A stretch of 64,000 bases of DNA from Stenotrophomonas tumulicola (GTDB lineage: Bacteria; Pseudomonadota; Gammaproteobacteria; Xanthomonadales; Xanthomonadaceae). The translations under genes and the position numbers were made by a program. The stretch covers positions 558,001 to 622,000 of the forward strand of contig NZ_JACGXS010000001.1 of assembly GCF_014117215.1 (NCBI RefSeq), written 5' to 3'. Below, piece by piece: positions 1 through 64,000 of the stretch; the stretch's first letter is position 1, and each line of letters opens with the position of its first letter. The notes beneath the pieces are model-generated. The model saw only the letters and a list, made by a program, of their open reading frames with translations. It was not told the origin of the DNA and made no database searches.

Positions 1-1
1 T

Positions 2-172
2 GCCGAGCTGGATGCGCGGTTCGTCGCCGAGGCCAAGGCGGCCGGCCTGCTGGCGCTGAAAGGGCACAAGGCCGTCGGTGGCATCCGTGCCTCGCTGTAC
101 AACGCCATGCCCGTGGCCGGCGCCGAAGCGCTGGTTGCCTTCATGGCTGATTTCCAGCAGCGTCACGGCTGA
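2..172 (+). CDS. serC: Phosphoserine aminotransferase, C-terminal end (partial)
   Basis: The last 56 codons of a gene that enters from the left edge. The readable C-terminus contains [17 protein letters not shown], the conserved end of phosphoserine/phosphohydroxythreonine aminotransferase, a PLP enzyme of serine and pyridoxal phosphate synthesis. It ends at TGA 170-172. The pheA and aroA genes follow on the same strand, the usual order in Xanthomonadaceae, which supports the call. The catalytic lysine and most of the protein lie outside the window. Confidence 0.9.
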
Positions 173-221
173 GTCTTCTCCCGGCGTGCGGTCTGCGCAC
201 GCCCTGCACCAAGGAATATCG

Positions 222-1394
222 ATGGCAAGCAAACCTGCCAAGCCGGCCAGCAAGAAGGCCGCAGCCGCAACCGGGAAATCGAAGGCATCCAAGGCCGAGG
301 TGGCGGCCAGTGCGCCGCCGGTACTGGCCGATGTGCGTGCCAAGATCGACCAGATCGACCGTGACATCCAGTCGCTGATCGCCGAGCGTGCGCGCTTCGC
401 CCACCAGGTCGGCAAGGCCAAGGGCAAGCTGGCCGCGGCCGTGGACTATTACCGCCCGGAACGCGAAGCGCAGGTGCTGCGCATGGTGGTGGACCGCAAC
501 GAAGGCCCGCTCAGCGACGAGCTGCTGGTGCATGTCTACCGCGAAATCATGTCTGCCTGCCTGGCCCAGCAGGAGCCGCTGAAGATCGGCTACCTGGGCC
601 CGGAAGGCACCTTCAGCCAGCAGGCGGTGCTCAAGCATTTCGGCCGCTCGGCGCTGGGCCTGCCGATGGCCAGCATCGAAGAAGTGTTCCAGGAAGTGGA
701 AGCGGGCAACGCCGATTTCGGCGTCGTGCCGGTGGAGAATTCTGGGCAGGGCACCATCCAGATCACCCTGGACATGTTCCTCACCTCCAACCTGAAGATC
801 TGCGGCGAAGCCGAACTGCGCGTGCAGCAGTACCTGATGTCGCGCAGCGGACGCCTGCAGGATATCGAACGTGTCTACGCGCATCCGCAGTCCTTCATGC
901 AGACCTCGGCGTGGCTGCGCGCCAACCTGCCCAAGGCCGAGAAGATCCCGGTGGCCAGCAATGCCGAAGGCGCGCGGCGGGCCCGCAACGCCGACGACGC
1001 GGCGGCCATCGGCGGCGAGAGCGCCGGGCACGTGTATGGGCTGAAGAAGGTGGTCACCAAGCCGATCCAGAACGATGCCGACAACACCACCCGTTTCCTG
1101 GTGGTAGGCCGCAGCATCTTCCCGACTTCCGGCCACGACCGCACCTCGGTGCTGGTGTTCATCCATGACAAGCCCGGTGCGCTGTTTGACGTGCTCAGCC
1201 CGTTTGCCCGCCATGGCATCAGCATGAACCGCATCGAGTCGCGGCCATCGCACCACGGCAAGTGGGAGTACGGTTTCTTCATCGACCTGGCTGGCCATGT
1301 CGACGATGCACCGATGCAGGCCGCGCTGGCCGAACTGGAAGCGCATGCCGCGCAGATCAAGGTGCTGGGCTCCTATCCGGTGGCCGTGCCCTGA
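222..1394 (+). CDS. pheA: Bifunctional chorismate mutase / prephenate dehydratase (P-protein)
   Basis: Makes prephenate from chorismate and then phenylpyruvate, the committed branch to phenylalanine. The start is ATG 222, preceded by AAGGAAT at 211-217. The open frame continues upstream into serC without a better signal. The 390-residue product has an unusual Ala/Lys-rich leader of about 35 residues. An AroQ-type chorismate mutase helix follows (KIDQIDRDIQSLIAERARFA), then prephenate dehydratase (GYLGPEGTFSQQA; NTTRFLVVG) and a C-terminal ACT domain with the phenylalanine-binding ESRP motif, which implies feedback control. It lies 49 bp after serC and 74 bp before aroA, probably in one operon. 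Confidence 0.96.
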   Translation: MASKPAKPASKKAAAATGKSKASKAEVAASAPPVLADVRAKIDQIDRDIQSLIAERARFAHQVGKAKGKLAAAVDYYRPEREAQVLRMVVDRNEGPLSDELLVHVYREIMSACLAQQEPLKIGYLGPEGTFSQQAVLKHFGRSALGLPMASIEEVFQEVEAGNADFGVVPVENSGQGTIQITLDMFLTSNLKICGEAELRVQQYLMSRSGRLQDIERVYAHPQSFMQTSAWLRANLPKAEKIPVASNAEGARRARNADDAAAIGGESAGHVYGLKKVVTKPIQNDADNTTRFLVVGRSIFPTSGHDRTSVLVFIHDKPGALFDVLSPFARHGISMNRIESRPSHHGKWEYGFFIDLAGHVDDAPMQAALAELEAHAAQIKVLGSYPVAVP

Positions 1395-1468
1395 ACCGCC
1401 CGGCGAGGGCCTGGCCCTCGCACTTTGTTCCATCGCCGCCCATGCGGCGCAGACGGAAGCAGCAGACG

Positions 1469-2782
1469 ATGAGCAACGCGCAGTACTGGATCGCCCGCAA
1501 GGGCCAGCCCCTGCAGGGCAGCCTGGTCATTCCCGGCGACAAATCGGTGTCCCATCGCGCGGTGATGTTCGCCGCGCTGGCTGATGGCACCTCCACCATC
1601 GAAGGCTTCCTTGAAGGCGAAGACACACGCGCCACCGCGCGCATCTTCAGCCAGCTCGGCGTGCGCATCGAAACCCCCAGCGCCTCCCGGCGCATCGTCC
1701 ACGGCGTCGGCATCGACGGCCTGCAGGCGCCCACCGCGCCGCTGGATTGCGGCAACGCCGGCACCGGCATGCGCCTGCTCTCCGGCCTGCTGGCCGGCCA
1801 GCGCTTCGACTGCACCTTGGTCGGCGATGAATCGCTGTCCGGCCGCCCGATGCGCCGCGTCACCGGCCCGCTGGCGCTGATGGGCGCACGTATCGACACC
1901 GAAGACGACGGCACGCCGCCACTGCACGTGCACGGCGGGCAGCCGCTGAGGGGCATCGAATTCGCATCACCCGTGGCCAGCGCCCAGGTGAAATCGGCCG
2001 TGCTGCTGGCCGCCCTTTACGCCGAAGGCGAAACCTCGGTGGTCGAACCGCACCCCACGCGCGATTACACCGAGCGCATGCTCGCCGCGTTCGGGGTGGA
2101 CATCGAATACGCCCCCGGCAAGGCGCGCCTGCGTGGCGGCCAGCGCCTGCGTGCCACCGACATCGTGGTGCCGGCGGACTTTTCCTCCGCGGCGTTCTTC
2201 CTGGTGGCGGCCAGCATCATCCCCGGTTCCGAACTGCGCCTGTGCCAGGTGGGGCTCAACCCGCGCCGCACCGGCCTGTTGCACGCGCTGCGGTTGATGG
2301 GTGCGGACATCCGCGAAGAGAACCCGGCAGAGCAGGGCGGCGAACCGGTGGCGGACCTGGTGGTGCGGTATGCACCGCTGAAGGGCGCACGGATTCCCGA
2401 AGCGCTGGTGCCGGACATGATCGATGAATTCCCGGCGCTGTTCGTGGCCGCCGCAGCGGCGCAGGGACAGACCGTGGTGACCGGCGCGGCCGAACTGCGG
2501 GTCAAGGAATCGGACCGCCTGGCTGCCATGGCCACCGGCCTGCGCGCACTGGGCATGCAGGTGGATGAAACCGAAGACGGCGCCACGCTGCATGGCGGCG
2601 CCGTGCTGGGCAGCGGCACCATCGAAAGCCACGGCGACCATCGCATCGCCATGGCGTTTGCCATCGCCGGCCAGATCAGCGGCGGCGAAGTGCGCATCAA
2701 CGACGTGGACAACGTAGCCACCTCGTTCCCTGGCTTCGATGCCCTGGCCGGCGGCGCCGGCTTCAGCCTGTCCACCGGCTGA
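1469..2782 (+). CDS. aroA: 3-phosphoshikimate 1-carboxyvinyltransferase (EPSP synthase)
   Basis: Joins phosphoenolpyruvate to shikimate-3-phosphate, the sixth step of the shikimate pathway. The 437-residue product is of normal length. Visible motifs are the N-terminal IPGDKSVSHRAVMFAAL, the substrate-loop LDCGNAGTGMRLLSGLL and the C-terminal RVKESDRLAAMATGL. ATG 1469 is chosen because the conserved domain starts directly after it (MSNAQYWIARKGQPLQG). An in-frame ATG at 1442 would only add MRRRRKQQT. It is the third gene of the serC-pheA-aroA group and is followed by a strong hairpin. Confidence 0.96.
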   Translation: MSNAQYWIARKGQPLQGSLVIPGDKSVSHRAVMFAALADGTSTIEGFLEGEDTRATARIFSQLGVRIETPSASRRIVHGVGIDGLQAPTAPLDCGNAGTGMRLLSGLLAGQRFDCTLVGDESLSGRPMRRVTGPLALMGARIDTEDDGTPPLHVHGGQPLRGIEFASPVASAQVKSAVLLAALYAEGETSVVEPHPTRDYTERMLAAFGVDIEYAPGKARLRGGQRLRATDIVVPADFSSAAFFLVAASIIPGSELRLCQVGLNPRRTGLLHALRLMGADIREENPAEQGGEPVADLVVRYAPLKGARIPEALVPDMIDEFPALFVAAAAAQGQTVVTGAAELRVKESDRLAAMATGLRALGMQVDETEDGATLHGGAVLGSGTIESHGDHRIAMAFAIAGQISGGEVRINDVDNVATSFPGFDALAGGAGFSLSTG

Positions 2783-2789
2783 TAAAAAA

Positions 2790-2814
2790 GAATGCCGGCC
2801 ACTGGCCGGCATTC
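2790..2814 (-). terminator. Rho-independent terminator between aroA and a TonB-like gene
   Basis: A perfect 11-bp inverted repeat (GAATGCCGGCC / GGCCGGCATTC) with a 3-base loop. An A6 run at 2784-2789 reads as a U-tract for minus-strand transcripts, so it best terminates the convergent gene ending at 2839. The hairpin may also stop aroA transcription. Confidence 0.8.
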
Positions 2815-2838
2815 CACTCGCCCACTGATGCAGCTAAC

Positions 2839-3417
2839 TCAGCGTCCGGTAGTCTGGAAATCCACCGGCACGTTGACCACGCTGGCCACTGCCCGGCCGT
2901 TCTGCATCGCGGGCTCGAACTTCCAGCCACGTACGGTGGTCAGCACCGCACGGTCCAGGTCGCGATCACGCTGGCCACTGCGCGAGACGATGCTGGCCTC
3001 GGTGACCTGGCCGTTGGGGGCAACCTGCAGGCGTGCCACCACGCTGCCCTGCACGCCGTTACGCAGCGCGCTGACCGGATAGTCAGGCTTGGCATTGCTG
3101 GCCAGCGGACGTGCCTCACGGTTGCGTACCACCGGAGCCGTACGCTTCTGGGTGGTGGTTGCCGACGGCGCGGTGCGCGGCGTCGTGGCAGGCGTGGTCG
3201 CCACTGGCGTATCGGTAGCCGGCAGGCTGCGCTCGCCGATCGGCGCCGGCGCCACTTCCTCGTTGGACATGCGCAGCCACATCAGCGCGGCGGCGAACAT
3301 TGCCACGATCAGCGCCACCCACAACCAAGGCGACGGACGGCGGCGTTCCTGGACCAGGTCGGCGTCCCCCTGATGTTCGGGCGATGCCGGCACTTCGGAA
3401 GCATGGGTAACATTCAT
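2839..3417 (-). CDS. Energy transducer TonB-like protein
   Basis: A 192-residue protein with TonB layout: a short cytoplasmic N-terminus, one membrane helix at about residues 31-47 (WLWVALIVAMFAAALMWL), a Thr/Pro/Ala-rich periplasmic linker, and a C-terminal TonB domain from about residue 107. The domain contains KPDYPVSALRNGVQGSV and ends LTTVRGWKFEPAMQNG...VPVDFQ. Such proteins pass proton-motive energy to outer-membrane receptors, of which this window has three. The ExbB/ExbD partners are not here. A second, diverged TonB-like gene lies 143 bp upstream on the same strand, so one of the two may have another role, such as an envelope-spanning link. Confidence 0.8.
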   Translation of the reverse strand: MNVTHASEVPASPEHQGDADLVQERRRPSPWLWVALIVAMFAAALMWLRMSNEEVAPAPIGERSLPATDTPVATTPATTPRTAPSATTTQKRTAPVVRNREARPLASNAKPDYPVSALRNGVQGSVVARLQVAPNGQVTEASIVSRSGQRDRDLDRAVLTTVRGWKFEPAMQNGRAVASVVNVPVDFQTTGR

Positions 3418-3560
3418 GTCTGATCTCCTGCACAGTCGTTTCCGACGACGCCCAGAGTGTTGCCGCAGACCGGTTGCAGGTGCGTCAGCGCCGCGTCAAT
3501 GCCGCGCGCAGGGTTCAGCTTCCAATGACGCTGGCGTTCAGCGATGAAACGAAGCCGTGA

Positions 3561-4202
3561 TCAACGCCCGGGAGTAAAGTCGAAAGGCACTTCGACGCTG
3601 CCGGGCACCGGCTGGCCATTGCTCATCGCCGGAGTAAAACGCCAACGGCGCACCGCTTCGCTGGCCGCACGGTCCAGGTCACGCGAACCGCTGCGTTGAA
3701 TCAGGGTGACTGCGGCGGGCCGGCCGGCCGCATCCACGTCCACGCGTACCACCACAGAACCGGAATCGCCGCGGCGCAAGGCGGCGGGAGGATAATTGGG
3801 CGGCGGCGACTGGCCGGCGATCGGCATGGGCCGGTCGCTGGGCGCAGCGGCAGCGGCCGGCGCATCGCCAGGCAGCGGCGCGGCCGGGGCAACGGGCGGC
3901 GGGGGCGGGGCGGTTTCCACCAGCTTCGGCGCCTCTTCCTGTGGCGGCGCCGGGCGTGCGTCGGGCATGTCGCTGGAACCGCCCGCAGCGGCCAGTGGCT
4001 CCGGCAACGGTTCTACCTCGGCCACTTGCTGCGGCGTCTGGGTTGCCGGGTCGGCCTGGTAGAACCCCTTGTCCCGGCTGGCCAGCCAGACCACCAGGAA
4101 CAACAACAACCCACCGCAGAAGGCGATGCCGGCAATCTTCAAACTGTTGCGCGGAATCTGCAGGGTGATCGACTTGCCGGACGAGGAACGGGAAGCGGGC
4201 AT
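3561..4202 (-). CDS. Energy transducer TonB-like protein
   Basis: A 213-residue paralogue of the neighbouring TonB-like protein. One membrane helix (about residues 24-43, AGIAFCGGLLLFLVVWLAS) is followed by a Pro/Ala/Glu-rich spacer of about 90 residues and a C-terminal TonB domain (NYPPAALRRGDSGSVVVRV ... VRRWRFTPAMSNGQPVPGSV). The two C-termini share the same end pattern (RxWxFxPAMxNG) but the spacers differ, so this is an old duplication. The gene starts 115 bp from the divergent serS. Confidence 0.8.
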   Translation of the reverse strand: MPASRSSSGKSITLQIPRNSLKIAGIAFCGGLLLFLVVWLASRDKGFYQADPATQTPQQVAEVEPLPEPLAAAGGSSDMPDARPAPPQEEAPKLVETAPPPPPVAPAAPLPGDAPAAAAAPSDRPMPIAGQSPPPNYPPAALRRGDSGSVVVRVDVDAAGRPAAVTLIQRSGSRDLDRAASEAVRRWRFTPAMSNGQPVPGSVEVPFDFTPGR

Positions 4203-4296
4203 GGCATGAACCGGGACAGGACCCCAGCGATTCTGTCACAGCCGCGATGAACCGGGCGGCAGAAACCTGCGTAACAGGCGATAATCCACTTCCTGA

Positions 4297-5598
<1,302 letters not shown>

Positions 5599-5606
5599 CC
5601 GCCCCG

Positions 5607-5790
5607 GTAGTGACGGGCCATGCCCGTCACTCTTCTCGCGCCCCAAAAAAAACGGCCCCGCCTTCCCGGTAGTAACGGGCCATGCCCGTCACTCTTTTCG
5701 CGCCCCAAAAAAACGGCCCCGCATTCCCGGTAGTGACGGGCCATGCCCGTCACTCTTTTCGCGCCCCAAAAAAACGGCCCCGCATTTCTG
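5607..5790. repeat. Tandem array of three SMAG-type (GTAG) REP palindromes
   Basis: Three near-identical palindromes headed by GTAG (GTAGTGACGGGCCATGCCCG plus TCAC) at 5607-5630, 5669-5692 and 5730-5753. Each is followed by the same conserved spacer containing TCTTxTCGCGCCCCAAAAAAACGGCC, so the repeat unit is about 61-62 bp. The second copy differs by one base (GTAA instead of GTGA). The head matches the SMAG class of REP sequences described in S. maltophilia. The hairpins sit just after the serS stop and may act as mRNA 3' ends. Confidence 0.85.
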
Positions 5791-5884
5791 CAGGGCCGCA
5801 GGGGTGGGCCGGAATGGGGGAGGGAATCTTCCGGCCCGTGGTCGCTGGCCGACGAGGAATCGCCAGCAACCGTGAACTGAAACC

Positions 5885-6469
5885 TCAGGCTGCGATCGCA
5901 GCGAACTCCGCTTCCGGCAGGCTGGCCAGCGCTGCCTCGATGGCGTCCTCGCGGTGCTTCGGCGAGTAGGCGATGCCCTCGGCACGCACGAACTCCACCT
6001 CATTGATACCCATGAACCCGAAGATCGCGCGCAGGTAGGGTTCCTGGAAATCGGCCGGCGAATCGCTGTAGATGCCGCCGCGGCTGCTGACGATGATCAC
6101 GCGCTTGCCGCCGGCCAGGCCAACCGCGCCGGCTTCGGTGTACTTGAAGGTCTTCCCGGCCACCGCCACGCGGTCGATCCAGGCCTTCAGCGTGGAAGGG
6201 ATGCTGAAGTTGTACATCGGCGCACCGATCACCACCACGTCGGCGGTCAGGAACTGCTCCATCACCTGCTGCGCATCAGCGGTTTCAGCCGCATCGGCCT
6301 GGGCCAGCGAGCTGCCACGCAGGTGCGGAATCGGATTGGCGTCCAGATCGCGGTAGGATACGTTCAGGTCCTGGACCTGGTCGTGGAAACGGGCGACCAC
6401 CGCTGCCGACAGCTGGCGGGAGACCGAGTTGTCGCCGAGCGCGCTTGCGTCGATGTGAAGAAGCTTCAT
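5885..6469 (-). CDS. azoR: FMN-dependent NADH-azoreductase
   Basis: A 194-residue flavodoxin-fold reductase of azo dyes and quinones. The N-terminus MKLLHIDASALGDNSVSRQLS and the segment GAPMYNFSIPSTLKAWIDRV are characteristic of AzoR. ATG at 6469 is chosen because AAAGGTGA lies five bases upstream. The in-frame GTG nine bases earlier falls inside that Shine-Dalgarno sequence. The gene is divergent from a LysR-family regulator starting at 6591, which is the likely controller. Confidence 0.9.
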   Translation of the reverse strand: MKLLHIDASALGDNSVSRQLSAAVVARFHDQVQDLNVSYRDLDANPIPHLRGSSLAQADAAETADAQQVMEQFLTADVVVIGAPMYNFSIPSTLKAWIDRVAVAGKTFKYTEAGAVGLAGGKRVIIVSSRGGIYSDSPADFQEPYLRAIFGFMGINEVEFVRAEGIAYSPKHREDAIEAALASLPEAEFAAIAA

Positions 6470-6590
6470 GGCAGTCACCTTTGTTCTGTGGGAGGCGGGA
6501 GCCCCGCCGACAGGACATACGATAGGTTGTTGCCAATTTGGGATAAAGGTGGTTGAATGCCACGTATTGTTCTAGATATGGAACTGCCGC

Positions 6591-7583
6591 ATGCAAGACC
6601 TCAATGACCTCTACTATTTCGCCATGGTCGTCGACCATGGTGGGTTTGCCGCAGCAGAACGCGCGCTGGGCATTCCGAAGTCACGCCTGAGCCGACGCAT
6701 CAGCCAGCTCGAAACCGACCTGGGCGTACGCCTGCTGCAGCGCTCCACGCGACGCTTCGCGGTAACCGACGTGGGCACCAGCGTGCACCGCCATGCACAG
6801 ACCATGCTGGCCGAAGCACAGGCCGCACGCGAAGTGGTGGACCGGCTCAGTGCCGAACCGCGCGGCCTGGTACGTGCCAGCGTGCCGGTATCGCTGGCAC
6901 AGATGCAGTTGCCCAAGCTGCTGCCGAAGTTCCTGGAGCAGTACCCCAAGGTGCGGCTGCAGTTGAACATCAGCAACCGCCGCGTGGACATCATCAATGA
7001 AGGCTACGACGTCGCCCTGCGCGTGCGTTCGCGGCTGGACGACGATGGCAGCCTGGTGATGCGCAGCTTCGGCCAGGTGCAGGAACTGCTGGTGGCCAGC
7101 CCGAAGTATCTCGACCGTGCCGGGCGTCCCAAGGACCCCGACGAACTGACCGACCACGTGACGTTGAGCATCAGCGAAGACGAGGCCCGCCAGCGCTGGG
7201 AACTGCACGGCCCGGAAGGCGCCGTGCGCCGCGTCGACCTGCAGCCGCGCGTGGCTGGTTTCGATTTCCCGCTGCTGCAGAGCATGGTCAAGGACGGATT
7301 CGGCATCACCATGCTGCCGGAAACCGTCTGCGCCGATGCCGTGCGCAGCGGTGAACTGGAAGTGGTGCTGCCGGACTGGTCGCTGCCGCAGGGCATCTGC
7401 CATGCCGTGTTCGCCTCGCGCCGTGGCCTGCTGCCGGCGGTACGGGTGTTCATCGACTTCCTGGCCGAGCACCTGCCCCCGCAGTTGGAAGCCTCGCGCC
7501 TGGACTGCGGTGGCGCCTGCGAACGGGCCAAGGAAAAGATCAAGGCGACCGCGCTGGGTGCACTGGCGATCGACGCCGGCTGA
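6591..7583 (+). CDS. LysR family transcriptional regulator
   Basis: A 330-residue regulator with an N-terminal winged HTH (DLYYFAMVVDHGGFAAAERALG then RLSRRISQLETDLGVRLLQRS) and a C-terminal substrate-binding fold of the AaeR/YhaJ type (VRASVPVSLAQMQLPKLLPKF). The divergent layout with azoR across a 121-bp gap suggests it controls the azoreductase in response to a quinone or aromatic compound. That is inferred from position only. Confidence 0.9.
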   Translation: MQDLNDLYYFAMVVDHGGFAAAERALGIPKSRLSRRISQLETDLGVRLLQRSTRRFAVTDVGTSVHRHAQTMLAEAQAAREVVDRLSAEPRGLVRASVPVSLAQMQLPKLLPKFLEQYPKVRLQLNISNRRVDIINEGYDVALRVRSRLDDDGSLVMRSFGQVQELLVASPKYLDRAGRPKDPDELTDHVTLSISEDEARQRWELHGPEGAVRRVDLQPRVAGFDFPLLQSMVKDGFGITMLPETVCADAVRSGELEVVLPDWSLPQGICHAVFASRRGLLPAVRVFIDFLAEHLPPQLEASRLDCGGACERAKEKIKATALGALAIDAG

Positions 7584-7594
7584 CCGGCTTCCTG

Positions 7595-7617
7595 GTAGAG
7601 CGGGGCCCCGCCCCGCT
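7595..7617. repeat. SMAG-type GTAG palindrome
   Basis: GTAGAGCGGGGCCCCGCCCCGCT, a GTAG-headed perfect hairpin 12 bp after the LysR gene. It belongs to the same class as the copies near 5.6, 40.3 and 61.6 kb but with a different stem. It could also act as a terminator. Confidence 0.65.
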
Positions 7618-7739
7618 GCTTTCCTGATGCATGCCCGGCATGCCTGTCTGTCCCAGATTGCATGGCGCGGCATGGGCAAACGCCCCCGGCCCATGCGAGA
7701 ATACGCCTCCCCGGGAAATGCCCCCGGACGCAGCACATC

Positions 7740-7829
7740 GGAGAGATGGCCGAGCGGTTTAAGGCACCGGTCTTGAAAACCGGCGAAGGGTCAAACCTTC
7801 CGTGGGTTCGAATCCCACTCTCTCCGCCA
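7740..7829 (+). tRNA. tRNA-Ser (anticodon TGA)
   Basis: A 90-nt gene. The acceptor stem GGAGAGA pairs with TCTCTCC, with discriminator G and an encoded CCA at 7827-7829. The D-loop region has GCCGAGCGGTTTAAGGC. The anticodon arm CCGGT-CTTGAAA-ACCGG reads TGA, serving UCA and other UCN codons. A long variable arm, typical of serine tRNAs, precedes the T arm GTGGGTTCGAATCCCAC. The AT-richer island begins immediately downstream, so this is probably its integration site. Confidence 0.97.
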
Positions 7830-8781
7830 CCTTTTCGGACAAGTCATTGATTTTGAAAGATAAAATCATTCGACTCTAAATTCGGTATGCCAGCTGGTAT
7901 GCCGCGCCCGCTTGGGCATACATGGACAGATCTGGACGCCACCTCTGGCTGACAGAGGCTGGGTTCGTTCGACGCTTCGGGGGCATTCCAAGAGTTGCAT
8001 TGCTCAGTCTGGGGCGACTTCGTGACGTCTGCGATGGCCTCTCGCGGTCGGCAATCCGGGAGTCCTGATTTCTGCCCATGGCACGGGGAGGCTCAGCGGC
8101 GAGGGAAGTTGTGGGCGCAGCTGCCGACTCCCTGGCTATGCTTACTCAAGATCGTCGGAGGCGTTGGTGAGGCGGACGCAGCTTCATCATTGCGTGTCGC
8201 GAAGTCTGCAAAGCCGTCAGCTGACGGCGCTTCTTAGGCAAAGTGGCCCCTTAGTACTTCCGGCTGTCTCCCGGCGAAACTTGGGCGGGTGATCGCACGA
8301 GCCTGAAGCAGATAAAGCGTTGCATTCGGATCATCTGCTGTCGCAAATAGCTTGCTTAGCCCAGAAGTCTCCTGAGCGGGACTTTGATTGCTTGGGCCGT
8401 AGGTCGCAACGTTCTTCGCCGCGTTCGATCATGCCGATGTAGATCCTGTGGGCCCAAGCCGCTTCCGCGAAATCTTCGTATAAGAGTCCAAGGGCCCTTC
8501 CGAAATCCCTTACTTTGAACAAGTAGCTGTCACCGCGAGCGAAAGCCTCGCGCCGGGATTGTAGTGGCACCATCGAGATGGCCAAAGAGCGGATCACGGC
8601 CAGCGCGCTTTGCGCATTGGCCGTGGAAGCGGGCTTCCGTGGGCGACGTGTGCCGATATCTTCTAGAGGATGGTCTCAAGCTCACCTGCTTTGAGCCGAT
8701 AGCGCTCTGTGGTACTACATTTCTGGATTGCCTTTATCTGCCACGCAGCGTCGTATGTCATTTGGAATGGAGCTCTTGGGA
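7830..8781. other. Gene-poor left end of the tRNA-Ser island
   Basis: About 950 bp with no convincing intact gene, lower in GC than the flanks. It starts AT-rich (TTGATTTTGAAAGATAAAATC). A possible degenerate XRE-type regulator lies on the minus strand near 8331-8530. No integrase was recognised. It may be the scar of a lost integrase module. Confidence 0.5.
8331..8530 (-). pseudogene. Possible degenerate XRE-family regulator
   Basis: On the minus strand one frame reads GRALGLLYEDFAEAAWAHR followed by IYIGMIERGEE, which resembles the HTH of XRE repressors and restriction-modification C proteins (typically RRELGLSQEDFAEAAGLHRT then YIGMIERGE). After the last GEE the similarity seems to continue in another frame (NVATYGPSNQ ... 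SGLSKLFATADDP), as if frameshifted. There is no good start or Shine-Dalgarno. I read it as a decayed regulator near the ATPase gene, with low certainty. Confidence 0.35.
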
Positions 8782-10515
8782 ATGGATAAGCTCAACTTTG
8801 GCGTCAACTCTCGTATTGCCACTTTGCTTAGCAATGAGTACTCATCAACGGAGCGGGCGTTGATTGAGCTGATCGATAACGCCTGGGACGCTGATGCAAC
8901 GAGGGTACTTGTGGATATCCCAGAGCCTCTCTCCGGTAATCCCATCGTCGTCTCGGACAATGGGAACGGAATGACCGTTGACCAGATCCGTACCCACTAT
9001 CTGCAGATCGCGGCTGACAGAAGGCGACGCTCCGGCGACAGCTCCATTCGGTTCAAGCGGAAGGTCAAGGGCAGCAAGGGCATCGGCAAGTTCTCTGGTC
9101 TGATGGCCGCCGCCGAGATGCGCGTTGATACCGCAGTGGGTGGGCGGCGGGTGAAGCTGAGCTTCACCCTCGAGCAGCTTAAGGATGTTGATGGAATCGA
9201 TGAACTGGAGATCCCCTACACGGTGTCTGTAGAGGATGAACATGTGCAGGGCACAACCATCACGCTCTCTCAGCTCAGGCAAGGGGGAGCTTATCCAGAC
9301 GCCGTTGAACTGAGGCACTTGCTAGTCCAGTCCTACGGGCGGCGTCAAGACATGGTTATCGAGATCAACGGCAAACCATTGGACGTCGACGATGTTCAAG
9401 GCCATTTTGAGGAGAAGGCAATCAGTGTTCCAGGCGTCGCGGACCTGACTGTTCGATTCGCCCTGAGCGAGCGAAAGACCGGCATGAAGAGTCCGGGAAT
9501 TCAGATCCGCGTGGGCTCGCGCATTGTGGGGCGGCCTTCACTCTTTGGGCTCGACCAACGTGGAGATATCTCGCCTAAGTTGCTGAAGAAGCTCTATGGC
9601 GAAATCGACCTAGAAGGCGTGGTGGACGCCAATGTTGCTAGCTGGGAGACCCTTGTTGCTGGTGACCCGACGTGGGCTCTCGTACAGGATCGTGTCAGGG
9701 ATGCTCTCTATGAGAGCTATCAGGCTCGCTTCAAGAGGCATATGAGTTTGGCCCGGGCTCGGCTGCAGCAGCAGTTCAACAAGAGGATGGCCGAGCTCCC
9801 CGAGTACAAGCGTGAGTTTGCTGATAAGGCGATCATGAAGGTGCTCAATCGATACTCCGACGAGCCTCACGAGAGGGTTGCTCCCATGGTCGCGGTTCTG
9901 CTTGATGCTCTGGAGAGTAGCGACTACCGGCTTCTGCTCGAGCACATTGCGGGGGCCTCAAGCGCCGATGTCTCAAAGGTTGCAGACTCACTCAACGACT
10001 TTGGTCTGGCTGATATGGCCCATTTGGTTGATCAAGCTCGAGCTCGGACGGCTGTTCTTGATGCGCTTGAAGACTTGTCCCGGGACAAGAGTACGCTAGA
10101 AGCTACTATGCATAGGGCGCTGGAGAGCAATCTTTGGGTGTTTGGTCCGGAGTTCGCCTTGTTTTCGTCCAACAAGACGCTGCGTCGAATGGTGGAGGAA
10201 TACTTGGACCAGAAGTACACCGGCGCCAATGCTACCGATCGGCCAGATTTGATGCTGAAGCAGAACTTTGCGGGAGAGTACCTGCTCATTGAATTCAAGC
10301 GCCCCGCGCATACGTTGACTGTCTCTGACTACCAGCAAGCAACTGGCTACAGGCATCACTTTGGTCCCTTCACATCCAGGCGTATCCGTGTCTACGTGGT
10401 TGGGGGAGATCGGGGCGCCTTTCCAACGAGCAACTTGGAACCGGACGTCGTAGGTACTTCATTTTTTGACGTCATCTCAATGGCGCGAACTCAGCTCGAC
10501 TGGCAGCTCAAGTAG
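8782..10515 (+). CDS. GHKL (MORC/Hsp90-like) ATPase fused to a PD-(D/E)XK nuclease-like domain
   Basis: A protein of 577 residues. The N-terminal ATPase shows the three Bergerat-fold boxes: N-box ELIDNAWDAD (Glu29, Asn33), DNGNGM (59-64) and a glycine-rich lid KGSKGIGKFSG (96-106). The middle (about 330-440) is helical. The C-terminus (from about 450) reads LESNLWVFGPEF ... RPDLML ... YLLIEFKRP, giving Asp489, Glu504 and Lys506, the D-ExK signature of PD-(D/E)XK nucleases, in a Shedu/DUF4263-like context. ATG 8782 has GGAG nine bases upstream; ATGs at 8767 and 8755 and an earlier start at 8728 are possible. Bacterial MORC-type ATPases are known from restriction and defence contexts, so a DNA-directed defence role is my inference. 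Confidence 0.8.
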   Translation: MDKLNFGVNSRIATLLSNEYSSTERALIELIDNAWDADATRVLVDIPEPLSGNPIVVSDNGNGMTVDQIRTHYLQIAADRRRRSGDSSIRFKRKVKGSKGIGKFSGLMAAAEMRVDTAVGGRRVKLSFTLEQLKDVDGIDELEIPYTVSVEDEHVQGTTITLSQLRQGGAYPDAVELRHLLVQSYGRRQDMVIEINGKPLDVDDVQGHFEEKAISVPGVADLTVRFALSERKTGMKSPGIQIRVGSRIVGRPSLFGLDQRGDISPKLLKKLYGEIDLEGVVDANVASWETLVAGDPTWALVQDRVRDALYESYQARFKRHMSLARARLQQQFNKRMAELPEYKREFADKAIMKVLNRYSDEPHERVAPMVAVLLDALESSDYRLLLEHIAGASSADVSKVADSLNDFGLADMAHLVDQARARTAVLDALEDLSRDKSTLEATMHRALESNLWVFGPEFALFSSNKTLRRMVEEYLDQKYTGANATDRPDLMLKQNFAGEYLLIEFKRPAHTLTVSDYQQATGYRHHFGPFTSRRIRVYVVGGDRGAFPTSNLEPDVVGTSFFDVISMARTQLDWQLK

Positions 10516-10538
10516 ATCTTCAAAGGCCTGGATACGCG

Positions 10539-10682
10539 ATGACGAACAGTAAGCCAATCCATGAGGAGCAGTGCCCTTTCTGCAAGGTCGGCGTCTTCGT
10601 AGACCGAGTGGGGCGCAATGGGCGCTTCAGGAGCTGTTCGAGCTATCGGGACTGCGAGAAAAAGCCGAGAAAGCGGCGCTGA
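10539..10682 (+). CDS. Small topoisomerase-type C4 zinc-ribbon protein
   Basis: A 47-residue frame starting ATG 10539, only 23 bp after the ATPase stop, and ending TGA 10680-10682. Four cysteines, CPFC (12,15) and Cys33/Cys39 in FRSCSSYRDCEKKPRKRR, match the C4 zinc finger found at the C-terminus of type IA topoisomerases, where it binds single-stranded DNA. The tail is very basic. Spacing suggests co-transcription with the ATPase-nuclease gene, of which it may be a DNA-binding partner. It could instead be a remnant of a longer gene. No strong Shine-Dalgarno is visible. Confidence 0.6.
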   Translation: MTNSKPIHEEQCPFCKVGVFVDRVGRNGRFRSCSSYRDCEKKPRKRR

Positions 10683-11068
10683 AGGCGTGGGTTCACTTGC
10701 AGTCCTTTCGCCGTCGTTTGACGCAGCTGTCCGAGAGGACAGCTGCGTCTGTGGACGATTCCCGCTTCCTGGCTCTTAAGGTTCGCTCAACTAGGGGCTT
10801 GTGCGTCGCGCCAGCCGGTCAGAGTCGGCTTTGCTGGCCAGACAGCCTGTGTATCTCTAACACGTCGGTGCTTCTCAAATGCTTGCAATCTGCCCACCTC
10901 TAGTCGAGACAACAGCTCCTCGGGACAGTCGCGGCGGGAGAGGACATATTTCAGGTCTGACCATGTTCGATGTAGCCGCGGTTTGCATTCTTCTATCGCC
11001 GCTACGAACGGTTCAAATATGCTCTGACGTAGCATGTCCGCCGCCCGCATCTGCTCAGCAGCCAATTC
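10683..11068. other. Non-coding stretch before the insertion sequence
   Basis: Apart from the hairpin at 10720-10749 I see no gene with a start signal or recognisable domain here. Short frames on both strands lack family features. Confidence 0.5.
10720..10749 (+). terminator. Strong hairpin after the ATPase / zinc-ribbon pair
   Basis: A perfect 13-bp inverted repeat, GACGCAGCTGTCC / GGACAGCTGCGTC, with loop GAGA, 38 bp after the zinc-ribbon stop. There is no clear T-tract, so termination is likely but not certain. No gene was found between here and the insertion sequence at 11069. Confidence 0.5.
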
Positions 11069-11130
11069 GGGTTCTACCCCGTTTTCACGGACACTTACAA
11101 GAAGGTCGATTCAGGCCATGAGGAGTGTTC

Positions 11131-11418
11131 ATGTCAAAGCGTAGGAAGTTCAGTGTCGAGTTCAAGCGCGGTGCGGTTGAGCAGGCGAGCCAGCCCGGTG
11201 TCAGCTGCGCCCAGGTGGCCCGGGACCTGGGCATTCGCGACACCTTGCTGACCCGCTGGAAGCGCGAGGCACAGAATCCGGGAGCGGCCGCTTTCGCCGG
11301 CACCGGGACGCCACGGGACGAAGAGTTGGCTCGACTCAAGCGCGAGTTGGCGCGGGTGAAGAAAGAACGTGATTTTTTGCGAGAAGCGGCGACGTTCTTT
11401 GCAAAGGGATCATCCTGA
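11131..11418 (+). CDS. IS3-family transposase OrfA (HTH, leucine zipper)
   Basis: A 95-residue DNA-binding half of the transposase. It has an N-terminal HTH_Tnp_1 domain ([20 protein letters not shown] ... [19 protein letters not shown]) and a C-terminal heptad region ([20 protein letters not shown]) for multimerisation. AGGAG at 11121-11125 sets ATG 11131. Near its end a T_TTT_TTG heptamer at 11373-11379 in the zero frame allows a -1 shift. The shifted frame is open into orfB, giving the OrfAB fusion transposase of this family. Confidence 0.92.
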
Positions 11419-11426
11419 GGTATCAG

Positions 11427-12287
11427 GTGATCGAACGTTGTCGCGATGAGTTTCCGATTCGGCTGATGTGCCGGTGCCTGAAGGTATCGGCCAGCGGCTA
11501 CTACGAGTGGAGTAAGCACCCTGCGAGCGCCCGGCAGGTCGACAATGAGCGCCTGGTTGTACGGATGCGCGAACTGCACGAAGACAGCCGCGGTACGTTG
11601 GGGGCTGGTCGCATGCGCGAAGACCTGGCTGAGGAGGGCGAAAGTGCCAGCCTGAACCGGGTTGCGCTCCTGATGGCAGCAGAAGGCCTGCAGGGCTGGC
11701 CCCGGCGCAAGCGTCGCGGGCAGCGTGCAGGTCCGGCCGTGACGCCACCAGGGGTGACTAACCTGCTTGAGCGCGATTTTGTCGCGCTGGAGCCGGAAAG
11801 CAAGTGGGTCACCGACATCACCGAGATCAAGACCCAGCAGGGCAAGCTGTATCTGTGCATCGTATTGGATCTGTACGACCAGCGTATTGTGGGCTGGTCA
11901 ACGCACGATCGGCAGGACCGTCAGATGGTGCTGCGGGCCGTACAAATGGCGGTGTGGCAGCGGCAAGAAAGTCATGAAGTGATCCTGCATTCGGATCGTG
12001 GCAGCCAGTTCCGCAGCGGTGACTACCAGGCGTATCTGGCGGCTAACGGACTGATCTGTTCAATGAGCGCAGTGGGGCATTGCGGTGACAACGCGGCCTG
12101 CGAAGGCTTCTTTGGGCTGCTCAAGCGTGAGCGGATCTATCGAACGAGCTACCCCACACTGGATGCAGCACGAGCGGATGTGTTTGACTACATCGAGCGA
12201 CGACATAATCCAAGGATGCGACGAAGGGTCGCCAGGCAGGATCAGAAGGTTGCAGCTCTTTTAGAACCGTCCGTGATATCGGGGTAG
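11427..12287 (+). CDS. IS3-family transposase OrfB (DDE integrase)
   Basis: The catalytic half, probably made mainly as an OrfAB fusion by -1 frameshifting; the frame is open upstream to the slip site (reading [16 protein letters not shown]). A HTH_21 region ([20 protein letters not shown]) precedes an rve integrase core with catalytic residues in WVTDITEI (Asp), [10 protein letters not shown] (Asp) and [12 protein letters not shown] (Glu). All are present, so the enzyme looks intact. The stop at 12285-12287 lies inside the right inverted repeat. Confidence 0.9.
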
Positions 12288-12317
12288 AACCCCAAGGAAA
12301 TTTGCGGTAAGGCGACG

Positions 12318-12593
12318 GTGGCGTGGGCTCACAAAAAGGGAGTTGCCCTCCGTCTGATCGAGCCGGGCAAACCGAACCAGAATGCTTACGTCGAGTCCTT
12401 CAACGGGCGGCTCCGGGACGAATGCCTGAACGAGCATTGGTTTCCGACGTTGCTCCATGCCAGAACCAGTATCGAAAGCTGGCGGCGCGACTAGAACGAA
12501 GAAAGGCCTAAACGAGCGCTTGGCGGGCTGACGCCCGCCCAGTACGCCGCGCAGTTAGCCGGCAAGAGAGATAAAATCAGCTCCGGACTCTAA
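12318..12593 (+). pseudogene. 3' remnant of another IS3-family transposase OrfB
   Basis: A 91-codon piece of a different transposase starts just past the intact element ([20 protein letters not shown], then [20 protein letters not shown]). The catalytic-Glu motif is present, followed by ESWRRD and a TAG at 12492-12494 where relatives have the Tyr of DYNEERPKRALGGLTP. Translation resumes in the same frame to TAA 12591-12593. The 5' part with the two Asp residues is missing. It is a dead fragment truncated on its left and carrying a nonsense mutation. Confidence 0.8.
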
Positions 12594-12721
12594 ACCACAC
12601 CTCTACTCAGGCCGGGGGCGTCGAAGCTCCAGCGAGACCTATAAAAAAACTTGCGCCTCTCTTGGCATGCGGAGGTTGGTGAAGCTCTCTTCTGGACACG
12701 CTTACAGGCTAGCAATGACAT

Positions 12722-13045
12722 ATGGAAAGCTCTGATCGCGTAACACTTGAGCATCTTTCAGAGGCCCGCAAGGCTGTGGCGGTCATGCGTTCCCGTTCGA
12801 TGCTTGCTGCAGCTGCTGGCGGGCTTGTGTTTAGCGCACTTCTGGCTGGAATGTGGCTTTGGTTGCGCCCCGGTAAAGTTGCCCCGGCTGTGTTTATCGG
12901 CATTGTCAGTTATCTTCTCTTTGGTCTTCCCTTCCTGCTGCGATGGATTTTTCATTGGCGGAAAATCTACCGGCGTCTGGCGGAGTTGGAAGCACGTATC
13001 AAGGCTGGTGAGGTGGTGGAGGGATCGAAGGTATCCTTTCGTTGA
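12722..13045 (+). CDS. Small two-helix membrane protein of unknown function
   Basis: A 107-residue protein, not recognised. After a charged N-terminus, two hydrophobic helices are visible, at about residues 27-47 (MLAAAAGGLVFSALLAGMWL) and about 55-75 (VAPAVFIGIVSYLLFGLPFL). A basic amphipathic C-terminus follows (WRKIYRRLAELEARIKAGE). It stands alone between transposase remnants, with composition like the rest of the island. No clear Shine-Dalgarno precedes ATG 12722. Confidence 0.5.
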   Translation: MESSDRVTLEHLSEARKAVAVMRSRSMLAAAAGGLVFSALLAGMWLWLRPGKVAPAVFIGIVSYLLFGLPFLLRWIFHWRKIYRRLAELEARIKAGEVVEGSKVSFR

Positions 13046-13147
13046 TGTAGGCCGCCGTCCAACCGCCCTTGGTGTCCCGCTCCCGGCTTCAAAGTGGGAT
13101 TCAGGTTCCTGTTTGTTAGATTGGGCCTTGGCACGTCAGCGTTAGCG

Positions 13148-13294
13148 TTAGCGTTTGGTAGTCCACCCGAACGGGTTGTAGAGCTGCCGATACCAGCTGA
13201 ACGCGACGGCCTGACCCACGTTATGCTCGTTGCACGCCGGCAGGCCTTCCTGGGTGCCAAACCCACCGTTGGGCGTGCATGTGTAATGACCCAC
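13148..13294 (-). pseudogene. 48-residue frame, possible 3' remnant of a lost minus-strand gene
   Basis: A minus-strand frame ending at 13148 reads TPNGGFGTQEGLPACNEHN and then VGQAVAFSWYRQLYNPFGW, which has the look of real protein. GTG at 13294 is the only in-frame start and has a poor signal. A truncated insertion sequence begins just upstream (about 13305), so this may be the tail of a gene cut by it. Three in-frame stops follow each other at its end because of a GTTAGC tandem repeat (13141-13155). Family not recognised. Confidence 0.3.
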
Positions 13295-13304
13295 TGATTT
13301 CCTG

Positions 13305-13368
13305 CTCAGGTGTTACTTTTCCCAAAGGAGACACCGATGAGCGAAATGATGGAAGAAGAGATCAAGCG
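13305..13368 (+). mobile_element. 5' stub of an IS3-family element (transposase N-terminus)
   Basis: TGTTACTTTTCCCAAAGGAG followed by ATG 13337 gives MSEMMEEEIKRG, the start of a common IS3-type OrfA (relatives continue WTAKRK...). After about 10 codons the similarity stops abruptly and the sequence joins the 3' flank of the LuxR gene. The Shine-Dalgarno AAAGGAGA is intact. This marks the right boundary of the disturbed region that began at the tRNA. Confidence 0.6.
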
Positions 13369-13388
13369 AGGGGGCGTCGGGCGGCGGA

Positions 13389-16268
13389 CTACCCCCCGCC
13401 GTCGCCAACCTCCGGCCGCGACGGCCGCTGCAGCAGCCCCCGCTGCAACGCACTTGCCAGTGCTGCCTCGCGCGTGCGCGCCTCCAGCTTGCGGTAGAGG
13501 TTCTTCAGATGGAACTTCACCGTGTTCTCCGACAGGTTCAGGCGGCGGCCGATCTGCTTGTTGGAATAGCCATGTGCCAGTTGTTCCAGTACCTCCAGCT
13601 CGCGTTCGCTGAAGGCCTCGCTCAGCGCCCATTGCTCGCCGCTGAGGCGCTCCAGCAGGGTCTGCACGGTCAATGCGCGGGTGGTGCCGGCGGTGGTCTG
13701 CGGGTCGTGCTGGCGGATCGAGCGCAGCATTGCCTTGGCCGGCAGCCCAAGCTCGGTGATCACCTGCCAGCTCTGGGTCCGGGCTACGTGGTCCAGTGCG
13801 TTGTGCAGCGGCGGCAGCGCCGCGTCCAGTTCGCCGCGCTGCTGCAGCACCAGCGCGATGCCTGCGCGCGCGCGCGACAGGTGGCACAGGTTATCGCTGG
13901 CCAGGCAGGCCTGCTCCAGTTGCTGCAGGATCGCCAGCGCGGCGCTGCTGCGTCCTGCCAGGCGATGCCAGCGCGCCAGCGCGAAGCCCAGCGCGGCGCG
14001 TTGGCGCCAGCGGTGCGGCTGCCGCAGGGTGTGAGTGAAGCCGGTTTCGCTGCCGGAGCGCGCAACCAGTTGCTCCACTGCGCCGCCGCCGGGCAGTTCC
14101 GCCAGGATCGACAGGCGCCACGCGATCGAGAGGTCGGACAAGCGCTCCAGCCGCCGCGCGTGCACGAGCCGGTCCACGCGTTCGAGCAGGGCCAGCGCCT
14201 CGCGCCCGCTGCGGTCACGTTGCTGCGCCAGGCCCAGGGCGGTTTCGTAGGCGCTGGCGAATACGTCCAGCCAGCCATCGTGCTGTTCGATGAACGTCAG
14301 CGCTGGTTCCAGCAGGTCCGCAGCCTGGTCGTGGCGGCCCTTCTCGTACTGCAGCTGTGCCAGCAGGCAGCTGGCCGCAGCGTGCAGCGTGCCGTCCAGA
14401 TGCTGGTGGCGTGCAGCCAGCGCAAGCGCTTCCTGATACGCCGCTTCGGCCTCGCCCAAGCGACCACGGTAGTAGCGGCTTTGGCCAAGGTGCAACAGCG
14501 CATAGCCGGCGCCGATCTCGCTGCCGCTGCGCCGCATCGCCTCGCGCGCAGCCAGCGCATGGCGCTCGGCGCAGGAAAATTCGCCTTGGCCCAACGCGGT
14601 GGTCGCGCAGATACATAGCAGGATGCCCCGGCCGAGGTGGTCGTCCTCATCCAGCGCGCCGGCCTGCGCGGCCAGTTGCGGCAGGCCGTGTGGGTTGGCG
14701 CAGATCTCGTCCAGCAGGCTGCGCAACAGCGCCACCACCACGGTGTAGTCGCGCTGGAATGGCTCGCGTAGCGTGGCTGGAAGGTCGCGGAAGCGTTCCA
14801 GCAGCACCCGTGCGTGGCCGAATTCGCCCAGCTTCATGTGCAGGTAGGCCTGGGTGAGGTTGAGCGCGGGGGTGTCGCGGATCGCCTTGTGGTCGATGGT
14901 GCGCAGCAGCGCGCGCATCTGCGTGGTGCCATGGTGCAGCAGCAGTTGCCAGGTGCCTGCACGGGCGACGTAGCTGGCAGCCACTTCGATCGCACCGGCG
15001 TGCGAGGCGTGGCGCACCGCTTCCATCAGTTGGCCGTGCTCACCGAACCAGTGCGCTGCGCGCGCGTGGATGCGCAGTGGTTCCCCGGGGCGCTCGCGCT
15101 CGAGCTGCTGTTGCAGGTAGTCGGCGAACAGCGGGTGGTAGCGAAACCACTCGTGCTCGCCGTCCAGCGGCACCAGCAGGCCGTGGAAGTGTTCCAGGCG
15201 GCCAAGCAGGCGACCACTGTCCTCGCGCTCGCGCAGGTGGTCGGCCAGCGCGGCGTTGAAGCGCTGCAGTGGCGAGGTGCGCAGCAGGAAATCGCGGGTG
15301 GCCTCGTCCAGCTTGTTGACCACCTGTTCGGCCAGGTAGGCGGCGATCTGCGCCGAGCGGCCGCTGAAGCGCGCCACCTCGCTGTAGCATCGGTCACCGC
15401 CGTCCAGCCACAGCCGCGCCAGGTGCAGTGCCACCGGCCAGCCCTCGGTATAGCGGCGCAGTTCCTCGGCGACCTCGGCGGGAACCGCGGCGCCCAGCAG
15501 CGTGCGCGTCTCGGCGTCGTCCAGCGCCAGTTGCGCACAGCCCAGCCGCGCCAGGCGACCCTGCAGCGACAACCGTTCCAGCGGCAGCGCCGGCGCGCAC
15601 CGGGTCGCCAGCAGCAGGCGCAATTGCGCGCCAGCGTGTTCGACGAGGCGCAGTACCAGTTCGTCAACCGCACCGCCGCCGGCGCGGTCGTAGTCGTCCA
15701 GCAGCAGGGTGATCGGGCGCGGCGCGGCGCGCACCGAACGGACCAGCGCATTCGTTGCCTGCATGAGGTCCTGTTCGTGCGCGTGTGGCTGCAGCAGATG
15801 TGCGCAGGGGCCGGGATCACCGCCTGTAGCCTGCAGCGCCAGCGCCAGGTGGCCGAGAAGGCGGGCGGGATCGGCGTCGTCCTCGTCCAGCGACAGCCAC
15901 GCCACGGCGGTGCCGTCCTGTTGCAGGCGGCGGTGCCATTGCGCCAGCAGCATGGTCTTGCCGAAGCCGGGCGGGGCCAGCAACAGGGTCAGCGGCAGCG
16001 CGCGCGCCTGCTCAAGCTGTTCCAGCAGGCCGCGCCGCAGCACCACGCCAGCGCCCAGCGGCGGTGGCTCCAGCTTACTGCCCAGGATCCAGTCGGGCAG
16101 GGTGGGATCGCGCGGATGCGGCGGGCGCGGGGCAAGCAATGCGACAGGCTTCAGCATGGGATGGGCGACCGTTGGCGGTGTCCCGGGGACGCCGGCTGGC
16201 GTCATCGGGGCGGAAGAGGCAGCGGCATCGCACGCGCCGCCACGGTGCGGCGACGTCCTGCGGTGCAT
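13389..16268 (-). CDS. MalT-like LuxR-family transcriptional regulator (STAND ATPase)
   Basis: A large regulator of about 959 residues. It has an N-terminal NB-ARC-type ATPase with Walker A LLLAPPGFGKTMLLAQW near residue 95 and LITLLLDDYDRA as Walker B-like. A long helical TPR-like sensor section (about 430-880) follows, then a C-terminal LuxR HTH (FSERELEVLEQLAHGYSNKQ, IGRRLNLSENTVKFHLKNLY). This is the MalT architecture, in which inducer and ATP binding drive oligomerisation on DNA. ATG 16268 is the first ATG; an in-frame GTG at 16289 and later ATGs are possible. It diverges from the Oar-like receptor at 16602, its likely target. Confidence 0.88.
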   Translation of the reverse strand: MHRRTSPHRGGACDAAASSAPMTPAGVPGTPPTVAHPMLKPVALLAPRPPHPRDPTLPDWILGSKLEPPPLGAGVVLRRGLLEQLEQARALPLTLLLAPPGFGKTMLLAQWHRRLQQDGTAVAWLSLDEDDADPARLLGHLALALQATGGDPGPCAHLLQPHAHEQDLMQATNALVRSVRAAPRPITLLLDDYDRAGGGAVDELVLRLVEHAGAQLRLLLATRCAPALPLERLSLQGRLARLGCAQLALDDAETRTLLGAAVPAEVAEELRRYTEGWPVALHLARLWLDGGDRCYSEVARFSGRSAQIAAYLAEQVVNKLDEATRDFLLRTSPLQRFNAALADHLREREDSGRLLGRLEHFHGLLVPLDGEHEWFRYHPLFADYLQQQLERERPGEPLRIHARAAHWFGEHGQLMEAVRHASHAGAIEVAASYVARAGTWQLLLHHGTTQMRALLRTIDHKAIRDTPALNLTQAYLHMKLGEFGHARVLLERFRDLPATLREPFQRDYTVVVALLRSLLDEICANPHGLPQLAAQAGALDEDDHLGRGILLCICATTALGQGEFSCAERHALAAREAMRRSGSEIGAGYALLHLGQSRYYRGRLGEAEAAYQEALALAARHQHLDGTLHAAASCLLAQLQYEKGRHDQAADLLEPALTFIEQHDGWLDVFASAYETALGLAQQRDRSGREALALLERVDRLVHARRLERLSDLSIAWRLSILAELPGGGAVEQLVARSGSETGFTHTLRQPHRWRQRAALGFALARWHRLAGRSSAALAILQQLEQACLASDNLCHLSRARAGIALVLQQRGELDAALPPLHNALDHVARTQSWQVITELGLPAKAMLRSIRQHDPQTTAGTTRALTVQTLLERLSGEQWALSEAFSERELEVLEQLAHGYSNKQIGRRLNLSENTVKFHLKNLYRKLEARTREAALASALQRGLLQRPSRPEVGDGGG

Positions 16269-16601
16269 TGCTGTTTCATGGGTCCCCACCCGTGTCCGTC
16301 CTGGACACCTGCTCCCAACTTATGACACGGGCAAGACAAAAGCAAAGCCTGTAGGGGCCCGCGTTCGTTTCCGTGGTGCCCGATGCCGCTCCCCGCCTAC
16401 CCACCCGCGTCCGACCTACCCGTCGCGGCTGCTCCGGGCCGTGTGCTGCCCACCTAGCATCGGGAGACGGCATGAGGGCGCGGCGGATGGTTGTCGGCCG
16501 TGTGCTGCTCGCCTGGACAACGTATCCAGACGGTCTGTCTGGTGCGCCGTTTTTTCCATCGTGCTGTCAGCGATTTCATTTCGGGGATTAAAGAGAGAGC
16601 C
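16269..16601. other. Divergent intergenic region, MalT-like regulator / TonB receptor
   Basis: The 333-bp gap holds the promoters of both genes. No clear repeated activator box could be picked out by eye. Confidence 0.4.
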
Positions 16602-19600
16602 ATGAATCGATTGATCCGCAAGAGCGCCCTGGCGCTTGCGTTGGCGGCGACGTTCGCCGGCGGCGCCAACGCGCAGTCCACCACCGGCAGCATCGTCGGC
16701 AGCGTGACCGAAGGCTCCGGCAAGACCGTGCTGGTGGAAAACAACAGCGGCTTCAGCCGCGAAGTGCCGGTGGATGATCGCGGCCGCTACGCGGTGGGCA
16801 ACCTGCCACTGGGCACCTACAAGGTCACGGTGAAGCAGGGCGGGGCGTCCGTCGAAACCCGCGACAACGTTGGCCTCATCGTGGGCGCGAGTACCGACGT
16901 GTCCTTCGCCGGCGCCGGTGGCGTGCAGACTTTGGACGGCGTCACCGTCAGTGCCATGAGCGTGTCCCCGATCGACGTAACCAGCGTGGACACGCGCACC
17001 GTGGTCACCGCCGAGCAGCTGCAGCAGCTGCCGCTGGGGCGTAGCGCCGAGGCCATCGCGCTGCTGGCGCCGGGCGTGGTGGTCAACAGCGGTGGCTACG
17101 ACAATGGCCCGCTGGGCGGCGCGCTGCCCAGCTTCGGTGGCTCGGCCGCTTCCGAAAATGCGTACTACCTCAACGGCTTCAATACCACTACGGCGAGCAA
17201 CAGCCTGGGCGGCCTGACCCTGCCTTACGGCGCGATCGACCAGCAGGAGATATTCACCGGCGGCTACGGCGCGCAGTATGGTCGCAGCAATGGCGGGGTG
17301 ATCAACCAGATCGGCAAGCGCGGCACCAACGAGTGGCACTTCGGCACGGCGGTGATCTGGGAGCCGAACGGCCTGAAGACCAGGCAGAAGGATCTGTACT
17401 GGCGCCCGGACAGCCAGACCCTGGACGTCGACAATACCGCCTATGACTACGCCAGGGCGGTCAACGGCCTGTACCAGCCGTCCAGCGAAACCAAGGCCAA
17501 CCTGACCACTTACAGCGCTTATGTCGGTGGCCCGATCATCCAGGACAAGCTGTTCTTCTTCCTGGCTGCAGAGAAGGTCGATTCCGATGGCACCCGCATC
17601 GACTCCAATCGCGACTCGGACAACGGCAGCGCCGGCGGCCTGACCGACTACGACTATGAGCAGAAACGCTGGTATGCCAAGGTGGATTGGTACATCACCG
17701 ACAATCACCTGCTGGAAGTGACTGGCGCCAGTGACGAATCCGAGACCCGCGGCGGCATCTATCGCTACGACTATATCAACCGCGAGCGCGGCGCCTACGT
17801 TACCGACGAATCGAAGTGGAAGACCGGGCCGACGCTGTTCACCGGCAAGTACACCGGTTACTTCGGCGACAACATCACCTTGACCGCGCTGTACGGCAAG
17901 ATGACGACGCCCGACGAACTGACGCCGTTCAATTACGATGCGGCAAACGGCGCGCTGATCAGCAGCGCGGCGCTCCAGAATCCGGCCTACACCGGCGGCT
18001 CGCCGCTCATCGGCAACCAGCGGGTCAGCTCGGTCAGTTCGCCCGACCGCGAGTACAAGAAGGACAACCTGCGGTTGAACCTGGAGTGGCGCATCGGCGA
18101 CCACGCGCTGAGCTTCGGCGTGGACAACCAGAAGTCAGAGGGCATCGACGTCGGCTCGATCCTGTCCGGCCCTGGCTATTCGTGGACCTACGGCCGCACC
18201 AACGACCCGTACGGCCTGGAGACCGGTGGCCTTATCAGCCAGTCGGCCAACGAGGCCGGTGGCGTCGGCGCGCCGAGCCCGGCGCTGGTCGATCCGGCCT
18301 ACGGCGCGGGCGGCTATTACGCCATCCGCACCGTCAACACCAGCCTGTACTCCTACGAGGCCAAGCAGAAGGCGTACTACATAGAGGACAAGTGGCAGCT
18401 CACCGACAACCTGCTGCTCAGCCTGGGCCTGCGCAAGGACGAGTTCACCAACTACACGCCATTCGGCCAGGCCTACATCAACGTCGATGACGCCTGGGCG
18501 CCGCGCCTGGGCTTCAGCTGGGACGTGTTCGGCGACTCCAGCCTGAAGGTGTTCGGCAACGTCGGCCGCTACTACCTCGGCCTGCCGCTGTCGCCGGTGG
18601 GGCTGTTCACTCCGGCGGTCAACACCGATACCTACTTCACCTACAGTGGCATCAACGCGGACGGTACGCCGATCATTTCCGAGCAGCTGGGCTCGGCGGT
18701 ATCGGCCAACTCGCGCTTCGGCAACATCGCCGACGTGCGCACCGCGGTGGCCAAGGACATCGAGGGCGAGAACCAGGACGAGATCATCCTGGGCTTCACC
18801 AAACAGCTGGAGAGCGGCTGGGTGTTCGGCATGCGCGGTACCCATCGCCGACTGAACGCCGGCATCGACGACCAGAACTACGATGTCTCCAACACTGCGC
18901 TGATCGAGGCGGCCGCTGCGCAGGGCGTAACGATCGACTGGTCGAAGGTATCCGGCGGCGCGCTGATCAATCCCGGCAAGACGAACACCTGGGGCGTGAT
19001 CGGGACCGACGGCGAATTCCACGAGGTCGATGTGACGCGTGGGGCAGCGGGATTCCCGAAGCTCAAGCGCAACTACTCGGCTGTCGAGTTCAACCTGGAG
19101 CGCCCATTCGATGGCAAGTGGTACGCCAAGGCCAACTATGTCTGGTCGCACAGCTACGGTACCACCGAGGGCCAGCTGCGCTCGGACCTGTGGCGTACGG
19201 GCGGCGCGCTCGGCAGCTACCAGGGCCAGGCCGCAGTCTCCACCACCCAGAGCTGGGACCATGCCGCGCTGATGGAGCATTTCAACGGTGACCAGTCCAA
19301 CGACCATCGCCACCAGCTCAAGCTGTACGGTTATTACCAATGGACCCGTGAGTGGGGCACTTCGGCGAACTTCAGCCTGATCTCGGGCGCGCCGCGCAAC
19401 TGCCTGGGCAACTACTACGGCGACAACTATGAGGGCACCGACCCGGCCGGCTATGGCGGCAGTGCGATCACCGGTGGTCCGTATCACTTCTGCTACAACC
19501 CGGAGACCGGTACCGGCACGCCGTCGCCCCCGGGTTCGCACGGGCGCCTGGGCTGGATGGCCCAGCTCGACCTGGGCGTGACCTACAAGCCCTCATTCGC

Positions 19601-19775
19601 CGACGGCAAGCTGGCAGTCCGCCTGGACGTGTTCAACGTGACCAACGAGCAGACCGAGAGCAACATCTATCCGTTCTCGCAGCTGCCGGACGGCTCGGTG
19701 AACCCGTTGTGGAACCAGACGGTGGCGTATCAGACGCCGCGCAACGCCCGCTTGACGGTCAGCTACGACTTCTGA
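16602..19775 (+). CDS. Oar-like TonB-dependent outer-membrane receptor
   Basis: A 1057-residue protein with a signal peptide (MNRLIRKSALALALAATFAG ... ANA). A CarboxypepD_reg-like Ig domain at about residues 25-105 is followed by the plug (GRSAEAIALLAPGVV, ENAYYLNGFNT, GGYGAQYGRSNGGVINQIGK) and a long beta-barrel ending in aromatic SYDF. The extra N-terminal Ig-like domain and the length mark the Oar/SusC-like subgroup, which imports or exports peptides, proteins or glycans rather than small siderophores. AAGAGAGAG precedes ATG 16602. Divergence from a MalT-type activator suggests substrate-induced expression. Confidence 0.9.
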   Translation: MNRLIRKSALALALAATFAGGANAQSTTGSIVGSVTEGSGKTVLVENNSGFSREVPVDDRGRYAVGNLPLGTYKVTVKQGGASVETRDNVGLIVGASTDVSFAGAGGVQTLDGVTVSAMSVSPIDVTSVDTRTVVTAEQLQQLPLGRSAEAIALLAPGVVVNSGGYDNGPLGGALPSFGGSAASENAYYLNGFNTTTASNSLGGLTLPYGAIDQQEIFTGGYGAQYGRSNGGVINQIGKRGTNEWHFGTAVIWEPNGLKTRQKDLYWRPDSQTLDVDNTAYDYARAVNGLYQPSSETKANLTTYSAYVGGPIIQDKLFFFLAAEKVDSDGTRIDSNRDSDNGSAGGLTDYDYEQKRWYAKVDWYITDNHLLEVTGASDESETRGGIYRYDYINRERGAYVTDESKWKTGPTLFTGKYTGYFGDNITLTALYGKMTTPDELTPFNYDAANGALISSAALQNPAYTGGSPLIGNQRVSSVSSPDREYKKDNLRLNLEWRIGDHALSFGVDNQKSEGIDVGSILSGPGYSWTYGRTNDPYGLETGGLISQSANEAGGVGAPSPALVDPAYGAGGYYAIRTVNTSLYSYEAKQKAYYIEDKWQLTDNLLLSLGLRKDEFTNYTPFGQAYINVDDAWAPRLGFSWDVFGDSSLKVFGNVGRYYLGLPLSPVGLFTPAVNTDTYFTYSGINADGTPIISEQLGSAVSANSRFGNIADVRTAVAKDIEGENQDEIILGFTKQLESGWVFGMRGTHRRLNAGIDDQNYDVSNTALIEAAAAQGVTIDWSKVSGGALINPGKTNTWGVIGTDGEFHEVDVTRGAAGFPKLKRNYSAVEFNLERPFDGKWYAKANYVWSHSYGTTEGQLRSDLWRTGGALGSYQGQAAVSTTQSWDHAALMEHFNGDQSNDHRHQLKLYGYYQWTREWGTSANFSLISGAPRNCLGNYYGDNYEGTDPAGYGGSAITGGPYHFCYNPETGTGTPSPPGSHGRLGWMAQLDLGVTYKPSFADGKLAVRLDVFNVTNEQTESNIYPFSQLPDGSVNPLWNQTVAYQTPRNARLTVSYDF

Positions 19776-19782
19776 GCATTCG

Positions 19783-19811
19783 CCCCGGCCTGCCTTCGTG
19801 GCGGGCCGGGG
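19783..19811 (+). terminator. Terminator after the Oar-like receptor
   Basis: CCCCGGCC ... GGCCGGGG stem with an inner GCC/GGC pairing and loop around TTCGT, directly after the receptor stop and followed by TT. The convergent gene ends at 19893. Confidence 0.65.
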
Positions 19812-19892
19812 TTGAGCCGGCTGGCCACGACTGGACGATCACCAATATCAAGCCTGGGTACGTCGACCTGCGAAAACAGCTTCCCGCGCTAC

Positions 19893-20786
19893 TCAATGGC
19901 CGGGGTAGTGCCCACCCGCGATGTCTTCCAACAGCGTGGCATGTGTCGGCTCCCAACCCAACAACGAACGGGTGCGTGCGCTGGACGCCGGGGCATCAGC
20001 ACCGAAGAACATGCCAAGCCAGTCGAAGTGCTGCTGTGCACGTTCGACCGGAATCGACTCCACTGGCACGTCCAGGAACTGACCCAGCGCCGTTGCAATG
20101 TCGCGCGTGGCTATCCCTTCTTCGGCGACGGCGTGCAGTACGCTGCCCGGGGGAGCCTTGTCGATTGCGAGTCGTACGAGCTTGCCTGCGTCGAGCCGGT
20201 TCACCGCCGGCCAGCGATTATGGCCCTCGCCCAGGTAGGCCGAAACGCCTTTCTCGCGGGCAATTCGCGCCAGTACTGCCACGAACCCGTGGTCGCCCCC
20301 AGCGCCGTGCACTGTCGGGGCCAGGCGCAGGACCATCGATCGTATGCCGCGGTCGGCCAAACCAACCGTATAGGTCGCGTTGGCGATGCGAGGATGGACC
20401 GAGACATTCGGTATGTCGTCCTCTCTACCCACACGACCAGGTGCCAGCCCAAGTGTTCCCGAGGCGATCAGTAAAGGACCGCCGGTGCCCTGCAGCACGT
20501 CCGCGAAGACTTCGATGGCAGCGCGATCAGTCTGTGCGGCTGCCGCCATTTGCGAGAAGTCATGGTTGTAGCCAAGGTGCACCACGCCTTCGGCTTGTGC
20601 CGCCGCGCTTCTCAGGCTGGCAAGGTCGTCGAGGCTGCCACGCACCGCCTCAGCGCCGAGTTGGGTGATCTTTGCGGCGGCTTCGTCATTCCGGGCAAGG
20701 CCGAGGACCTGATGTCCTGCAGAAACAAGCTCTTTGACGCTTGCCGAGCCGACCCAGCCCGAGGCGCCAGTGACGAGGATTCGCAT
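19893..20786 (-). CDS. NAD(P)-dependent epimerase/dehydratase-like oxidoreductase
   Basis: A 297-residue extended or atypical SDR. The N-terminal MRILVTGASGWVGSASVKEL has the GxxGxxG nucleotide site, and the protein keeps the extended-SDR length and a C-terminal substrate region (NRWPAVNRLDAGKLVRLAID). The canonical YxxxK is not obvious, so it may be an atypical NmrA/extended member that binds rather than turns over substrate. ATG 20786 has GGAG six bases upstream; the ATG at 20807 lies inside the operator. It is divergent from a TetR repressor, with a palindrome between, so it is probably repressed until an inducer is present. Confidence 0.82.
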   Translation of the reverse strand: MRILVTGASGWVGSASVKELVSAGHQVLGLARNDEAAAKITQLGAEAVRGSLDDLASLRSAAAQAEGVVHLGYNHDFSQMAAAAQTDRAAIEVFADVLQGTGGPLLIASGTLGLAPGRVGREDDIPNVSVHPRIANATYTVGLADRGIRSMVLRLAPTVHGAGGDHGFVAVLARIAREKGVSAYLGEGHNRWPAVNRLDAGKLVRLAIDKAPPGSVLHAVAEEGIATRDIATALGQFLDVPVESIPVERAQQHFDWLGMFFGADAPASSARTRSLLGWEPTHATLLEDIAGGHYPGH

Positions 20787-20799
20787 GGATTGCTCCGTT

Positions 20800-20850
20800 G
20801 ATGTCATGTTGTGACATCATCATAAACCTATGATGTCACTCTGTGTCAAC
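20800..20850. promoter_or_regulatory. TetR-type operator in the divergent promoter
   Basis: A perfect inverted repeat GATGTCA-TGTTG-TGACATC at 20800-20818 sits in the gap between the two genes. A second, degenerate copy at 20832-20850 (GATGTCACTCTGTGTCAAC) keeps 5 of 7 positions in each arm. Their place over both promoters fits autorepression by the TetR protein and repression of the oxidoreductase. Confidence 0.75.
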
Positions 20851-20864
20851 ACTAGGGTGAAAAT

Positions 20865-21431
20865 ATGGGTCGGTGGGAACCGGATGCCGAGAGCCGCTTC
20901 CGTGCTGCGGCCATTGAATTGTTTGGAGAGATTGGCTACGAGCAAACGACCGTGGCGGCCATAGCGGAGCGCGCGGGGCTGACCTCCCGTACCTTTTTTC
21001 GCTACTTTTCCGACAAGCGCGAAGTGCTTTTCAATGGCACCAAACCTCTTCAGGAGGCGATGTTGGAAGCGTTGTCCCAGGCCCCGGCGGAGGCGTCTCC
21101 ACTAGAAGCGATTACGGCCGCCTTGCTGAAGGCTGGTGATTTCTTTGATGACGATCGCCGCCCGTTCGCGCGCCAACGCAGCAAGGTGATCGCGGCCAAT
21201 GCGGAGCTGCGCGAACGCGAGCTGATGAAGTTGGCGACACTGTCTGCGATGCTCGCGCAGGCGCTACGCGAACGTGGTGCCAGCGAACCTGGTGCGAGCC
21301 TTGCCGCCGAAGTGGGCATTGCCGTTTTCAGGACCGCTTTCGAGCAGTGGGTCGGCGATGGTGAGCGATGCGACTACGGCGGGAAAGTGCATGAATCGCT
21401 TGAACAGTTGAGGATGCTTTGGGCCAACTGA
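20865..21431 (+). CDS. TetR/AcrR family transcriptional repressor
   Basis: A 188-residue protein with the TetR N-terminal HTH (FRAAAIELFGEIGYEQTTVA, AIAERAGLTSRTFFRYFSDK) and a helical ligand-binding C-terminus carrying a MftR-like ending (FRTAFEQWVGDG). It is divergent from an NAD(P)-dependent oxidoreductase, with a palindromic operator between them, a common self-regulated detoxification pair. Confidence 0.9.
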   Translation: MGRWEPDAESRFRAAAIELFGEIGYEQTTVAAIAERAGLTSRTFFRYFSDKREVLFNGTKPLQEAMLEALSQAPAEASPLEAITAALLKAGDFFDDDRRPFARQRSKVIAANAELRERELMKLATLSAMLAQALRERGASEPGASLAAEVGIAVFRTAFEQWVGDGERCDYGGKVHESLEQLRMLWAN

Positions 21432-21473
21432 CGGCCTTTCTCCTGCGCATCAACATCGAACGGACTCCACTCC

Positions 21474-21497
21474 GTGGCCGAGGCTCGCCTCGGCCAC
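21474..21497. terminator. Bidirectional terminator between tetR and SDR genes
   Basis: A perfect 10-bp inverted repeat GTGGCCGAGG-CTCG-CCTCGGCCAC in the 77-bp gap between two convergent genes. Confidence 0.75.
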
Positions 21498-21508
21498 GTG
21501 TATCTGCA

Positions 21509-22264
21509 CTAGCTCGGATTCATGCTGGCAAAGAGGGCATCGTAGCTACCATCTCGTTCAGCCCAGCGTCGGGCATGGTCGCGTTCAAGCAGGATCTCGC
21601 CGCGGGGATGATCGAGTTGCTCCAGCTTCTGCATTACCTGTGCGATGTAGTCGGCAATGGGCATGGCGCGGGGATCTTCGGCCTGGTGCGCGCCGGTGAG
21701 TTCGGTTTGCACGTAGGGCGGGGATAGTTCCAGGACTTCCACCGGGACCTGTTTCAGCTGATGGCGTAGTGATATCAGCCAGGAGTGCAGGAATGCCTTG
21801 CTGGCGCAGTAGGTGGGGAAGCTTGCCAGCGGCAGGAAGGCCAGCGCCGAACTCATTGCCATGAAGGTTGCATCGGGGCGCATTTGCAGCGTGGGCAGGA
21901 AGGCGCTGGCCACCCGCAGCACGCCCACTATGTTGGTCTGGACGATGGCTTCGGCATCGCTCCCATCCCAGTGTGGGTCCGTCACATCTTCCGCGCGGGA
22001 GATGCCGGCATTGGCAATAAGCACGTTGAGATCGGGAAAACGGGTCTGGACGTCGCTCACAACGCGAGGCAGCGAGCTGGGATCCTCAAGGTCAAGCGTG
22101 ATGCCGATGAGGCCGGGACGACGCGAGCTGATCTCATCGAGCAGGGCCTGGCGCCGCCCGGTGATGATGACGCGGTTGCCGCGGTCGTGGAAGGCTTCGG
22201 CAAGCGCGCGGCCGATACCGCTGCTGCCGCCAGTGATCAAAATGGTGTTGTCAGTCATCTTCAT
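21509..22264 (-). CDS. SDR-family oxidoreductase (DltE-like)
   Basis: A 251-residue classical short-chain dehydrogenase. The cofactor site is TGGSSGIGRALAEAF, with NAG in LIANAGISRAED, the catalytic Ser in FMAMSSALAF and the YxxxK in YCASKAF. Its pattern SSGIGRALAEAFHDRGNRVI resembles the DltE/YbbO group. ATG 22264 is the start because the Rossmann fold begins within five residues; the frame stays open upstream without domain content. No obvious operon partner. Confidence 0.88.
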   Translation of the reverse strand: MKMTDNTILITGGSSGIGRALAEAFHDRGNRVIITGRRQALLDEISSRRPGLIGITLDLEDPSSLPRVVSDVQTRFPDLNVLIANAGISRAEDVTDPHWDGSDAEAIVQTNIVGVLRVASAFLPTLQMRPDATFMAMSSALAFLPLASFPTYCASKAFLHSWLISLRHQLKQVPVEVLELSPPYVQTELTGAHQAEDPRAMPIADYIAQVMQKLEQLDHPRGEILLERDHARRWAERDGSYDALFASMNPS

Positions 22265-22695
22265 GGTGGTTACTTTTCCATCAGCGTGTTCAGGGAAAAG
22301 GCCACGGCAACGCGACTGTTCCAGCCGAAATGGCGCCCATGGATACGCATGCAAAGCCATGCAGGCGAACAGCTTGAACAGTTGAAACAGGGGGGCGAGG
22401 GCGCTGCCGTAAGCCAGTGTCCGAGTTCCCTCTGCTGAGGCCCACTCGGTATTGGGCGCGTTGGATGACGATAACGCCTGCGGCAATGCCAGGAAGAGAT
22501 TGGCAGCGCGGCGGAATATAACGTCGGCGGCGGGGGGCGTCAAACAGGCGAGATGCTACGGATATCCTGACGTTGTCTGGATGTTTGTTGATCGCTTCGC
22601 ATACCGAAAAAGTCCTGTCACCAGCACCCATTGGGTGGAAGCGTTGTCCGCTATTAGGCTATAAGAGACGTGTCCCCACCAATGGAGTACCCCTT
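22265..22695. other. Intergenic region with no supported gene
   Basis: About 430 bp between the SDR gene and the H-NS-like gene. It should contain both promoters. No domain-bearing frame or strong hairpin was recognised, and composition falls towards the right as the accessory stretch begins. Confidence 0.45.
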
Positions 22696-23256
22696 TTGGC
22701 CCTTACCACGCTCAAATTGCTCAACGCCGAAATCAAGCTGCTGGAAGCCCGGAAGAAACTGGTCGAGAAACGTGATGGCGAGGTGCCGAAGGCGCTGGCG
22801 GTCCTGCAGAACTACGCCAAGGTACTGACCGAAGCCCAGCGCCGCAAAGTCGCCCAGATCATCGGCCTGGCCTCCGACGGCGCCGCCAGTACCGCCCACG
22901 CTGCCAGGACGCCGAAAGCCGCCAGGAGCCCGCTCAAGGGGCGCAAGCTCGGCAAGGTCGTTGCCAAATATCAACTGCCCAGCGGGGAAACCTGGGCCGG
23001 TCGCGGTTTGACGCCGCGTGTGTTTACCGCCTGGGCGAAGTCGGCCCAGGGCAAGGCCTGGATCGCGGCGAACCCGGGCGAACGCTTCCCCGCAGCCGGT
23101 GCTGCAGCGAAGGCACCGGCCAAAGCGACCAGGAAGGCCGGCAAGGTCGTCAAGAAAGCTGCCAAAAAGCCAGCTGCCAGGAAGGCAGCGAAAAAGGCGG
23201 TAAAAAAGGCAGTTCGCAAGGTCTCCAGCAAGCCGGCCAATCGCGCCGCTAAGTGA
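22696..23256 (+). CDS. H-NS family nucleoid protein with lysine-rich tail
   Basis: A 186-residue protein. The N-terminal helical oligomerisation region (LKLLNAEIKLLEARKKLVEK) is followed by the H-NS DNA-binding motif region YQLPSGETWAGRGLTPRVFT, matching the family core (tG.tW.GRG..P). A histone-H1-like Lys/Ala tail follows (VKKAAKKPAARKAAKKAVKK). Initiation must be at TTG 22696: TGGAG at 22683-22687 sits eight bases upstream and no ATG or GTG is in frame nearby. H-NS proteins silence AT-rich acquired DNA, and this gene borders such a stretch. It overlaps the convergent gene by 8 bp. Confidence 0.8.
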   Translation: MALTTLKLLNAEIKLLEARKKLVEKRDGEVPKALAVLQNYAKVLTEAQRRKVAQIIGLASDGAASTAHAARTPKAARSPLKGRKLGKVVAKYQLPSGETWAGRGLTPRVFTAWAKSAQGKAWIAANPGERFPAAGAAAKAPAKATRKAGKVVKKAAKKPAARKAAKKAVKKAVRKVSSKPANRAAK

Positions 23257-23455
23257 ACTTCCGGAACATTTCGCGCGTGACGCTTTCCAGTTCGCTCTGG
23301 ATGGCGTCAAACATTTCTGCCTCGATTTCGCCAAACGAACGCGTTTCACCGCATCCGGGGCAGACGACCGGTGCATCAGGCCGCATGTGATCTGAATCGA
23401 ACTGCTGTTCAGCTCCGCATTTTCCACAGTTGAATGTTGCGGTGACTCTGTCCAT
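23249..23455 (-). CDS. Small zinc-ribbon protein of unknown function
   Basis: A 68-residue protein with two CxxC knuckles (CGKCG at 10-14 and CPGCG about 20 residues later), a classic zinc ribbon. An acidic helical C-terminus follows (EIEAEMFDAIQSELESVTRE). The start is supported by GGAG seven bases upstream of ATG 23455. Its last 8 bp overlap the end of the H-NS-like gene on the other strand. A second zinc-ribbon gene lies 0.4 kb upstream on the same strand. Function unknown. Confidence 0.65.
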   Translation of the reverse strand: MDRVTATFNCGKCGAEQQFDSDHMRPDAPVVCPGCGETRSFGEIEAEMFDAIQSELESVTREMFRKFT

Positions 23456-23844
23456 TGCAGGCTCCGTGATGGTGATGGGTAGGGAAGCTCAGCGCGATCA
23501 TGGGGCCGCCCTGGGTTCGCGTTGGCGGTGAATCTGGAAGCGAAAGCCCGAGTAGGTCCAGGCCTGGCTGAACCCGGGCGCGGGCTACTTGGGTGCGCCA
23601 CGCCGCATTTTCGACGACGAACAGCCCCTGATCCACGAATACCGCATCGCCGCCAGGATCCTTGTTCGTGGCTTCACGCGCCCTGCAAGGTGGGACTGCT
23701 CGAATGGGCACCCTATTAGCCGGGGAGGCGGCCCCCATGATGCTTTTACTGTGGGTTCTTGGAACTGCGTCTGCATTCGCGGGCCTGCTTGGCCTGGTGA
23801 CCGCCGCCGCATGGGCATGGAATGCCAGGAGAAGCTCGGTACGT
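23456..23844. other. Intergenic region between two zinc-ribbon genes
   Basis: About 390 bp. Frames on both strands lack recognisable domains. A plus-strand frame from 23737 with a good Shine-Dalgarno and a hydrophobic start overlaps the next gene in antisense and was not accepted. Confidence 0.4.
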
Positions 23845-24078
23845 TCACGAATGGAAGTCCTGAAGGCGGGCCTTGCAGATGGCCTGTCGGTTCCCGCAAC
23901 CGGGGCATATCAAAACAGCCGCCCCGTCCAGGTCGAGCAGGCCGTGGTCGCGGATGGCTGCGAACTGGCGATGGCATTGCAGGCAGCTGCAATCAATATG
24001 AGTGACCTGCAGCAGGGCGCCCCCCTCATCCTTGACGCCTTCGACGCTGAGGAGATAGAACTGGCCGGTGTTGGGCAT
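23845..24078 (-). CDS. Small zinc-ribbon protein of unknown function
   Basis: A 77-residue protein. Cysteines in DCSCLQCHRQF and ICPGCGNRQAIC form a zinc ribbon with the loop between them rich in Asp/Leu. ATG 24078 is preceded by GGAG at a spacing of eight bases. The longer frame upstream has no domain content. It shares the CPGCG knuckle with the gene at 23249 but little else. Function unknown. Confidence 0.6.
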   Translation of the reverse strand: MPNTGQFYLLSVEGVKDEGGALLQVTHIDCSCLQCHRQFAAIRDHGLLDLDGAAVLICPGCGNRQAICKARLQDFHS

Positions 24079-24442
24079 GGGGGAGCTCCAGACCGCACGG
24101 GCGAGGGACGTCCATGATGGACGTGAATGTGTAAGCTTGCCAGCCCCGCCGGGAATTCTCGTGAACGCTTCATAGGCGCGCCGGTTTGTAAGATTTCCCG
24201 GCGCTTTCAGACGATCTGTCAATAACGATTTTCAATCATCCGAGCACTGAAGCATCAACAAAGCTTGGATCTGTGCCTGTACTACCCTCCGCGTCTGCAC
24301 TCTGCTCACTGAAGAATGCTTGCGGCGCCGTGCTCCAAGGAGTCGCCGGTCCCATCATATACACGGACGCGGATTTGACCGCTGGAGCATTGCAAAGTCC
24401 TTGATCAGACGTGCGACGTCGATGAGCATTCTCCCTTTCAAA
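24079..24442. other. AT-rich intergenic region downstream of hxsA
   Basis: About 360 bp with visibly low GC (for example CAATAACGATTTTCAATCAT). No gene was recognised. It should contain the 3' end of the hxs transcript and the promoter of the zinc-ribbon gene at 24078. Confidence 0.4.
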
Positions 24443-25093
24443 TCAAAGGCGAACGCCCAGCGCATCAAGCGTCGGAGTTGTCATCGTCCCGGTAGCCTTG
24501 ATCCCATGCGCCAACTGGAACATTCGAAGCGCAGATTGCGTTTGGACAGAGAGTGTCCCGTCTATTGCCCCTGGGTCATATCCTTTCGAATATAGGGCCG
24601 CTTGCACTCTCATGATCAGTAGTTTCAGTTGGTCCGCATCCCGGTGTCCCGTGCCCTGGGATGGGGTGCTGCTGGGCTGAAGGCGCTGATACGACTGGCC
24701 CGGCAGCGTCGTATCCGTTGCAGCTGATGCAGGGTGTTGAAGATTCTGACGGGTAGCATTCGCCCCGCTTGAGTCTGTAGACGCGGGATGGGGGGTGAGC
24801 GTCGTTTGAGTGGCAGGTGGCGGTGTGTAGGTTGCGGGCGGCGGAGAATAGGACCTGTAGGAGCTTCCTGATCCCGATGAATGAGATCGATGTGAGCTAT
24901 GAGACCTGTGAGAGCTATGGCTACGGTGACCCGCATACAGATTGTGGCGCCCTGCGTTCAGAGGGGAGCTGAGAACGGTGGCGTACTTACTGTCCAGCTG
25001 GGAGAGCAGAGAGATATCGGAGTTGCCTATCGGTGGCTCTGACGCAAGTGTGCCAAGGGAGGCAGCGCCAACTATGATTAGTGCATTGGACAT
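24443..25093 (-). CDS. hxsA: His-Xaa-Ser repeat protein HxsA (modification substrate)
   Basis: A 216-residue protein starting MSNALIIVGAASLGTLASEP. Residues 56-73 are six consecutive His-Xaa-Ser triplets (HRSHSS three times), the hallmark of HxsA. A Ser/Pro/Thr-rich linker leads to a C-terminal peptidoglycan-binding-like domain (VQAALYSKGYDPGAIDGTLS, then ALRMFQLAHGIKATG). ATG 25093 lies two bases after the hxsC stop and has AAGGA upstream. The family description (Haft and Basu) proposes that the repeat is modified by the radical SAM enzymes HxsB and HxsC. The chemistry is not known to me. The peptidoglycan-binding domain suggests envelope targeting. Confidence 0.88.
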   Translation of the reverse strand: MSNALIIVGAASLGTLASEPPIGNSDISLLSQLDSKYATVLSSPLNAGRHNLYAGHRSHSSHRSHSSHRSHSSGSGSSYRSYSPPPATYTPPPATQTTLTPHPASTDSSGANATRQNLQHPASAATDTTLPGQSYQRLQPSSTPSQGTGHRDADQLKLLIMRVQAALYSKGYDPGAIDGTLSVQTQSALRMFQLAHGIKATGTMTTPTLDALGVRL

Positions 25094-25095
25094 CA

Positions 25096-26268
25096 CTAGG
25101 CATCCTTGATGGGGGTGACGGCGCGGCTGGTCCACGCAGGCGTCACCCAGGAGAAGAACCCGCCGCATTGATCTTTGACGGCGCACGTACTACAGGCGGG
25201 GAGGTAATCATTCTTCCAAGTGGAGATGCTCTGTGCAGCGTAGCGCCAGAGGCTCCTGTCGATAGTGCATAGCGGGAGGTTATAGAGCGAGACGGAGATT
25301 CCGCCGGAATGTAGTACTTCAACCGCAGCTTCGAGTTGCGCTGCGTAATCTGCCGGGTCTGCCCACAGGTCCCGATGGTGGGCTTTGGCGAACCCAATCG
25401 GTTCCACGCCCATTAGGGCAACGTGTTCGACGAATGGCAGGTTGCGGCCTATGAAGCGCGCCAGCTGAGCGAGTCGCTCGAAGGTCGGGCGTACGAGCAC
25501 CACGCGGATCTCAATGCGCTGCCTCGCCGCATGTAGGGCATAGATCCCGCGCAACGTCTCTGCAAATGCTCCTTCGCTCTGCACCACATAGTCGTGTAGC
25601 CCGTAATGGTCGCCGTAGAGGGGTATGCCCCAGCTGAGATTCGGATGAGCACCGTCGAACTTGGCATGAAGTCCCGGATCGCGCAGTCGTCCGTTGGATA
25701 AAATGTGCAAATGGGTGCATGGCAAGATGTCAGCGCACTTCCTCACCACGTCCACCAGCCCCTCGCCCAAGAGGGTTGGTTCACCGCCGCTTATCGCCAG
25801 CGACGGTTCGGTAGGATCAATGAGCTCAATGAGATCGAACAATTGGCGCACGCGCCAGTTGTCCTGTACATCACGAGGAGGTTGGGAACACATCAAACAA
25901 TAGCTGTTGCAACGTTCGGTGGCGAAGAGGACGTTGCCATTGTCCCCACGGCGATATCGAACAGCTACTCGTTGCCGGATAGGATCCAGCTCAATGACGT
26001 CTCCGGGCCTTGCAATTCGCGTATCGCCCTCGAACTTGATCCATGGAAGACTTTCCGGCCAAACCGTTCCATCTGGAGGGAGCAAGGCGCCCCATGGGAT
26101 ATCGAGAAGAGATGTGCTGATGACCTCCTCAGGAGCATCCCGAAGGTCCAAGGCCATCTTGCCGATGGGAAGGCCTGAGCCCGCGAACTCTTCCAAGCTC
26201 ATTACCTTCAGCAACGGCGAGACAGCCGTCAACGGCACTCGTGCCTTGGACTCAAGCGGCAACATCAC
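25096..26268 (-). CDS. hxsC: His-Xaa-Ser system radical SAM maturase HxsC
   Basis: A 390-residue radical SAM enzyme. The [4Fe-4S] site CX3CX2C is CNSYCLMC (Cys120, 124, 127), followed by the SAM-binding glycine motif ISGGEPTLLG. A C-terminal cysteine set (CSTCAVKDQCGGFF, near 359-368) may hold an auxiliary cluster. It is the third gene of hxsD-hxsB-hxsC-hxsA, overlaps hxsB by 17 bp and ends two bases before hxsA, so translation is probably coupled. It is presumed to modify His-Xaa-Ser repeats of HxsA. Confidence 0.9.
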   Translation of the reverse strand: MMLPLESKARVPLTAVSPLLKVMSLEEFAGSGLPIGKMALDLRDAPEEVISTSLLDIPWGALLPPDGTVWPESLPWIKFEGDTRIARPGDVIELDPIRQRVAVRYRRGDNGNVLFATERCNSYCLMCSQPPRDVQDNWRVRQLFDLIELIDPTEPSLAISGGEPTLLGEGLVDVVRKCADILPCTHLHILSNGRLRDPGLHAKFDGAHPNLSWGIPLYGDHYGLHDYVVQSEGAFAETLRGIYALHAARQRIEIRVVLVRPTFERLAQLARFIGRNLPFVEHVALMGVEPIGFAKAHHRDLWADPADYAAQLEAAVEVLHSGGISVSLYNLPLCTIDRSLWRYAAQSISTWKNDYLPACSTCAVKDQCGGFFSWVTPAWTSRAVTPIKDA

Positions 26269-27748
26269 ATGGCTCCGGGGTTGAATTCCTCCGTGTGCCC
26301 CATGATTCCATCAGGCGCTTGGTAGCCCGGTCTGCCAACTCGTAGCGTTCGAGTAAGAGGTCGAAGAGGCCCAAGTTGCGTTTGCAGAAATCGCTTGTTG
26401 GTCTGTGACCAACAGGGTCACCCTGTCTGGCGTAATGCTCGATGGGATCGGCGCCGCAAAGGGGGACGTAAGCGCAGTCAGCACAGGTGGGAAGTGCCTC
26501 CGCGACGCCGGCGCCCAACAACAAGGACATGGCAGGTGAGGAAAGCCATGAAGAAATGGGCTGGGAGACATCTCCCAATGAAAAGCTATGGTCCCCCATT
26601 GCCGCTAGCATTCGTGCCTCGTCCGACGGGTATACACGCCCGTCATAGTCGTAAATTATGGCGCCCAATCCCGCGCCGGAAGGCGATCGGAGATCGACGT
26701 AGCCGTGACCAAACGAGGTGAACAGTTGGGAAAGCAAGAGGGACGCATACGACTCGTCCATCGGATAGCCAGACTTGTTCACCGCGATCAGGTGTTCGAA
26801 GGCTTTCTTGTAGAACGCCAAGTATTCGTTTGTCGAATAGCCAGTTCGTTCTGCGGTTTTCCTCGCGAACCCATACGGACTCAATGGCCGCAGCGATATG
26901 GAGTTCAGGCCGAGCTTGCGGTACTCATCGATGATGGCTTCTGGGACATCCAGACTGCGTCTGGTGAGAGTCGTGAGGGCAGATACAGCGTCGTCTCCCA
27001 AGCGACGACGACCAGCGTCGATGCCCCGCACTGTTCGCTCGTAGCTATCTCGCCCTGGTCGCGGTCGATTAGCGTTATGCAGCCATTCTGGGCCGTCCAA
27101 TGAAGTTGAAAGCTTGAAGCGGTGCTCAGCGAGGAAGTCCAGTTGGAAATCGGTTAGGTCATGCAGCGTGGAAGCAAGTACGAACCGAAGGCTTCGCTTC
27201 TCTGCGCGATTTCGTTCAACGATGAGGTTGGTGATGGTCATCACTTGCTCAAAGTTGAGCAGGGGCTCTCCGCCCTGAAACTCGATGGTCAGCTCGGGGT
27301 TTGGCCACTCGAATAATCTGTCAACCGCCTGACGAGCGTGGTGCCCGGTGATGTCGAAGGAAGCGGCGTTTGTTTGTTGGCGAGAGACTTGGCAGTAGTT
27401 GCAGGTGTGATGGCAACGAAGGGAGACAACAAAGATATGCAGAGCGGGCCCGCCGATCAGGTAGGACTTTCGACTGCGGTATTGGCTAAACAGCGGAGCA
27501 AGCGTGCTCTGATGTGTGCCACCAATAGCTAGATGCCGAGCTTGGAGGTCTGCAAATAGCGGAGAATCGGCAGCTAGTTCATGCCTGATAAAGCGTTCCA
27601 AATCCCCCATGTCCATGAGGAGCCAGTCGCCAGCCATCGATGAGACAAAGGCGCGCTCACGATCCCAGGGCAGCCGCCTGAATCGCATCGGCAGCAATCG
27701 GTACGGTTGGGGTGGGTTGAAGGTCTCCGGTGGCCTGAACTTCATCAC
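26252..27748 (-). CDS. hxsB: His-Xaa-Ser system radical SAM maturase HxsB
   Basis: A 498-residue peptide-modifying radical SAM protein. The cluster motif is CHHTCNYC (Cys112, 116, 119), with EFQGGEPLLNFEQV as SAM-binding motif and a C-terminal SPASM-type region (TCADCAYVPLCGADP then a later Cys in SDFCKRN). This organisation is shared with anaerobic sulfatase-maturase-like and other RiPP maturases. It shares a 4-bp ATGA overlap with hxsD upstream and 17 bp with hxsC downstream. Two radical SAM enzymes for one substrate suggest sequential or different modifications. Confidence 0.9.
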   Translation of the reverse strand: MMKFRPPETFNPPQPYRLLPMRFRRLPWDRERAFVSSMAGDWLLMDMGDLERFIRHELAADSPLFADLQARHLAIGGTHQSTLAPLFSQYRSRKSYLIGGPALHIFVVSLRCHHTCNYCQVSRQQTNAASFDITGHHARQAVDRLFEWPNPELTIEFQGGEPLLNFEQVMTITNLIVERNRAEKRSLRFVLASTLHDLTDFQLDFLAEHRFKLSTSLDGPEWLHNANRPRPGRDSYERTVRGIDAGRRRLGDDAVSALTTLTRRSLDVPEAIIDEYRKLGLNSISLRPLSPYGFARKTAERTGYSTNEYLAFYKKAFEHLIAVNKSGYPMDESYASLLLSQLFTSFGHGYVDLRSPSGAGLGAIIYDYDGRVYPSDEARMLAAMGDHSFSLGDVSQPISSWLSSPAMSLLLGAGVAEALPTCADCAYVPLCGADPIEHYARQGDPVGHRPTSDFCKRNLGLFDLLLERYELADRATKRLMESWGTRRNSTPEPCDVAA

Positions 27749-28044
27749 GGTAAACCGTCCAAAGGGCGCGCCTGGGCAAGAGCGGCTTGGACAAGTTCTT
27801 GCTGGATACCCTGAGTTTCCGCGCGAACCAAGGCACGTAACTTCTCATCCAGAAGATTGTTGAAGAGGCGCGCTCTAAGGTCGAAAGGGAGATCTTTACC
27901 GTGGGCGGCCCGGAAGACAACTACGAGGTTGCCTTCTCGCAACAAAAGCTCAATGGAACATTCGCCTGAGTGCCGATGGGCTGCTCGCGTCACTACCTCG
28001 TCGCTGTAAAGACTGCGATCAATGACAAATTCCGAGCTTTCCAT
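27745..28044 (-). CDS. hxsD: His-Xaa-Ser system protein HxsD
   Basis: A 99-residue small protein, first gene of the hxs set, overlapping hxsB by ATGA. It begins MESSEFVIDRSLYSDEVVTR and has a beta-strand pattern (CSIELLLREGNLVVVF) followed by a helix (LRARLFNNLLDEKLRALVRA), as in the HxsD family. Its size and position recall the peptide-recognition partners that present precursors to radical SAM enzymes, but that role is inference. Function of the family is not established. Confidence 0.8.
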   Translation of the reverse strand: MESSEFVIDRSLYSDEVVTRAAHRHSGECSIELLLREGNLVVVFRAAHGKDLPFDLRARLFNNLLDEKLRALVRAETQGIQQELVQAALAQARPLDGLP

Positions 28045-28107
28045 TGCCCATCCCCCTTTGGATAGCCAAGCTTTGCATCCTGCGTGCGTGTTGACAAGGT
28101 CCCGTGA

Positions 28108-28398
28108 TTATCGGTGCTGGCGTCGTCTGGCGAAGTTGACACGGTCCGCAAACACTTTTCTGAAGAAAACGAGGCCCGCCGCAGCTATTGCGACGAAGGT
28201 GAGCCAAGCGAACCATGACCCGACAAGGCTTCCCGCAGCGATTGACATAATCACGGAGACAATGAAGGTGAGGGGAAGTGCCCACCGAGGCGTGCCGTAT
28301 TCAATTTCTGCTTGGCAGCCCCGACAGACAACGGCGCCCCGCGGGACGTCGTTGTGGCAGAAGGGGCAGGTCATCGAGTCAATCATTGGGGAAGCCAT
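28108..28398 (-). CDS. Zinc-ribbon membrane protein upstream of hxsD
   Basis: A 96-residue protein. The N-terminal double-CxxC ribbon (CPFCHNDVPRGAVVCRGCQA) is followed by two hydrophobic helices (LPLTFIVSVIMSIAAGSLVG; AWLTFVAIAAAGLVFF) and a basic tail (RVNFARRRQHR). It lies 63 bp upstream of hxsD on the same strand and could be part of the same transcript. The start is uncertain: ATGs at 28398, 28386 and 28374 all precede the ribbon and none has a clear Shine-Dalgarno. Confidence 0.65.
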   Translation of the reverse strand: MASPMIDSMTCPFCHNDVPRGAVVCRGCQAEIEYGTPRWALPLTFIVSVIMSIAAGSLVGSWFAWLTFVAIAAAGLVFFRKVFADRVNFARRRQHR

Positions 28399-28571
28399 TC
28401 CAGGCAGCCGAGTCGGATGTGCTATCGGCCAGCTTCCGGGGAACTTTAGTTGAGTGATGCAGCATGGGCGGTGCGAGTGGCGCGGAACTGGTCAGAGCGA
28501 GTGTTGGTGCCCAGGACTGCATGGCTGGACTGCTGCTGCATGGTCGGTTGTGATGGCAAGGGTGCCCCGGT

Positions 28572-28826
28572 TTAATCGAAGCCCATTGGCATGGCCGACA
28601 TCTGGTTGGTATTTCGTCGCAGTGCCTTGACATCAGTATCTGTCAGGCCCGCCGCGCTGCTCAACGCCGCCAAGGCGGTTCCGATGCGAACTCGGCCGGC
28701 AGGCCGGAGCGCCGACTCCAGGGTGGAGCGAATTTCGATTTCCGTACAGCGGCGATGATGGGTTATACGCACCTTGAGGATGCGATGGATGTCTGCGGGC
28801 AAGCTTCGAACAGTTGGCATGGGCAA
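28572..28826 (-). CDS. FitA/VapB-type ribbon-helix-helix antitoxin, apparently orphan
   Basis: About 82-84 residues. MPTVRSLPADIHRILKVRIT with EIEIRSTLESALRP is the RHH plus linker pattern of FitA/StbC-like antitoxins, and the C-terminal toxin-binding part (GLTDTDVKALRRN ... MPMGFD) also matches relatives. AGGAGG lies six bases before TTG 28826 and twelve before ATG 28820, so either may initiate. The PIN-domain toxin that normally overlaps the 3' end is absent: no FitB/VapC-like frame follows. It is probably the surviving half of a toxin-antitoxin pair. Confidence 0.65.
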   Translation of the reverse strand: MPMPTVRSLPADIHRILKVRITHHRRCTEIEIRSTLESALRPAGRVRIGTALAALSSAAGLTDTDVKALRRNTNQMSAMPMGFD

Positions 28827-29024
28827 CTGATGCCTCCTATATGGTGGATAAAAATGATGTCATGAGGAGGAAGTAACATCATTGGGCAAGATTGGAGTTC
28901 ATCAGGAGATTGTCCGCCAAACCCAGCCGCCTTGGCGCTAATGGCGGGTTTCGACGGGCTATTCCGTCATAGAGGGAGAGGAGGGGCAGAACCCATCCCG
29001 AGCTCCAATTCGATGGAGACTGCA

Positions 29025-29309
29025 ATGCAATCAGGCCGCATTCGTAACGTGACGCTGGTCTTGGCGATGGCATCGATGTTCACCAGCTGCGCGTCAGCCC
29101 CGCCGTCGGGAGATACATCGGGTTCGACAGTTGGCACCGGGGACGCGGGATATCAACAAGCAACGGCTGATAGCCAGCGCATGACGAAGGAGCTGGCTCC
29201 TCCCTCCTCAGTGACCGTGCCAGGCAAGCTGCCCGTCTCCGAGCAGATCATCCGCAAGCCGCCAAATGAGCTCGGAATTATCGTCATTCCTCGGCAGGAG
29301 CCGCTCTGA
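29025..29309 (+). CDS. Small putative lipoprotein
   Basis: A 94-residue protein with a lipoprotein signal (NVTLVLAMASMFTSCASAPP; lipobox FTSC) and a low-complexity Gly/Ser/Thr mature part ending in KPPNELGIIVIPRQEPL. ATG 29025 has GGAG seven bases upstream; an in-frame ATG at 29013 would overlap that signal. No family recognised. It is on the opposite strand to the hxs genes. Confidence 0.55.
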   Translation: MQSGRIRNVTLVLAMASMFTSCASAPPSGDTSGSTVGTGDAGYQQATADSQRMTKELAPPSSVTVPGKLPVSEQIIRKPPNELGIIVIPRQEPL

Positions 29310-29742
29310 GTCGAGCGACATAGTGACCCGTAGTGTCCTGCGTGAGGCATGCGACCAGCGGATCAGCGCAGGCAACTTCATCGTCAGTGCTTGATGCGAC
29401 CGCTTGCCGATGTCCTGGGGTTGCCCGTGGATGGTCAGTTGGTACGGCAGAATCAAGTTTTCCTCATGGACGCCAACGCGCCCTCTGCGCACGATGACGG
29501 TGCTGGCTCGTAGAGCCAGCCGGGATTGGCATCCTGACTCAGGTAATTCCATCGTTACTCTGTTCTTGCCCCTGGGGCACGGCGGAGAATGCACTGCATC
29601 GCCAGTCGGTCATACGGCGGGCGATGTGTGGGGATCCTTGATCCGCCGGATTTTCTGATGGTTTTGCCTGCCGGTATGCCAACCCGCATCGCCCGCCACC
29701 TTGCGCCTTGGCGCAGGTGGCCCATGCCAAGCGAGGTGATCC
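29310..29742. other. Intergenic region with a bulged hairpin
   Basis: About 430 bp without a supported gene. A stem-loop at 29696-29720 (CCACC-T-TGCGCC / GGCGCA-GGTGG, two-base loop) lies just upstream of the next start and could be a terminator or leader structure. A short CTGGCTC/GAGCCAG palindrome lies near 29504-29520. Confidence 0.4.
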
Positions 29743-30165
29743 ATGTCCGCAGAACTCAGCGCCGGCGCGCGCCTGTACGCACTCATCGGCGAGGCCGTGC
29801 ATAACCTGCCGCCGCGTTTCGTTACCAAGCTGGAACGCATCCTCAAGGCACAGGAAGAATCCCGACGCGGCTACCGCCCCGTGGTCGGCCTGCCATCGCT
29901 TCAGCAGCGCACGCCCACGGATGGATCAGCTGCAGACCCGCGCGAGCTGGCAGACGCGTGGCGCTGCGACCTGATGCTGGTTGATCGCAAGCTGCGCGGT
30001 CTTGGTGCCGTGCTGGAAGTCATGCAGACGGCCCATCTGGACGTGGGCGTGTATGACGACGTGGAAGAGATGTTGCTGGGTGGCCACCTGGTGGAAGGCC
30101 TGCTGGTGGTCGGGCGGGACCTGGTAGCAAGCGCGCGGGATGCCCTGCGCGGAGGATGTGGGTAA
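29743..30165 (+). CDS. Conserved-looking hypothetical protein
   Basis: A 140-residue soluble protein, not recognised. The N-terminus is MSAELSAGARLYALIGEAVH, mostly helical, with a basic stretch (FVTKLERILKAQEESRRGYR) and a C-terminal helical half (DVGVYDDVEEMLLGGHLVEG). GAGGTGATCC precedes ATG 29743. A 58-residue membrane protein overlaps its last ten bases, suggesting coupling. Confidence 0.55.
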   Translation: MSAELSAGARLYALIGEAVHNLPPRFVTKLERILKAQEESRRGYRPVVGLPSLQQRTPTDGSAADPRELADAWRCDLMLVDRKLRGLGAVLEVMQTAHLDVGVYDDVEEMLLGGHLVEGLLVVGRDLVASARDALRGGCG

Positions 30166-30332
30166 CCGGTTCGACGGTCGGTGCGGTCGCCACTGTCGCG
30201 TCGCTGGCGTTCATCTTCTTGCTGGTGCTGAATTTTGACTGGGGGTGGTTCGCAGCTCCGCTCGTGTGGCCGGTGTATGGGGGCGTGGCGGGTGTGTGCG
30301 GCTACTGGTGGTTGTCGGTGATCCGTCTTTGA
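30156..30332 (+). CDS. Tiny two-helix membrane protein
   Basis: A 58-residue frame overlapping the preceding gene by ten bases in another frame. Almost entirely hydrophobic: VGAVATVASLAFIFLLVLNF and PLVWPVYGGVAGVCGYWWL, linked by DWGWFAA. ATG 30156 immediately follows GCGGAGG, a short spacing. The overlap and the clean hydrophobic profile argue for a real small gene; function unknown. Confidence 0.4.
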   Translation: MWVTGSTVGAVATVASLAFIFLLVLNFDWGWFAAPLVWPVYGGVAGVCGYWWLSVIRL

Positions 30333-30389
30333 GGGTGTCCGGTGCCGTGCGGCGCAGCGGGGCGCAGTGAAGCGGGTCATGGACCTGCT

Positions 30390-31193
30390 CTACCGGCATT
30401 GCTGGGGGACCGTGGCGACGATGGTGCTGACCGGTTGGGCCAGCACCTGTCCCAGTGTTTCGGTCAGTTCCTCCGTCTTGGTTGCGCCGAGCTGTTGTCG
30501 CGTTGCTTCGCAGGCATCGACGATGCGCCGCCGTGCACCGGATCGGCCTGCATCGCATCGCCAGTCCGGGTCGGACAGGGGCAGCACGGCATAGGCGACG
30601 GTTTGGCAGGCCTGTTGCGCGCGTGTCGCCAGCGGGCGGTCGCGGTATTCGCTGGACATGGTGGCCTGCTGCCACGGCGTGAAGTAGCTGTCGGGGAAGC
30701 GCTCTGCGTAGCTGTCGATCCCTGCGCTTGGCTGGTCCGTCAGCTGGAAAGCCTGTCCACACACCACCTGGTTGGCCACCTTCTGCACGTAATGGTAGAT
30801 CGCCCGATCCAATGCCGGGTTGGCCTCGGTGACCTGGCTCACGCCCGCCAGGATCGGCAGCTGCGCACGATTGGCCATGCGGGCCAGCTCACCGGCATGG
30901 GCGGGCGTGCACCGGTCGCGGGCGGTGGCCACGATGAGGAACAGCACGTCATTGCGAAAAGACGCATTGCGGGCGATTTCCGTTTCGATCTGCTGGATGG
31001 GCTGTCCGCCCAGGCTCGTATCGGCCTGCGCCCGCAGGCGTGTCACCTTTGGCGCCGCTACGGTGGCAGTGGCGCCAGTGGATAACGCAGGCCTCGCCCG
31101 GTCGGCATGACGCGGCCAGAACAGCAGTATCAGCATGACCATGGCCGCAGCCAGCGCGCCTATCCCGGTAATCCATCGAACCGGAAGCTTCAT
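30390..31193 (-). CDS. Unknown membrane-anchored periplasmic protein, last gene of zinc operon
   Basis: A 267-residue protein with an N-terminal anchor (ITGIGALAAAMVMLILLFW) and a periplasmic helical domain with several cysteines (RDRCTPAHAG, NQVVCGQAF, QQACQTVAYAV, DWRCDAG, VDACEAT, terminal QQCR), probably disulfide-bonded. No family recognised. Its start overlaps the DUF3299 gene at 31190 by 4 bp, making it the sixth gene of the putative Zur-controlled operon and the only one without an obvious counterpart in the five-gene zinc importer. Confidence 0.7.
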   Translation of the reverse strand: MKLPVRWITGIGALAAAMVMLILLFWPRHADRARPALSTGATATVAAPKVTRLRAQADTSLGGQPIQQIETEIARNASFRNDVLFLIVATARDRCTPAHAGELARMANRAQLPILAGVSQVTEANPALDRAIYHYVQKVANQVVCGQAFQLTDQPSAGIDSYAERFPDSYFTPWQQATMSSEYRDRPLATRAQQACQTVAYAVLPLSDPDWRCDAGRSGARRRIVDACEATRQQLGATKTEELTETLGQVLAQPVSTIVATVPQQCR

Positions 31194-31834
31194 CCTGGAA
31201 TCGTGCTGAGCGTGGCGTCCCGGGCTTCATAGGACGCACTGGCGATGTCGGCATCAAAGCGTGCGATATGCAGCGTGCCGCTGAGGTGGAAGGGCTCCCA
31301 CAGTTCGGGAACCGGAATGGCGTGGCGCAGCACGACCCGGATGATCTGGTTGGGTGGCGGTGGTGGCACGTGGATGCAGGCGCCGTAGAACGACACGAAC
31401 AGCAGCTCCCGAACGCGGCCTTGATCGTCCATCTCCAGGGGAACCACGTAGCCATCCAGCGCGAGGCCACGCCCTTCCATTTCCTCAACCACCTCCGCCG
31501 ATCCAAACTGCGCTGCGCGGTTGGGGCTGCTGTGGTCAATGGCCATGCCGGGAATCGTTCCGGAACCGCTGTCGTCCATCAGCCCACCAGGGGCCACGGG
31601 CCGGCCGAAGCCGGTGCCGCCGATAGTCGGTGGTGGGCGCACGGTGCGGCTCTGCTCGGTCATCAGGCTTTCCCAGTCATCCACCGGTGCGGCGGGGAGG
31701 GGCGTAGGCGCAGTGCGCGACGTTGCCACCGGTGCCGACGCGGTCGTTCCCGCGGTCGTTTGCGCGTCATCGCCGGCGTGGCATCCGGCAAGGGCCACCA
31801 GTGCCAGCAGCAGGCAAGCCAGGTCAGTTCTCAT
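31190..31834 (-). CDS. DUF3299 lipoprotein (second copy)
   Basis: A 214-residue lipoprotein (LLLALVALAGCHAG, lipobox LAGC). The family core is clear: GYVVPLEMDDQGRVRELLFV then YGACIHVPPPPPNQI, with the conserved Cys-x-His and five-proline loop. It is homologous to the adjacent DUF3299 protein, with which it overlaps by 11 bp, and has a longer Ser/Thr/Pro linker. It probably acts at the periplasmic face of the ABC system; a ZrgE-like role is inferred. Confidence 0.8.
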   Translation of the reverse strand: MRTDLACLLLALVALAGCHAGDDAQTTAGTTASAPVATSRTAPTPLPAAPVDDWESLMTEQSRTVRPPPTIGGTGFGRPVAPGGLMDDSGSGTIPGMAIDHSSPNRAAQFGSAEVVEEMEGRGLALDGYVVPLEMDDQGRVRELLFVSFYGACIHVPPPPPNQIIRVVLRHAIPVPELWEPFHLSGTLHIARFDADIASASYEARDATLSTIPG

Positions 31835-32378
31835 AGGGTTTCAATCCTGCGTCCTGCATGGTGTAGGCCGATCCGGCGAGGGCATCGTCGAAGCGTTCGG
31901 CCGCAAGTTTCCCGGTCAGGAAGAACGGCGAATACATGTCCGGCATGGGGATGCCCTGCGCCAGCCTGACGTGGACGATCTGGTTGGGTGGCGGCGGTGG
32001 CACGTGGATGCAGGCACCGTAGTAGGGCACGAACAGGAACTCCCGCAGGCGCCCGTCGGCCTCGTTCTCCAACGGAACCACGTAGCCCGGCAGGCGCACG
32101 GATCTACCCAGCACGTGGTTGACGGTGCGGAAGGTGCCGAACTGCGGCATCGCGCGCGCCTGGTCATGGTTGACCTCGGGTACGTCGCCGTCTTCCAGCG
32201 CCTTGAGTTCCTCGGCGGGCATCATCTCCAGCCAGTCCAGTTCCTGCTGTTCGGCCACCACATCGGTAGCGGCTTCGACCACGTGCGCAGAGGCAGCGCC
32301 CCCGCCGTTTGAAGCTGCCTTGCAGCCGGCTGTTGCAGCGGTCACGCTGATCAACGCGATGAGGACGAAGTGCTTCAT
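31824..32378 (-). CDS. DUF3299 lipoprotein (first copy)
   Basis: A 184-residue lipoprotein (MKHFVLIALISVTAATAGCK, lipobox TAGC). Its DUF3299 core is GYVVPLENEADGRLREFLFV and YGACIHVPPPPPNQIVHVRL, nearly the same central motif as the neighbour. The ATG overlaps the permease stop by 4 bp. It shares the operon with an ATPase and an FtsX-like permease but no classical binding protein, so these lipoproteins may supply substrate handling. A ZrgD-like role is inferred. Confidence 0.8.
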   Translation of the reverse strand: MKHFVLIALISVTAATAGCKAASNGGGAASAHVVEAATDVVAEQQELDWLEMMPAEELKALEDGDVPEVNHDQARAMPQFGTFRTVNHVLGRSVRLPGYVVPLENEADGRLREFLFVPYYGACIHVPPPPPNQIVHVRLAQGIPMPDMYSPFFLTGKLAAERFDDALAGSAYTMQDAGLKPYEN

Positions 32379-33628
32379 GTCTGCGGCGACAGTCCGTCGG
32401 AAAGGGTCCTGCGGTAGGCCAGCAGGGCAGGGAACAGGCCGGCCAGCGCACCGGCCAGCATCACCCCGCCGAGCCAGATCCATTCCCGTGGGTTGGGGCC
32501 GATGCGGTCGATGGACAGCCCGAACGCATCCAGCACCCAGCCACGTGCGGCCAGGCTGACGACGGCCAAGGTGGCAAGCGCCAGTACGCAGGCTGCCGTG
32601 GTGACCACGACGGCCTCCAGCACCAGCAGTGCCGCCACGTACGCAGGACGCGCACCCAGGGCGCGCAGGACGGCCATTTCCCGTCGTCGCTCCTGCAGCG
32701 TGGCCACCAGCAGGGCGACAAGCGAGGTCAATCCAAGCACCACAACCAGTCCACTGATCAGGCGCAGCGCGCCTTCGGCGGTGCCCAGTGTTCCCCAGAG
32801 TTGTTGCAGGGCAACCCCTGGCATCACCGCCAGCATGGGCTCATCCGGGTAGGCATTGATCTGCCGCTGCACGCCAAAGGTGGCGATGCGCGAGCGCAGG
32901 CCCACCAGGAAGGCGGTGATGGAGGTGGGCGTCAGGTCCTGATGGCGTGCGTCGTCGGCACTGATCGCCGCCCCGCGCAGATGCACGCCGGCGCGCCAGT
33001 CCAGGTGTATGGCTTCGATGGCTGGAAGGGAGACCAGCACGCTGGAGTCGACCGGGGTGCCGGTCCGGTTGAGGATGCCAACGATGCGGAACGGTTTGTC
33101 ATCGTGGCTGGCCAGCGTCACCCGTCCGGTGCCATGGGCCAGTACGATCTCATCGCCCACCTGCTGGCCCAGCCGTCGGGCAACTTCGGCGCCCACCACG
33201 GTGTCGTACAGATCGTTGAACGTTTTCCCCTGCGACAGGGACAGCGGATGGCCAGCACCATGTTTGTAGTGTTCGAAGAAGCCGGTGGTGGTGCCGACGA
33301 CGCGGAACCCCCGGTAGGAATCACCCAGCGACAGCGGAACCGTCCAGGCGATGTCATCCAGCGCGGCAAGCTCCTGGTAGCTCTGCCAGGACACATTGTT
33401 GGTGGCGTCGCCGATGTGGAAGATCGAGTAGAGCAGCAGGTTGACCGGTCCGGAACGCGCGCCGACGACCAGGTCCGTCCCGGAGACGGTGCTGGCAAAT
33501 CCGGCATGCGCCTGTTCCCGGATCCGCTCGACCCCCAGCAGTAGGCACACGCTGAGCGTGATCACGACCAGGGTAAGCAGCACGCTCAGCGTGCGGCTGC
33601 GCAGGCTGGCAAAGGCGATCCGGATCAT
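32375..33628 (-). CDS. FtsX/MacB-type ABC transporter permease
   Basis: A 417-residue permease with the FtsX layout. There is an N-terminal helix (LSVLLTLVVITLSVCLLLG), then a periplasmic domain of about 230 residues (DLVVGARSGPVNLLLYSIFH) and three C-terminal helices (ISGLVVVLGLTSLVALLVAT; LLVLEAVVVTTAACVLALAT; WLGGVMLAGALAGLFPALLA). ERRREMAVLRALGARPAYV is the conserved cytoplasmic coupling segment. It overlaps the ATPase upstream and the DUF3299 gene downstream by 4 bp each. In this operon a zinc-related role (ZrgC-like) is more likely than lipoprotein sorting or antibiotic export. Confidence 0.85.
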   Translation of the reverse strand: MIRIAFASLRSRTLSVLLTLVVITLSVCLLLGVERIREQAHAGFASTVSGTDLVVGARSGPVNLLLYSIFHIGDATNNVSWQSYQELAALDDIAWTVPLSLGDSYRGFRVVGTTTGFFEHYKHGAGHPLSLSQGKTFNDLYDTVVGAEVARRLGQQVGDEIVLAHGTGRVTLASHDDKPFRIVGILNRTGTPVDSSVLVSLPAIEAIHLDWRAGVHLRGAAISADDARHQDLTPTSITAFLVGLRSRIATFGVQRQINAYPDEPMLAVMPGVALQQLWGTLGTAEGALRLISGLVVVLGLTSLVALLVATLQERRREMAVLRALGARPAYVAALLVLEAVVVTTAACVLALATLAVVSLAARGWVLDAFGLSIDRIGPNPREWIWLGGVMLAGALAGLFPALLAYRRTLSDGLSPQT

Positions 33629-34332
33629 GCCGCCGCCCTCTGGCCAGATGGGCGATTGATGTCGGCAAGTTCGGACACGGCATCAAACAAGGGCGTCAGC
33701 GTTGGATCATGGCTGACCACGATGCAACTGATGCCATCCTGCCTGCAGGCCTGTCCCATCACGCTGAGGAATGCCTGGGCAGAGGCAGGATCCAGCGCCG
33801 AGGTGGGTTCATCGGCCAACAGCAACCGCGGCTTTCCAATCAGTGCCCGGGCGGCCGCCACGCGCTGTTGTTGGCCCACGCTCAACCGCCCGGCGGGGCG
33901 GTTGCAGAGCGATGCGGCATCCAATCCCAATGCGTCCAGCAGTTCCTTGATGCGCGCGTCCAGGCCCTGTGCAGCGGCGTTGCGCAGGGTGCGCGAAGCG
34001 AAACCCAGGCCCAGTGCGATGTTGTCGCGCACGGTCAGGAAGGGCAGCAGGTTGAACTGTTGGAAGATCACACCGCAATGGTTGGCACGAAAGCGGTCGC
34101 GGGCCGCGCCAGACAGGTCGCCAAGATCCTGCCCCGCAACCCGCACCTGGCCCTGCGATGCCTTCAGTACCCCTGCAATCAAGCCAAGCATCGTGCTCTT
34201 GCCGCTGCCACTGGTCCCGCGCAGCAGCAGTTGCTGGCCTGCCGGCAGGGTGAAATCGTCGATGACCAGCACCGGGTCGTGTCCCGGATAGGCGAAGCGA
34301 ACCTGCTTGAGTTCCACGGCCAAGCCGGTCAT
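33625..34332 (-). CDS. ABC transporter ATP-binding protein (MacB/LolD-like)
   Basis: A 235-residue ATPase with Walker A GTSGSGKST, Q-loop VIFQQFNLLPFL, signature LSVGQQQR, Walker B LLLADEPTSALDP and H-loop VVSHD. It belongs to the MacB/LolD group, matching the FtsX-like permease with which it overlaps by 4 bp. It also overlaps the upstream DUF2796 gene by 4 bp. It energises the transporter encoded by this operon, likely the ZrgB counterpart. Confidence 0.9.
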   Translation of the reverse strand: MTGLAVELKQVRFAYPGHDPVLVIDDFTLPAGQQLLLRGTSGSGKSTMLGLIAGVLKASQGQVRVAGQDLGDLSGAARDRFRANHCGVIFQQFNLLPFLTVRDNIALGLGFASRTLRNAAAQGLDARIKELLDALGLDAASLCNRPAGRLSVGQQQRVAAARALIGKPRLLLADEPTSALDPASAQAFLSVMGQACRQDGISCIVVSHDPTLTPLFDAVSELADINRPSGQRAAA

Positions 34333-34877
34333 CGCGGCAGATCCACGCGTTGCTGCGCCCCACGCAGCTCGACGCGCCCTTGGCCTTTGTCCGTTGCCAG
34401 GTCCACCACCGTTTCGTGCAGGTTGGCGAAGGCGGTGCCCAGTGAAAACGTCAGGTGGTCCAGCCGGGAAGGTTGCTGGCAGCGGTAGCGCAGCTGCACC
34501 TGGAAGCCGGCGTGGTGGTGGTGCTGGCCGTCGCCATGGTCGTGGTGGGCGTGTTGCTCATTGCCTGCCGCGAAGCCGTCCGCCGTGGCCTTCCGGCTGT
34601 CCAGGCGGCAGGACGCAGCAGCGGGGAGTTGCAGCCATGTGGCGCTGGTCAGCAGCGCGGTGGCCTGTTTGAGCTGGTCTGCCTCGGTCGGCGTGGCCGG
34701 TGGTCGTTCAAAGCTCAGGATTCCCATGCCGGGGGCCTGCAACGCGATGTCGAGCGTGTTGCCGTCAAGCGCGACCTGGACCTGCGCCTGGCCGTGGACA
34801 TGGGGACCCTGTTGGCGCGTTTCATGGCCCGGTGCCGCTGCGGGGAGGGCGAGGAGAAGCAGGAAGAACGACTTCAT
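34329..34877 (-). CDS. DUF2796 (ZrgA-like) histidine-rich zinc-binding protein
   Basis: A 182-residue exported protein (MKSFFLLLLALPAAAPGHET). The family start HVHGQAQVQVALDGNTLDIA is present. A long histidine loop (EQHAHHDHGDGQHHHHAGF) looks like a metal sponge. DUF2796 proteins include Vibrio ZrgA, part of a zinc importer, as I recall. First gene of a tightly overlapping operon; a Zur-box-like palindrome lies 15-35 bp upstream of ATG 34877, so it should be induced under zinc starvation. Confidence 0.85.
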   Translation of the reverse strand: MKSFFLLLLALPAAAPGHETRQQGPHVHGQAQVQVALDGNTLDIALQAPGMGILSFERPPATPTEADQLKQATALLTSATWLQLPAAASCRLDSRKATADGFAAGNEQHAHHDHGDGQHHHHAGFQVQLRYRCQQPSRLDHLTFSLGTAFANLHETVVDLATDKGQGRVELRGAQQRVDLPR

Positions 34878-34891
34878 TGGGGGGAGTCTCG

Positions 34892-34912
34892 TATTGTTAT
34901 AATGTAACAATA
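34892..34912. promoter_or_regulatory. Zur-box-like operator between zinc operon and merC-like gene
   Basis: A palindrome with perfect 8-bp arms TATTGTTA / TAACAATA around TAATG. Its core TGTTATAATGTAACA matches the gammaproteobacterial Zur core (TGTTATANTATAACA) at almost every position. It contains TATAAT at 34898-34903, a -10 for the plus strand, and touches the start codon at 34912. It lies upstream of both divergent genes. Confidence 0.8.
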
Positions 34913-35388
34913 TGAAGCTTACTCCCCCCGATTCTGGAAGTCACATCCCCATCGCCAATGGCCACAAGGTGCACAGCCGGTTCGACCTGGCGGCCTCGTT
35001 CCTGTCGCTTGGCTGTGCGTTGCACTGCATGCTGCTGCCGATGCTGTTGGCATTCCTGCCCGGCTCGATGATTGCCCTTCGCTCGTTCCAGCATCCCTGG
35101 CATGGGGCGATGACCTGGCTGCTCAGGCTGTCCCGATGGGAATGGGCGCTTGCCCTCACCGCGACCAGCCTGTGCCTGTTGAGCATCAGCTGGGGATGGA
35201 GGACCCATCGGCGCAATCCACCCGTCATCTTGGCGCTTGCCGGTGGGGGGATGCTGCTCCTGGCTTCCCTGCATCCCCAGGTCCGTGAGGCGGTGATGCT
35301 GCATGGTGGCTTGGCGGCGGCCGGTGGTGCCTGCCTGGCAGCAGCGCACCTGGGTAATCGACGCGCGTTGGGCGTGATGTCGGATTGA
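34912..35388 (+). CDS. MerC-like membrane protein
   Basis: A 158-residue protein with four hydrophobic helices. FDLAASFLSLGCALHCMLLP carries the Cys-x-x-x-Cys-type pattern of MerC-domain proteins, a family that includes mercury transporters but also many Zur-regulated members of unknown metal specificity. Other helices are EWALALTATSLCLLSISWGW and VILALAGGGMLLLASL. ATG 34912 directly abuts the Zur-like operator, and its TATAAT predicts a transcript starting about at the ATG, so the mRNA may be leaderless. Confidence 0.8.
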   Translation: MKLTPPDSGSHIPIANGHKVHSRFDLAASFLSLGCALHCMLLPMLLAFLPGSMIALRSFQHPWHGAMTWLLRLSRWEWALALTATSLCLLSISWGWRTHRRNPPVILALAGGGMLLLASLHPQVREAVMLHGGLAAAGGACLAAAHLGNRRALGVMSD

Positions 35389-35469
35389 TCGCTGGAATGC
35401 TCAGCGCAGGGATATCTGCCGTGCGGGGCGCCGGCAAAGCAGGCAGCCCACCCAGGCCATCGTTCATCG

Positions 35470-37011
35470 CTACTCCAGCACTTCCCGGACCGCTTCGGCG
35501 ACATCGGTGTTGTCGATGTAGCTGCCGTCGTTCCAGCCCACGTACGTGCCATAGGCGCGATCCAGTCCCCTGGTGCGCGCCCGTAGCCCTTCCGAGCCAG
35601 CGCCCTTGGCCCATAGTGGAACCAGTGCATTGGAATGGTTGCCGGTCGGCCGGAAGCTCATTCCCGGCATCACGCCGCGCCCGTGGTTGACGACGGGCGC
35701 GAAGGCTGTTCGCTGTGCATCCGGGCCCATCGGCAAGCTGTTGTCATGGTCGGTGGTGACGATGAGCAGGTTGTGCTCCCAGCCGCCGTTGTCCTCGACC
35801 CAATCCACGACGGCGGCGACCGCGTTGTTGAAGTCCACCGACTCTTCGATCAGGCGTCCGTACTGCGGTTGGTCAGTGCAGGGGCCATAGCTCCATTCGG
35901 TGCCGCAGGCGCTGGTGTGTGCCGCCCAGTCGGTTGCTCCGCCCTCGACCATGAGGAAGAGGCCTTTGCCCGAACGGCGCTTCAGGAACTCCAGGGCGCC
36001 CACGGTCATCGTGGACAATTCGGGGACGGTGGTGATCCGGCCGACACCGGACGGCCGCGTTGCATCGGTTCCCACCACGTCGGCCTGGCGGGCCTGTTGG
36101 AGCGTGCGTGCGACTTCCGGCACGCCGAGCAGGGGACGATCAGCCGGGATGCTGGCGTTGGCAAGATCCGAAAACGCAGCGTGGCTGCGGATCAGGCGCC
36201 AGGGTCCAGCGGGATTGTTGCCGACGGGCTGGTTGGATAGAACCTGTTCCCAATCCTGTTCGGAGACATACTCCCACTGCGATTGGCAGCCTTCCGCGGC
36301 GGCGGCATCGAGCGCGTTGGTGCAGGCCTGGCCATTCACGCTGAACCCTGGGCCCCCTGCACCCATCACCAGGTCCATATGGCCCTGCGACAGCATCTGG
36401 TGGGCGATCTGGTGATAGTTGTTCCGCGATGCGTTCTGCGCTGCAAATGCCGCCGGGGTGGCATGCGCGAACGGCACGGTGGTGACCACGCCAGTGGCCA
36501 TTCCACGCTGTTTCGCCCGCAGTGTGTTGAACACAACCGCAGCGCCGTTGTTGTCGACATTGATGGCGTTGTTGTAGGTCTTGACGCCGGAAGCGAGCGC
36601 GGTGCCGGCGGCCGCGCTATCGGTGGCCACCGACGCCAGGTACTGGTAGCCGGCAAAGGGTAGGTCGGGGGCTGGAACGGCGGTGATGTCCCATGCCTTC
36701 GCGGCGTCATAGCCGATGCGCTGGGTGTCGTCCCGCGTTGGCTGGTTGCTCATGTTGAGCGGGAACGTCGTCATCGCCAGGCGAACGGGGAAATCGGCAT
36801 AGGGGGCGCCTTCCCGGCTTCCATATTGCCAATAGGCCGCGGCATCCCAGGTGCCCCAACCGGCACCATCATTGATCATCACGATCACGTTCCTGGGGCC
36901 TGGTTCCTGCGAAGTGGCTTCGGCAGGGGTCAGCGATTGGCAACCCGCCAATGCGAGGGTAAGCGAGGCCAGGGCCAGTCGGAGACGGTGGGCAGGGGGC
37001 GTGAACGGCAT
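35470..37011 (-). CDS. Alkaline phosphatase lipoprotein
   Basis: A 513-residue PhoA-superfamily enzyme with a lipoprotein signal (LALASLTLALAGCQSLTPAE, lipobox LAGC). Metal and catalytic motifs are present: VIVMINDGAGWGTWD (first Asp), SVATDSAAAGTALASGVKTY (nucleophile Ser), MVEGGATDWAAH and VTTDHDNSLPMG. It hydrolyses phosphomonoesters in the periplasm and needs zinc. A Zur-box-like site ends about 30 bp upstream of the start, so it seems tied to zinc rather than only to phosphate; no Pho box was recognised. An AraC-family gene lies upstream. Confidence 0.88.
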   Translation of the reverse strand: MPFTPPAHRLRLALASLTLALAGCQSLTPAEATSQEPGPRNVIVMINDGAGWGTWDAAAYWQYGSREGAPYADFPVRLAMTTFPLNMSNQPTRDDTQRIGYDAAKAWDITAVPAPDLPFAGYQYLASVATDSAAAGTALASGVKTYNNAINVDNNGAAVVFNTLRAKQRGMATGVVTTVPFAHATPAAFAAQNASRNNYHQIAHQMLSQGHMDLVMGAGGPGFSVNGQACTNALDAAAAEGCQSQWEYVSEQDWEQVLSNQPVGNNPAGPWRLIRSHAAFSDLANASIPADRPLLGVPEVARTLQQARQADVVGTDATRPSGVGRITTVPELSTMTVGALEFLKRRSGKGLFLMVEGGATDWAAHTSACGTEWSYGPCTDQPQYGRLIEESVDFNNAVAAVVDWVEDNGGWEHNLLIVTTDHDNSLPMGPDAQRTAFAPVVNHGRGVMPGMSFRPTGNHSNALVPLWAKGAGSEGLRARTRGLDRAYGTYVGWNDGSYIDNTDVAEAVREVLE

Positions 37012-37040
37012 GCGGGACCAGCCTGTTGATGTCGGGTGCC

Positions 37041-37060
37041 GCGTTATAACATAACAATAT
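37041..37060 (-). promoter_or_regulatory. Zur-box-like operator upstream of alkaline phosphatase
   Basis: Read on the minus strand, ATATTGTTATGTTATAACGC: arms TTGTTA / TAACGC around TGTTA, about 12 of 15 core positions shared with the Zur consensus. It lies 30-50 bp upstream of the phosphatase start and just past the AraC stop. Confidence 0.65.
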
Positions 37061-37081
37061 CGAGATGCGTCACCTCAGGCT

Positions 37082-37948
37082 CTACCCGGGCTGGACGCGT
37101 GTTCCCGTGGCCCGAAGACGGGTGGCCGACGGCGCGTGTCCGATGACGCGGCGAAATGCGGCGGCAAACTTGCTGGCGTTTGCGTAGCCGGCGGCATGCG
37201 CGACGGTCGTGACGCTTCTGCCGCGGGCGAGCTCAATGCGTGCCGAATGCATGCGTCGGTGGGTAAGGAAGGCATACGGAGACAATCCCGTCGCGGCACG
37301 AAGCGCACGCGCAAAGCGCGTCTCTTCCATTCCGACGGCGCGGGCCATCAGCGCGACGTTGGGCCGGCTGTCCGTCGATGCGTCGATGTAGTCGATCAGC
37401 GCCTGCAGTTGCGCCGTGCCCAGTGGCCGGGATGCAGGGTGGCGCGGCAACCGGGCGAGCTGCCCGAGCCGACGGATGATGGCATGGGCGCCAGCGTGGA
37501 GCAGGGCGTCTGAAAGCAGTTGGGTTTCTGCTGCTGACCACAGCGCGTGGAGCAGGGCACTGACGGTGGCGTCGCGGTGCAGTGCGTTGGCCAGCGGAGC
37601 CAGGGCTTCGGCCTCGAACGGCGTGCCGTGCAGGGAAGGCCAGTCGATGGCCAGGCCCAGCACCTCCACGGCCGGGCTCACATAGGTGCCGGTTTGCCCG
37701 GGAAGGACCAGGTTGAACTGCCCGACGGACCACAGCGCCTTGAGTCCGGCAGACGCGCTGGTCTGCTGCTGCAGCGGCCCTCCGCCATTCAACGCAAGGG
37801 CCAGGCGAAGCTGGGTGGCGTGTCCCATGGGCCCCGTGCTGGCGTCGAAACAGTGGTGGAGCAAGGCAACCGATCCGTCTGCACTGGACGACAGGCCCAA
37901 GCGTGGGTTGGCGGCTTCCCGCTTCAATTGTTCAACCAATGTCGTCAT
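37082..37948 (-). CDS. AraC family transcriptional regulator
   Basis: A 288-residue protein. The C-terminal AraC HTH pair is clear (VALMARAVGMEETRFARALR; FLTHRRMHSARIELARGRSV ... VAHAAGYANASKFAAAFRRV). The N-terminal half is a ligand domain of the type found in regulators of siderophore genes. ATG 37948 is taken (MTTLVEQLKREAANPR); an in-frame GTG at 37972 is possible. It is divergent from the TonB receptor at 38057 and probably activates it, with a Zur-like site between them. Confidence 0.82.
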   Translation of the reverse strand: MTTLVEQLKREAANPRLGLSSSADGSVALLHHCFDASTGPMGHATQLRLALALNGGGPLQQQTSASAGLKALWSVGQFNLVLPGQTGTYVSPAVEVLGLAIDWPSLHGTPFEAEALAPLANALHRDATVSALLHALWSAAETQLLSDALLHAGAHAIIRRLGQLARLPRHPASRPLGTAQLQALIDYIDASTDSRPNVALMARAVGMEETRFARALRAATGLSPYAFLTHRRMHSARIELARGRSVTTVAHAAGYANASKFAAAFRRVIGHAPSATRLRATGTRVQPG

Positions 37949-37998
37949 GGGGCGGGGAACGGAGTCCTGCACAGGGAAACGGAGTAGCGCCGCAGTCT

Positions 37999-38018
37999 AA
38001 TTGTTACATCATAACAGC
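37999..38018. promoter_or_regulatory. Zur-box-like operator between AraC gene and TonB receptor
   Basis: TGTTA-CATCA-TAACA at 38002-38016, flanked by T and G; 12 of 15 core positions match the Zur consensus. It is 40 bp from the receptor start and 50 bp from the AraC start. Confidence 0.65.
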
Positions 38019-38056
38019 GGGGCTGCCTGGCCCTTGTTCCCCTTTGAGAGGTTTCC

Positions 38057-40243
38057 TTGAAAGCGCCTGTTTCCGTGGCTGCCGTTGTCGCGGCCAATCT
38101 GTTTGTCTTCGCTGCTCCGGGATTCGCCCAGGATCCGACCACGCTTGATGGGGTCCGCGTCACCGGCTCCAAGCGGGATACCCCCTATCTCAAAAGCGAT
38201 CTGTCCGTCACCGTGCTCGACCGCCAGGCACTCAAGGAAGCGGGAGTGGTTGAATTCCGTGACCTGGACAAGCTGGCGCCGAACGTCAAGTTCAATGCCA
38301 TGGGGCAGTTGAGCGACATGTTCATCTCCATTCGCGGCATCGAGTCCAATCCCTTCCTGGTCAACCGGGCCTCGGTCTACATCGATGGAATCCCGTTCCG
38401 GGAGCTCAGCAATGCCGTGCTCAACCAGGTGGATTCGGTTGAAGTGCTGCGTGGTCCCCAGGGCACGCTGTATGGCGCCAACAGCGAATCCGGCCTGGTG
38501 CTGGTCCGTACCCGGGGGCCTGCCGATGCTCTTGAAGGCGAGGTCAATGTCCGCAGCACCTGGTTTGGCAATGGCAACGGCAACAGCCTGGACGGGTTTG
38601 TCGCAGGGCCGCTGACGAAGGGCGGGGAACTGTCCGGGTCGCTGGCTTTCATGGCTTCCGACGAGGACAGCTACCTGCGCAACCTGACGCCCTTCGAAGG
38701 GACGGAAGGCAAGGTCCGCGAAGGCTACCTGCAAGGCAAGCTGCGCTGGCGGCCCAGTGATTACGTCACGGTGAATGCGCTGGCCTACCACCTGCGCACG
38801 CGCGCACCGGGAATGTTCGAATACGAGTACCTGCCCCTGGACGTGGGTCTTTACAACCGGACCTATGGGGCCAGCCTCAATGGCGGGCGGCAGACGGGCG
38901 ACTTCACTTACATCAACGACGCACCGAAGCGCACGGAGAAGGACGAATCCGTTGCCGGTGTGAGTGCGCAGTGGCAGCTGGCGGCAGGCACGGTGGATGT
39001 CGCTGCATCCTATAGAGCGCAGGAAGACATGTCGGCAGGCTATGACTTCGACATGACCGAGCGGGCCGAACTGGCCGGGCGCATCTACGACAAACAGGAC
39101 GCCTGGAACGCCGAGGCACGGTTCAGTTCCCTCGACGATCGTCCATTTACCTGGATGGCAGGTGTTTCCACTTACCGGACCGACAAGGATTCGATCCTGG
39201 GCACGTTCGTCGGACCGATCACGCGCGGACTGCACAGTTATAACCTGGCGCCCAGCCAGACGGCGAAGGGCGAGGACTACAGCGTGTTCGCCACCGCCAG
39301 CTACACCTTCCCCGCCGTGCCACGGCTTACCGCCAGCGTAGGGTTGCGCCATGAGCAGGCACGTCGTTCCACCGAGCAGCGCGCCGGATCACTGGACCTG
39401 GCGGCCGGTGGCGTGGTGCTGTACCGCGACGCGGCGCTTGCCCACACCTTCCGCGCCACGCTGCCAAGGGTGTCGTTGCGCTATGACGCCAGCGAGGACC
39501 TCTCGTTCTATGCTGCCTCCGCCAAGGGCTACATTCCGGGTGGTTTCAACCTGGCCGCTGCGCAGAGCGATGAAGTCAACGACAAGGTGTTGCGTTACGA
39601 ATCGGAAATGATGTGGAGCCATGAGCTGGGCTTCAAGATGAACCTCGGCAACGGGCGGGGCCATGTCGGTGGTGCGCTGTTCCACATCACTTCGGACAAC
39701 TGGCAGGAAATCCAGGTGGCAACGGATGCCGATGGCCGGCCGATCTCTTCGGATTACGTCGGTTCCGATGCCTCCATCCGCTCGCGCGGGGCAGAGCTGG
39801 AGGGCGCCTACGAGGTAGCCCCCGGGTTCACGCTCACGGCCAACGTGGGCTACGTGGATGCCAAGTACACCAAGCTGTGGGCAACGATCGACGAGAACCT
39901 GGCGGGAAATCGGGTCAAGTTGACGCCGCACTACACCGGCTACCTGGCCGCGCGCTACCAGCATTCGTCGGGTGTCTTCGCACGGGTTGAATCGGCCTTT
40001 ACCGGCTCCAGTGCGCTCGACGAGCGCAACCGGGCCTACCAGCCGGCGGTTGCCATCCTCGGCCTGCAGCTGGGCTATGAGCACGGGCCATGGACCGGAC
40101 GCATTTTCGTCCAGAACCTCACCGACAAGCGACGCGTCAACGGGCTGATCTTTGACAACCTGGCCTTTGGCCGCGACGGCAACTACTACGGCCCGATCGA
40201 CAATCCGCGCATCGTCGGTGCGGAGATGAGCTTTACGTTCTAG
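38057..40243 (+). CDS. TonB-dependent receptor, probably zinc-regulated
   Basis: A 728-residue outer-membrane receptor. The start codon is TTG 38057 with GAGAGG six bases upstream; no ATG or GTG fits, and the signal peptide follows at once (VAAVVAANLFVFAAPGFAQ). The plug has the TonB-box-like LDGVRVTGSKRD, VEVLRGPQGTLYGANSESG and YIDGIPF. Barrel motifs YIPGGFNLAAAQSDE and ENLAGNRVKLTPHYTGYLAA are typical of the siderophore/heme-like branch. Given the Zur-like site upstream, it may import a zinc complex (zincophore), possibly sensed by the divergent AraC protein. Confidence 0.85.
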   Translation: MKAPVSVAAVVAANLFVFAAPGFAQDPTTLDGVRVTGSKRDTPYLKSDLSVTVLDRQALKEAGVVEFRDLDKLAPNVKFNAMGQLSDMFISIRGIESNPFLVNRASVYIDGIPFRELSNAVLNQVDSVEVLRGPQGTLYGANSESGLVLVRTRGPADALEGEVNVRSTWFGNGNGNSLDGFVAGPLTKGGELSGSLAFMASDEDSYLRNLTPFEGTEGKVREGYLQGKLRWRPSDYVTVNALAYHLRTRAPGMFEYEYLPLDVGLYNRTYGASLNGGRQTGDFTYINDAPKRTEKDESVAGVSAQWQLAAGTVDVAASYRAQEDMSAGYDFDMTERAELAGRIYDKQDAWNAEARFSSLDDRPFTWMAGVSTYRTDKDSILGTFVGPITRGLHSYNLAPSQTAKGEDYSVFATASYTFPAVPRLTASVGLRHEQARRSTEQRAGSLDLAAGGVVLYRDAALAHTFRATLPRVSLRYDASEDLSFYAASAKGYIPGGFNLAAAQSDEVNDKVLRYESEMMWSHELGFKMNLGNGRGHVGGALFHITSDNWQEIQVATDADGRPISSDYVGSDASIRSRGAELEGAYEVAPGFTLTANVGYVDAKYTKLWATIDENLAGNRVKLTPHYTGYLAARYQHSSGVFARVESAFTGSSALDERNRAYQPAVAILGLQLGYEHGPWTGRIFVQNLTDKRRVNGLIFDNLAFGRDGNYYGPIDNPRIVGAEMSFTF

Positions 40244-40262
40244 GCCCGGGGGACGGTCGCGG

Positions 40263-40310
40263 GTAGTGACGGGCCATGCCCGTCATCGCCCATCACCGCC
40301 CATCACCGCC
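40263..40310. repeat. SMAG-type GTAG palindrome followed by 10-bp tandem repeat
   Basis: GTAGTGACGGGCCATGCCCG plus TCA at 40263-40285 is the same palindrome as in the 5.6-kb array. It is followed by about three copies of a 10-bp unit (CATCACCGCC) to 40310, apparently slipped from the palindrome's end. It sits right after the receptor stop. Confidence 0.7.
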
Positions 40311-40453
40311 CAAAGCCTCAGGCCATGGCCCCACTCTCCCGGGGGGCCATGGATCGGCCGACTTTCCTTGGCGTCACGGATACGTCATCATTCCGCCCAT
40401 TCCTTTCCCTCCAGCCGCCGCCAGAGGATCCAATCCTGCCTGGAGGCATTGCC

Positions 40454-42619
40454 GTGTCCGTCGTTCCGTCCCGTATTTCCCCGCTGACGCAGGCGGTTGC
40501 CGCTGCGCTGGCACTGGCCCTTTTCGCCCCCGCCGCGCAGGCGCAGGATGCGCCGGCACAGACCGACGACGAAGCCGCCCGGACCCTGCAGACGGTGCAG
40601 GTCACCGCCAACCAGCTGGGCACCGTCACCGAAGGCAGTGACTCGTATACGCCGGGCTCCATCGCCACGGCCACCCGCCTGGTGCTCAGCCCGCGGCAGA
40701 CGCCGCAGTCGATCAGCGTGATCACCCGGCAGGAAATGAACGACTTCGCCCTGAACGGCATCGACGATGTCATGAAGGTCACCCCGGGCATCAGCATCGT
40801 CACCTATGACAGCGAGCGCACCGAGTATTACGCCCGTGGCTTTGCGGTACAGAATTTCCAGTACGACGGCATTCCGATGGCGCGCGATTCGGCCTACTCG
40901 GCAGGCAATACGCTCAGCGACATGGCCATCTACGACCGCGTCGAAGTGCTCAAGGGGGCTACCGGCCTGCTGACCGGCATGGGCGATCCGGGCGCCACCA
41001 TCAACCTGATCCGCAAGAAGCCGACCAGTGAGCTGGCCGGCAGTGCCACGCTGGGCGTGGGATCGTGGGACAGCTATCGCGCCGAGGTGGATGTCAGCGG
41101 GCCGCTGACCGAAAGCGGCCGGGTGCGTGGCCGTGCAGTGGCCGCACAGCAGGACAAGCATTCCAACGTCGACCATTACCAGCGCACCAACAAGGTGTTC
41201 TACGGCATCCTGGAAGCCGACATCGACGACAGCACGCTGCTCACCGTCGGCGCGGATTACCAGGACAGCGATCCGCAGGGCTCCAGCTGGGGCGGCATTC
41301 CATTGCTGGACACCACCGGTAACTTCAACAAGATGCCGCGCTCGTTCAACAACGGCGCGCGCTGGAGCCGCTGGGGCCAGTACAGCCGTACTGCGTTTGC
41401 GACCCTGGAGCACACCTTCAGCAACGACTGGGTAGCCAAGCTGCAGCTCAACCATCAGGTGAACGGCTATGACGCGCCTCTCGGTGCAGCGGCCGGTGGC
41501 AACCCGGATCCGGTCACCGGCGAAGGCGTGAGCATGTGGCTGGGCAAGTACGTCGGCAAGACCACCAGCAATGCCGCCGACCTGTACGTAAGCGGCAAGT
41601 TCGAATGGTTCGGCCGCGAACATGAGCTGGTCGTCGGCGGCAGCGTGTCGCGCAAGCGCTGGATCAACAACGGATACTCGCCACAGGAAGGCTACGACGG
41701 CAGCGTGGCCGACTACCGCGCCTGGAATGGCGACGTGCCCGAGCCGGACTGGCAGTGGGGCTATGGCGATAACCAGGTCACCCGCGAGAGCGGTGCCTAC
41801 CTGGTGGGTCGGTTTGACCTCGCTGACCCGCTGAAGCTGATCCTCGGCAGCCGCATCGCCAACTACAAGTCGCCCGATACCGATGAGAGTGGCGTGGTCG
41901 TGCCGTACGCAGGCCTGGTCTACGACCTCAACCGCAACTACTCGGTGTTCGCCAGCTACAGCACCATCTTCAAGCCACAGGGCAACCAGGACGAACAGGG
42001 CAGGGTGCTCGACCCGCTGGAAGGGCGCAGCTACGAGGCGGGCCTGAAGGCCGAGTTCCTGGATGGGCGCTTCAACGCCAGCGCCGCGGTGTTCCAGCTG
42101 GAGCAGGACAACTACGCAGAACCCAGCGGCGGGCTGACGCCCAGCGGCGGCATCGCCTACCGCGGGCTGATGGGCGTGCGCACCAAGGGCTACGAACTGG
42201 AGATGTCCGGCCAGGTGGCGCCGGGCTGGCAGGTGCAGGGTGGCTACGCGCACAAGATCGCGCGGCAACAATCCACCAAGGTATCCACGCTGGAGCCGGA
42301 AGACCAGTTCAGCGTGCACACCAGCTACCGGCTGCAGGGCGCGCTGCGCGGGGTGAGCATCGGTGGCGGTGCACGCTGGCAGGGCAGCACGTTCGGCACC
42401 ATCACCAACCCGGCCGACGGCAGCAGCCTGGTGCACCGCACCGATCCCTACTGGCTGCTCGATGCGATGGCCCGCTATGAGTTCAACGACCGCCTGTCGG
42501 CCACGCTCAACGTCAACAACCTGCTGGACAAGCACTACTACACGATCTTCAGCTGGTACAGCACCTACACCTGGGGCGAGCCGCGCAATGTGCGGCTGAC
42601 GTTGAACTACAAGTTCTGA
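40454..42619 (+). CDS. TonB-dependent siderophore receptor (FhuE/FpvA-like)
   Basis: A 721-residue receptor. GTG 40454 is the start: TGGAGG lies seven bases upstream and a signal peptide follows (ISPLTQAVAAALALALFAPAAQA). The upstream frame adds nothing signal-like. The plug shows LQTVQVTANQLGTVTEGSDS, RQTPQSISVITRQEMNDF, YYARGFAVQNFQYDGIPMAR and VEVLKGATGLLTGMGDPGAT, characteristic of hydroxamate-siderophore receptors. The barrel ends with aromatic LTLNYKF. No Fur box was identified by eye. It stands alone between terminators. Confidence 0.9.
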   Translation: MSVVPSRISPLTQAVAAALALALFAPAAQAQDAPAQTDDEAARTLQTVQVTANQLGTVTEGSDSYTPGSIATATRLVLSPRQTPQSISVITRQEMNDFALNGIDDVMKVTPGISIVTYDSERTEYYARGFAVQNFQYDGIPMARDSAYSAGNTLSDMAIYDRVEVLKGATGLLTGMGDPGATINLIRKKPTSELAGSATLGVGSWDSYRAEVDVSGPLTESGRVRGRAVAAQQDKHSNVDHYQRTNKVFYGILEADIDDSTLLTVGADYQDSDPQGSSWGGIPLLDTTGNFNKMPRSFNNGARWSRWGQYSRTAFATLEHTFSNDWVAKLQLNHQVNGYDAPLGAAAGGNPDPVTGEGVSMWLGKYVGKTTSNAADLYVSGKFEWFGREHELVVGGSVSRKRWINNGYSPQEGYDGSVADYRAWNGDVPEPDWQWGYGDNQVTRESGAYLVGRFDLADPLKLILGSRIANYKSPDTDESGVVVPYAGLVYDLNRNYSVFASYSTIFKPQGNQDEQGRVLDPLEGRSYEAGLKAEFLDGRFNASAAVFQLEQDNYAEPSGGLTPSGGIAYRGLMGVRTKGYELEMSGQVAPGWQVQGGYAHKIARQQSTKVSTLEPEDQFSVHTSYRLQGALRGVSIGGGARWQGSTFGTITNPADGSSLVHRTDPYWLLDAMARYEFNDRLSATLNVNNLLDKHYYTIFSWYSTYTWGEPRNVRLTLNYKF

Positions 42620-42632
42620 GCAATGCGATGAC

Positions 42633-42658
42633 GGCCACCCTGGCATGCCGGGGTGGCC
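42633..42658. terminator. Terminator between siderophore receptor and LysR gene
   Basis: GGCCACCC / GGGTGGCC stem with an additional inner GGC/GCC pairing, in the 58-bp gap between convergent genes. Confidence 0.7.
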
Positions 42659-42677
42659 GGATGATCCGGCTGGCCCG

Positions 42678-43583
42678 TCATCCCGGTTCGCCGCTGGGGT
42701 ATGCAGCCTGGCTTTTCAGCCATTCGACGACAGTCTTGAGCGCATGGCGGCGCGTCGTCCCGGTGCTGTCAGGACACACGATCCAGTAGGCATCCGGCAA
42801 GCGCACCTCCCGTTCGCCGAACGGTCGTACCAGTGCCCCTCTTGCCAGTGCGTCTTCGGCCAGGCGCCCACGCGCGAGCGCAATGCCCTGTCCCAGTTCG
42901 GCTGCACGCAGCACCAGATCGGATGAGGCGAGGCGGGGACCGTGCTGCATCGGCAAACCAGCCGGGCCATGTTCCCGCTGCCAGCGTTCCCAACCCGCCA
43001 CCGGGTCGCGATCATGCAGGAGGCGTAGATCCAGCAAGCTTGCGGGTTCTCCCGCAGCCCCCGTGGCCTGCCAGAAGGCTGGGCTTGCGACGGGAAACAA
43101 CGTGTCGTCCATCAGTGGTTCGCAGTGGAGGCGCGGCCATGGGCCACTTCCCATCCTCACTGCGAGGTCGATTCCCTCGGAAAGTGGATCAAAACCTTGG
43201 CCTACCATCACGGACAGCTCGATCCTCGGATGTGCACGCTCCAGTGCAGGCAACCGCGGTAGCAGCCAGCGTGCTGCGAATGACGGGGCGACACTCATCG
43301 TCACCGAGAACGCCGAGCGTGCTTCGCGCGTTGCTGCGACGGCGGCCGCCATGTCCTGGAACTGCACAAGCAATCGCCGGCCCAGTTCGGCTCCCTGGCG
43401 CGTAGGCGTCCACGAGGCGCTGTCGCGCTCGTAAAGGGGCACTCCCATCCAGGCTTCAAGTTCGCCCAGGTGCCGGCTCACAGACGAATGCGCTATGCCG
43501 AGTTCACGCGCGGCCGCGCGTACACCGCCGTGCGCGCATATCAGTGCGAATGCCCGGAGAGCATTCAAAGGCAAGGTCTTCAT
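42678..43583 (-). CDS. LysR family transcriptional regulator (GcvA-like)
   Basis: A 301-residue regulator with a GcvA-type N-terminus (LNALRAFALICAHGGVRAAA, RELGIAHSSVSRHLGELEAW) and a substrate-binding half with SVMVGQGFDPLSEGIDLAVR, typical of the subgroup. ATG 43583 is chosen from the conserved MKTLPLNALRAF; the frame extends 11 codons upstream without support. It is divergent from a LysE-type exporter and an FMN reductase, its likely targets. A palindrome abuts its start. Confidence 0.9.
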   Translation of the reverse strand: MKTLPLNALRAFALICAHGGVRAAARELGIAHSSVSRHLGELEAWMGVPLYERDSASWTPTRQGAELGRRLLVQFQDMAAAVAATREARSAFSVTMSVAPSFAARWLLPRLPALERAHPRIELSVMVGQGFDPLSEGIDLAVRMGSGPWPRLHCEPLMDDTLFPVASPAFWQATGAAGEPASLLDLRLLHDRDPVAGWERWQREHGPAGLPMQHGPRLASSDLVLRAAELGQGIALARGRLAEDALARGALVRPFGEREVRLPDAYWIVCPDSTGTTRRHALKTVVEWLKSQAAYPSGEPG

Positions 43584-43600
43584 GGTCTGAATATTAGACC
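43584..43600. promoter_or_regulatory. LysR-type operator candidate
   Basis: GGTCTGAATATTAGACC: 5-bp arms GGTCT/AGACC with a T-N11-A spacing inside, directly upstream of the LysR ATG and 79 bp from the divergent LysE-like gene. It suits autoregulation and control of the exporter. Confidence 0.55.
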
Positions 43601-43678
43601 AGTCCGGCACACGCACGCACCAATCCGTCCACCCAGAATCTGCCTATTCCACCTGCAACCAGGGAACGACATCGCCAC

Positions 43679-44266
43679 ATGGTTTCCAACTCCCTCATGG
43701 CCGCCGCTGGGCTGCTGCTGATTTCAACCCTTTCTCCCGGACCGAACAATCTGGTGGTATTGCGTGCCGCTGCCCATGGCGGCCTGCAGGCAGCAGGGCC
43801 AGCCATCGCTGGCATCGTGTTGGGCGGGCTGGCGATGCTTGGACTTGTCCTGGCAGGCCTTGGATCGACATTCTTGCACTCGTCATCGCTGCGTACGGTG
43901 GTGGCGACGGGAGGTGCCGGGTATCTGGCCTGGCTGGGCATCGGGCTGATGCGCGCCCACGCCGGGAATGAGGACCGGACTGCGCTTCCCGCCGGACTGG
44001 CAGGTCTTTTCGGCTTCCAGTTCCTCAATCCGAAGAGCTGGGTGATGGTGCTTTCCCTCGTAGCGGCGTTCCCGCAGGTCGGGCTGGCAACGACCTTGGC
44101 CTGGCTGGCACCTGCGTTCGTGTTGATTCCAACGGCGAGCCTGCTGTTATGGGCAAGCGCTGGCCAGCGGCTTGCAGTTCACTTTCAACATCCCACGACC
44201 CGCCGCCGGATTGACTGTGCCATGGGCATAGCGCTGCTTGCGTGTGCAATCCTCCTGTTGCTTTGA
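43679..44266 (+). CDS. LysE/RhtB family amino-acid exporter
   Basis: A 195-residue inner-membrane exporter with about five or six helices. The family signature near the N-terminus is STLSPGPNNLVVLRAAAHGG, and FQFLNPKSWVMVLSLVAAFP is the second conserved segment. It exports an amino acid or homoserine-lactone-like compound. It is divergent from a LysR regulator and 20 bp upstream of an FMN reductase gene, so the latter two are probably one unit. Confidence 0.88.
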   Translation: MVSNSLMAAAGLLLISTLSPGPNNLVVLRAAAHGGLQAAGPAIAGIVLGGLAMLGLVLAGLGSTFLHSSSLRTVVATGGAGYLAWLGIGLMRAHAGNEDRTALPAGLAGLFGFQFLNPKSWVMVLSLVAAFPQVGLATTLAWLAPAFVLIPTASLLLWASAGQRLAVHFQHPTTRRRIDCAMGIALLACAILLLL

Positions 44267-44286
44267 TCCCATATAGGAACCCAACG

Positions 44287-44880
44287 ATGTCATTGATCGA
44301 TCCGCCGATTCGCGTGCTTGCCCTGGCCGGCAGCCTGCGCCGTGACAGTTACAACCGCCGGCTTCTCGAAACCGCAACCACGCTTGCGCCATCGGGCATG
44401 ACGCTGGAAGTGCACGACACCATTGCCGACGTTCCTCTTTTCGACGAGGACCTGGAAGCAGCAGGAGGGCGTGGGCTGGAGGGAGTACGGCGTCTTCGTG
44501 ACGCAGTCGCTGCAGCCGATGGCCTGCTGATCGCCACGCCCGAGTACAACCAGTCATTGCCTGGGGTAGTCAAGAACGCGATCGATTGGCTTTCACGGTC
44601 CGATGCCAATGGGCTGGGGGTGCTGGATGCCAAACCCGTGGCGATCATCGGCGCCACGACGGGGCCGTGGGGGACACGGCTTGCACAGGCGCAACTGCGC
44701 CAGACGCTGGCCGCCACGGGGTGCAGGACATTGCCAGCGCCCATGATGTTCGTTCGTGGTGCATCGCAGGCGTTCGACGTTGCAAACGCGCGCTATGACA
44801 GTGCCACGCAGGACAAGCTCCGGCTGGTCCTGGAGGCATTCCAGGCCTGGATCAGGTTGACGTTGCCGCGTACGGTTTGA
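44287..44880 (+). CDS. NADPH-dependent FMN reductase / quinone reductase
   Basis: A 197-residue flavodoxin-like reductase. RVLALAGSLRRDSYNRRLLE is the FMN phosphate loop and IATPEYNQSLPGVVKNAIDW the second family motif, as in ChrR/ArsH-type NAD(P)H:quinone reductases. ATG 44287 has AGGAAC upstream, 20 bp after the LysE-like gene. It likely defends against quinones or electrophiles, in the same unit as the exporter. Confidence 0.88.
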   Translation: MSLIDPPIRVLALAGSLRRDSYNRRLLETATTLAPSGMTLEVHDTIADVPLFDEDLEAAGGRGLEGVRRLRDAVAAADGLLIATPEYNQSLPGVVKNAIDWLSRSDANGLGVLDAKPVAIIGATTGPWGTRLAQAQLRQTLAATGCRTLPAPMMFVRGASQAFDVANARYDSATQDKLRLVLEAFQAWIRLTLPRTV

Positions 44881-45016
44881 ACCGGTCTCCTGCGCCCAGG
44901 GCGTGAAGGGAGAGCGCACTTCATATGCGCGACATTTGCACGACATGCGTCGGCCATCATCGTTTCCCAGGCGGTTCCGCGATGGCCGGGCCGCAGGACG
45001 AGGAGGACCGGGAACA

Positions 45017-45220
45017 ATGAAGTACTGGAGGCCGATCAGGTGGATATCTGCGCTGGTAACACCGGTGCGGAGTTCGGTTTTCACCTTGAAGGAGAAGCAT
45101 CGAAGGCTGTACCTGCTTTTGAAGTACTCATTGAATACGGGCCTTGTCCTGCTGGCCTTCCTGCTGGTGTATGTCATGCTGGATTCGGTGGAGCGCGTCG
45201 GCACCGCCGCATTGTTCTGA
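45017..45220 (+). CDS. Small single-helix membrane protein upstream of a two-component system
   Basis: A 67-residue protein. A basic N-terminus (MKYWRPIRWISALVTPVRSS, KEKHRRLYLLLKYS) precedes one helix (NTGLVLLAFLLVYVMLDSV). ATG 45017 has GAGGAGGACC upstream, a good Shine-Dalgarno. The longer frame from 44903 is not supported. It ends 32 bp before the response regulator. It could modulate the neighbouring kinase, as small membrane proteins do elsewhere. That is only a positional guess. Confidence 0.5.
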   Translation: MKYWRPIRWISALVTPVRSSVFTLKEKHRRLYLLLKYSLNTGLVLLAFLLVYVMLDSVERVGTAALF

Positions 45221-45252
45221 TCCGTACCCAGGCGCATGCGAGAAGCATCCCA

Positions 45253-45954
45253 GTGAGCAGAGAATCCCAGCCCTTATCGATCCTGATCATCGAAGACAAC
45301 GCGCAGCTGGCAGCCAATCTCTACGATTACCTGGAGGGATGCGGGCATAGCCTGGACGCCGCCCCCGATGGATTGTCCGGACTCCACCTGGCATCGTCCA
45401 AGGATTACGACGCGATCGTGCTCGACTGGAATCTTCCCCGGCTGGATGGCCTGACCGTGCTGCGGCGGCTGCGGGGCGAGGCGAAGAAGCGCGTTCCGGT
45501 GATCATGCTGACCGCGCGCGACCAGTTGACGGACAAGATCGATGGTTTCGAGTCCGGGCTGGACGATTACCTGGTGAAACCGATCGCCCTGCCGGAGATC
45601 GAGGTCCGCCTGCGCTCGTTGGTGGCACGCCTCAAGCAGTCGGCTGCGCCCCAGAACGTGCTGAGCGTTGGCGATCTGCAGTTCCATGTCGGCACGATGG
45701 TGGTCCAGCGTGCCGGCCGGGACATCGTGCTCACCCGTACCGGGCGGCGCCTGCTGGAGCTGCTCATGCGCGAGAGTCCGCAGGTGGTGACGCGCGAACG
45801 CCTGGGGCGGGCAGCGTGGGGCGACAGCGTGCCGGGAACCGATCTGTTGCGCTCGCACATGCATGTGCTCCGCCGTGCGATACAGCAGGGCGAGGAAAAG
45901 ACCCTGCTGCATACCGTGCCGGGCTCCGGCTACAGGCTTTGCGACCTTGGGTAA
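45253..45954 (+). CDS. OmpR-family response regulator
   Basis: A 233-residue protein. Receiver domain: LSILIIEDNAQLAANLYDYL (acidic pocket), phospho-acceptor Asp in AIVLDWNLPRLDGL, VIMLTARDQ and DYLVKPIALPEI (Lys). A C-terminal winged helix follows (LTRTGRRLLELLMRESPQVV, LRSHMHVLRRAIQQ). Initiation is at GTG 45253. The gene overlaps the histidine kinase by 8 bp. It probably controls the downstream mipA-like gene and the small membrane gene upstream. Confidence 0.9.
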   Translation: MSRESQPLSILIIEDNAQLAANLYDYLEGCGHSLDAAPDGLSGLHLASSKDYDAIVLDWNLPRLDGLTVLRRLRGEAKKRVPVIMLTARDQLTDKIDGFESGLDDYLVKPIALPEIEVRLRSLVARLKQSAAPQNVLSVGDLQFHVGTMVVQRAGRDIVLTRTGRRLLELLMRESPQVVTRERLGRAAWGDSVPGTDLLRSHMHVLRRAIQQGEEKTLLHTVPGSGYRLCDLG

Positions 45955-47299
45955 GCTCCTTTCCCTGATCCGCAAGCCGCGCGGTGTCCACTGGTGGATC
46001 AGCGTCGCCTTGATCGTGTTCGGACTGATCATGCTGGCGGCATTGAGCGCCCAGAGCTTCAGCAGCCAGCAGCTGATCGAGCACAAGTACTGGGTCTCGC
46101 TGTTGCAGTCGGTATCCGACGACCATGCCGCGCGTATCCGGAAGGATCGCAACGCGCCGCTTCCCACGACCGGCGTGGTCCGGTCCTGGTATGTCGAGGG
46201 AAAGAACGGCGCCGCCGCGGTGCCGCCCTATCTGGCCGGCCTGCCACCGGGTCTTTACTCGACAGAAGACCGGATCGGGTCCGCGCGCTTCGAGTCCAGG
46301 GAAAGTTTCCATGACCAGCAGAGCTTCCACGCGCTGGTGGTTGACCTGCCTCCGGGCCGGCTGGTCACCGAGGTCAACATCGATGTCCTTGAGAGCCAGC
46401 AGGACCATGACGCCATGCTCAGCGCGATCTGGGCGCTGGTGCTTGCGACGCTGATCGGCTGGGCCATCTTCTGGCTGCACGCCAACCTGGCCAGGCCGGT
46501 GCGGGACCTGGCCGACCGGATGCGCGCGATCGATCCGCGCGACATCGGGGCGAGGTTGCCGACCACTTACAAACGCGAGGAGATCCAGGTGATCGCCCGG
46601 GCCAGCAATGCCCACCTGGAGCGCGTGGAGCAGTTCATAGAACGGGAACGGAGCCTGATGGACCAGGCCAGCCACGAGTTCAGGACACCCATCGCCGTCA
46701 TCGCCGGCGCGGTGGACGTGCTCAAGCAGATACCGCTTCCTGAAACGTCGCGACCTGCATTGGGCCGGATAGAAAATGCGGTCGGGGATCTGTCGGAGAC
46801 CATGGTGGCGTTGTTGTACCTGGCGCGTGAACCGGAACGGGGATTTGAACCCGAAGACGTCACCGTGCTCCATGAGTTCCTGCCGCGCCTGGTGCAGGAT
46901 CACGAACACCTGCTGGTGGGCAAAACAGCGCGGCTGAGGATTGGCGAACTGCAACCTACCTTCATCGCCGTACCGGATCCCATGGTGCGCATCGCGGTAA
47001 GCAACCTGGTCCGCAATGCCATCGAGAACACCGAAGCAGGGTTCGTCGAAATCACGCTGAGCAATGGCGTCATCTGCGTTGCCGACTCGGGCAGTGGATT
47101 CAATCCGGTTGAAGCCGCCCGGCGTTATCGGGACAGCCTGCGGCAGGCCGCGCCAGTGCGGGGGCAGGGCTTGGGGTTGTTCCTGATCGGTCGCATCTGC
47201 GAACGCTTCAAGTGGAAGCTGGCGATCGAAGCGGTCGCGATGGGGGGCACCCGCGCCACCCTGGACGTCACCGCCAGCATGTTCGAGCCCGGACCGTAG
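45947..47299 (+). CDS. Sensor histidine kinase
   Basis: A 450-residue kinase starting at TTG 45947, overlapping the regulator stop by 8 bp; no ATG or GTG is near. First membrane helix HWWISVALIVFGLIMLAAL, a periplasmic sensor of about 120 residues, second helix IWALVLATLIGWAIFWL, then HAMP (LARPVRDLADRMRAIDPRDI), HisKA with phospho-His in MDQASHEFRTPIAVIAGAVD, and HATPase (VSNLVRNAIENTEAG, VADSGSGFNP, GQGLGLFLIGRICE). The signal is unknown. This QseC/PhoQ-like pair is followed by a MipA/OmpV protein. Confidence 0.88.
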   Translation: MGKLLSLIRKPRGVHWWISVALIVFGLIMLAALSAQSFSSQQLIEHKYWVSLLQSVSDDHAARIRKDRNAPLPTTGVVRSWYVEGKNGAAAVPPYLAGLPPGLYSTEDRIGSARFESRESFHDQQSFHALVVDLPPGRLVTEVNIDVLESQQDHDAMLSAIWALVLATLIGWAIFWLHANLARPVRDLADRMRAIDPRDIGARLPTTYKREEIQVIARASNAHLERVEQFIERERSLMDQASHEFRTPIAVIAGAVDVLKQIPLPETSRPALGRIENAVGDLSETMVALLYLAREPERGFEPEDVTVLHEFLPRLVQDHEHLLVGKTARLRIGELQPTFIAVPDPMVRIAVSNLVRNAIENTEAGFVEITLSNGVICVADSGSGFNPVEAARRYRDSLRQAAPVRGQGLGLFLIGRICERFKWKLAIEAVAMGGTRATLDVTASMFEPGP

Positions 47300-47463
47300 C
47301 ACGGTTGGCCAGCACAGCTGGCGTTCAGCCTGCGAGCACCTGGCACGACATTCCGGCGACATCGCCGACTCATTCTGGAATGGAAGTCTGCAGCCGCCCG
47401 TGTCGAAGCGGCGGGCAGGCTCGCACGTTCGATATTCCATTACTTGATGAGGTCAGGCTTCCA

Positions 47464-48261
47464 ATGAACAAACTACTGTGGCCGATGCTGCTGCTCGGCC
47501 TTCCCTTTGCCGCGGTTGCCCAGGCAGGGCAGGAGAATGACGGGGAATCGGCAGGTCCCGCGCGCTGGGGATTGGGCGTGGGCGTGATGGTCAACGACAG
47601 CCCGTACGCCGGGGAGGGCACGCGCGTGATGCCGGTGCCCTTGGTCAGCTACCACGGCGAACGCTTCTACCTCCGGGGAATCTCCGTGGGCTGGAAGTTC
47701 GTCAACAACGAAGCGCTGGAACTGTCCGTGCTGACCAAGCCGCGCCTCGATGGCTTCGACGTGGACGACCTGGGCCGGCGGGAACTGGCTGTCAATGGCA
47801 TCGACCGTGGCCTGCTTGAGGATCGCGACAAGGCACTGGATGTCGGCGTGGACATGAAATGGAAGGGCCGGGCCGGGCAGCTGGACCTGGAACTGCTCGC
47901 CGATGCCACCGACAAGAGCGGTGGCCAGGAAGCGTCGCTCAGCTACAGCTATTCCTTCGAACTGGGCAACGGCGTGCTGACCCCGAACGTGGGCGTCACC
48001 TGGAAGTCCAAGGACATGGCGAACTACTACTACGGCACGCTGGACGAGGAAGTTGCGCGGGGCGTGGTCGACTACAAGCCCGACGCCGTCACGGTGCCGT
48101 ATGTGGGCGTGAACTATTACCGGCCGCTGGGGGAGAAATGGTCGCTGCTGGGATTCGCCCGTTACAGCAGCCTGCCGGATGAGATCAAGGACAGCCCGCT
48201 GATCGAGCGCGATACCGATGGCACTGCGTCGGTGTTCATCGGCCTCACCCGCAGCTTCTGA
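47464..48261 (+). CDS. MipA/OmpV family outer-membrane protein
   Basis: A 265-residue protein with a signal peptide (MNKLLWPMLLLGLPFAAVAQ). GLGVGVMVNDSPYAGEGTRV and MPVPLVSYHGERFYLRG are family motifs, and the protein ends in aromatic TRSF as outer-membrane barrels do. MipA scaffolds murein synthesis enzymes in E. coli; most members are uncharacterised porin-like proteins. Often adjacent to two-component genes, as here. A strong hairpin follows. Confidence 0.88.
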   Translation: MNKLLWPMLLLGLPFAAVAQAGQENDGESAGPARWGLGVGVMVNDSPYAGEGTRVMPVPLVSYHGERFYLRGISVGWKFVNNEALELSVLTKPRLDGFDVDDLGRRELAVNGIDRGLLEDRDKALDVGVDMKWKGRAGQLDLELLADATDKSGGQEASLSYSYSFELGNGVLTPNVGVTWKSKDMANYYYGTLDEEVARGVVDYKPDAVTVPYVGVNYYRPLGEKWSLLGFARYSSLPDEIKDSPLIERDTDGTASVFIGLTRSF

Positions 48262-48353
48262 TCCCGCCGATGGACCTTCATCCGAAACTGTGATGCGTTC
48301 GTTATATTTCGGTATTGATGCATAACGAAACATAAGATAAGGTCGTTTGCGAT

Positions 48354-48379
48354 CGCCCCGGTCGGTGCCGACCGGGGCG
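48354..48379 (+). terminator. Strong hairpin after the mipA-like gene
   Basis: A perfect 12-bp inverted repeat CGCCCCGGTCGG / CCGACCGGGGCG with only TG between. There is no T-run, so it is either a terminator or a transcript-stabilising hairpin. Confidence 0.6.
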
Positions 48380-48460
48380 TATCGCCTCCCGGCGACAACA
48401 ATCGTCTGCATGCTTCACCCCTGATCGCCGCCTTTTCCGCGCATCTGATGAGGTAAGTCC

Positions 48461-49909
48461 ATGTCGTCACGTCCCGTTTCCGGTGTACTGGCCGTTGCCA
48501 TCCTTGCGAGTGCGTTGGGCGCGGCCTGCGCCCATGCAGGCTCGCTCAGCCCTGCGGTGTCCACGCAGGAATTCGACAATCCGCATCGTGGTTTCATGCT
48601 GTGGGGGAGCTCCTATGCTGCCGATGGCGGCGTGGACAACTTCCACGATGCGCACATCTACCATGTGTACCTGCCGTGGAGGATCATCGAGACCGCCGAC
48701 CAGGTGTTCGACTGGAACGCGGTGGAGACGCATTACCTGCAGCCGATCCTCGACGACGATCCGTTGGCGACTTTCGTGCTGCGGCCGGTGGCCGATTACC
48801 CGGACAGCGCGGGCAGCCAGATCGACGCGCACTACACTGGCGGCGAGAACGAGCGCGATTACCCCAAGTTCCTGGAGCAGGCACCGCTGTCGATACCGTA
48901 TGCCGTGCGCACCCAGTGCGACGGCGACGGTCCGATCCGCAGCCTGGATTACAACAACCCCGCGGCCAGGGAGCAGATGGGCCAGTTCGTGCAGGCGCTG
49001 GCCGCCCGCTTCGATGGCGACCCACGCATCACCGCCATCCAGGTGGGCCTGCTGGGATTCTGGGGCGAGTGGCATACCAGTGGCTGCGAGGACCTGCAGC
49101 CGAACGCGCAGACGCGCTCGCTGATCCGCGACGCCTACGTCGCCGCCTTCCAGAGCACGCCACTGCAGACACGCTATGCGCGCAGTTCAGACGTGGGCTC
49201 GGCGATGTTCGGCTTCCATGAGGATTACTTTCCATCCTTCACCGGCAGCTGCAGCGCCTTCAGCCCGCAGATGCCCAGCTGCGACGATACCGGCTGGTGG
49301 AACCTGGAGTATGGCCTGGCCCACGAGGTACCTGCCGCGCGGCAGAACTGGATGGTCAACCCGGTCAGCGGCGAAAGCCCCAACAACAACCAGAAAGCGA
49401 CCTGGACCAACCGTACCGCGGACGTGCGCAAGCTGCTGCGGGACTATCACTTCAGCTTCCTCGGCCCGGCCGGTGCGCACGAAACCAACGGCAACGCGAG
49501 CAAGCTGCGCGAACTCAAGAGCGACCTGGGGTATCGCCTGGGCATCACCCAGGTGAGCTGGCCCGACACGCAGGTGCGTGGCCAACAGGTCGCCCTGCAG
49601 TTGGACATCACCAACCATGGCTCGGCGCCGTTGTACAACGCTTACCACGTTGAACTGCATTGGGTGGCGGCCGATGGCACCACGCGCGCACGTACGACGA
49701 TCCCCGACGTGGCGCTGGGCGGGATCATGCCCGGTACGGTGCAGAGCCACGGCACCAGCTTCACCGTGCCTGCCGGGTTGACCGCCGGCAGCTATTCGCT
49801 GCGCCTGGCGCTGGCCGACGATGCACCGGGCCGTCGCAACATCGCGCCGCAGAACGATGGCCAGGATACGGAACGGCGCCTGCCGCTGGGGCAGGTGCAG
49901 GTGCTTTGA
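48461..49909 (+). CDS. DUF4832 domain protein, probable secreted carbohydrate-active enzyme
   Basis: A 482-residue exported protein (signal SGVLAVAILASALGAACAHA). FDNPHRGFMLWGSSYAADGG, ADQVFDWNAVETHYLQPILD and AIQVGLLGFWGEWHTSG with conserved Trp/Glu belong to the DUF4874/DUF4832 family, a TIM-barrel fold related to glycoside hydrolases. The C-terminal 120 residues form a beta-rich domain (VRGQQVALQLDITNHGSAPL). Substrate unknown. GTAAGTCC precedes ATG 48461. Confidence 0.8.
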   Translation: MSSRPVSGVLAVAILASALGAACAHAGSLSPAVSTQEFDNPHRGFMLWGSSYAADGGVDNFHDAHIYHVYLPWRIIETADQVFDWNAVETHYLQPILDDDPLATFVLRPVADYPDSAGSQIDAHYTGGENERDYPKFLEQAPLSIPYAVRTQCDGDGPIRSLDYNNPAAREQMGQFVQALAARFDGDPRITAIQVGLLGFWGEWHTSGCEDLQPNAQTRSLIRDAYVAAFQSTPLQTRYARSSDVGSAMFGFHEDYFPSFTGSCSAFSPQMPSCDDTGWWNLEYGLAHEVPAARQNWMVNPVSGESPNNNQKATWTNRTADVRKLLRDYHFSFLGPAGAHETNGNASKLRELKSDLGYRLGITQVSWPDTQVRGQQVALQLDITNHGSAPLYNAYHVELHWVAADGTTRARTTIPDVALGGIMPGTVQSHGTSFTVPAGLTAGSYSLRLALADDAPGRRNIAPQNDGQDTERRLPLGQVQVL

Positions 49910-50078
49910 GCGGAGGGATCAACAGCAGGCGTGGCGCATAGGCACGACGGAGCAGGCCCCTCGTGCCATCCTGCCGCATTGTCCAGAACAGCTAACCATG
50001 GCGTCCAGCGGCCGATGGATACCGACACCACGCGCCATCGCGCATCTTCTCCATCGCCCCCCAGTGAAGGAGAAATCC

Positions 50079-50591
50079 GTGGACAAGTCGATTCGGCCGG
50101 CACGGCTGTTGTTGATCGTCACCTTGATCATTGCCTCGATGAGCGCAGCCCAAGCCACCACGCCAGAGCAACCGGACCAGGTTGCTGCGCGCAATGAGGC
50201 CGCCGTGCGCGACGCGTTCGCCAACTGGTCCGCAGGGCAGGGCAGCGTGTTCGACCTGCTGTCTCCGGACATCACCTGGACCATCCACGGTTCCGGCCCG
50301 GTGGCAGGCACCTACAACGGCGTGGAAGCGTTCCTGCAGCGTGGTGCAGTGCCGCTGACCAGCCGCCTGGCGCGCCCGCTGGTGCCCAACCTGCATGCAG
50401 TGTGGGCCGTGGGCAATACCGTGATCATCCGCTTCGACGCTGCCTCCACCACCACCGGGGGCCACCCATACAGGAACCAGTACGTCTGGATATTCCGGAT
50501 GGAGAACGGCGCCGTGGTGGAGGCCGAGGCCTTTCTCGATCTTGTCGCCTACGACAAGGTCGTGGCTGAAAACCAGCCGCGCCAGCCATGA
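50079..50591 (+). CDS. Exported SnoaL/NTF2-like protein
   Basis: A 170-residue protein from GTG 50079, with GAAGGAGA seven bases upstream and a signal peptide (ARLLLIVTLIIASMSAAQA). The mature part is a cone-shaped SnoaL-like fold: NEAAVRDAFANWSAGQGSVF, DLLSPDITWTIHGSGPVAGT, YVWIFRMENGAVVEAEAFLD. These bind or isomerise small molecules; the reaction here is unknown. The last residues (YDKVVAENQPRQP) are usual for the family. Confidence 0.8.
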   Translation: MDKSIRPARLLLIVTLIIASMSAAQATTPEQPDQVAARNEAAVRDAFANWSAGQGSVFDLLSPDITWTIHGSGPVAGTYNGVEAFLQRGAVPLTSRLARPLVPNLHAVWAVGNTVIIRFDAASTTTGGHPYRNQYVWIFRMENGAVVEAEAFLDLVAYDKVVAENQPRQP

Positions 50592-50626
50592 ACACTGCAA
50601 GCCCACTACAGGTCCATGGACCCCCT

Positions 50627-51289
50627 TCAGCCCAACGCACCCAGCCGGTTGATCTCGCGGTTTTCAACCACGGCCGGCGGCGTGGACAGGCTGGCCAACT
50701 GCAACATCGCCCGGCCGATCGTCCCGTTGGTCGTCGCCACGCCGGGCGCGCCCTTCACGATCACGCCCTGTAGCGGTTTCGACAGTGCATGGAAGAAGCG
50801 AAGCACGCCATGCGGGCTCCGGGTGCCTGCTTCAGGCAGGATGCCTCCCGGCCGCAGCATCACGGTGGTGATGGGCAGTGCCTGCAACGCGCTTTCGGTT
50901 TCACCCTTTACCCGTAGTGGCATCACGCGGCTTCCGGGATTGGAATGGGCGCCGGAGATATAGAAGAACCTGCCATGCGGGTTCGCTGCGGCGTAGGCAC
51001 GGGCAACGGCAAGGGTCAGCCCAAGCGTTACGTGACGGTACTCGTCTTCGGCGGTGCCGATGGGCGGGGCGCCGGCGCAGTAGAAGCACGCGTCGATTCC
51101 GGCCAATTGCATCTGCAGGCTGGCCGCCTGGGCGAAGTCGGGCAGGACCAGCTCGTCCAGGCCAGCCTGTTGGAGACCGGTTTGGCGGCGGCTGAGCAGG
51201 GTGATGTGGGTTGCCTGCGGCGCTGCACGGCAGGCGCCGAGGACGCCCTGGCCGAGCAGGCCGGTGGCGCCGGTCAGCAGGATGTGCAT
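50627..51289 (-). CDS. NAD(P)-binding oxidoreductase (atypical SDR, HTATIP2-like)
   Basis: A 220-residue Rossmann protein. MHILLTGATGLLGQGVLGAC has the GxxGxxG site; GIDACFYCAGAPPIG and FFYISGAHSNPGSRVMPLRV with KGETE are the strand-4/5 motifs of atypical SDRs such as YwnB/HTATIP2. It lacks a clear YxxxK, since the active region reads GRFFYISGAHS with R-x-K-G-E. Substrate unknown. Convergent with the SnoaL-like gene. Confidence 0.82.
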   Translation of the reverse strand: MHILLTGATGLLGQGVLGACRAAPQATHITLLSRRQTGLQQAGLDELVLPDFAQAASLQMQLAGIDACFYCAGAPPIGTAEDEYRHVTLGLTLAVARAYAAANPHGRFFYISGAHSNPGSRVMPLRVKGETESALQALPITTVMLRPGGILPEAGTRSPHGVLRFFHALSKPLQGVIVKGAPGVATTNGTIGRAMLQLASLSTPPAVVENREINRLGALG

Positions 51290-51356
51290 GGCGGGCCCTG
51301 CGCGCTGGAGAGATGACAGTCGAGCATGGCTCGACTGTACAGCGGCAGGTGTGTTC

Positions 51357-52205
51357 TCAGCGTGCGGGGCAGGCCGGATCCTTGCCGGCGTGCGCGGCGC
51401 AGATGCGGCGCCGGCAATCGATGCCCCCGAGGGTATTGGCGCTGGGGCAGCGGCGCAGCTGGGCCTGGATCTCCGATCCGGTTGACGCGCCCGGGCTTGC
51501 CTTGGTGCGGTCGATGGAGTCGAACGCGGCGGTGGTGCTGGCGGCGTTGCGCTGGTCGTCGGCCCGGATCTTGGCGATCAGCGAATCCATGGATTCGTGC
51601 TGTGGCACTTCCTTGCGGTCATCCTTGATGATGCCGAGCAGGGTGCCGAGCAGGTCTTCATCGGTGGCCTGCTTCTGCTTCTGCGTGGCCTGGCGGCGTG
51701 GCTGGGCGCGCGCGCTTGCCGTCCTCGTCGCGGCCGGGGCGGGTGCCGCCGCAGCATCGGCTGCGTCGAGCGATGGCGTGCCCTCGGTCGTTGGCTGGCC
51801 GTCGGCCACCGCCGCCTGGGCGCCGCTGGCCTCGCTGCCGCCGCCGGCATCAACGATCATCGCCGCTCCGTCAGCAGCGCCGGTACGGGCTGCGGCGGGA
51901 GCATCGTTGCCGGGCAGCGGTGATGCACTGGCCGGGGTCCGTGAGTACAGGTCGGGCGTCTCATCGTGGCTGTTCCAGCCGAACCCGAGCAGGGCAGCGA
52001 TCACGACCACCACCCCGATTACCGCGATGATGATCCAGCGCCGGCTTGCGCCTTTGCCGGAGGCACCTGTGCCACGGCCCTTGCCTTGGGGCGCACGGCC
52101 TTCAATGTCGGCGAGGATCCTTCCCGAAGCGGCCGCGCCGCTGTTGTTCGGATCGCTGCCGGAAAGAAGACTTGGACGATTTATTCCGCCATTATTCAAG
52201 TGCAT
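51357..52205 (-). CDS. Unknown single-pass membrane protein at the T6SS border
   Basis: About 282 residues. The N-terminus MHLNNGGINRPSLLSGSDPN is cytoplasmic, followed by one helix (WIIIAVIGVVVVIAALLGF), a long Ala/Pro/Thr-rich periplasmic linker and a C-terminal part with an Arg/Cys segment (LRRCPSANTLGGIDCRRRIC). No family recognised. The start is uncertain: ATG 52205 is preferred, ATG 52232 or TTG 52280 possible. Divergent from the M15 peptidase gene at the edge of the T6SS locus, so probably an accessory protein. Confidence 0.6.
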   Translation of the reverse strand: MHLNNGGINRPSLLSGSDPNNSGAAASGRILADIEGRAPQGKGRGTGASGKGASRRWIIIAVIGVVVVIAALLGFGWNSHDETPDLYSRTPASASPLPGNDAPAAARTGAADGAAMIVDAGGGSEASGAQAAVADGQPTTEGTPSLDAADAAAAPAPAATRTASARAQPRRQATQKQKQATDEDLLGTLLGIIKDDRKEVPQHESMDSLIAKIRADDQRNAASTTAAFDSIDRTKASPGASTGSEIQAQLRRCPSANTLGGIDCRRRICAAHAGKDPACPAR

Positions 52206-52295
52206 CCAGCCTGGTTCGGGGGTCGGCATCATGCACGGCCCGGTTCGTCCGCATTCTAGTGTGTAAGGGGGGTGCGTCAACTCCAGGGAGGGCGC

Positions 52296-53183
52296 GTGGT
52301 TCTTGTCGTTGCTGTGATCGCACTGGTGCTGGTGTTCGCCATCGCCTGCGGCCTGCTGCTGTTTCCATCGTATGGCGAGCGGCTTCGGTCGTGGGTGTCG
52401 GACTGGCAGGCGCGCGGTGCCGAGCGACGCCTGCGGGCACGTACCCAGCGCATGTCACGTGAAGCCGAGCGCCAGCAGGCGCCGTTGTCGGACGTGCGCG
52501 AGGACCTGGGTGGCATGTTCGACACGCTGCGGCGACTGCGCTGGGTGATCGGCGGCGCGCTGCTGCTGGTGCTGCTGCCATCGCTGGCGATCCTGGTGGC
52601 CCGCCGGACCGTGGTACTCGATGATTTCCGTGGACAGGACCTGGCTGAATCGACCTCGATGGTTGCCCAGTTGCTGCGCGGTGAGCGGCTGGCGCCGCCG
52701 CCGCCACCGCCGCCGGAGGTGTTCACCACCGAGGAAATACGGCGGACGCGTCCGGAAGTGGTGACCGCCGATCGCCGCTGGGACAGCATCGACGCGGGCC
52801 TGCAGCAGCGCGTACTGGCCATTTTCGAGGTGATGCGGCGCCAGCACGGCTACGAAATGGTGCTGGTGGAAGGCTATCGCAGCCCCGAACGGCAGGCCGA
52901 GCTGATGGCTGGCGGCCAGGCGACCCGCGCCGGGGCCTGGCAGAGCTGCCACCAGTACGGTCTGGCGATCGATGCCGCGCCCATCCGCGATGGCAAGCTG
53001 CAGTGGGACATGGGCGATGCCTGGACCCGCCAGGGCTACATGCTGTACGGCGAACTGGCTGCCCAGGCCGGGCTGGAATGGGGCGGAAGCTGGCGCAGCA
53101 TCAAGGATTACGTGCATGTCGAGCTGGCCAGCGCCTGCCGCAGCGCACGCGCGGCCAAGCGTGCCGAGCTGGCGCGGGGGTGA
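52296..53183 (+). CDS. M15-family peptidoglycan peptidase, T6SS-associated
   Basis: A 295-residue membrane-anchored enzyme with two helices (VVLVVAVIALVLVFAIACGL; WVIGGALLLVLLPSLAILV), then a C-terminal D-Ala-D-Ala/L,D-type M15 domain. YRSPERQAELMAGGQ, SCHQYGLAIDAAP (HxxxxxxD zinc ligands) and IKDYVHVELA (His ligand) are all present, so it should be active. GTG 52296 with GGGAGG just upstream is preferred over GTG 52272. Such membrane peptidases in T6SS loci (for example TagX of Acinetobacter) open the cell wall for assembly of the trans-envelope complex; the same job is inferred here. Confidence 0.82.
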   Translation: MVLVVAVIALVLVFAIACGLLLFPSYGERLRSWVSDWQARGAERRLRARTQRMSREAERQQAPLSDVREDLGGMFDTLRRLRWVIGGALLLVLLPSLAILVARRTVVLDDFRGQDLAESTSMVAQLLRGERLAPPPPPPPEVFTTEEIRRTRPEVVTADRRWDSIDAGLQQRVLAIFEVMRRQHGYEMVLVEGYRSPERQAELMAGGQATRAGAWQSCHQYGLAIDAAPIRDGKLQWDMGDAWTRQGYMLYGELAAQAGLEWGGSWRSIKDYVHVELASACRSARAAKRAELARG

Positions 53184-53277
53184 TCCGGCGGTGCCAGTAC
53201 TGGTATCGTAGCGGCGCTGACCGGCTGTGGCGGCATGAGGGACACGCCGGGAGTTCCCGGGACAAGGAGCAGGATCG

Positions 53278-53538
53278 ATGGCACGACCGTTCATTGTGGT
53301 AGGAGATGCGCTGGACCATGGCGGCACTGTCGTGTCCGGCTCCGGCGACACCGATGTGTCCGGCAAACCGGTCGCGCGCGTAGGCGATAAGGTGGCGTGC
53401 CAACGGCACGGGAATACCACCATCATCAGCGGCGACGACAGCGCCATCATCGATGGCCGGCCGGTTGCGCGCCATGGCGACAAGACCGCCTGTGGCGGTA
53501 CGCTCATTTCGAGCCAGGGCACGACCGGAATCGGTTGA
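53278..53538 (+). CDS. PAAR domain protein (T6SS spike tip)
   Basis: An 86-residue PAAR-only protein. Conserved HGGTVVSG, GKPVARVGDKVACQRHG, GRPVARHGDKTACGG and paired histidines and cysteines that bind the zinc at the cone tip. It sits on VgrG and sharpens the puncturing device. AAGGAGCAGGATCG precedes ATG 53278. No C-terminal toxin is fused, so cargo must bind by other means. It lies between the M15 peptidase and the tssM group. Confidence 0.92.
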   Translation: MARPFIVVGDALDHGGTVVSGSGDTDVSGKPVARVGDKVACQRHGNTTIISGDDSAIIDGRPVARHGDKTACGGTLISSQGTTGIG

Positions 53539-53584
53539 GTACCCGGTGTTGATGAACAGGAATCAGCAGGGGGCAGGACGCTAG

Positions 53585-55033
53585 ATGTTCGGTTTTGTTC
53601 GTGGTGCGTTGGCGGCGATCGTGGTTCTGGGGGTGACCTGGGGCGGCGTGATCGCCTATTGGCGCAGCGCCGGCACGGTACCGAACGCGCGCGACCTGCT
53701 GCTTTACCTGGGGTTGCTGCCTGCCGGCGTGTTCGGCGGTGGTTGGGCATTGCGCGGGATGCTGCAACGTGCGCGCGATGCTGCGATCAACCGCGCTGCG
53801 TCCGCACCAACGGGCGAAACAGCACCAGCGGGGCAGCCGGACGAGGCCGCCCTGGAGGCCACGCCGTTGCCGCGGCCACTGGCCGTGCTGGCTGCCGGGG
53901 TGCGCATGCCGCTGGGGCTTGAACCGGCCGCCTTGCTGGCCGATCCGCTCGGCAGTGCGCGGCTGCGCCCCCACCCGCAACAGCGTGATGACCGCGGCCT
54001 GCCGGTTTATGTGGCCATGTCCGATGCGGTGGATGCATCCACCCCGTTGGCGCAGGAACTGGATGGCGAACAGGTCGAGCATGTCCGCCGGGCGCTGGCC
54101 TTGCTGGAGCCGGTGGCCGAGGAGCTGCTGCTGCAGGCTGCACGGGCATTGCCGGTGCTGGCGCAGAACGAAGGCCGGGTGATCGCCGGTTGGCGGCAGA
54201 CCGTTGCCGAGGCGGTGGAACGGCAATTGTCGATCGAGCTGCTGGTGCCCACGGACTGGCCCGCGCCCTTGCGCGAGGCCTGTGCGGCCTGGCTGCAGCG
54301 CGTGGCCGAGGACGATGGCATCGATCCGCGCCGGTTCGCGGTGCAGGTGTCGCCGGTGGACGGTGGCGACGAGGTCTGGCGACGGCTGCACCGGCGCCTG
54401 GAAGAGTCGTCACCGGCCACGCCGGGCTGGCAGGTGCTGCTGGCCTGCCATTCCAGCATCAGCCGGGCCAGCCTGGATCGGTTGCAGGCCAGTGGCCGGC
54501 TGCGTACTTCGGCCACGCCTGAAGGGCGCGTGCCGGGCGAGGCGGCCGCCGGCGTGCTGCTCGGCTGGCCGGCCGCCAGCGCACCGGTGCTGTGCGTCAT
54601 GGAGCGCACCGAGCTTCCCGGGCAGTGCACCGGAACGGCACGTAGGCGCCTGACCGGAAGCTTGGCCGGCATGGCGCTGGAGCGCGGCCAGACCGAGGCC
54701 GCGCGCATTGACCTGGTGCTGTCCGACGCCGACCTGCGCGCAGGCCTGGCGGCCGAGGCCAGCGGCGCGGCATCGTCGGCCTGCAATGAACTTGATCTGT
54801 CGCGCCAGTACCTGGCACTGGGTGCCAACCTGGGCGACACCGGCGCCGTGCAGCCGCTGGCGCAGTTGGCGCTGGCCCATGCCCATCTCCAGGGGGGCGG
54901 CGAAGCCGCGCTGTTGCTGGCGGTGACGCCGGCAGCCACGCGCTGGGCCGCCGTGCTCGATTCCCGATTCCCAGAACAACGCGGTCCGGACGATACCCGG
55001 ACCACCGATGCCGCCAAAACGGAACCCGTGTGA
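53585..55033 (+). CDS. T6SS-locus membrane protein with thiolase-like C-terminus, unknown role
   Basis: A 482-residue protein with two N-terminal helices (ALAAIVVLGVTWGGVIAYW; LLLYLGLLPAGVFGGGWAL). The rest is predicted cytoplasmic or periplasmic mixed alpha/beta. The C-terminal LALGANLGDTGAVQPLAQLA faintly resembles the glycine-rich stretch of beta-ketoacyl synthases, and WQVLLACHSSISRASLDRL is the central conserved-looking part. No catalytic Cys-His-His is evident. TGATG overlap with tssM (stop 55031-55033) implies translational coupling and a role next to the membrane complex. Confidence 0.7.
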   Translation: MFGFVRGALAAIVVLGVTWGGVIAYWRSAGTVPNARDLLLYLGLLPAGVFGGGWALRGMLQRARDAAINRAASAPTGETAPAGQPDEAALEATPLPRPLAVLAAGVRMPLGLEPAALLADPLGSARLRPHPQQRDDRGLPVYVAMSDAVDASTPLAQELDGEQVEHVRRALALLEPVAEELLLQAARALPVLAQNEGRVIAGWRQTVAEAVERQLSIELLVPTDWPAPLREACAAWLQRVAEDDGIDPRRFAVQVSPVDGGDEVWRRLHRRLEESSPATPGWQVLLACHSSISRASLDRLQASGRLRTSATPEGRVPGEAAAGVLLGWPAASAPVLCVMERTELPGQCTGTARRRLTGSLAGMALERGQTEAARIDLVLSDADLRAGLAAEASGAASSACNELDLSRQYLALGANLGDTGAVQPLAQLALAHAHLQGGGEAALLLAVTPAATRWAAVLDSRFPEQRGPDDTRTTDAAKTEPV

Positions 55034-58000
55034 TGTTCAGCAATCTTCGGTATTACCTCAGCGACTACCGCGTATGGATGGTGCTTGGCCTGATCGGTGC
55101 CGGCGCGGTCTCGTATTTCGGGGGCGACGGGCTACGTGAAATCGCGGTATGGGTGGCTATCGCACTGGCCGTGGCACTGGTGATCGCGCTGCTGGTGTGG
55201 GTGGTGCGGCGGTTGCTCGCCAACCGCGCCGCGCGCAAACTGGACCGCATGGTCTCCGACCAGGCTGACCAGGCAGTCAATGCCGCCCAGCCGGCCCAAC
55301 GTGCCGATACCGAGGCGCTGCGCAGCCGGATGCTGGAGGCGGTGAAGGCGATCAAGTCGTCGCGCATGGGCGTGCTGAAGGGCAAGGCGGCGCTGTACGA
55401 ACTGCCGTGGTACGTGATCATCGGCAACCCGGCTGCGGGCAAGAGCACGGCGATCCTCAACTCGGGCCTGCAGTTCCCGTTCCAGGACAACCGCAGCAAC
55501 GTCATCCAGGGCATCGGCGGCACCCGCAACTGTGACTGGTACTTCACCACCAACGGCATCGTGCTCGATACCGCCGGCCGTTACTCGGTCAGCGTGGAAG
55601 ACCGCCTGGAGTGGCTGACCTTCCTCGGCCTGCTGAAGAAGAACCGCCCGCGCGCGCCGATCAACGGCATCATCATCGCCGCCAGCATCGCCGAGCTGTC
55701 CGGCAGCAAGCCGGAGTTCGCGATCGAACTGGCCAAGAACCTGCGCCAGCGCGTGCAGGAAATCACCGAGCGGCTGGAAGTATTCGCGCCGGTGTACGTG
55801 GTGTTCACCAAGGCCGACCTGATCGCCGGCTTCACCGAATTCTTCCAGAGCCTGGACCCGTCCGAGCGTGACAGCGTGTGGGGGGCGACCCTGCCGTTCG
55901 ACGTGGGCGCGCAACGCGATGCACTGGCCGATTTCGACGCGCATTTCGATGAGCTGGCCGAGGGCATCAAGGAGATGAGCCTGGCGCACATGGCGATGCA
56001 GCGCGGGCGCGAAGTCTCGCCTGGCCTGTTGACGCTGCCACTGGAATTCCAGGGCATCAAGCCGGCCCTGCGTACCTTCATTGCCACGTTGTTCGAAGAG
56101 AACCCGTACCAGTTCAAGCCGGTGTTCCGCGGCTTCTATTTCAGCAGCGCGCTGCAGGAAGGGCATTCGGTCCACCATGCCTCCGAGCGCGTATCGCGGC
56201 GGTTCGCGCTGCAGAATGGCGGCGGCACGACCGACGAGGCGCCGGTGGGGCATACGGCGTTCTTCCTCAAGGACCTGTTCCGCAAGGTGATCTTCGCCGA
56301 CCGGCAACTGGTGCGGCAGTATTCCAGCCCGCACCAGAACCGGCTGCGGTTGGGCGTGTTCTTCGGTTCGGTCGCGGTGCTGGCGCTGGCACTGGGCCTG
56401 TGGACCTGGTCGTACACCACCAACGTGCAGCTGGCCAACAACGCCGCCAAGGACCTGGCGCAGGCCGTGCAGCTGCAGTCCGGACGGGTGGACCTGAAAT
56501 CGCGCATCGACGCGTTGCTGCTGTTGCAGGACCGTCTGGAACAGCTCGACCGCTATGGCCGCAAGGGCAGCGTCACCACGCGCCTTGGGCTCTACCAGGG
56601 CGAGGCGATCCGCGAAAAGCTGCTGGCCGAGTACTACCACGGCATGCGCCAGGTGATGCTGGACCCGGCAGTGGCCAACCTGGAGAAGTTCCTGGGTGAA
56701 GTGGTTGCCCAGCGGGGCAAGCTGGGGCAGACCGCGCAGAAGGCCGCCAGCAGCAACGTGCTGTACCAGGATGCCTCGCCGACCAGCACCAACGACGCCT
56801 ACAACGCGTTGAAGACCTACCTGATGCTGGGCAACCGCAAGCATGTCGAAGGTGGCCACCTGTCACAGCAGCTGACCCTGTTCTGGCGTACCTGGCTGGA
56901 CGCCAACCGCGGCCAGATGAGCCGCGAGGAGATGCTGCGCGCGGGCGAGAAACTGATGACGTATTACGTGGCCCAGTCCTCGGACAAGGATTGGCCGCAG
57001 GTGCAGTCCAGGGTCGCGCTGGTCAACGACAGCCGCGAAGCGCTGACCCAGGTGATGAAGGGGCAGCCGGCGATGCAGCGCGTATTCGCGCAGGTCAAGG
57101 CACGTGCCGCTGCGCGCTTCGGCACCGTGACCGTGAACAGCCTGGTTGGCGAAGAGCGCAACAACGGCGTGGTCGCCGGCAGCTACGCGATCTCCGGCGC
57201 CTTCACCCGCCAGGCATGGGAAGAGTTCGTCAAGGATGCGATCAGCGAGGCGGCCAACACCCAGCTCAGCACGACCGACTGGGTGCTCGGCACCACCGAG
57301 CAGAGTGACCTGTCGCTGGCCGGCAGCCCCGAACACATCGCGCGCGAACTGGCCGCGCTGTACAAGCAGGAATACGCCCAGGAATGGCGCAAGTTCGTCG
57401 GTGGCCTGAGCATCAGCACCTTCAGTGATTTCGACGAAGCGGTGGCGCGGATGAACCGAATCGGCGACCCGGCCAATTCGCCGCTGCGCCTGCTGCTGCA
57501 GGAAATCAACAAGCAGACCATCTGGGACAACCCGGTGGCTGAAGCCCGCAACAAGCAGGCCACGGGAGGCTTCGTTGCCTGGTTCCAGCGCACCATCATG
57601 CGCCGCGACCCGGAAAGCGTGGCGCAGCAGCTGCCGGTCGGCCCGGTCGGCAAGGCCTTCGATGGACTGGCACGCCTGACCATGCCGCGCCAGGACCAGC
57701 CGGCGGTGATCGATGCCTACTTCGCCGAGATGGGCAAGCTGCGCAGCCGCCTGAACACCATCAAGAACCAGGGCCAGACCGGCGTGGGCACCCGCAAGCT
57801 GATGCAGGACACGCTGGGCAACGAGGGATCGGAACTGAGCAGCGCGCTGGCGCTGGTCGACGAGCAGGTGTTGACCGGGCTGGATGAATCGCAGCGCGAT
57901 GCCATCCGCCCGCTGTTGCTGCGCCCGTTGACCCAGACTTTCACCGCGCTGGTCAAGCCGACCGAAAGCGAAATCAACCGTGCCTGGTCGGCGCAGGCCT

Positions 58001-58719
58001 ATGCACCGTTCAACAACGGCATCGGCAAGCAGTATCCGTTCAACCTCAATGCAGACGTGGATGCCGCACCCAGCGACATCGCGACGATCTTCGGCAGCAA
58101 TGGGGCGATTGCTTCGTTCAACAAAGAGGCACTGGGCACGTTGGTGATCCAGCGCGGCAACCTGCTCGAAGCACGCAAATGGGGCGGCACCGGCATCACC
58201 CTGGCCAACGAACTGGTCGCCAACTACGGCAACTGGGTTAGCGGTTCGGCGGCCGGCGTTGGCCAGGACACCACGATCTTCGAGATCCTGCCGTCGCCAG
58301 CGACCGGTGCGATCGAGTACACCATCGAGATCGATGGGCAGGTGCTGCGCTACCGCAACACCCCGCCGCAATGGACCACCATGCAGTACCCGAACGTCGG
58401 CGCAGTGCCCGGCGCGAAGATCAACGCGGTGACCAGCGATGGCCGCACCGTGGAGGTGTTCAACGCACCGGGCGGCAACGGCTTTACCCGCCTGATGACC
58501 GAGGGCAGTTATGAGAACCTGGACGAAGGCAGCCGCATTACCTGGAGCGCGCAGGGCGTGGCGGTGAGCGTGGAGATGCGCATCGTGCGGCGTCCTGGCG
58601 CAGCCGCCGAGGGTGGTGACTGGCAGCGCGGGCTGCAGTTGCCGGAAACCGTGGCCGGTGCCCCCGCCACGCCGGCTGCACCCGCACCGGCTGCACCGAC
58701 GAGCGGAGGCACGCCATGA
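55033..58719 (+). CDS. tssM: Type VI secretion system membrane subunit TssM (IcmF)
   Basis: A 1228-residue inner-membrane protein that with TssJ and TssL forms the T6SS trans-envelope complex. Two N-terminal helices (VWMVLGLIGAGAVSYFGGDG; VWVAIALAVALVIALLVWVV) precede a cytoplasmic NTPase domain with intact Walker A VIIGNPAAGKSTAILNSG and NGIVLDTAGRYSV. The third helix is LGVFFGSVAVLALALGLWTW (about 440), then IcmF-related and C-terminal beta domains. Starts within the TGATG overlap and shares ATGA with tagF downstream. Confidence 0.95.
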   Translation: MFSNLRYYLSDYRVWMVLGLIGAGAVSYFGGDGLREIAVWVAIALAVALVIALLVWVVRRLLANRAARKLDRMVSDQADQAVNAAQPAQRADTEALRSRMLEAVKAIKSSRMGVLKGKAALYELPWYVIIGNPAAGKSTAILNSGLQFPFQDNRSNVIQGIGGTRNCDWYFTTNGIVLDTAGRYSVSVEDRLEWLTFLGLLKKNRPRAPINGIIIAASIAELSGSKPEFAIELAKNLRQRVQEITERLEVFAPVYVVFTKADLIAGFTEFFQSLDPSERDSVWGATLPFDVGAQRDALADFDAHFDELAEGIKEMSLAHMAMQRGREVSPGLLTLPLEFQGIKPALRTFIATLFEENPYQFKPVFRGFYFSSALQEGHSVHHASERVSRRFALQNGGGTTDEAPVGHTAFFLKDLFRKVIFADRQLVRQYSSPHQNRLRLGVFFGSVAVLALALGLWTWSYTTNVQLANNAAKDLAQAVQLQSGRVDLKSRIDALLLLQDRLEQLDRYGRKGSVTTRLGLYQGEAIREKLLAEYYHGMRQVMLDPAVANLEKFLGEVVAQRGKLGQTAQKAASSNVLYQDASPTSTNDAYNALKTYLMLGNRKHVEGGHLSQQLTLFWRTWLDANRGQMSREEMLRAGEKLMTYYVAQSSDKDWPQVQSRVALVNDSREALTQVMKGQPAMQRVFAQVKARAAARFGTVTVNSLVGEERNNGVVAGSYAISGAFTRQAWEEFVKDAISEAANTQLSTTDWVLGTTEQSDLSLAGSPEHIARELAALYKQEYAQEWRKFVGGLSISTFSDFDEAVARMNRIGDPANSPLRLLLQEINKQTIWDNPVAEARNKQATGGFVAWFQRTIMRRDPESVAQQLPVGPVGKAFDGLARLTMPRQDQPAVIDAYFAEMGKLRSRLNTIKNQGQTGVGTRKLMQDTLGNEGSELSSALALVDEQVLTGLDESQRDAIRPLLLRPLTQTFTALVKPTESEINRAWSAQAYAPFNNGIGKQYPFNLNADVDAAPSDIATIFGSNGAIASFNKEALGTLVIQRGNLLEARKWGGTGITLANELVANYGNWVSGSAAGVGQDTTIFEILPSPATGAIEYTIEIDGQVLRYRNTPPQWTTMQYPNVGAVPGAKINAVTSDGRTVEVFNAPGGNGFTRLMTEGSYENLDEGSRITWSAQGVAVSVEMRIVRRPGAAAEGGDWQRGLQLPETVAGAPATPAAPAPAAPTSGGTP

Positions 58720-59699
58720 ACCGGGAAGCCAACGCGGGCGTGTCCTACTTCGGCAAGGTTCCTTCGCGGGGCGACTTCGTGCGCGCTACCGATGACCACC
58801 AACTGGTCGCCTGGCTCGACCGCTGGGCGGGACAGAGCGTGGAGCTGCTGAGCCAGAATTCCGACTGGAAGCGCCTGTACGACGGTGCGCCGGACATCTA
58901 CTTCGGCTTCCTGGGATCGCGTAGCCGTACCGTGGTCTGCGGACATTTCCAGCCCAGCCGGGATGCATCGGAGCGGCGTTTCCCGCTGTTGTCGGCGGTG
59001 CGGCTGGAGGCATCGGAGCCACTGGCATTCATCGGCCGTGGGCCGCTGGCGCTGTCCAAGGTCTGGACCGGGCTGTCACGGCTGGCCACCCAGGCAGTGG
59101 CTGACGCGGACGCCACCGGCACGCTTGCCGAGATGGCCACCACGCAGTTCACGCTCAACCCCGATGCGGTGGCCTACAACGCCACCTTCAACGATTTCCT
59201 GGAGATGCAGTCCATTGGCGCGCTGGAGCGCCTGTTCGCCGAAAGCGGACATGGCCAGGTTCGCCTGCGCCAGGTGCTGCCGGCGCTGGGGTTGCTGCTG
59301 CAGCCACTGCTGGCTGGTGGCAACGTCGCCATCGACAAGGCACTGGAATTCCCGCTGGTGCGCGATCCCCTGTACCGGCCGCTGGTGGCGGCATTCTGGC
59401 TGGACCTGGTGTCCTCCTTCCTCGGCAAGGGGGATTTCGAGCTGGGCGTGCTGATGCGCAACGATGCCGCACCGCGGATGGTGGTGGGCTTCAATGGCGC
59501 CGACCATCGTGCGCTGCGTGCCGTGCTTGATCCACGCGAGGCTGGCGAGTTCCTGATCCGCGTCGACCAGGCCGAATGGGTGGACGACTATCTGCACGGC
59601 GACTACAACCTCAACCGGCTTGCCGGCTACCTCGATCGCGACGAGCTGGCGCTGAAGACCGCGCGCAAGCTGTTCGGCGAGACTTTCCTGGGAACCTGA
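58716..59699 (+). CDS. tagF: Type VI secretion system-associated protein TagF
   Basis: A 327-residue protein. The N-terminal TagF/DUF2094 domain starts GVSYFGKVPSRGDFVRATDD and contains WLDRWAGQSVELL and YFGFLGSRSRTVVCGHFQPS. TagF is a post-translational brake on T6SS firing in Pseudomonas and Agrobacterium, acting through Fha. Here it is translationally coupled (4-bp overlap) to tssM. No PppA phosphatase domain is fused. Confidence 0.9.
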   Translation: MNREANAGVSYFGKVPSRGDFVRATDDHQLVAWLDRWAGQSVELLSQNSDWKRLYDGAPDIYFGFLGSRSRTVVCGHFQPSRDASERRFPLLSAVRLEASEPLAFIGRGPLALSKVWTGLSRLATQAVADADATGTLAEMATTQFTLNPDAVAYNATFNDFLEMQSIGALERLFAESGHGQVRLRQVLPALGLLLQPLLAGGNVAIDKALEFPLVRDPLYRPLVAAFWLDLVSSFLGKGDFELGVLMRNDAAPRMVVGFNGADHRALRAVLDPREAGEFLIRVDQAEWVDDYLHGDYNLNRLAGYLDRDELALKTARKLFGETFLGT

Positions 59700-59702
59700 G
59701 CG

Positions 59703-60470
59703 ATGCGACTCCAACGATTCCTGCCACTGGCGCTTGCAGCCCTGCTGCCTTTCCCTGCCGCGTTCGCCCAGGAGGCCGCGACCGAGCGCCCGGTGGTGGC
59801 CGAGGGCGTGGTTGCCGACCAGGCGACCAAGGCACGCATCCTGGAAAAGCTGCGTGGCGTGTATGGCAACGAGCGTGTCGTCGACCGCATCCAGGTGCAG
59901 GCGATCGCCACTCCGCCGAACTGGGGTGAATATGTCGCCGGCATGATCACGCCCGGCCTGCAGCGGGTATCGGCCGGCCAGTTGGAGATCAACGGCCAGT
60001 CCGTGCGCATCGGCGGCCAGGTGGCCAACGAACAGCAGCGCCAGCAGGTCGCCAGTGACCTGAGCCTGGCCAGCAACACGGCCTATACGGTGACCAACGG
60101 GCTCAAGCTGGGTGCATCGGACCAGAGCGTGCTGGACCAGACACTGGCCAACCGCATCATCGAGTTCCGCAGTGGCAGTGCCCAGCTCACTCCGCTTGGC
60201 GCCGGCATCCTGGATGAGATGGTGAGCAAGATGGCGCAGATGCAGGCGCGCTTCCTGATCGTCGGCCATACCGATGACGTCGGCAACCGCGAATCCAACC
60301 TGGAGCTGAGCCGTGCACGCGCGCTGGCAGTGAAGAATTACATGGTGTCCAAGGGCATCGCCGCCGGACGCATGGATGTGCTGGGCAAGGGCCCGGACGA
60401 GCCGGTGGTCGCCAACGACAGCCCGGACGGCCGCGCACGCAACCGTCGCATCGAATTCAAGATCCAGTAA
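59703..60470 (+). CDS. OmpA-family protein of the T6SS locus
   Basis: A 255-residue exported protein (FLPLALAALLPFPAAFAQ). After a BON-like region (LEINGQSVRIGGQVANEQQR) comes an OmpA C-terminal peptidoglycan-binding domain: IIEFRSGSAQLTPLGAGILD, LIVGHTDDVGNRESNLELSR, GPDEPVVANDSPDGRARNRR. It probably anchors the T6SS envelope complex to the cell wall, as TagL-type proteins do. It begins 3 bp after tagF and ends the plus-strand unit. Confidence 0.88.
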   Translation: MRLQRFLPLALAALLPFPAAFAQEAATERPVVAEGVVADQATKARILEKLRGVYGNERVVDRIQVQAIATPPNWGEYVAGMITPGLQRVSAGQLEINGQSVRIGGQVANEQQRQQVASDLSLASNTAYTVTNGLKLGASDQSVLDQTLANRIIEFRSGSAQLTPLGAGILDEMVSKMAQMQARFLIVGHTDDVGNRESNLELSRARALAVKNYMVSKGIAAGRMDVLGKGPDEPVVANDSPDGRARNRRIEFKIQ

Positions 60471-60482
60471 ACGCGTCGCAGG

Positions 60483-60503
60483 GCGGCCGCGATGCGCGGC
60501 CGC
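60483..60503. terminator. Terminator between OmpA-like gene and tssA
   Basis: A perfect 9-bp inverted repeat GCGGCCGCG / CGCGGCCGC around ATG, in the 44-bp gap between convergent genes. Confidence 0.7.
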
Positions 60504-60514
60504 CGGCAAGGGTT

Positions 60515-61576
60515 TCAGGTGTTGTCGTTGTTCTGGTTGACGTCCAGCATCTCTTCCATCTGGTAGAGCACGCTGTCGTCCTTGATGACCCGCTTTAGCC
60601 AGACATGCAGTGGCATCTCGCCCCAGTTGGCGGCCTTGTCTGCCAGGTAGGCCACCGGGCTGTGCGGTTCGGTACGACGGAAGAATTCGGCAACCTGGCG
60701 CAGCTGGGCCAGCGCTTCGCGCCGCGTTGCCGGTGCGCCACCGGGACCGCGTGCAGCGGGGGAGGCGGCCTGCTGCCCGGCATCGGCAGCGAAGCCGTCC
60801 TCTTCGCCGGATGCTTCGTCCGCCGTTGAAGTCTGCCCGTCGATCAGCAGGCCCGAATCGCGTGCGGAACGTTGCACCGTGCGCAGCAGGTGTTCGATCA
60901 GTTCGCGTACCGCGCTGAAGCTGGGGCCGTCCATGCCCAGTCGCGCATCGACCGCTGCCTGCAGCTCGGCCAGGGCCTGGCCACAGTCGGGCAGGGTCTC
61001 CAGCAAGCGGCGGTAGAAGTCGGCAGAGGTATCGCGACGGGCTGCTTCCAGCTGTTCCAGCGTGGGCTGGCCATACTCGGGTTCGGCATTGCCGCGACCA
61101 TGGGCAGCATCGAAGTCGAGCAGGGTGAAGCGGCCCTGCGAAGCAGAGGCAATCGGCGTGGTGCGCAGCCACTGCAGCGAATTGGACAGCAGCCAGGTGA
61201 GGTTGCCGATGCGTTCCTCCTGGTCGCCATCGACGGCCACCGGATGTACATCCTCCCAGTAGCGATCACACAGGCCGGCGATCAGGCGGTAGGCAGAGGC
61301 CAGCCCGGCGAAGCCGTCGATCTGCACTGCGGCCTCGGCCAGCCAGCCGGCCAGCCGCAGGTCCTTGGTGCGGCTGCGCAACAACTGGTCGCAGTCACGC
61401 AGCACGGTGGACCAGTCGGCGTACTTGATGTCGGTCTGCCACTCGCCCTGGTCAAGGGTGGGGTCGTCGGCGCGCCGGGATTCCTGGATCCGGTCGAACT
61501 CGATGGAGAAAGAAAGGTCCTGGCCGGTGGGTGAGGCGTCGTCGACAGGAGCCAGCAGGGCATCCAGATCCAGCAT
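60515..61576 (-). CDS. tssA: Type VI secretion system protein TssA
   Basis: A 353-residue protein with the ImpA_N domain: LDALLAPVDDASPTGQDLSF, LRDCDQLLRSRTKDLRLAGW and YWEDVHPVAVDGDQEERIGN. The C-terminal part (FFRRTEPHSPVAYLADKAANW) is the short VasJ-type region. TssA coordinates baseplate and sheath assembly. It is on the minus strand, alone between the OmpA-like gene and vgrG, and starts 245 bp from the vgrG start. Confidence 0.9.
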   Translation of the reverse strand: MLDLDALLAPVDDASPTGQDLSFSIEFDRIQESRRADDPTLDQGEWQTDIKYADWSTVLRDCDQLLRSRTKDLRLAGWLAEAAVQIDGFAGLASAYRLIAGLCDRYWEDVHPVAVDGDQEERIGNLTWLLSNSLQWLRTTPIASASQGRFTLLDFDAAHGRGNAEPEYGQPTLEQLEAARRDTSADFYRRLLETLPDCGQALAELQAAVDARLGMDGPSFSAVRELIEHLLRTVQRSARDSGLLIDGQTSTADEASGEEDGFAADAGQQAASPAARGPGGAPATRREALAQLRQVAEFFRRTEPHSPVAYLADKAANWGEMPLHVWLKRVIKDDSVLYQMEEMLDVNQNNDNT

Positions 61577-61608
61577 GGCGAATCTCGTTGGCGGGTGACC
61601 CCTGCATT

Positions 61609-61631
61609 GTAGCGCCGGGCCATGCCCGGCG
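61609..61631. repeat. SMAG-type GTAG palindrome
   Basis: GTAGCGCCGGGCCATGCCCG plus GCG, a GTAG-headed hairpin with the same GGGCCATGCCC centre as the 5.6- and 40.3-kb copies. It lies 33 bp upstream of the tssA start, in the divergent tssA/vgrG gap. Confidence 0.7.
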
Positions 61632-61820
61632 AGCGCAGCGGCGCCTCTGCATTGGAACCTACTGGCATCAGCCTTGGAGGCGAGGGGGTTGCTCCGGTGT
61701 CAGGAAATTGACGAATTTGGGCGCTTGATGCTGGCCCGGTGGCGCAGGCTCTGGTAGTTTTCGTTACCTCAAGGTCGAAAAGCGGGGCTGTTGGCCGGCC
61801 CTCGCGCAGAAAGGTGGGCA

Positions 61821-64000
61821 ATGGACGCACATGTCACGCTGCAGGCCGCACTGGCCGGATTCACCGATGGAAGCCGCCAGCACCGGCTGGCGCTGCCGGG
61901 ATCGCCGTCGGTGGTGGTGGAACGCTGGCAGGGGCGCGAGGCCTTGTCGCAGGGATTCGATTACTGGGTGGACGTGCTGTCCACCGATGCGTCGCTGGCG
62001 TTCGAGGACTGGCTGGCCCAGCCGGCGCAGCTGCAGGTGCGGGCTGCCGATGGCAGCCAGCTCGTGCGCAGCGGCCTGATCAACGAAGCGGAGCTGCTGG
62101 GCAGCGATGGCGGCCTGGCGCGCTACCGCGTGCGTCTGGTCGGCTGGAGCTGGTGGCTGTCGCAGGGGCGCCACAGCCGGGTGTTCCAGGACCGCAGCGT
62201 AAGCGAGATCGTGGAGGCGGTGTTTGCCGGCTATGCGCCGCAGGCAAGCTGGCGCTGGAGCGAGGAGGCCGGTGACTTCCTGGCGCAGGCGCGGCCGCGG
62301 GGATATTGCGTGCAGTACCGCGAGAGCGACATGGCGTTCGTGGACCGGCTGCTGGCCGAGGAAGGCATCGGCTGGCGGATGGAGGCCTGCGAGGAGGCCC
62401 CGGCCGGGCACCGGATGGTGTTGTTCAGCGACAGCAGCCTGCAGGCACGCGATGCCAGCGGCAGCGTGCGCTACCACCGTGCCGACGCCACCGAGGCCAG
62501 CGACAGCCTGCAACTGCTGGGGCGTCGGCGGCGGCTGGGTGCCAGCCGGCTGGCGGTGCTCAGTTCCAGCTACGCGCACATGCAGGCCACGACGGCGCAG
62601 TTGCCGCTCAACGGCGGTGGTGGGCAGTCGCAGCGCGAGGTGTACGACCCGGTGGGCGAGTACGCCTTCGCCAGTGCGGCCGAGGCCGAGCGCTACGCCG
62701 GGCTGATGGCGCAGGCGCAGGAAGCCGGGTTGTCGCCGTGGGAAGGCGAGGGCAGCGTGCGCAGCTTCCAGGCCGGGCACTGGTTCGCGGTAACGCAGTG
62801 GCCGCATGGCGCGGCGCCGGAATTGCTGCTGACCACGTTGACCCATGCGGCGGTGAACAACCTGCCGCTGGATGCGCGCAAGGCCGCGCAGGACCTGCTG
62901 GGCGAAGTGGACGCGCCGCTGCCGGTCAGCGAATCGCTGTGGGCACGTGCCGAGGCGGTGGGGTATGCGAACCGCTTCAGCGCGGTGGAGCGCACGCAGC
63001 CGTGGCGCCCGGTGCTGGCCGACGAGACCGGTGCACGCTTCAACCCGCGTCCTACCGCGCCGGGCTACCAGAGCGCGCGGGTGGTCGGGCCCGATGCGGC
63101 GTTGAGCGCGGCAGGCAGCCAGGAAGTGCATGCCGATGCGCAGGGCCGGATCCGGGTGAAGTTTCATTTCCAGGAAGGCGCCGAGGGCGCCGCCAGCCAG
63201 GACAGCACCTGGCTGCGGGTGGCCCAGCGCTACGCCGGCCCGGGCGTGGGCAGCCAGTTCCTGCCGCGGATCGGCCAGGAAGTGCTGGTCGGTTTCCTGG
63301 GCGGCGACATCGACCGTCCGGTGGTGCTGGGCGCGCTGTACAACGGCCGTGGCGAGGCGGGCGTGGCGGCCACGCCGGGCGGACGCAGCGCGACATCGGA
63401 TACCTCACTGTACGCACAGGCCGGCGATGGCAAGCCCAGCGCACAGGCCAACCTGGCCGGCGGCCACGCCCCGGCCTGGCATGCCGGCGGCGGCGGCGAG
63501 GACGGCCACCGGCATACCGGTGCGCTGTGGGGCGTGCAGTCCAAGGAGTGGGGCGGCAGCGGGCACAGCCGGCTGGTGTTCGACGACAGCGACCAGCAGT
63601 TGCGGGTGCAGCTGGCGACCACCCAGGCGCATAGCCAGCTGACGCTGGGCCACCTGCTGCACCAGGCCGACAACCACCGTGGCAGCTTCCGTGGCGAGGG
63701 CTTCGAGCTGCGCAGCGATGCGTGGGGCGCGATCCGAGGCCAGCGCGGGCTGTGGCTGAGCAGCTATGGGCACCCGGGCAGCGCACCGGCCGGGGTCGCC
63801 ACCCAGCCGGTGGCGCTGCTCAAGCAGGTGCAGGGGCTGGGCAAGACGTTTTCGCAGGCCGCCGGCACGCACGTGACCACGCGGCTGGCTGCGCATGAAG
63901 GGGTGCAGCAGGCCAATGCCTCGCGGCTGGTGGCCGACCAGGCGCCATTGCAGGCGCTGCTGACCAGCGCGTCGACGGTGGTGCCGGGCACGGACTTTGA
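61821..64000 (+). CDS. vgrG: Type VI secretion spike protein VgrG (3' end outside window)
   Basis: At least 726 codons, open to the right edge. MDAHVTLQAALAGFTDGSRQ starts after AAAGGTGGGC. The gp27-like base has VVERWQGREALSQGFDYWVD and YCVQYRESDMAFVDRLLAEE GI; the gp5-like OB fold has DAQGRIRVKFHFQEG, STWLRVAQRYAGPGVGSQFL and PRIGQEVLVGFLGGDIDRPV. A DUF2345-type extension follows (ELRSDAWGAIRGQRGLWLSS). VgrG trimers form the spike beneath PAAR. The long C-terminus may carry or bind an effector, which cannot be judged here. Confidence 0.93.
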   Translation, partial: MDAHVTLQAALAGFTDGSRQHRLALPGSPSVVVERWQGREALSQGFDYWVDVLSTDASLAFEDWLAQPAQLQVRAADGSQLVRSGLINEAELLGSDGGLARYRVRLVGWSWWLSQGRHSRVFQDRSVSEIVEAVFAGYAPQASWRWSEEAGDFLAQARPRGYCVQYRESDMAFVDRLLAEEGIGWRMEACEEAPAGHRMVLFSDSSLQARDASGSVRYHRADATEASDSLQLLGRRRRLGASRLAVLSSSYAHMQATTAQLPLNGGGGQSQREVYDPVGEYAFASAAEAERYAGLMAQAQEAGLSPWEGEGSVRSFQAGHWFAVTQWPHGAAPELLLTTLTHAAVNNLPLDARKAAQDLLGEVDAPLPVSESLWARAEAVGYANRFSAVERTQPWRPVLADETGARFNPRPTAPGYQSARVVGPDAALSAAGSQEVHADAQGRIRVKFHFQEGAEGAASQDSTWLRVAQRYAGPGVGSQFLPRIGQEVLVGFLGGDIDRPVVLGALYNGRGEAGVAATPGGRSATSDTSLYAQAGDGKPSAQANLAGGHAPAWHAGGGGEDGHRHTGALWGVQSKEWGGSGHSRLVFDDSDQQLRVQLATTQAHSQLTLGHLLHQADNHRGSFRGEGFELRSDAWGAIRGQRGLWLSSYGHPGSAPAGVATQPVALLKQVQGLGKTFSQAAGTHVTTRLAAHEGVQQANASRLVADQAPLQALLTSASTVVPGTDF

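Follow-up and report, generated by a model that had tools for sequence, protein, structure and literature searches.

Fusion of a GHKL ATPase with a predicted Shedu-type nuclease at a tRNA-Ser site of Stenotrophomonas tumulicola, and the probable helicase-gene remnant beside it

The Shedu protein VcSduA of WASA-lineage Vibrio cholerae consists of a GHKL ATPase and DUF4263, and its protection against phage is lost on the change E27A or K557A (PMC12137116). Shedu type I-D is the class given in the same account to VcSduA-like proteins, with a citation of Gu et al. 2025 (PMC12137116). The paraMORC3 proteins, as described by Iyer, Abhiman and Aravind (2008; PMC2292703), have a GHKL domain, an S5 domain and a C-terminal restriction-fold domain with an E-D-ExK signature. 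A subset of their genes is reported to be standalone and sporadic in distribution, and the authors suggest that these might serve functions beyond restriction-modification (PMC2292703). E. coli SduA, according to a 2026 review, uses an N-terminal clamp to bind DNA ends and places its nick at a fixed distance (PMC12904381). In addition, a survey of Stenotrophomonas maltophilia places Shedu in defence island 18, and reports tRNA genes within or flanking most of the islands (PMC11680222).

The DNA analysed here (the window) is a stretch of 64,000 nucleotides from Stenotrophomonas tumulicola, and the features of the locus are collected in Table 1. The 577-aa product of one of its genes, a GHKL ATPase with a predicted Shedu nuclease, is likely an antiphage enzyme that acts by itself, i.e. 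a dimeric clamp that would be closed by ATP on phage DNA and would thereby license cutting; a 47-residue zinc ribbon encoded next to it would be uninvolved. A probability of about 0.8 is assigned to this reading. Computed here are the domain order, the invariant motifs, the predicted folds, the patchy occurrence, with no partner gene conserved, and the location at a tRNA-Ser spot. Antiphage activity that needs both active sites is likely by analogy with VcSduA, which has the same architecture, and dimerization, DNA entry through the clamp and a preference for the ends of phage DNA or some other linear-DNA feature are inferred from GHKL relatives and E. coli SduA. The gene is probably a real GHKL-type Shedu defence gene, predicted to be functional and of a kind already in print. 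Because the architecture was published earlier, the locus does not represent a novel type of system.

Table 1. Features of the locus, numbered from the first nucleotide of the window
Feature	Position	Strand	Basis
tRNA-Ser(TGA)	7740..7829	+	tRNA call; border of blastn synteny
GHKL ATPase fused to predicted Shedu-type PD-(D/E)XK nuclease, 577 aa	8782..10515	+	ORF translation and domain profiles
ATP-binding motifs E29/D32/N33, D59-G61-G63, K96-G97-K99-G100-G102	8866..9087	+	Invariant in 45-sequence alignment; numbering checked
Nuclease motifs E440, D489, E504-x-K506	10099..10299	+	Invariant in 45-sequence alignment; the E-D-ExK signature as described for paraMORC3 (PMC2292703)
Most likely 3′ end of a UvrD/helicase-IV-type gene, rest of gene absent (ORF 10539-10682, 47 aa)	10552..10691	+	83% DNA identity with the helicase gene in L071 across 140 bp
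Hairpin with perfect 13-bp stem and 4-nt loop, without T tract	10720..10749	.	Folding and terminator scan
IS3-type transposase	11427-12287		rve and HTH_21 domains

The 577-aa protein is laid out, with boundaries taken from models, as a GHKL domain at residues ~7–200, an S5-like transducer at ~205–321, a helical linker at ~322–434 and the nuclease at ~435–577. Its N-terminus matches Pfam HATPase_c_3 beyond chance (2.9e-22). At the C-terminus, Pfam SduA_C scores 20.5 bits, which is under the cut-off of 27, and the PADLOC SduA model matches at 6.5e-6. A first-pass annotation, made from the letters of the window, had named the Bergerat ATPase boxes (E29, N33, D59-G61-G63 and K96-G97-K99-G100-G102) and, towards the C-terminus, Asp489 and Glu504-x-Lys506; all of these residues sit at the numbers claimed.

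A protein database search with this sequence gave at least 783 homologues, the closest among the matches listed being a protein of S. maltophilia at 96% (P0003). Matches to the ATPase-nuclease are also carried by 27 loci in a species-level genome collection, with titles that name alpha-, beta- and gammaproteobacteria, Planctomycetes, Verrucomicrobia, Gemmatimonadetes, Myxococcales and others; one of the loci (L025, 104 residues matched) was excluded from neighbour and alignment work. The alignment comprises 45 sequences, i.e. the window protein (P0001), 23 of at least 120 database matches and 21 loci, and leaves out L003, L006, L009, L021 and L023, which have frame breaks or are split or partial. 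Invariant columns number 64, beyond chance. They include, N-terminally, every ATP-binding residue of Table 1 and, C-terminally, E440, H444, D489, E504, K506 and Q519. Since the motif residues are invariant in the 45 sequences, both active sites are kept across the aligned family. SduA_C is matched by every member (45/45) at E<=0.01, with a best value of 4.2e-8. VRR_NUC, another nuclease family, is matched by nine of the 45 members, and the PADLOC MzaB model by 25; these matches, like the low SduA_C score of P0001, weigh against the Shedu reading.

Fold comparison of the full-length model shows a GHKL plus S5 arrangement of the type found in MORC2 (5ofb) over residues 7–321. Because the listed matches of this model reach only to residue 321, a separate C-terminal model was made, and its fold matches the Shedu structures of SduA (8ps4/8ps5 and 8ti8/8ti9). 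In this comparison Shedu is 1.3 Z above Nt.BspD6I and within 1 Z of EndoMS, a mismatch nuclease; as Shedu and EndoMS are thus tied, the Shedu assignment leans on the profile matches too. It should be pointed out that the fold comparison supplied the link to solved Shedu structures. When the C-terminus by itself was searched against PDB sequences, nothing convincing emerged, and a PDB search with the family profile gave GHKL proteins among the best 60 matches. The GHKL fold at the N-terminus and the PD-(D/E)XK fold at the C-terminus that had been anticipated are both present in the predicted models, the latter as a Shedu-type fold. The designation MORC-like for the ATPase holds in part. A GHKL ATPase is predicted, and so is a second domain that resembles that of MORC, but the MORC-defining S5 motif, in its strict form GhXhhpXXRhl, was found in none of the 45 sequences by a regular expression run with no positive control. 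The family also differs from MORC ATPases in having a C-terminal nuclease domain.

The protein has the SduA_C domain, intact catalytic residues and complete GHKL motifs of the GHKL-bearing Shedu type I-D. It also has the features of paraMORC3: GHKL followed by S5, a C-terminal RE-fold domain with E-D-ExK, and standalone occurrence without a conserved neighbourhood. In the features compared there is no difference from paraMORC3 as published, and the protein appears to be a member (PMC2292703). Judged by sequence, its described class is therefore paraMORC3, or GHKL-type Shedu, and not strict MORC. In common with VcSduA, by the published account, it has N-terminal GHKL motifs I–IV, a predicted clamp-like middle domain, a C-terminal PD-(D/E)XK DUF4263 nuclease and a single gene (PMC12137116). 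The antiphage activity of VcSduA is experimental, whereas that of the window protein is predicted. In addition, the published numbering places 530 residues between Glu 27 and Lys 557 of VcSduA, versus 477 between residues 29 and 506 here, and because of these 53 extra residues the window protein is probably no close homologue of VcSduA. VcSduA is absent among the best 120 matches to a distant Stenotrophomonas paralogue, where the named proteins include those of Xanthomonas and Lysobacter. The SduA proteins of E. coli and Bacillus cereus (8ps4/8ps5, 8ti8/8ti9) share the nuclease-domain fold and the SduA_C profile, but E. coli SduA is described with an N-terminal end-binding clamp, no ATPase being named in that description (PMC12904381), whereas the window protein has an N-terminal GHKL ATPase. 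The Shedu of S. maltophilia island 18 is from the same genus, in a survey where tRNA genes accompany most islands; from the survey's account, it may or may not be the window gene or of its Shedu type (PMC11680222). No publication on this particular protein was found in the literature covered, where coverage was limited and an absence weighs little.

By the mechanism proposed, two protomers would bind ATP and their GHKL domains would dimerize, closing the clamp on DNA. The S5 and linker domains would relay clamp closure to the nuclease pair, which would then nick or cut phage DNA. Perhaps phage DNA is told apart by its ends or linear topology, as the analogy with E. coli SduA suggests.

The ATPase-nuclease is sparsely distributed. 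In the genus, 12 of 91 genomes match at E<=1e-3, and these comprise the window's own gene, one full-length relative at 52%, one broken copy and nine distant GHKL proteins. In the family sample two of 149 genomes match at 1e-30, and in the class sample at least one of 369, the genome of the window itself; the class count is a lower bound because few candidates were scored per genome. Copies are frame-broken or split at five of 26 loci, part of which sequencing errors could explain. On viral contigs, near-full-length close relatives are carried by five of 21 loci, and some of ten neighbouring ORFs at three viral-contig loci match integrase, transposase or tail-fibre families of PHROGs.

Neighbours of the homologues were taken as the two nearest ORFs of at least 130 aa per side in a length-based gene call at 26 loci; 96 were listed, and one very long ORF (L022:59-7012) was dropped to give 95. 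PADLOC matches at 1e-10 among these 95 include Gabija, type I RM, pAgo/SIR2, BrxD, DRT and AbiD, a record of presence and not of enrichment, and housekeeping genes such as that of valyl-tRNA synthetase are neighbours too. When neighbours of the 26 loci, the window and five further loci were clustered, the largest shared groups, the ATPase aside, span five sequences (LysR family) and four sequences, the latter including the IS3-type transposase of the window. In two Rhizobiaceae plasmids, from Agrobacterium and Sinorhizobium (L077 5031-9761 and L078 5009-9761), the ATPase-nuclease homologue has a DEAD/DEAH helicase gene of ~842 codons upstream of it in divergent orientation; this helicase was considered as a conserved partner and rejected, as it clustered with no ORF of other loci. 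A plasmid of Rhizobium sp. B21/90 (L083 5911-9316) encodes a distant GHKL ATP-binding protein whose nuclease-like motif reads E-I-K; a separate gene, annotated as a Shedu immune nuclease, comes 10 bp after it, and a DEAD/DEAH helicase is close to this gene pair. In the Escherichia phage PhiR44_1, which has P2-type gene names, an annotated paraMORC3 gene is beside a convergent Dcm gene (L076 5941-8989), and the two are a phage-borne restriction-type pair.

The tRNA-adjacent placement given in the first-pass annotation is confirmed. Synteny with two sister species (L072 and L074) includes a LysR gene and the tRNA-Ser, and in blastn it stops at the 3′ end of the tRNA, so the variable segment starts at the 7829 side. 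The GC content drops from ~65% to 55–58% over this segment. In one of the sister species the same tRNA-Ser is followed, ~4 kb downstream, by a decayed copy of the ATPase-nuclease (G069; L074, 9622-10158), which matches residues 129–163 and 432–577 only, within one 257-aa open frame. A match to the tRNA-Ser of the window is also found within 1.5 kb of a UvrD/helicase-IV-type gene in nine of 29 fetched helicase loci (L042-L070), and because of this several systems may share the tRNA-Ser as a hotspot. Among the window ORFs tested, no phage-type integrase was identified, and no recognised defence gene was found beside the ATPase-nuclease, except for weak viperin matches ~15 kb away. The latter are two adjacent radical-SAM ORFs (25096-27748, minus strand) that match PADLOC prokaryotic viperin models weakly (best 1.6e-6 and 7.3e-4), probably through the shared radical-SAM core only. 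Other parts of the window contain an ORF with a C-terminal H-NS-like domain (22573-23256, plus strand; 24.9 bits, just under the Pfam cut-off of 25.6) and a C4 antisense RNA (29610-29703, plus strand; Rfam RF01695, 53.1 bits, above the gathering score), which suggests that this more distant part has immunity control of the phage type.

A rival reading is that the protein is a type II GHKL restriction enzyme of the BbrUII/HgiDII type, which would cut at a fixed sequence and need a cognate methyltransferase. The NCBIfam model for these enzymes (NF050001) matches the N-terminal GHKL ATPase at 150 bits, with a best stretch at residues 18–206 and a second, unlisted stretch that passes too. PADLOC type II REase models match the N-terminus at 4.3e-21 and are matched by 45/45 family members, and more distant GHKL relatives adjoin a cytosine methyltransferase (in phage PhiR44_1 and in L081). 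However, 150 bits is far under the model's cut-off of 550, the best stretch ends at 206, and the C-terminus matches SduA_C. Nor was an adjacent cytosine methyltransferase found: the motif is in 0 of 34 sequences (the first 32 kb of the window, the 27 genome-contig loci, L073, L074, L077-L079 and L085), with both positive controls detected, and two earlier patterns likewise gave 0/34 but caught only one of the two controls. Type I methyltransferase models match two of the 95 neighbours, the motif scan having covered cytosine methyltransferases only. A type II enzyme is thus unlikely.

The sparse distribution argues against a housekeeping or repair protein of the MutL/Hsp90-like kind, as do the broken or split copies at 5/26 loci (in part possibly sequencing errors), the decayed copy that one sister species carries downstream of this tRNA-Ser, and the many defence-model matches among neighbours. 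It is true that the NCBIfam models for MutL and HtpG also match the GHKL part, that the nuclease fold is close to EndoMS as well, and that standalone paraMORC3 genes might, according to Iyer et al. (PMC2292703), act outside restriction-modification. A function other than defence is nevertheless improbable, and the GHKL-type Shedu reading is preferred.

The small ORF that follows was originally proposed to encode a topoisomerase I C4 zinc finger. It does begin 23 bp past the ATPase-nuclease stop, on the same strand and with four cysteines kept. The match to Zn_ribbon_Top1 (9.7e-6) upholds the finger, but at 25.7 bits it is under the Pfam cut-off of 32. The ORF is matched at 71 places in 64 of the 91 genomes of the genus, and 69 of these places are within open frames of at least 872 aa; the remaining two are the copy in the window and a weakly matching place (3.9e-4) in a 74-aa frame. 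Its best relative is the C-terminus of a 916-aa helicase (G087, in locus L071) that carries Pfam UvrD-helicase, UvrD_C, Helicase_IV_N and Zn_ribbon_Top1. Window DNA can be aligned with the final codons and the stop of this helicase gene; the homology starts inside the 47-codon ORF and ends nine bases beyond its stop, and 5′ of position 10552 only chance-level words align. The ORF is most likely a helicase-gene remnant without a part in the nuclease mechanism.

Comparison with 29 helicase tails, from the fetched loci among the 71 places with the window copy excluded, shows that Arg37 of the window tail is Pro in 29/29 and Phe14 is Val in 28/29. The pairwise dN/dS between the window tail and the G087 tail is 0.11 (11 codons synonymous, eight non-synonymous), a value that neither shows nor excludes ongoing selection on the fragment because the constrained helicase branch is included. 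In a tblastn search with the ORF, none of 38 loci that carry the ATPase or one of its relatives, several of them with little flanking DNA, yielded a counterpart (the best E was 0.56, against 1e-16 to 1e-23 for three positive controls). Five viral-contig loci (L088-L092) plus L085 yielded none either (best E 0.50). A word-based database search revealed no small homologues and the plasmid records no match, and a regular-expression scan for ribbons beside the 26 homologue loci gave only frames resembling chance cysteine-rich stretches. Repeated linkage of homologues to the 47-residue protein, which had been anticipated, is thus not seen in the 38 loci or the five viral-contig loci.

The two-gene system of the first-pass annotation, where the ribbon would hold single-stranded DNA for the nuclease, is very improbable, as strand, 23-bp gap, cysteines and a dN/dS that mixes both branches are set against a helicase 3′ end that starts within the ORF and runs past its stop, the location of nearly all genus matches in long frames, the Arg and Phe replacements and the empty searches for a counterpart. 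Of the compact defence system as first conceived, the defence role stays likely as a prediction and the ribbon is not supported as a component. It is equally far-fetched that a helicase zinc ribbon was cut loose and captured beside the GHKL-Shedu nuclease in the Stenotrophomonas lineage, where it would be a free-standing 47-residue DNA-binding accessory that tunes the clamp's choice of phage DNA.

As to how the remnant arose, insertion into a resident helicase at the same tRNA-Ser was considered because of the nine loci with tRNA-Ser within 1.5 kb and because the helicase of L072 (3752-6713) ends adjoining the tRNA. This origin was not adopted, since the resident helicase faces the tRNA whereas the tail in the window points away from it, and since no tRNA is present in the 14-kb locus with the closest tail (L071).

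A strong hairpin had been said to close the gene pair. The hairpin is present with its perfect stem, but the two ORFs are not upheld as a pair. Folding of a 98-nt segment around it gives z = -3.6, with one of 200 shuffles at least as stable. Two roles were tried and rejected. A terminator scan did not pick it and made a single call, elsewhere, where shuffled sequences gave 2.6 on average. Nor does it look like a dispersed repeat: the perfect 24-nt core pattern is present at one position of the genome (4.3 Mb, 25 contigs), and the sole genome match of the 198-bp hairpin segment is the segment itself.

The small neighbouring ‘zinc-finger gene’ is a reminder that such an ORF can be a chopped helicase tail and can thus mislead inference from operons in defence islands. 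The window protein itself adds a compact, widely scattered subfamily to the GHKL-type Shedu proteins. Because the ATPase and the nuclease share one short polypeptide, it is a handy subject for the study of the possible gating of a nuclease by a MORC/Hsp90-like clamp.
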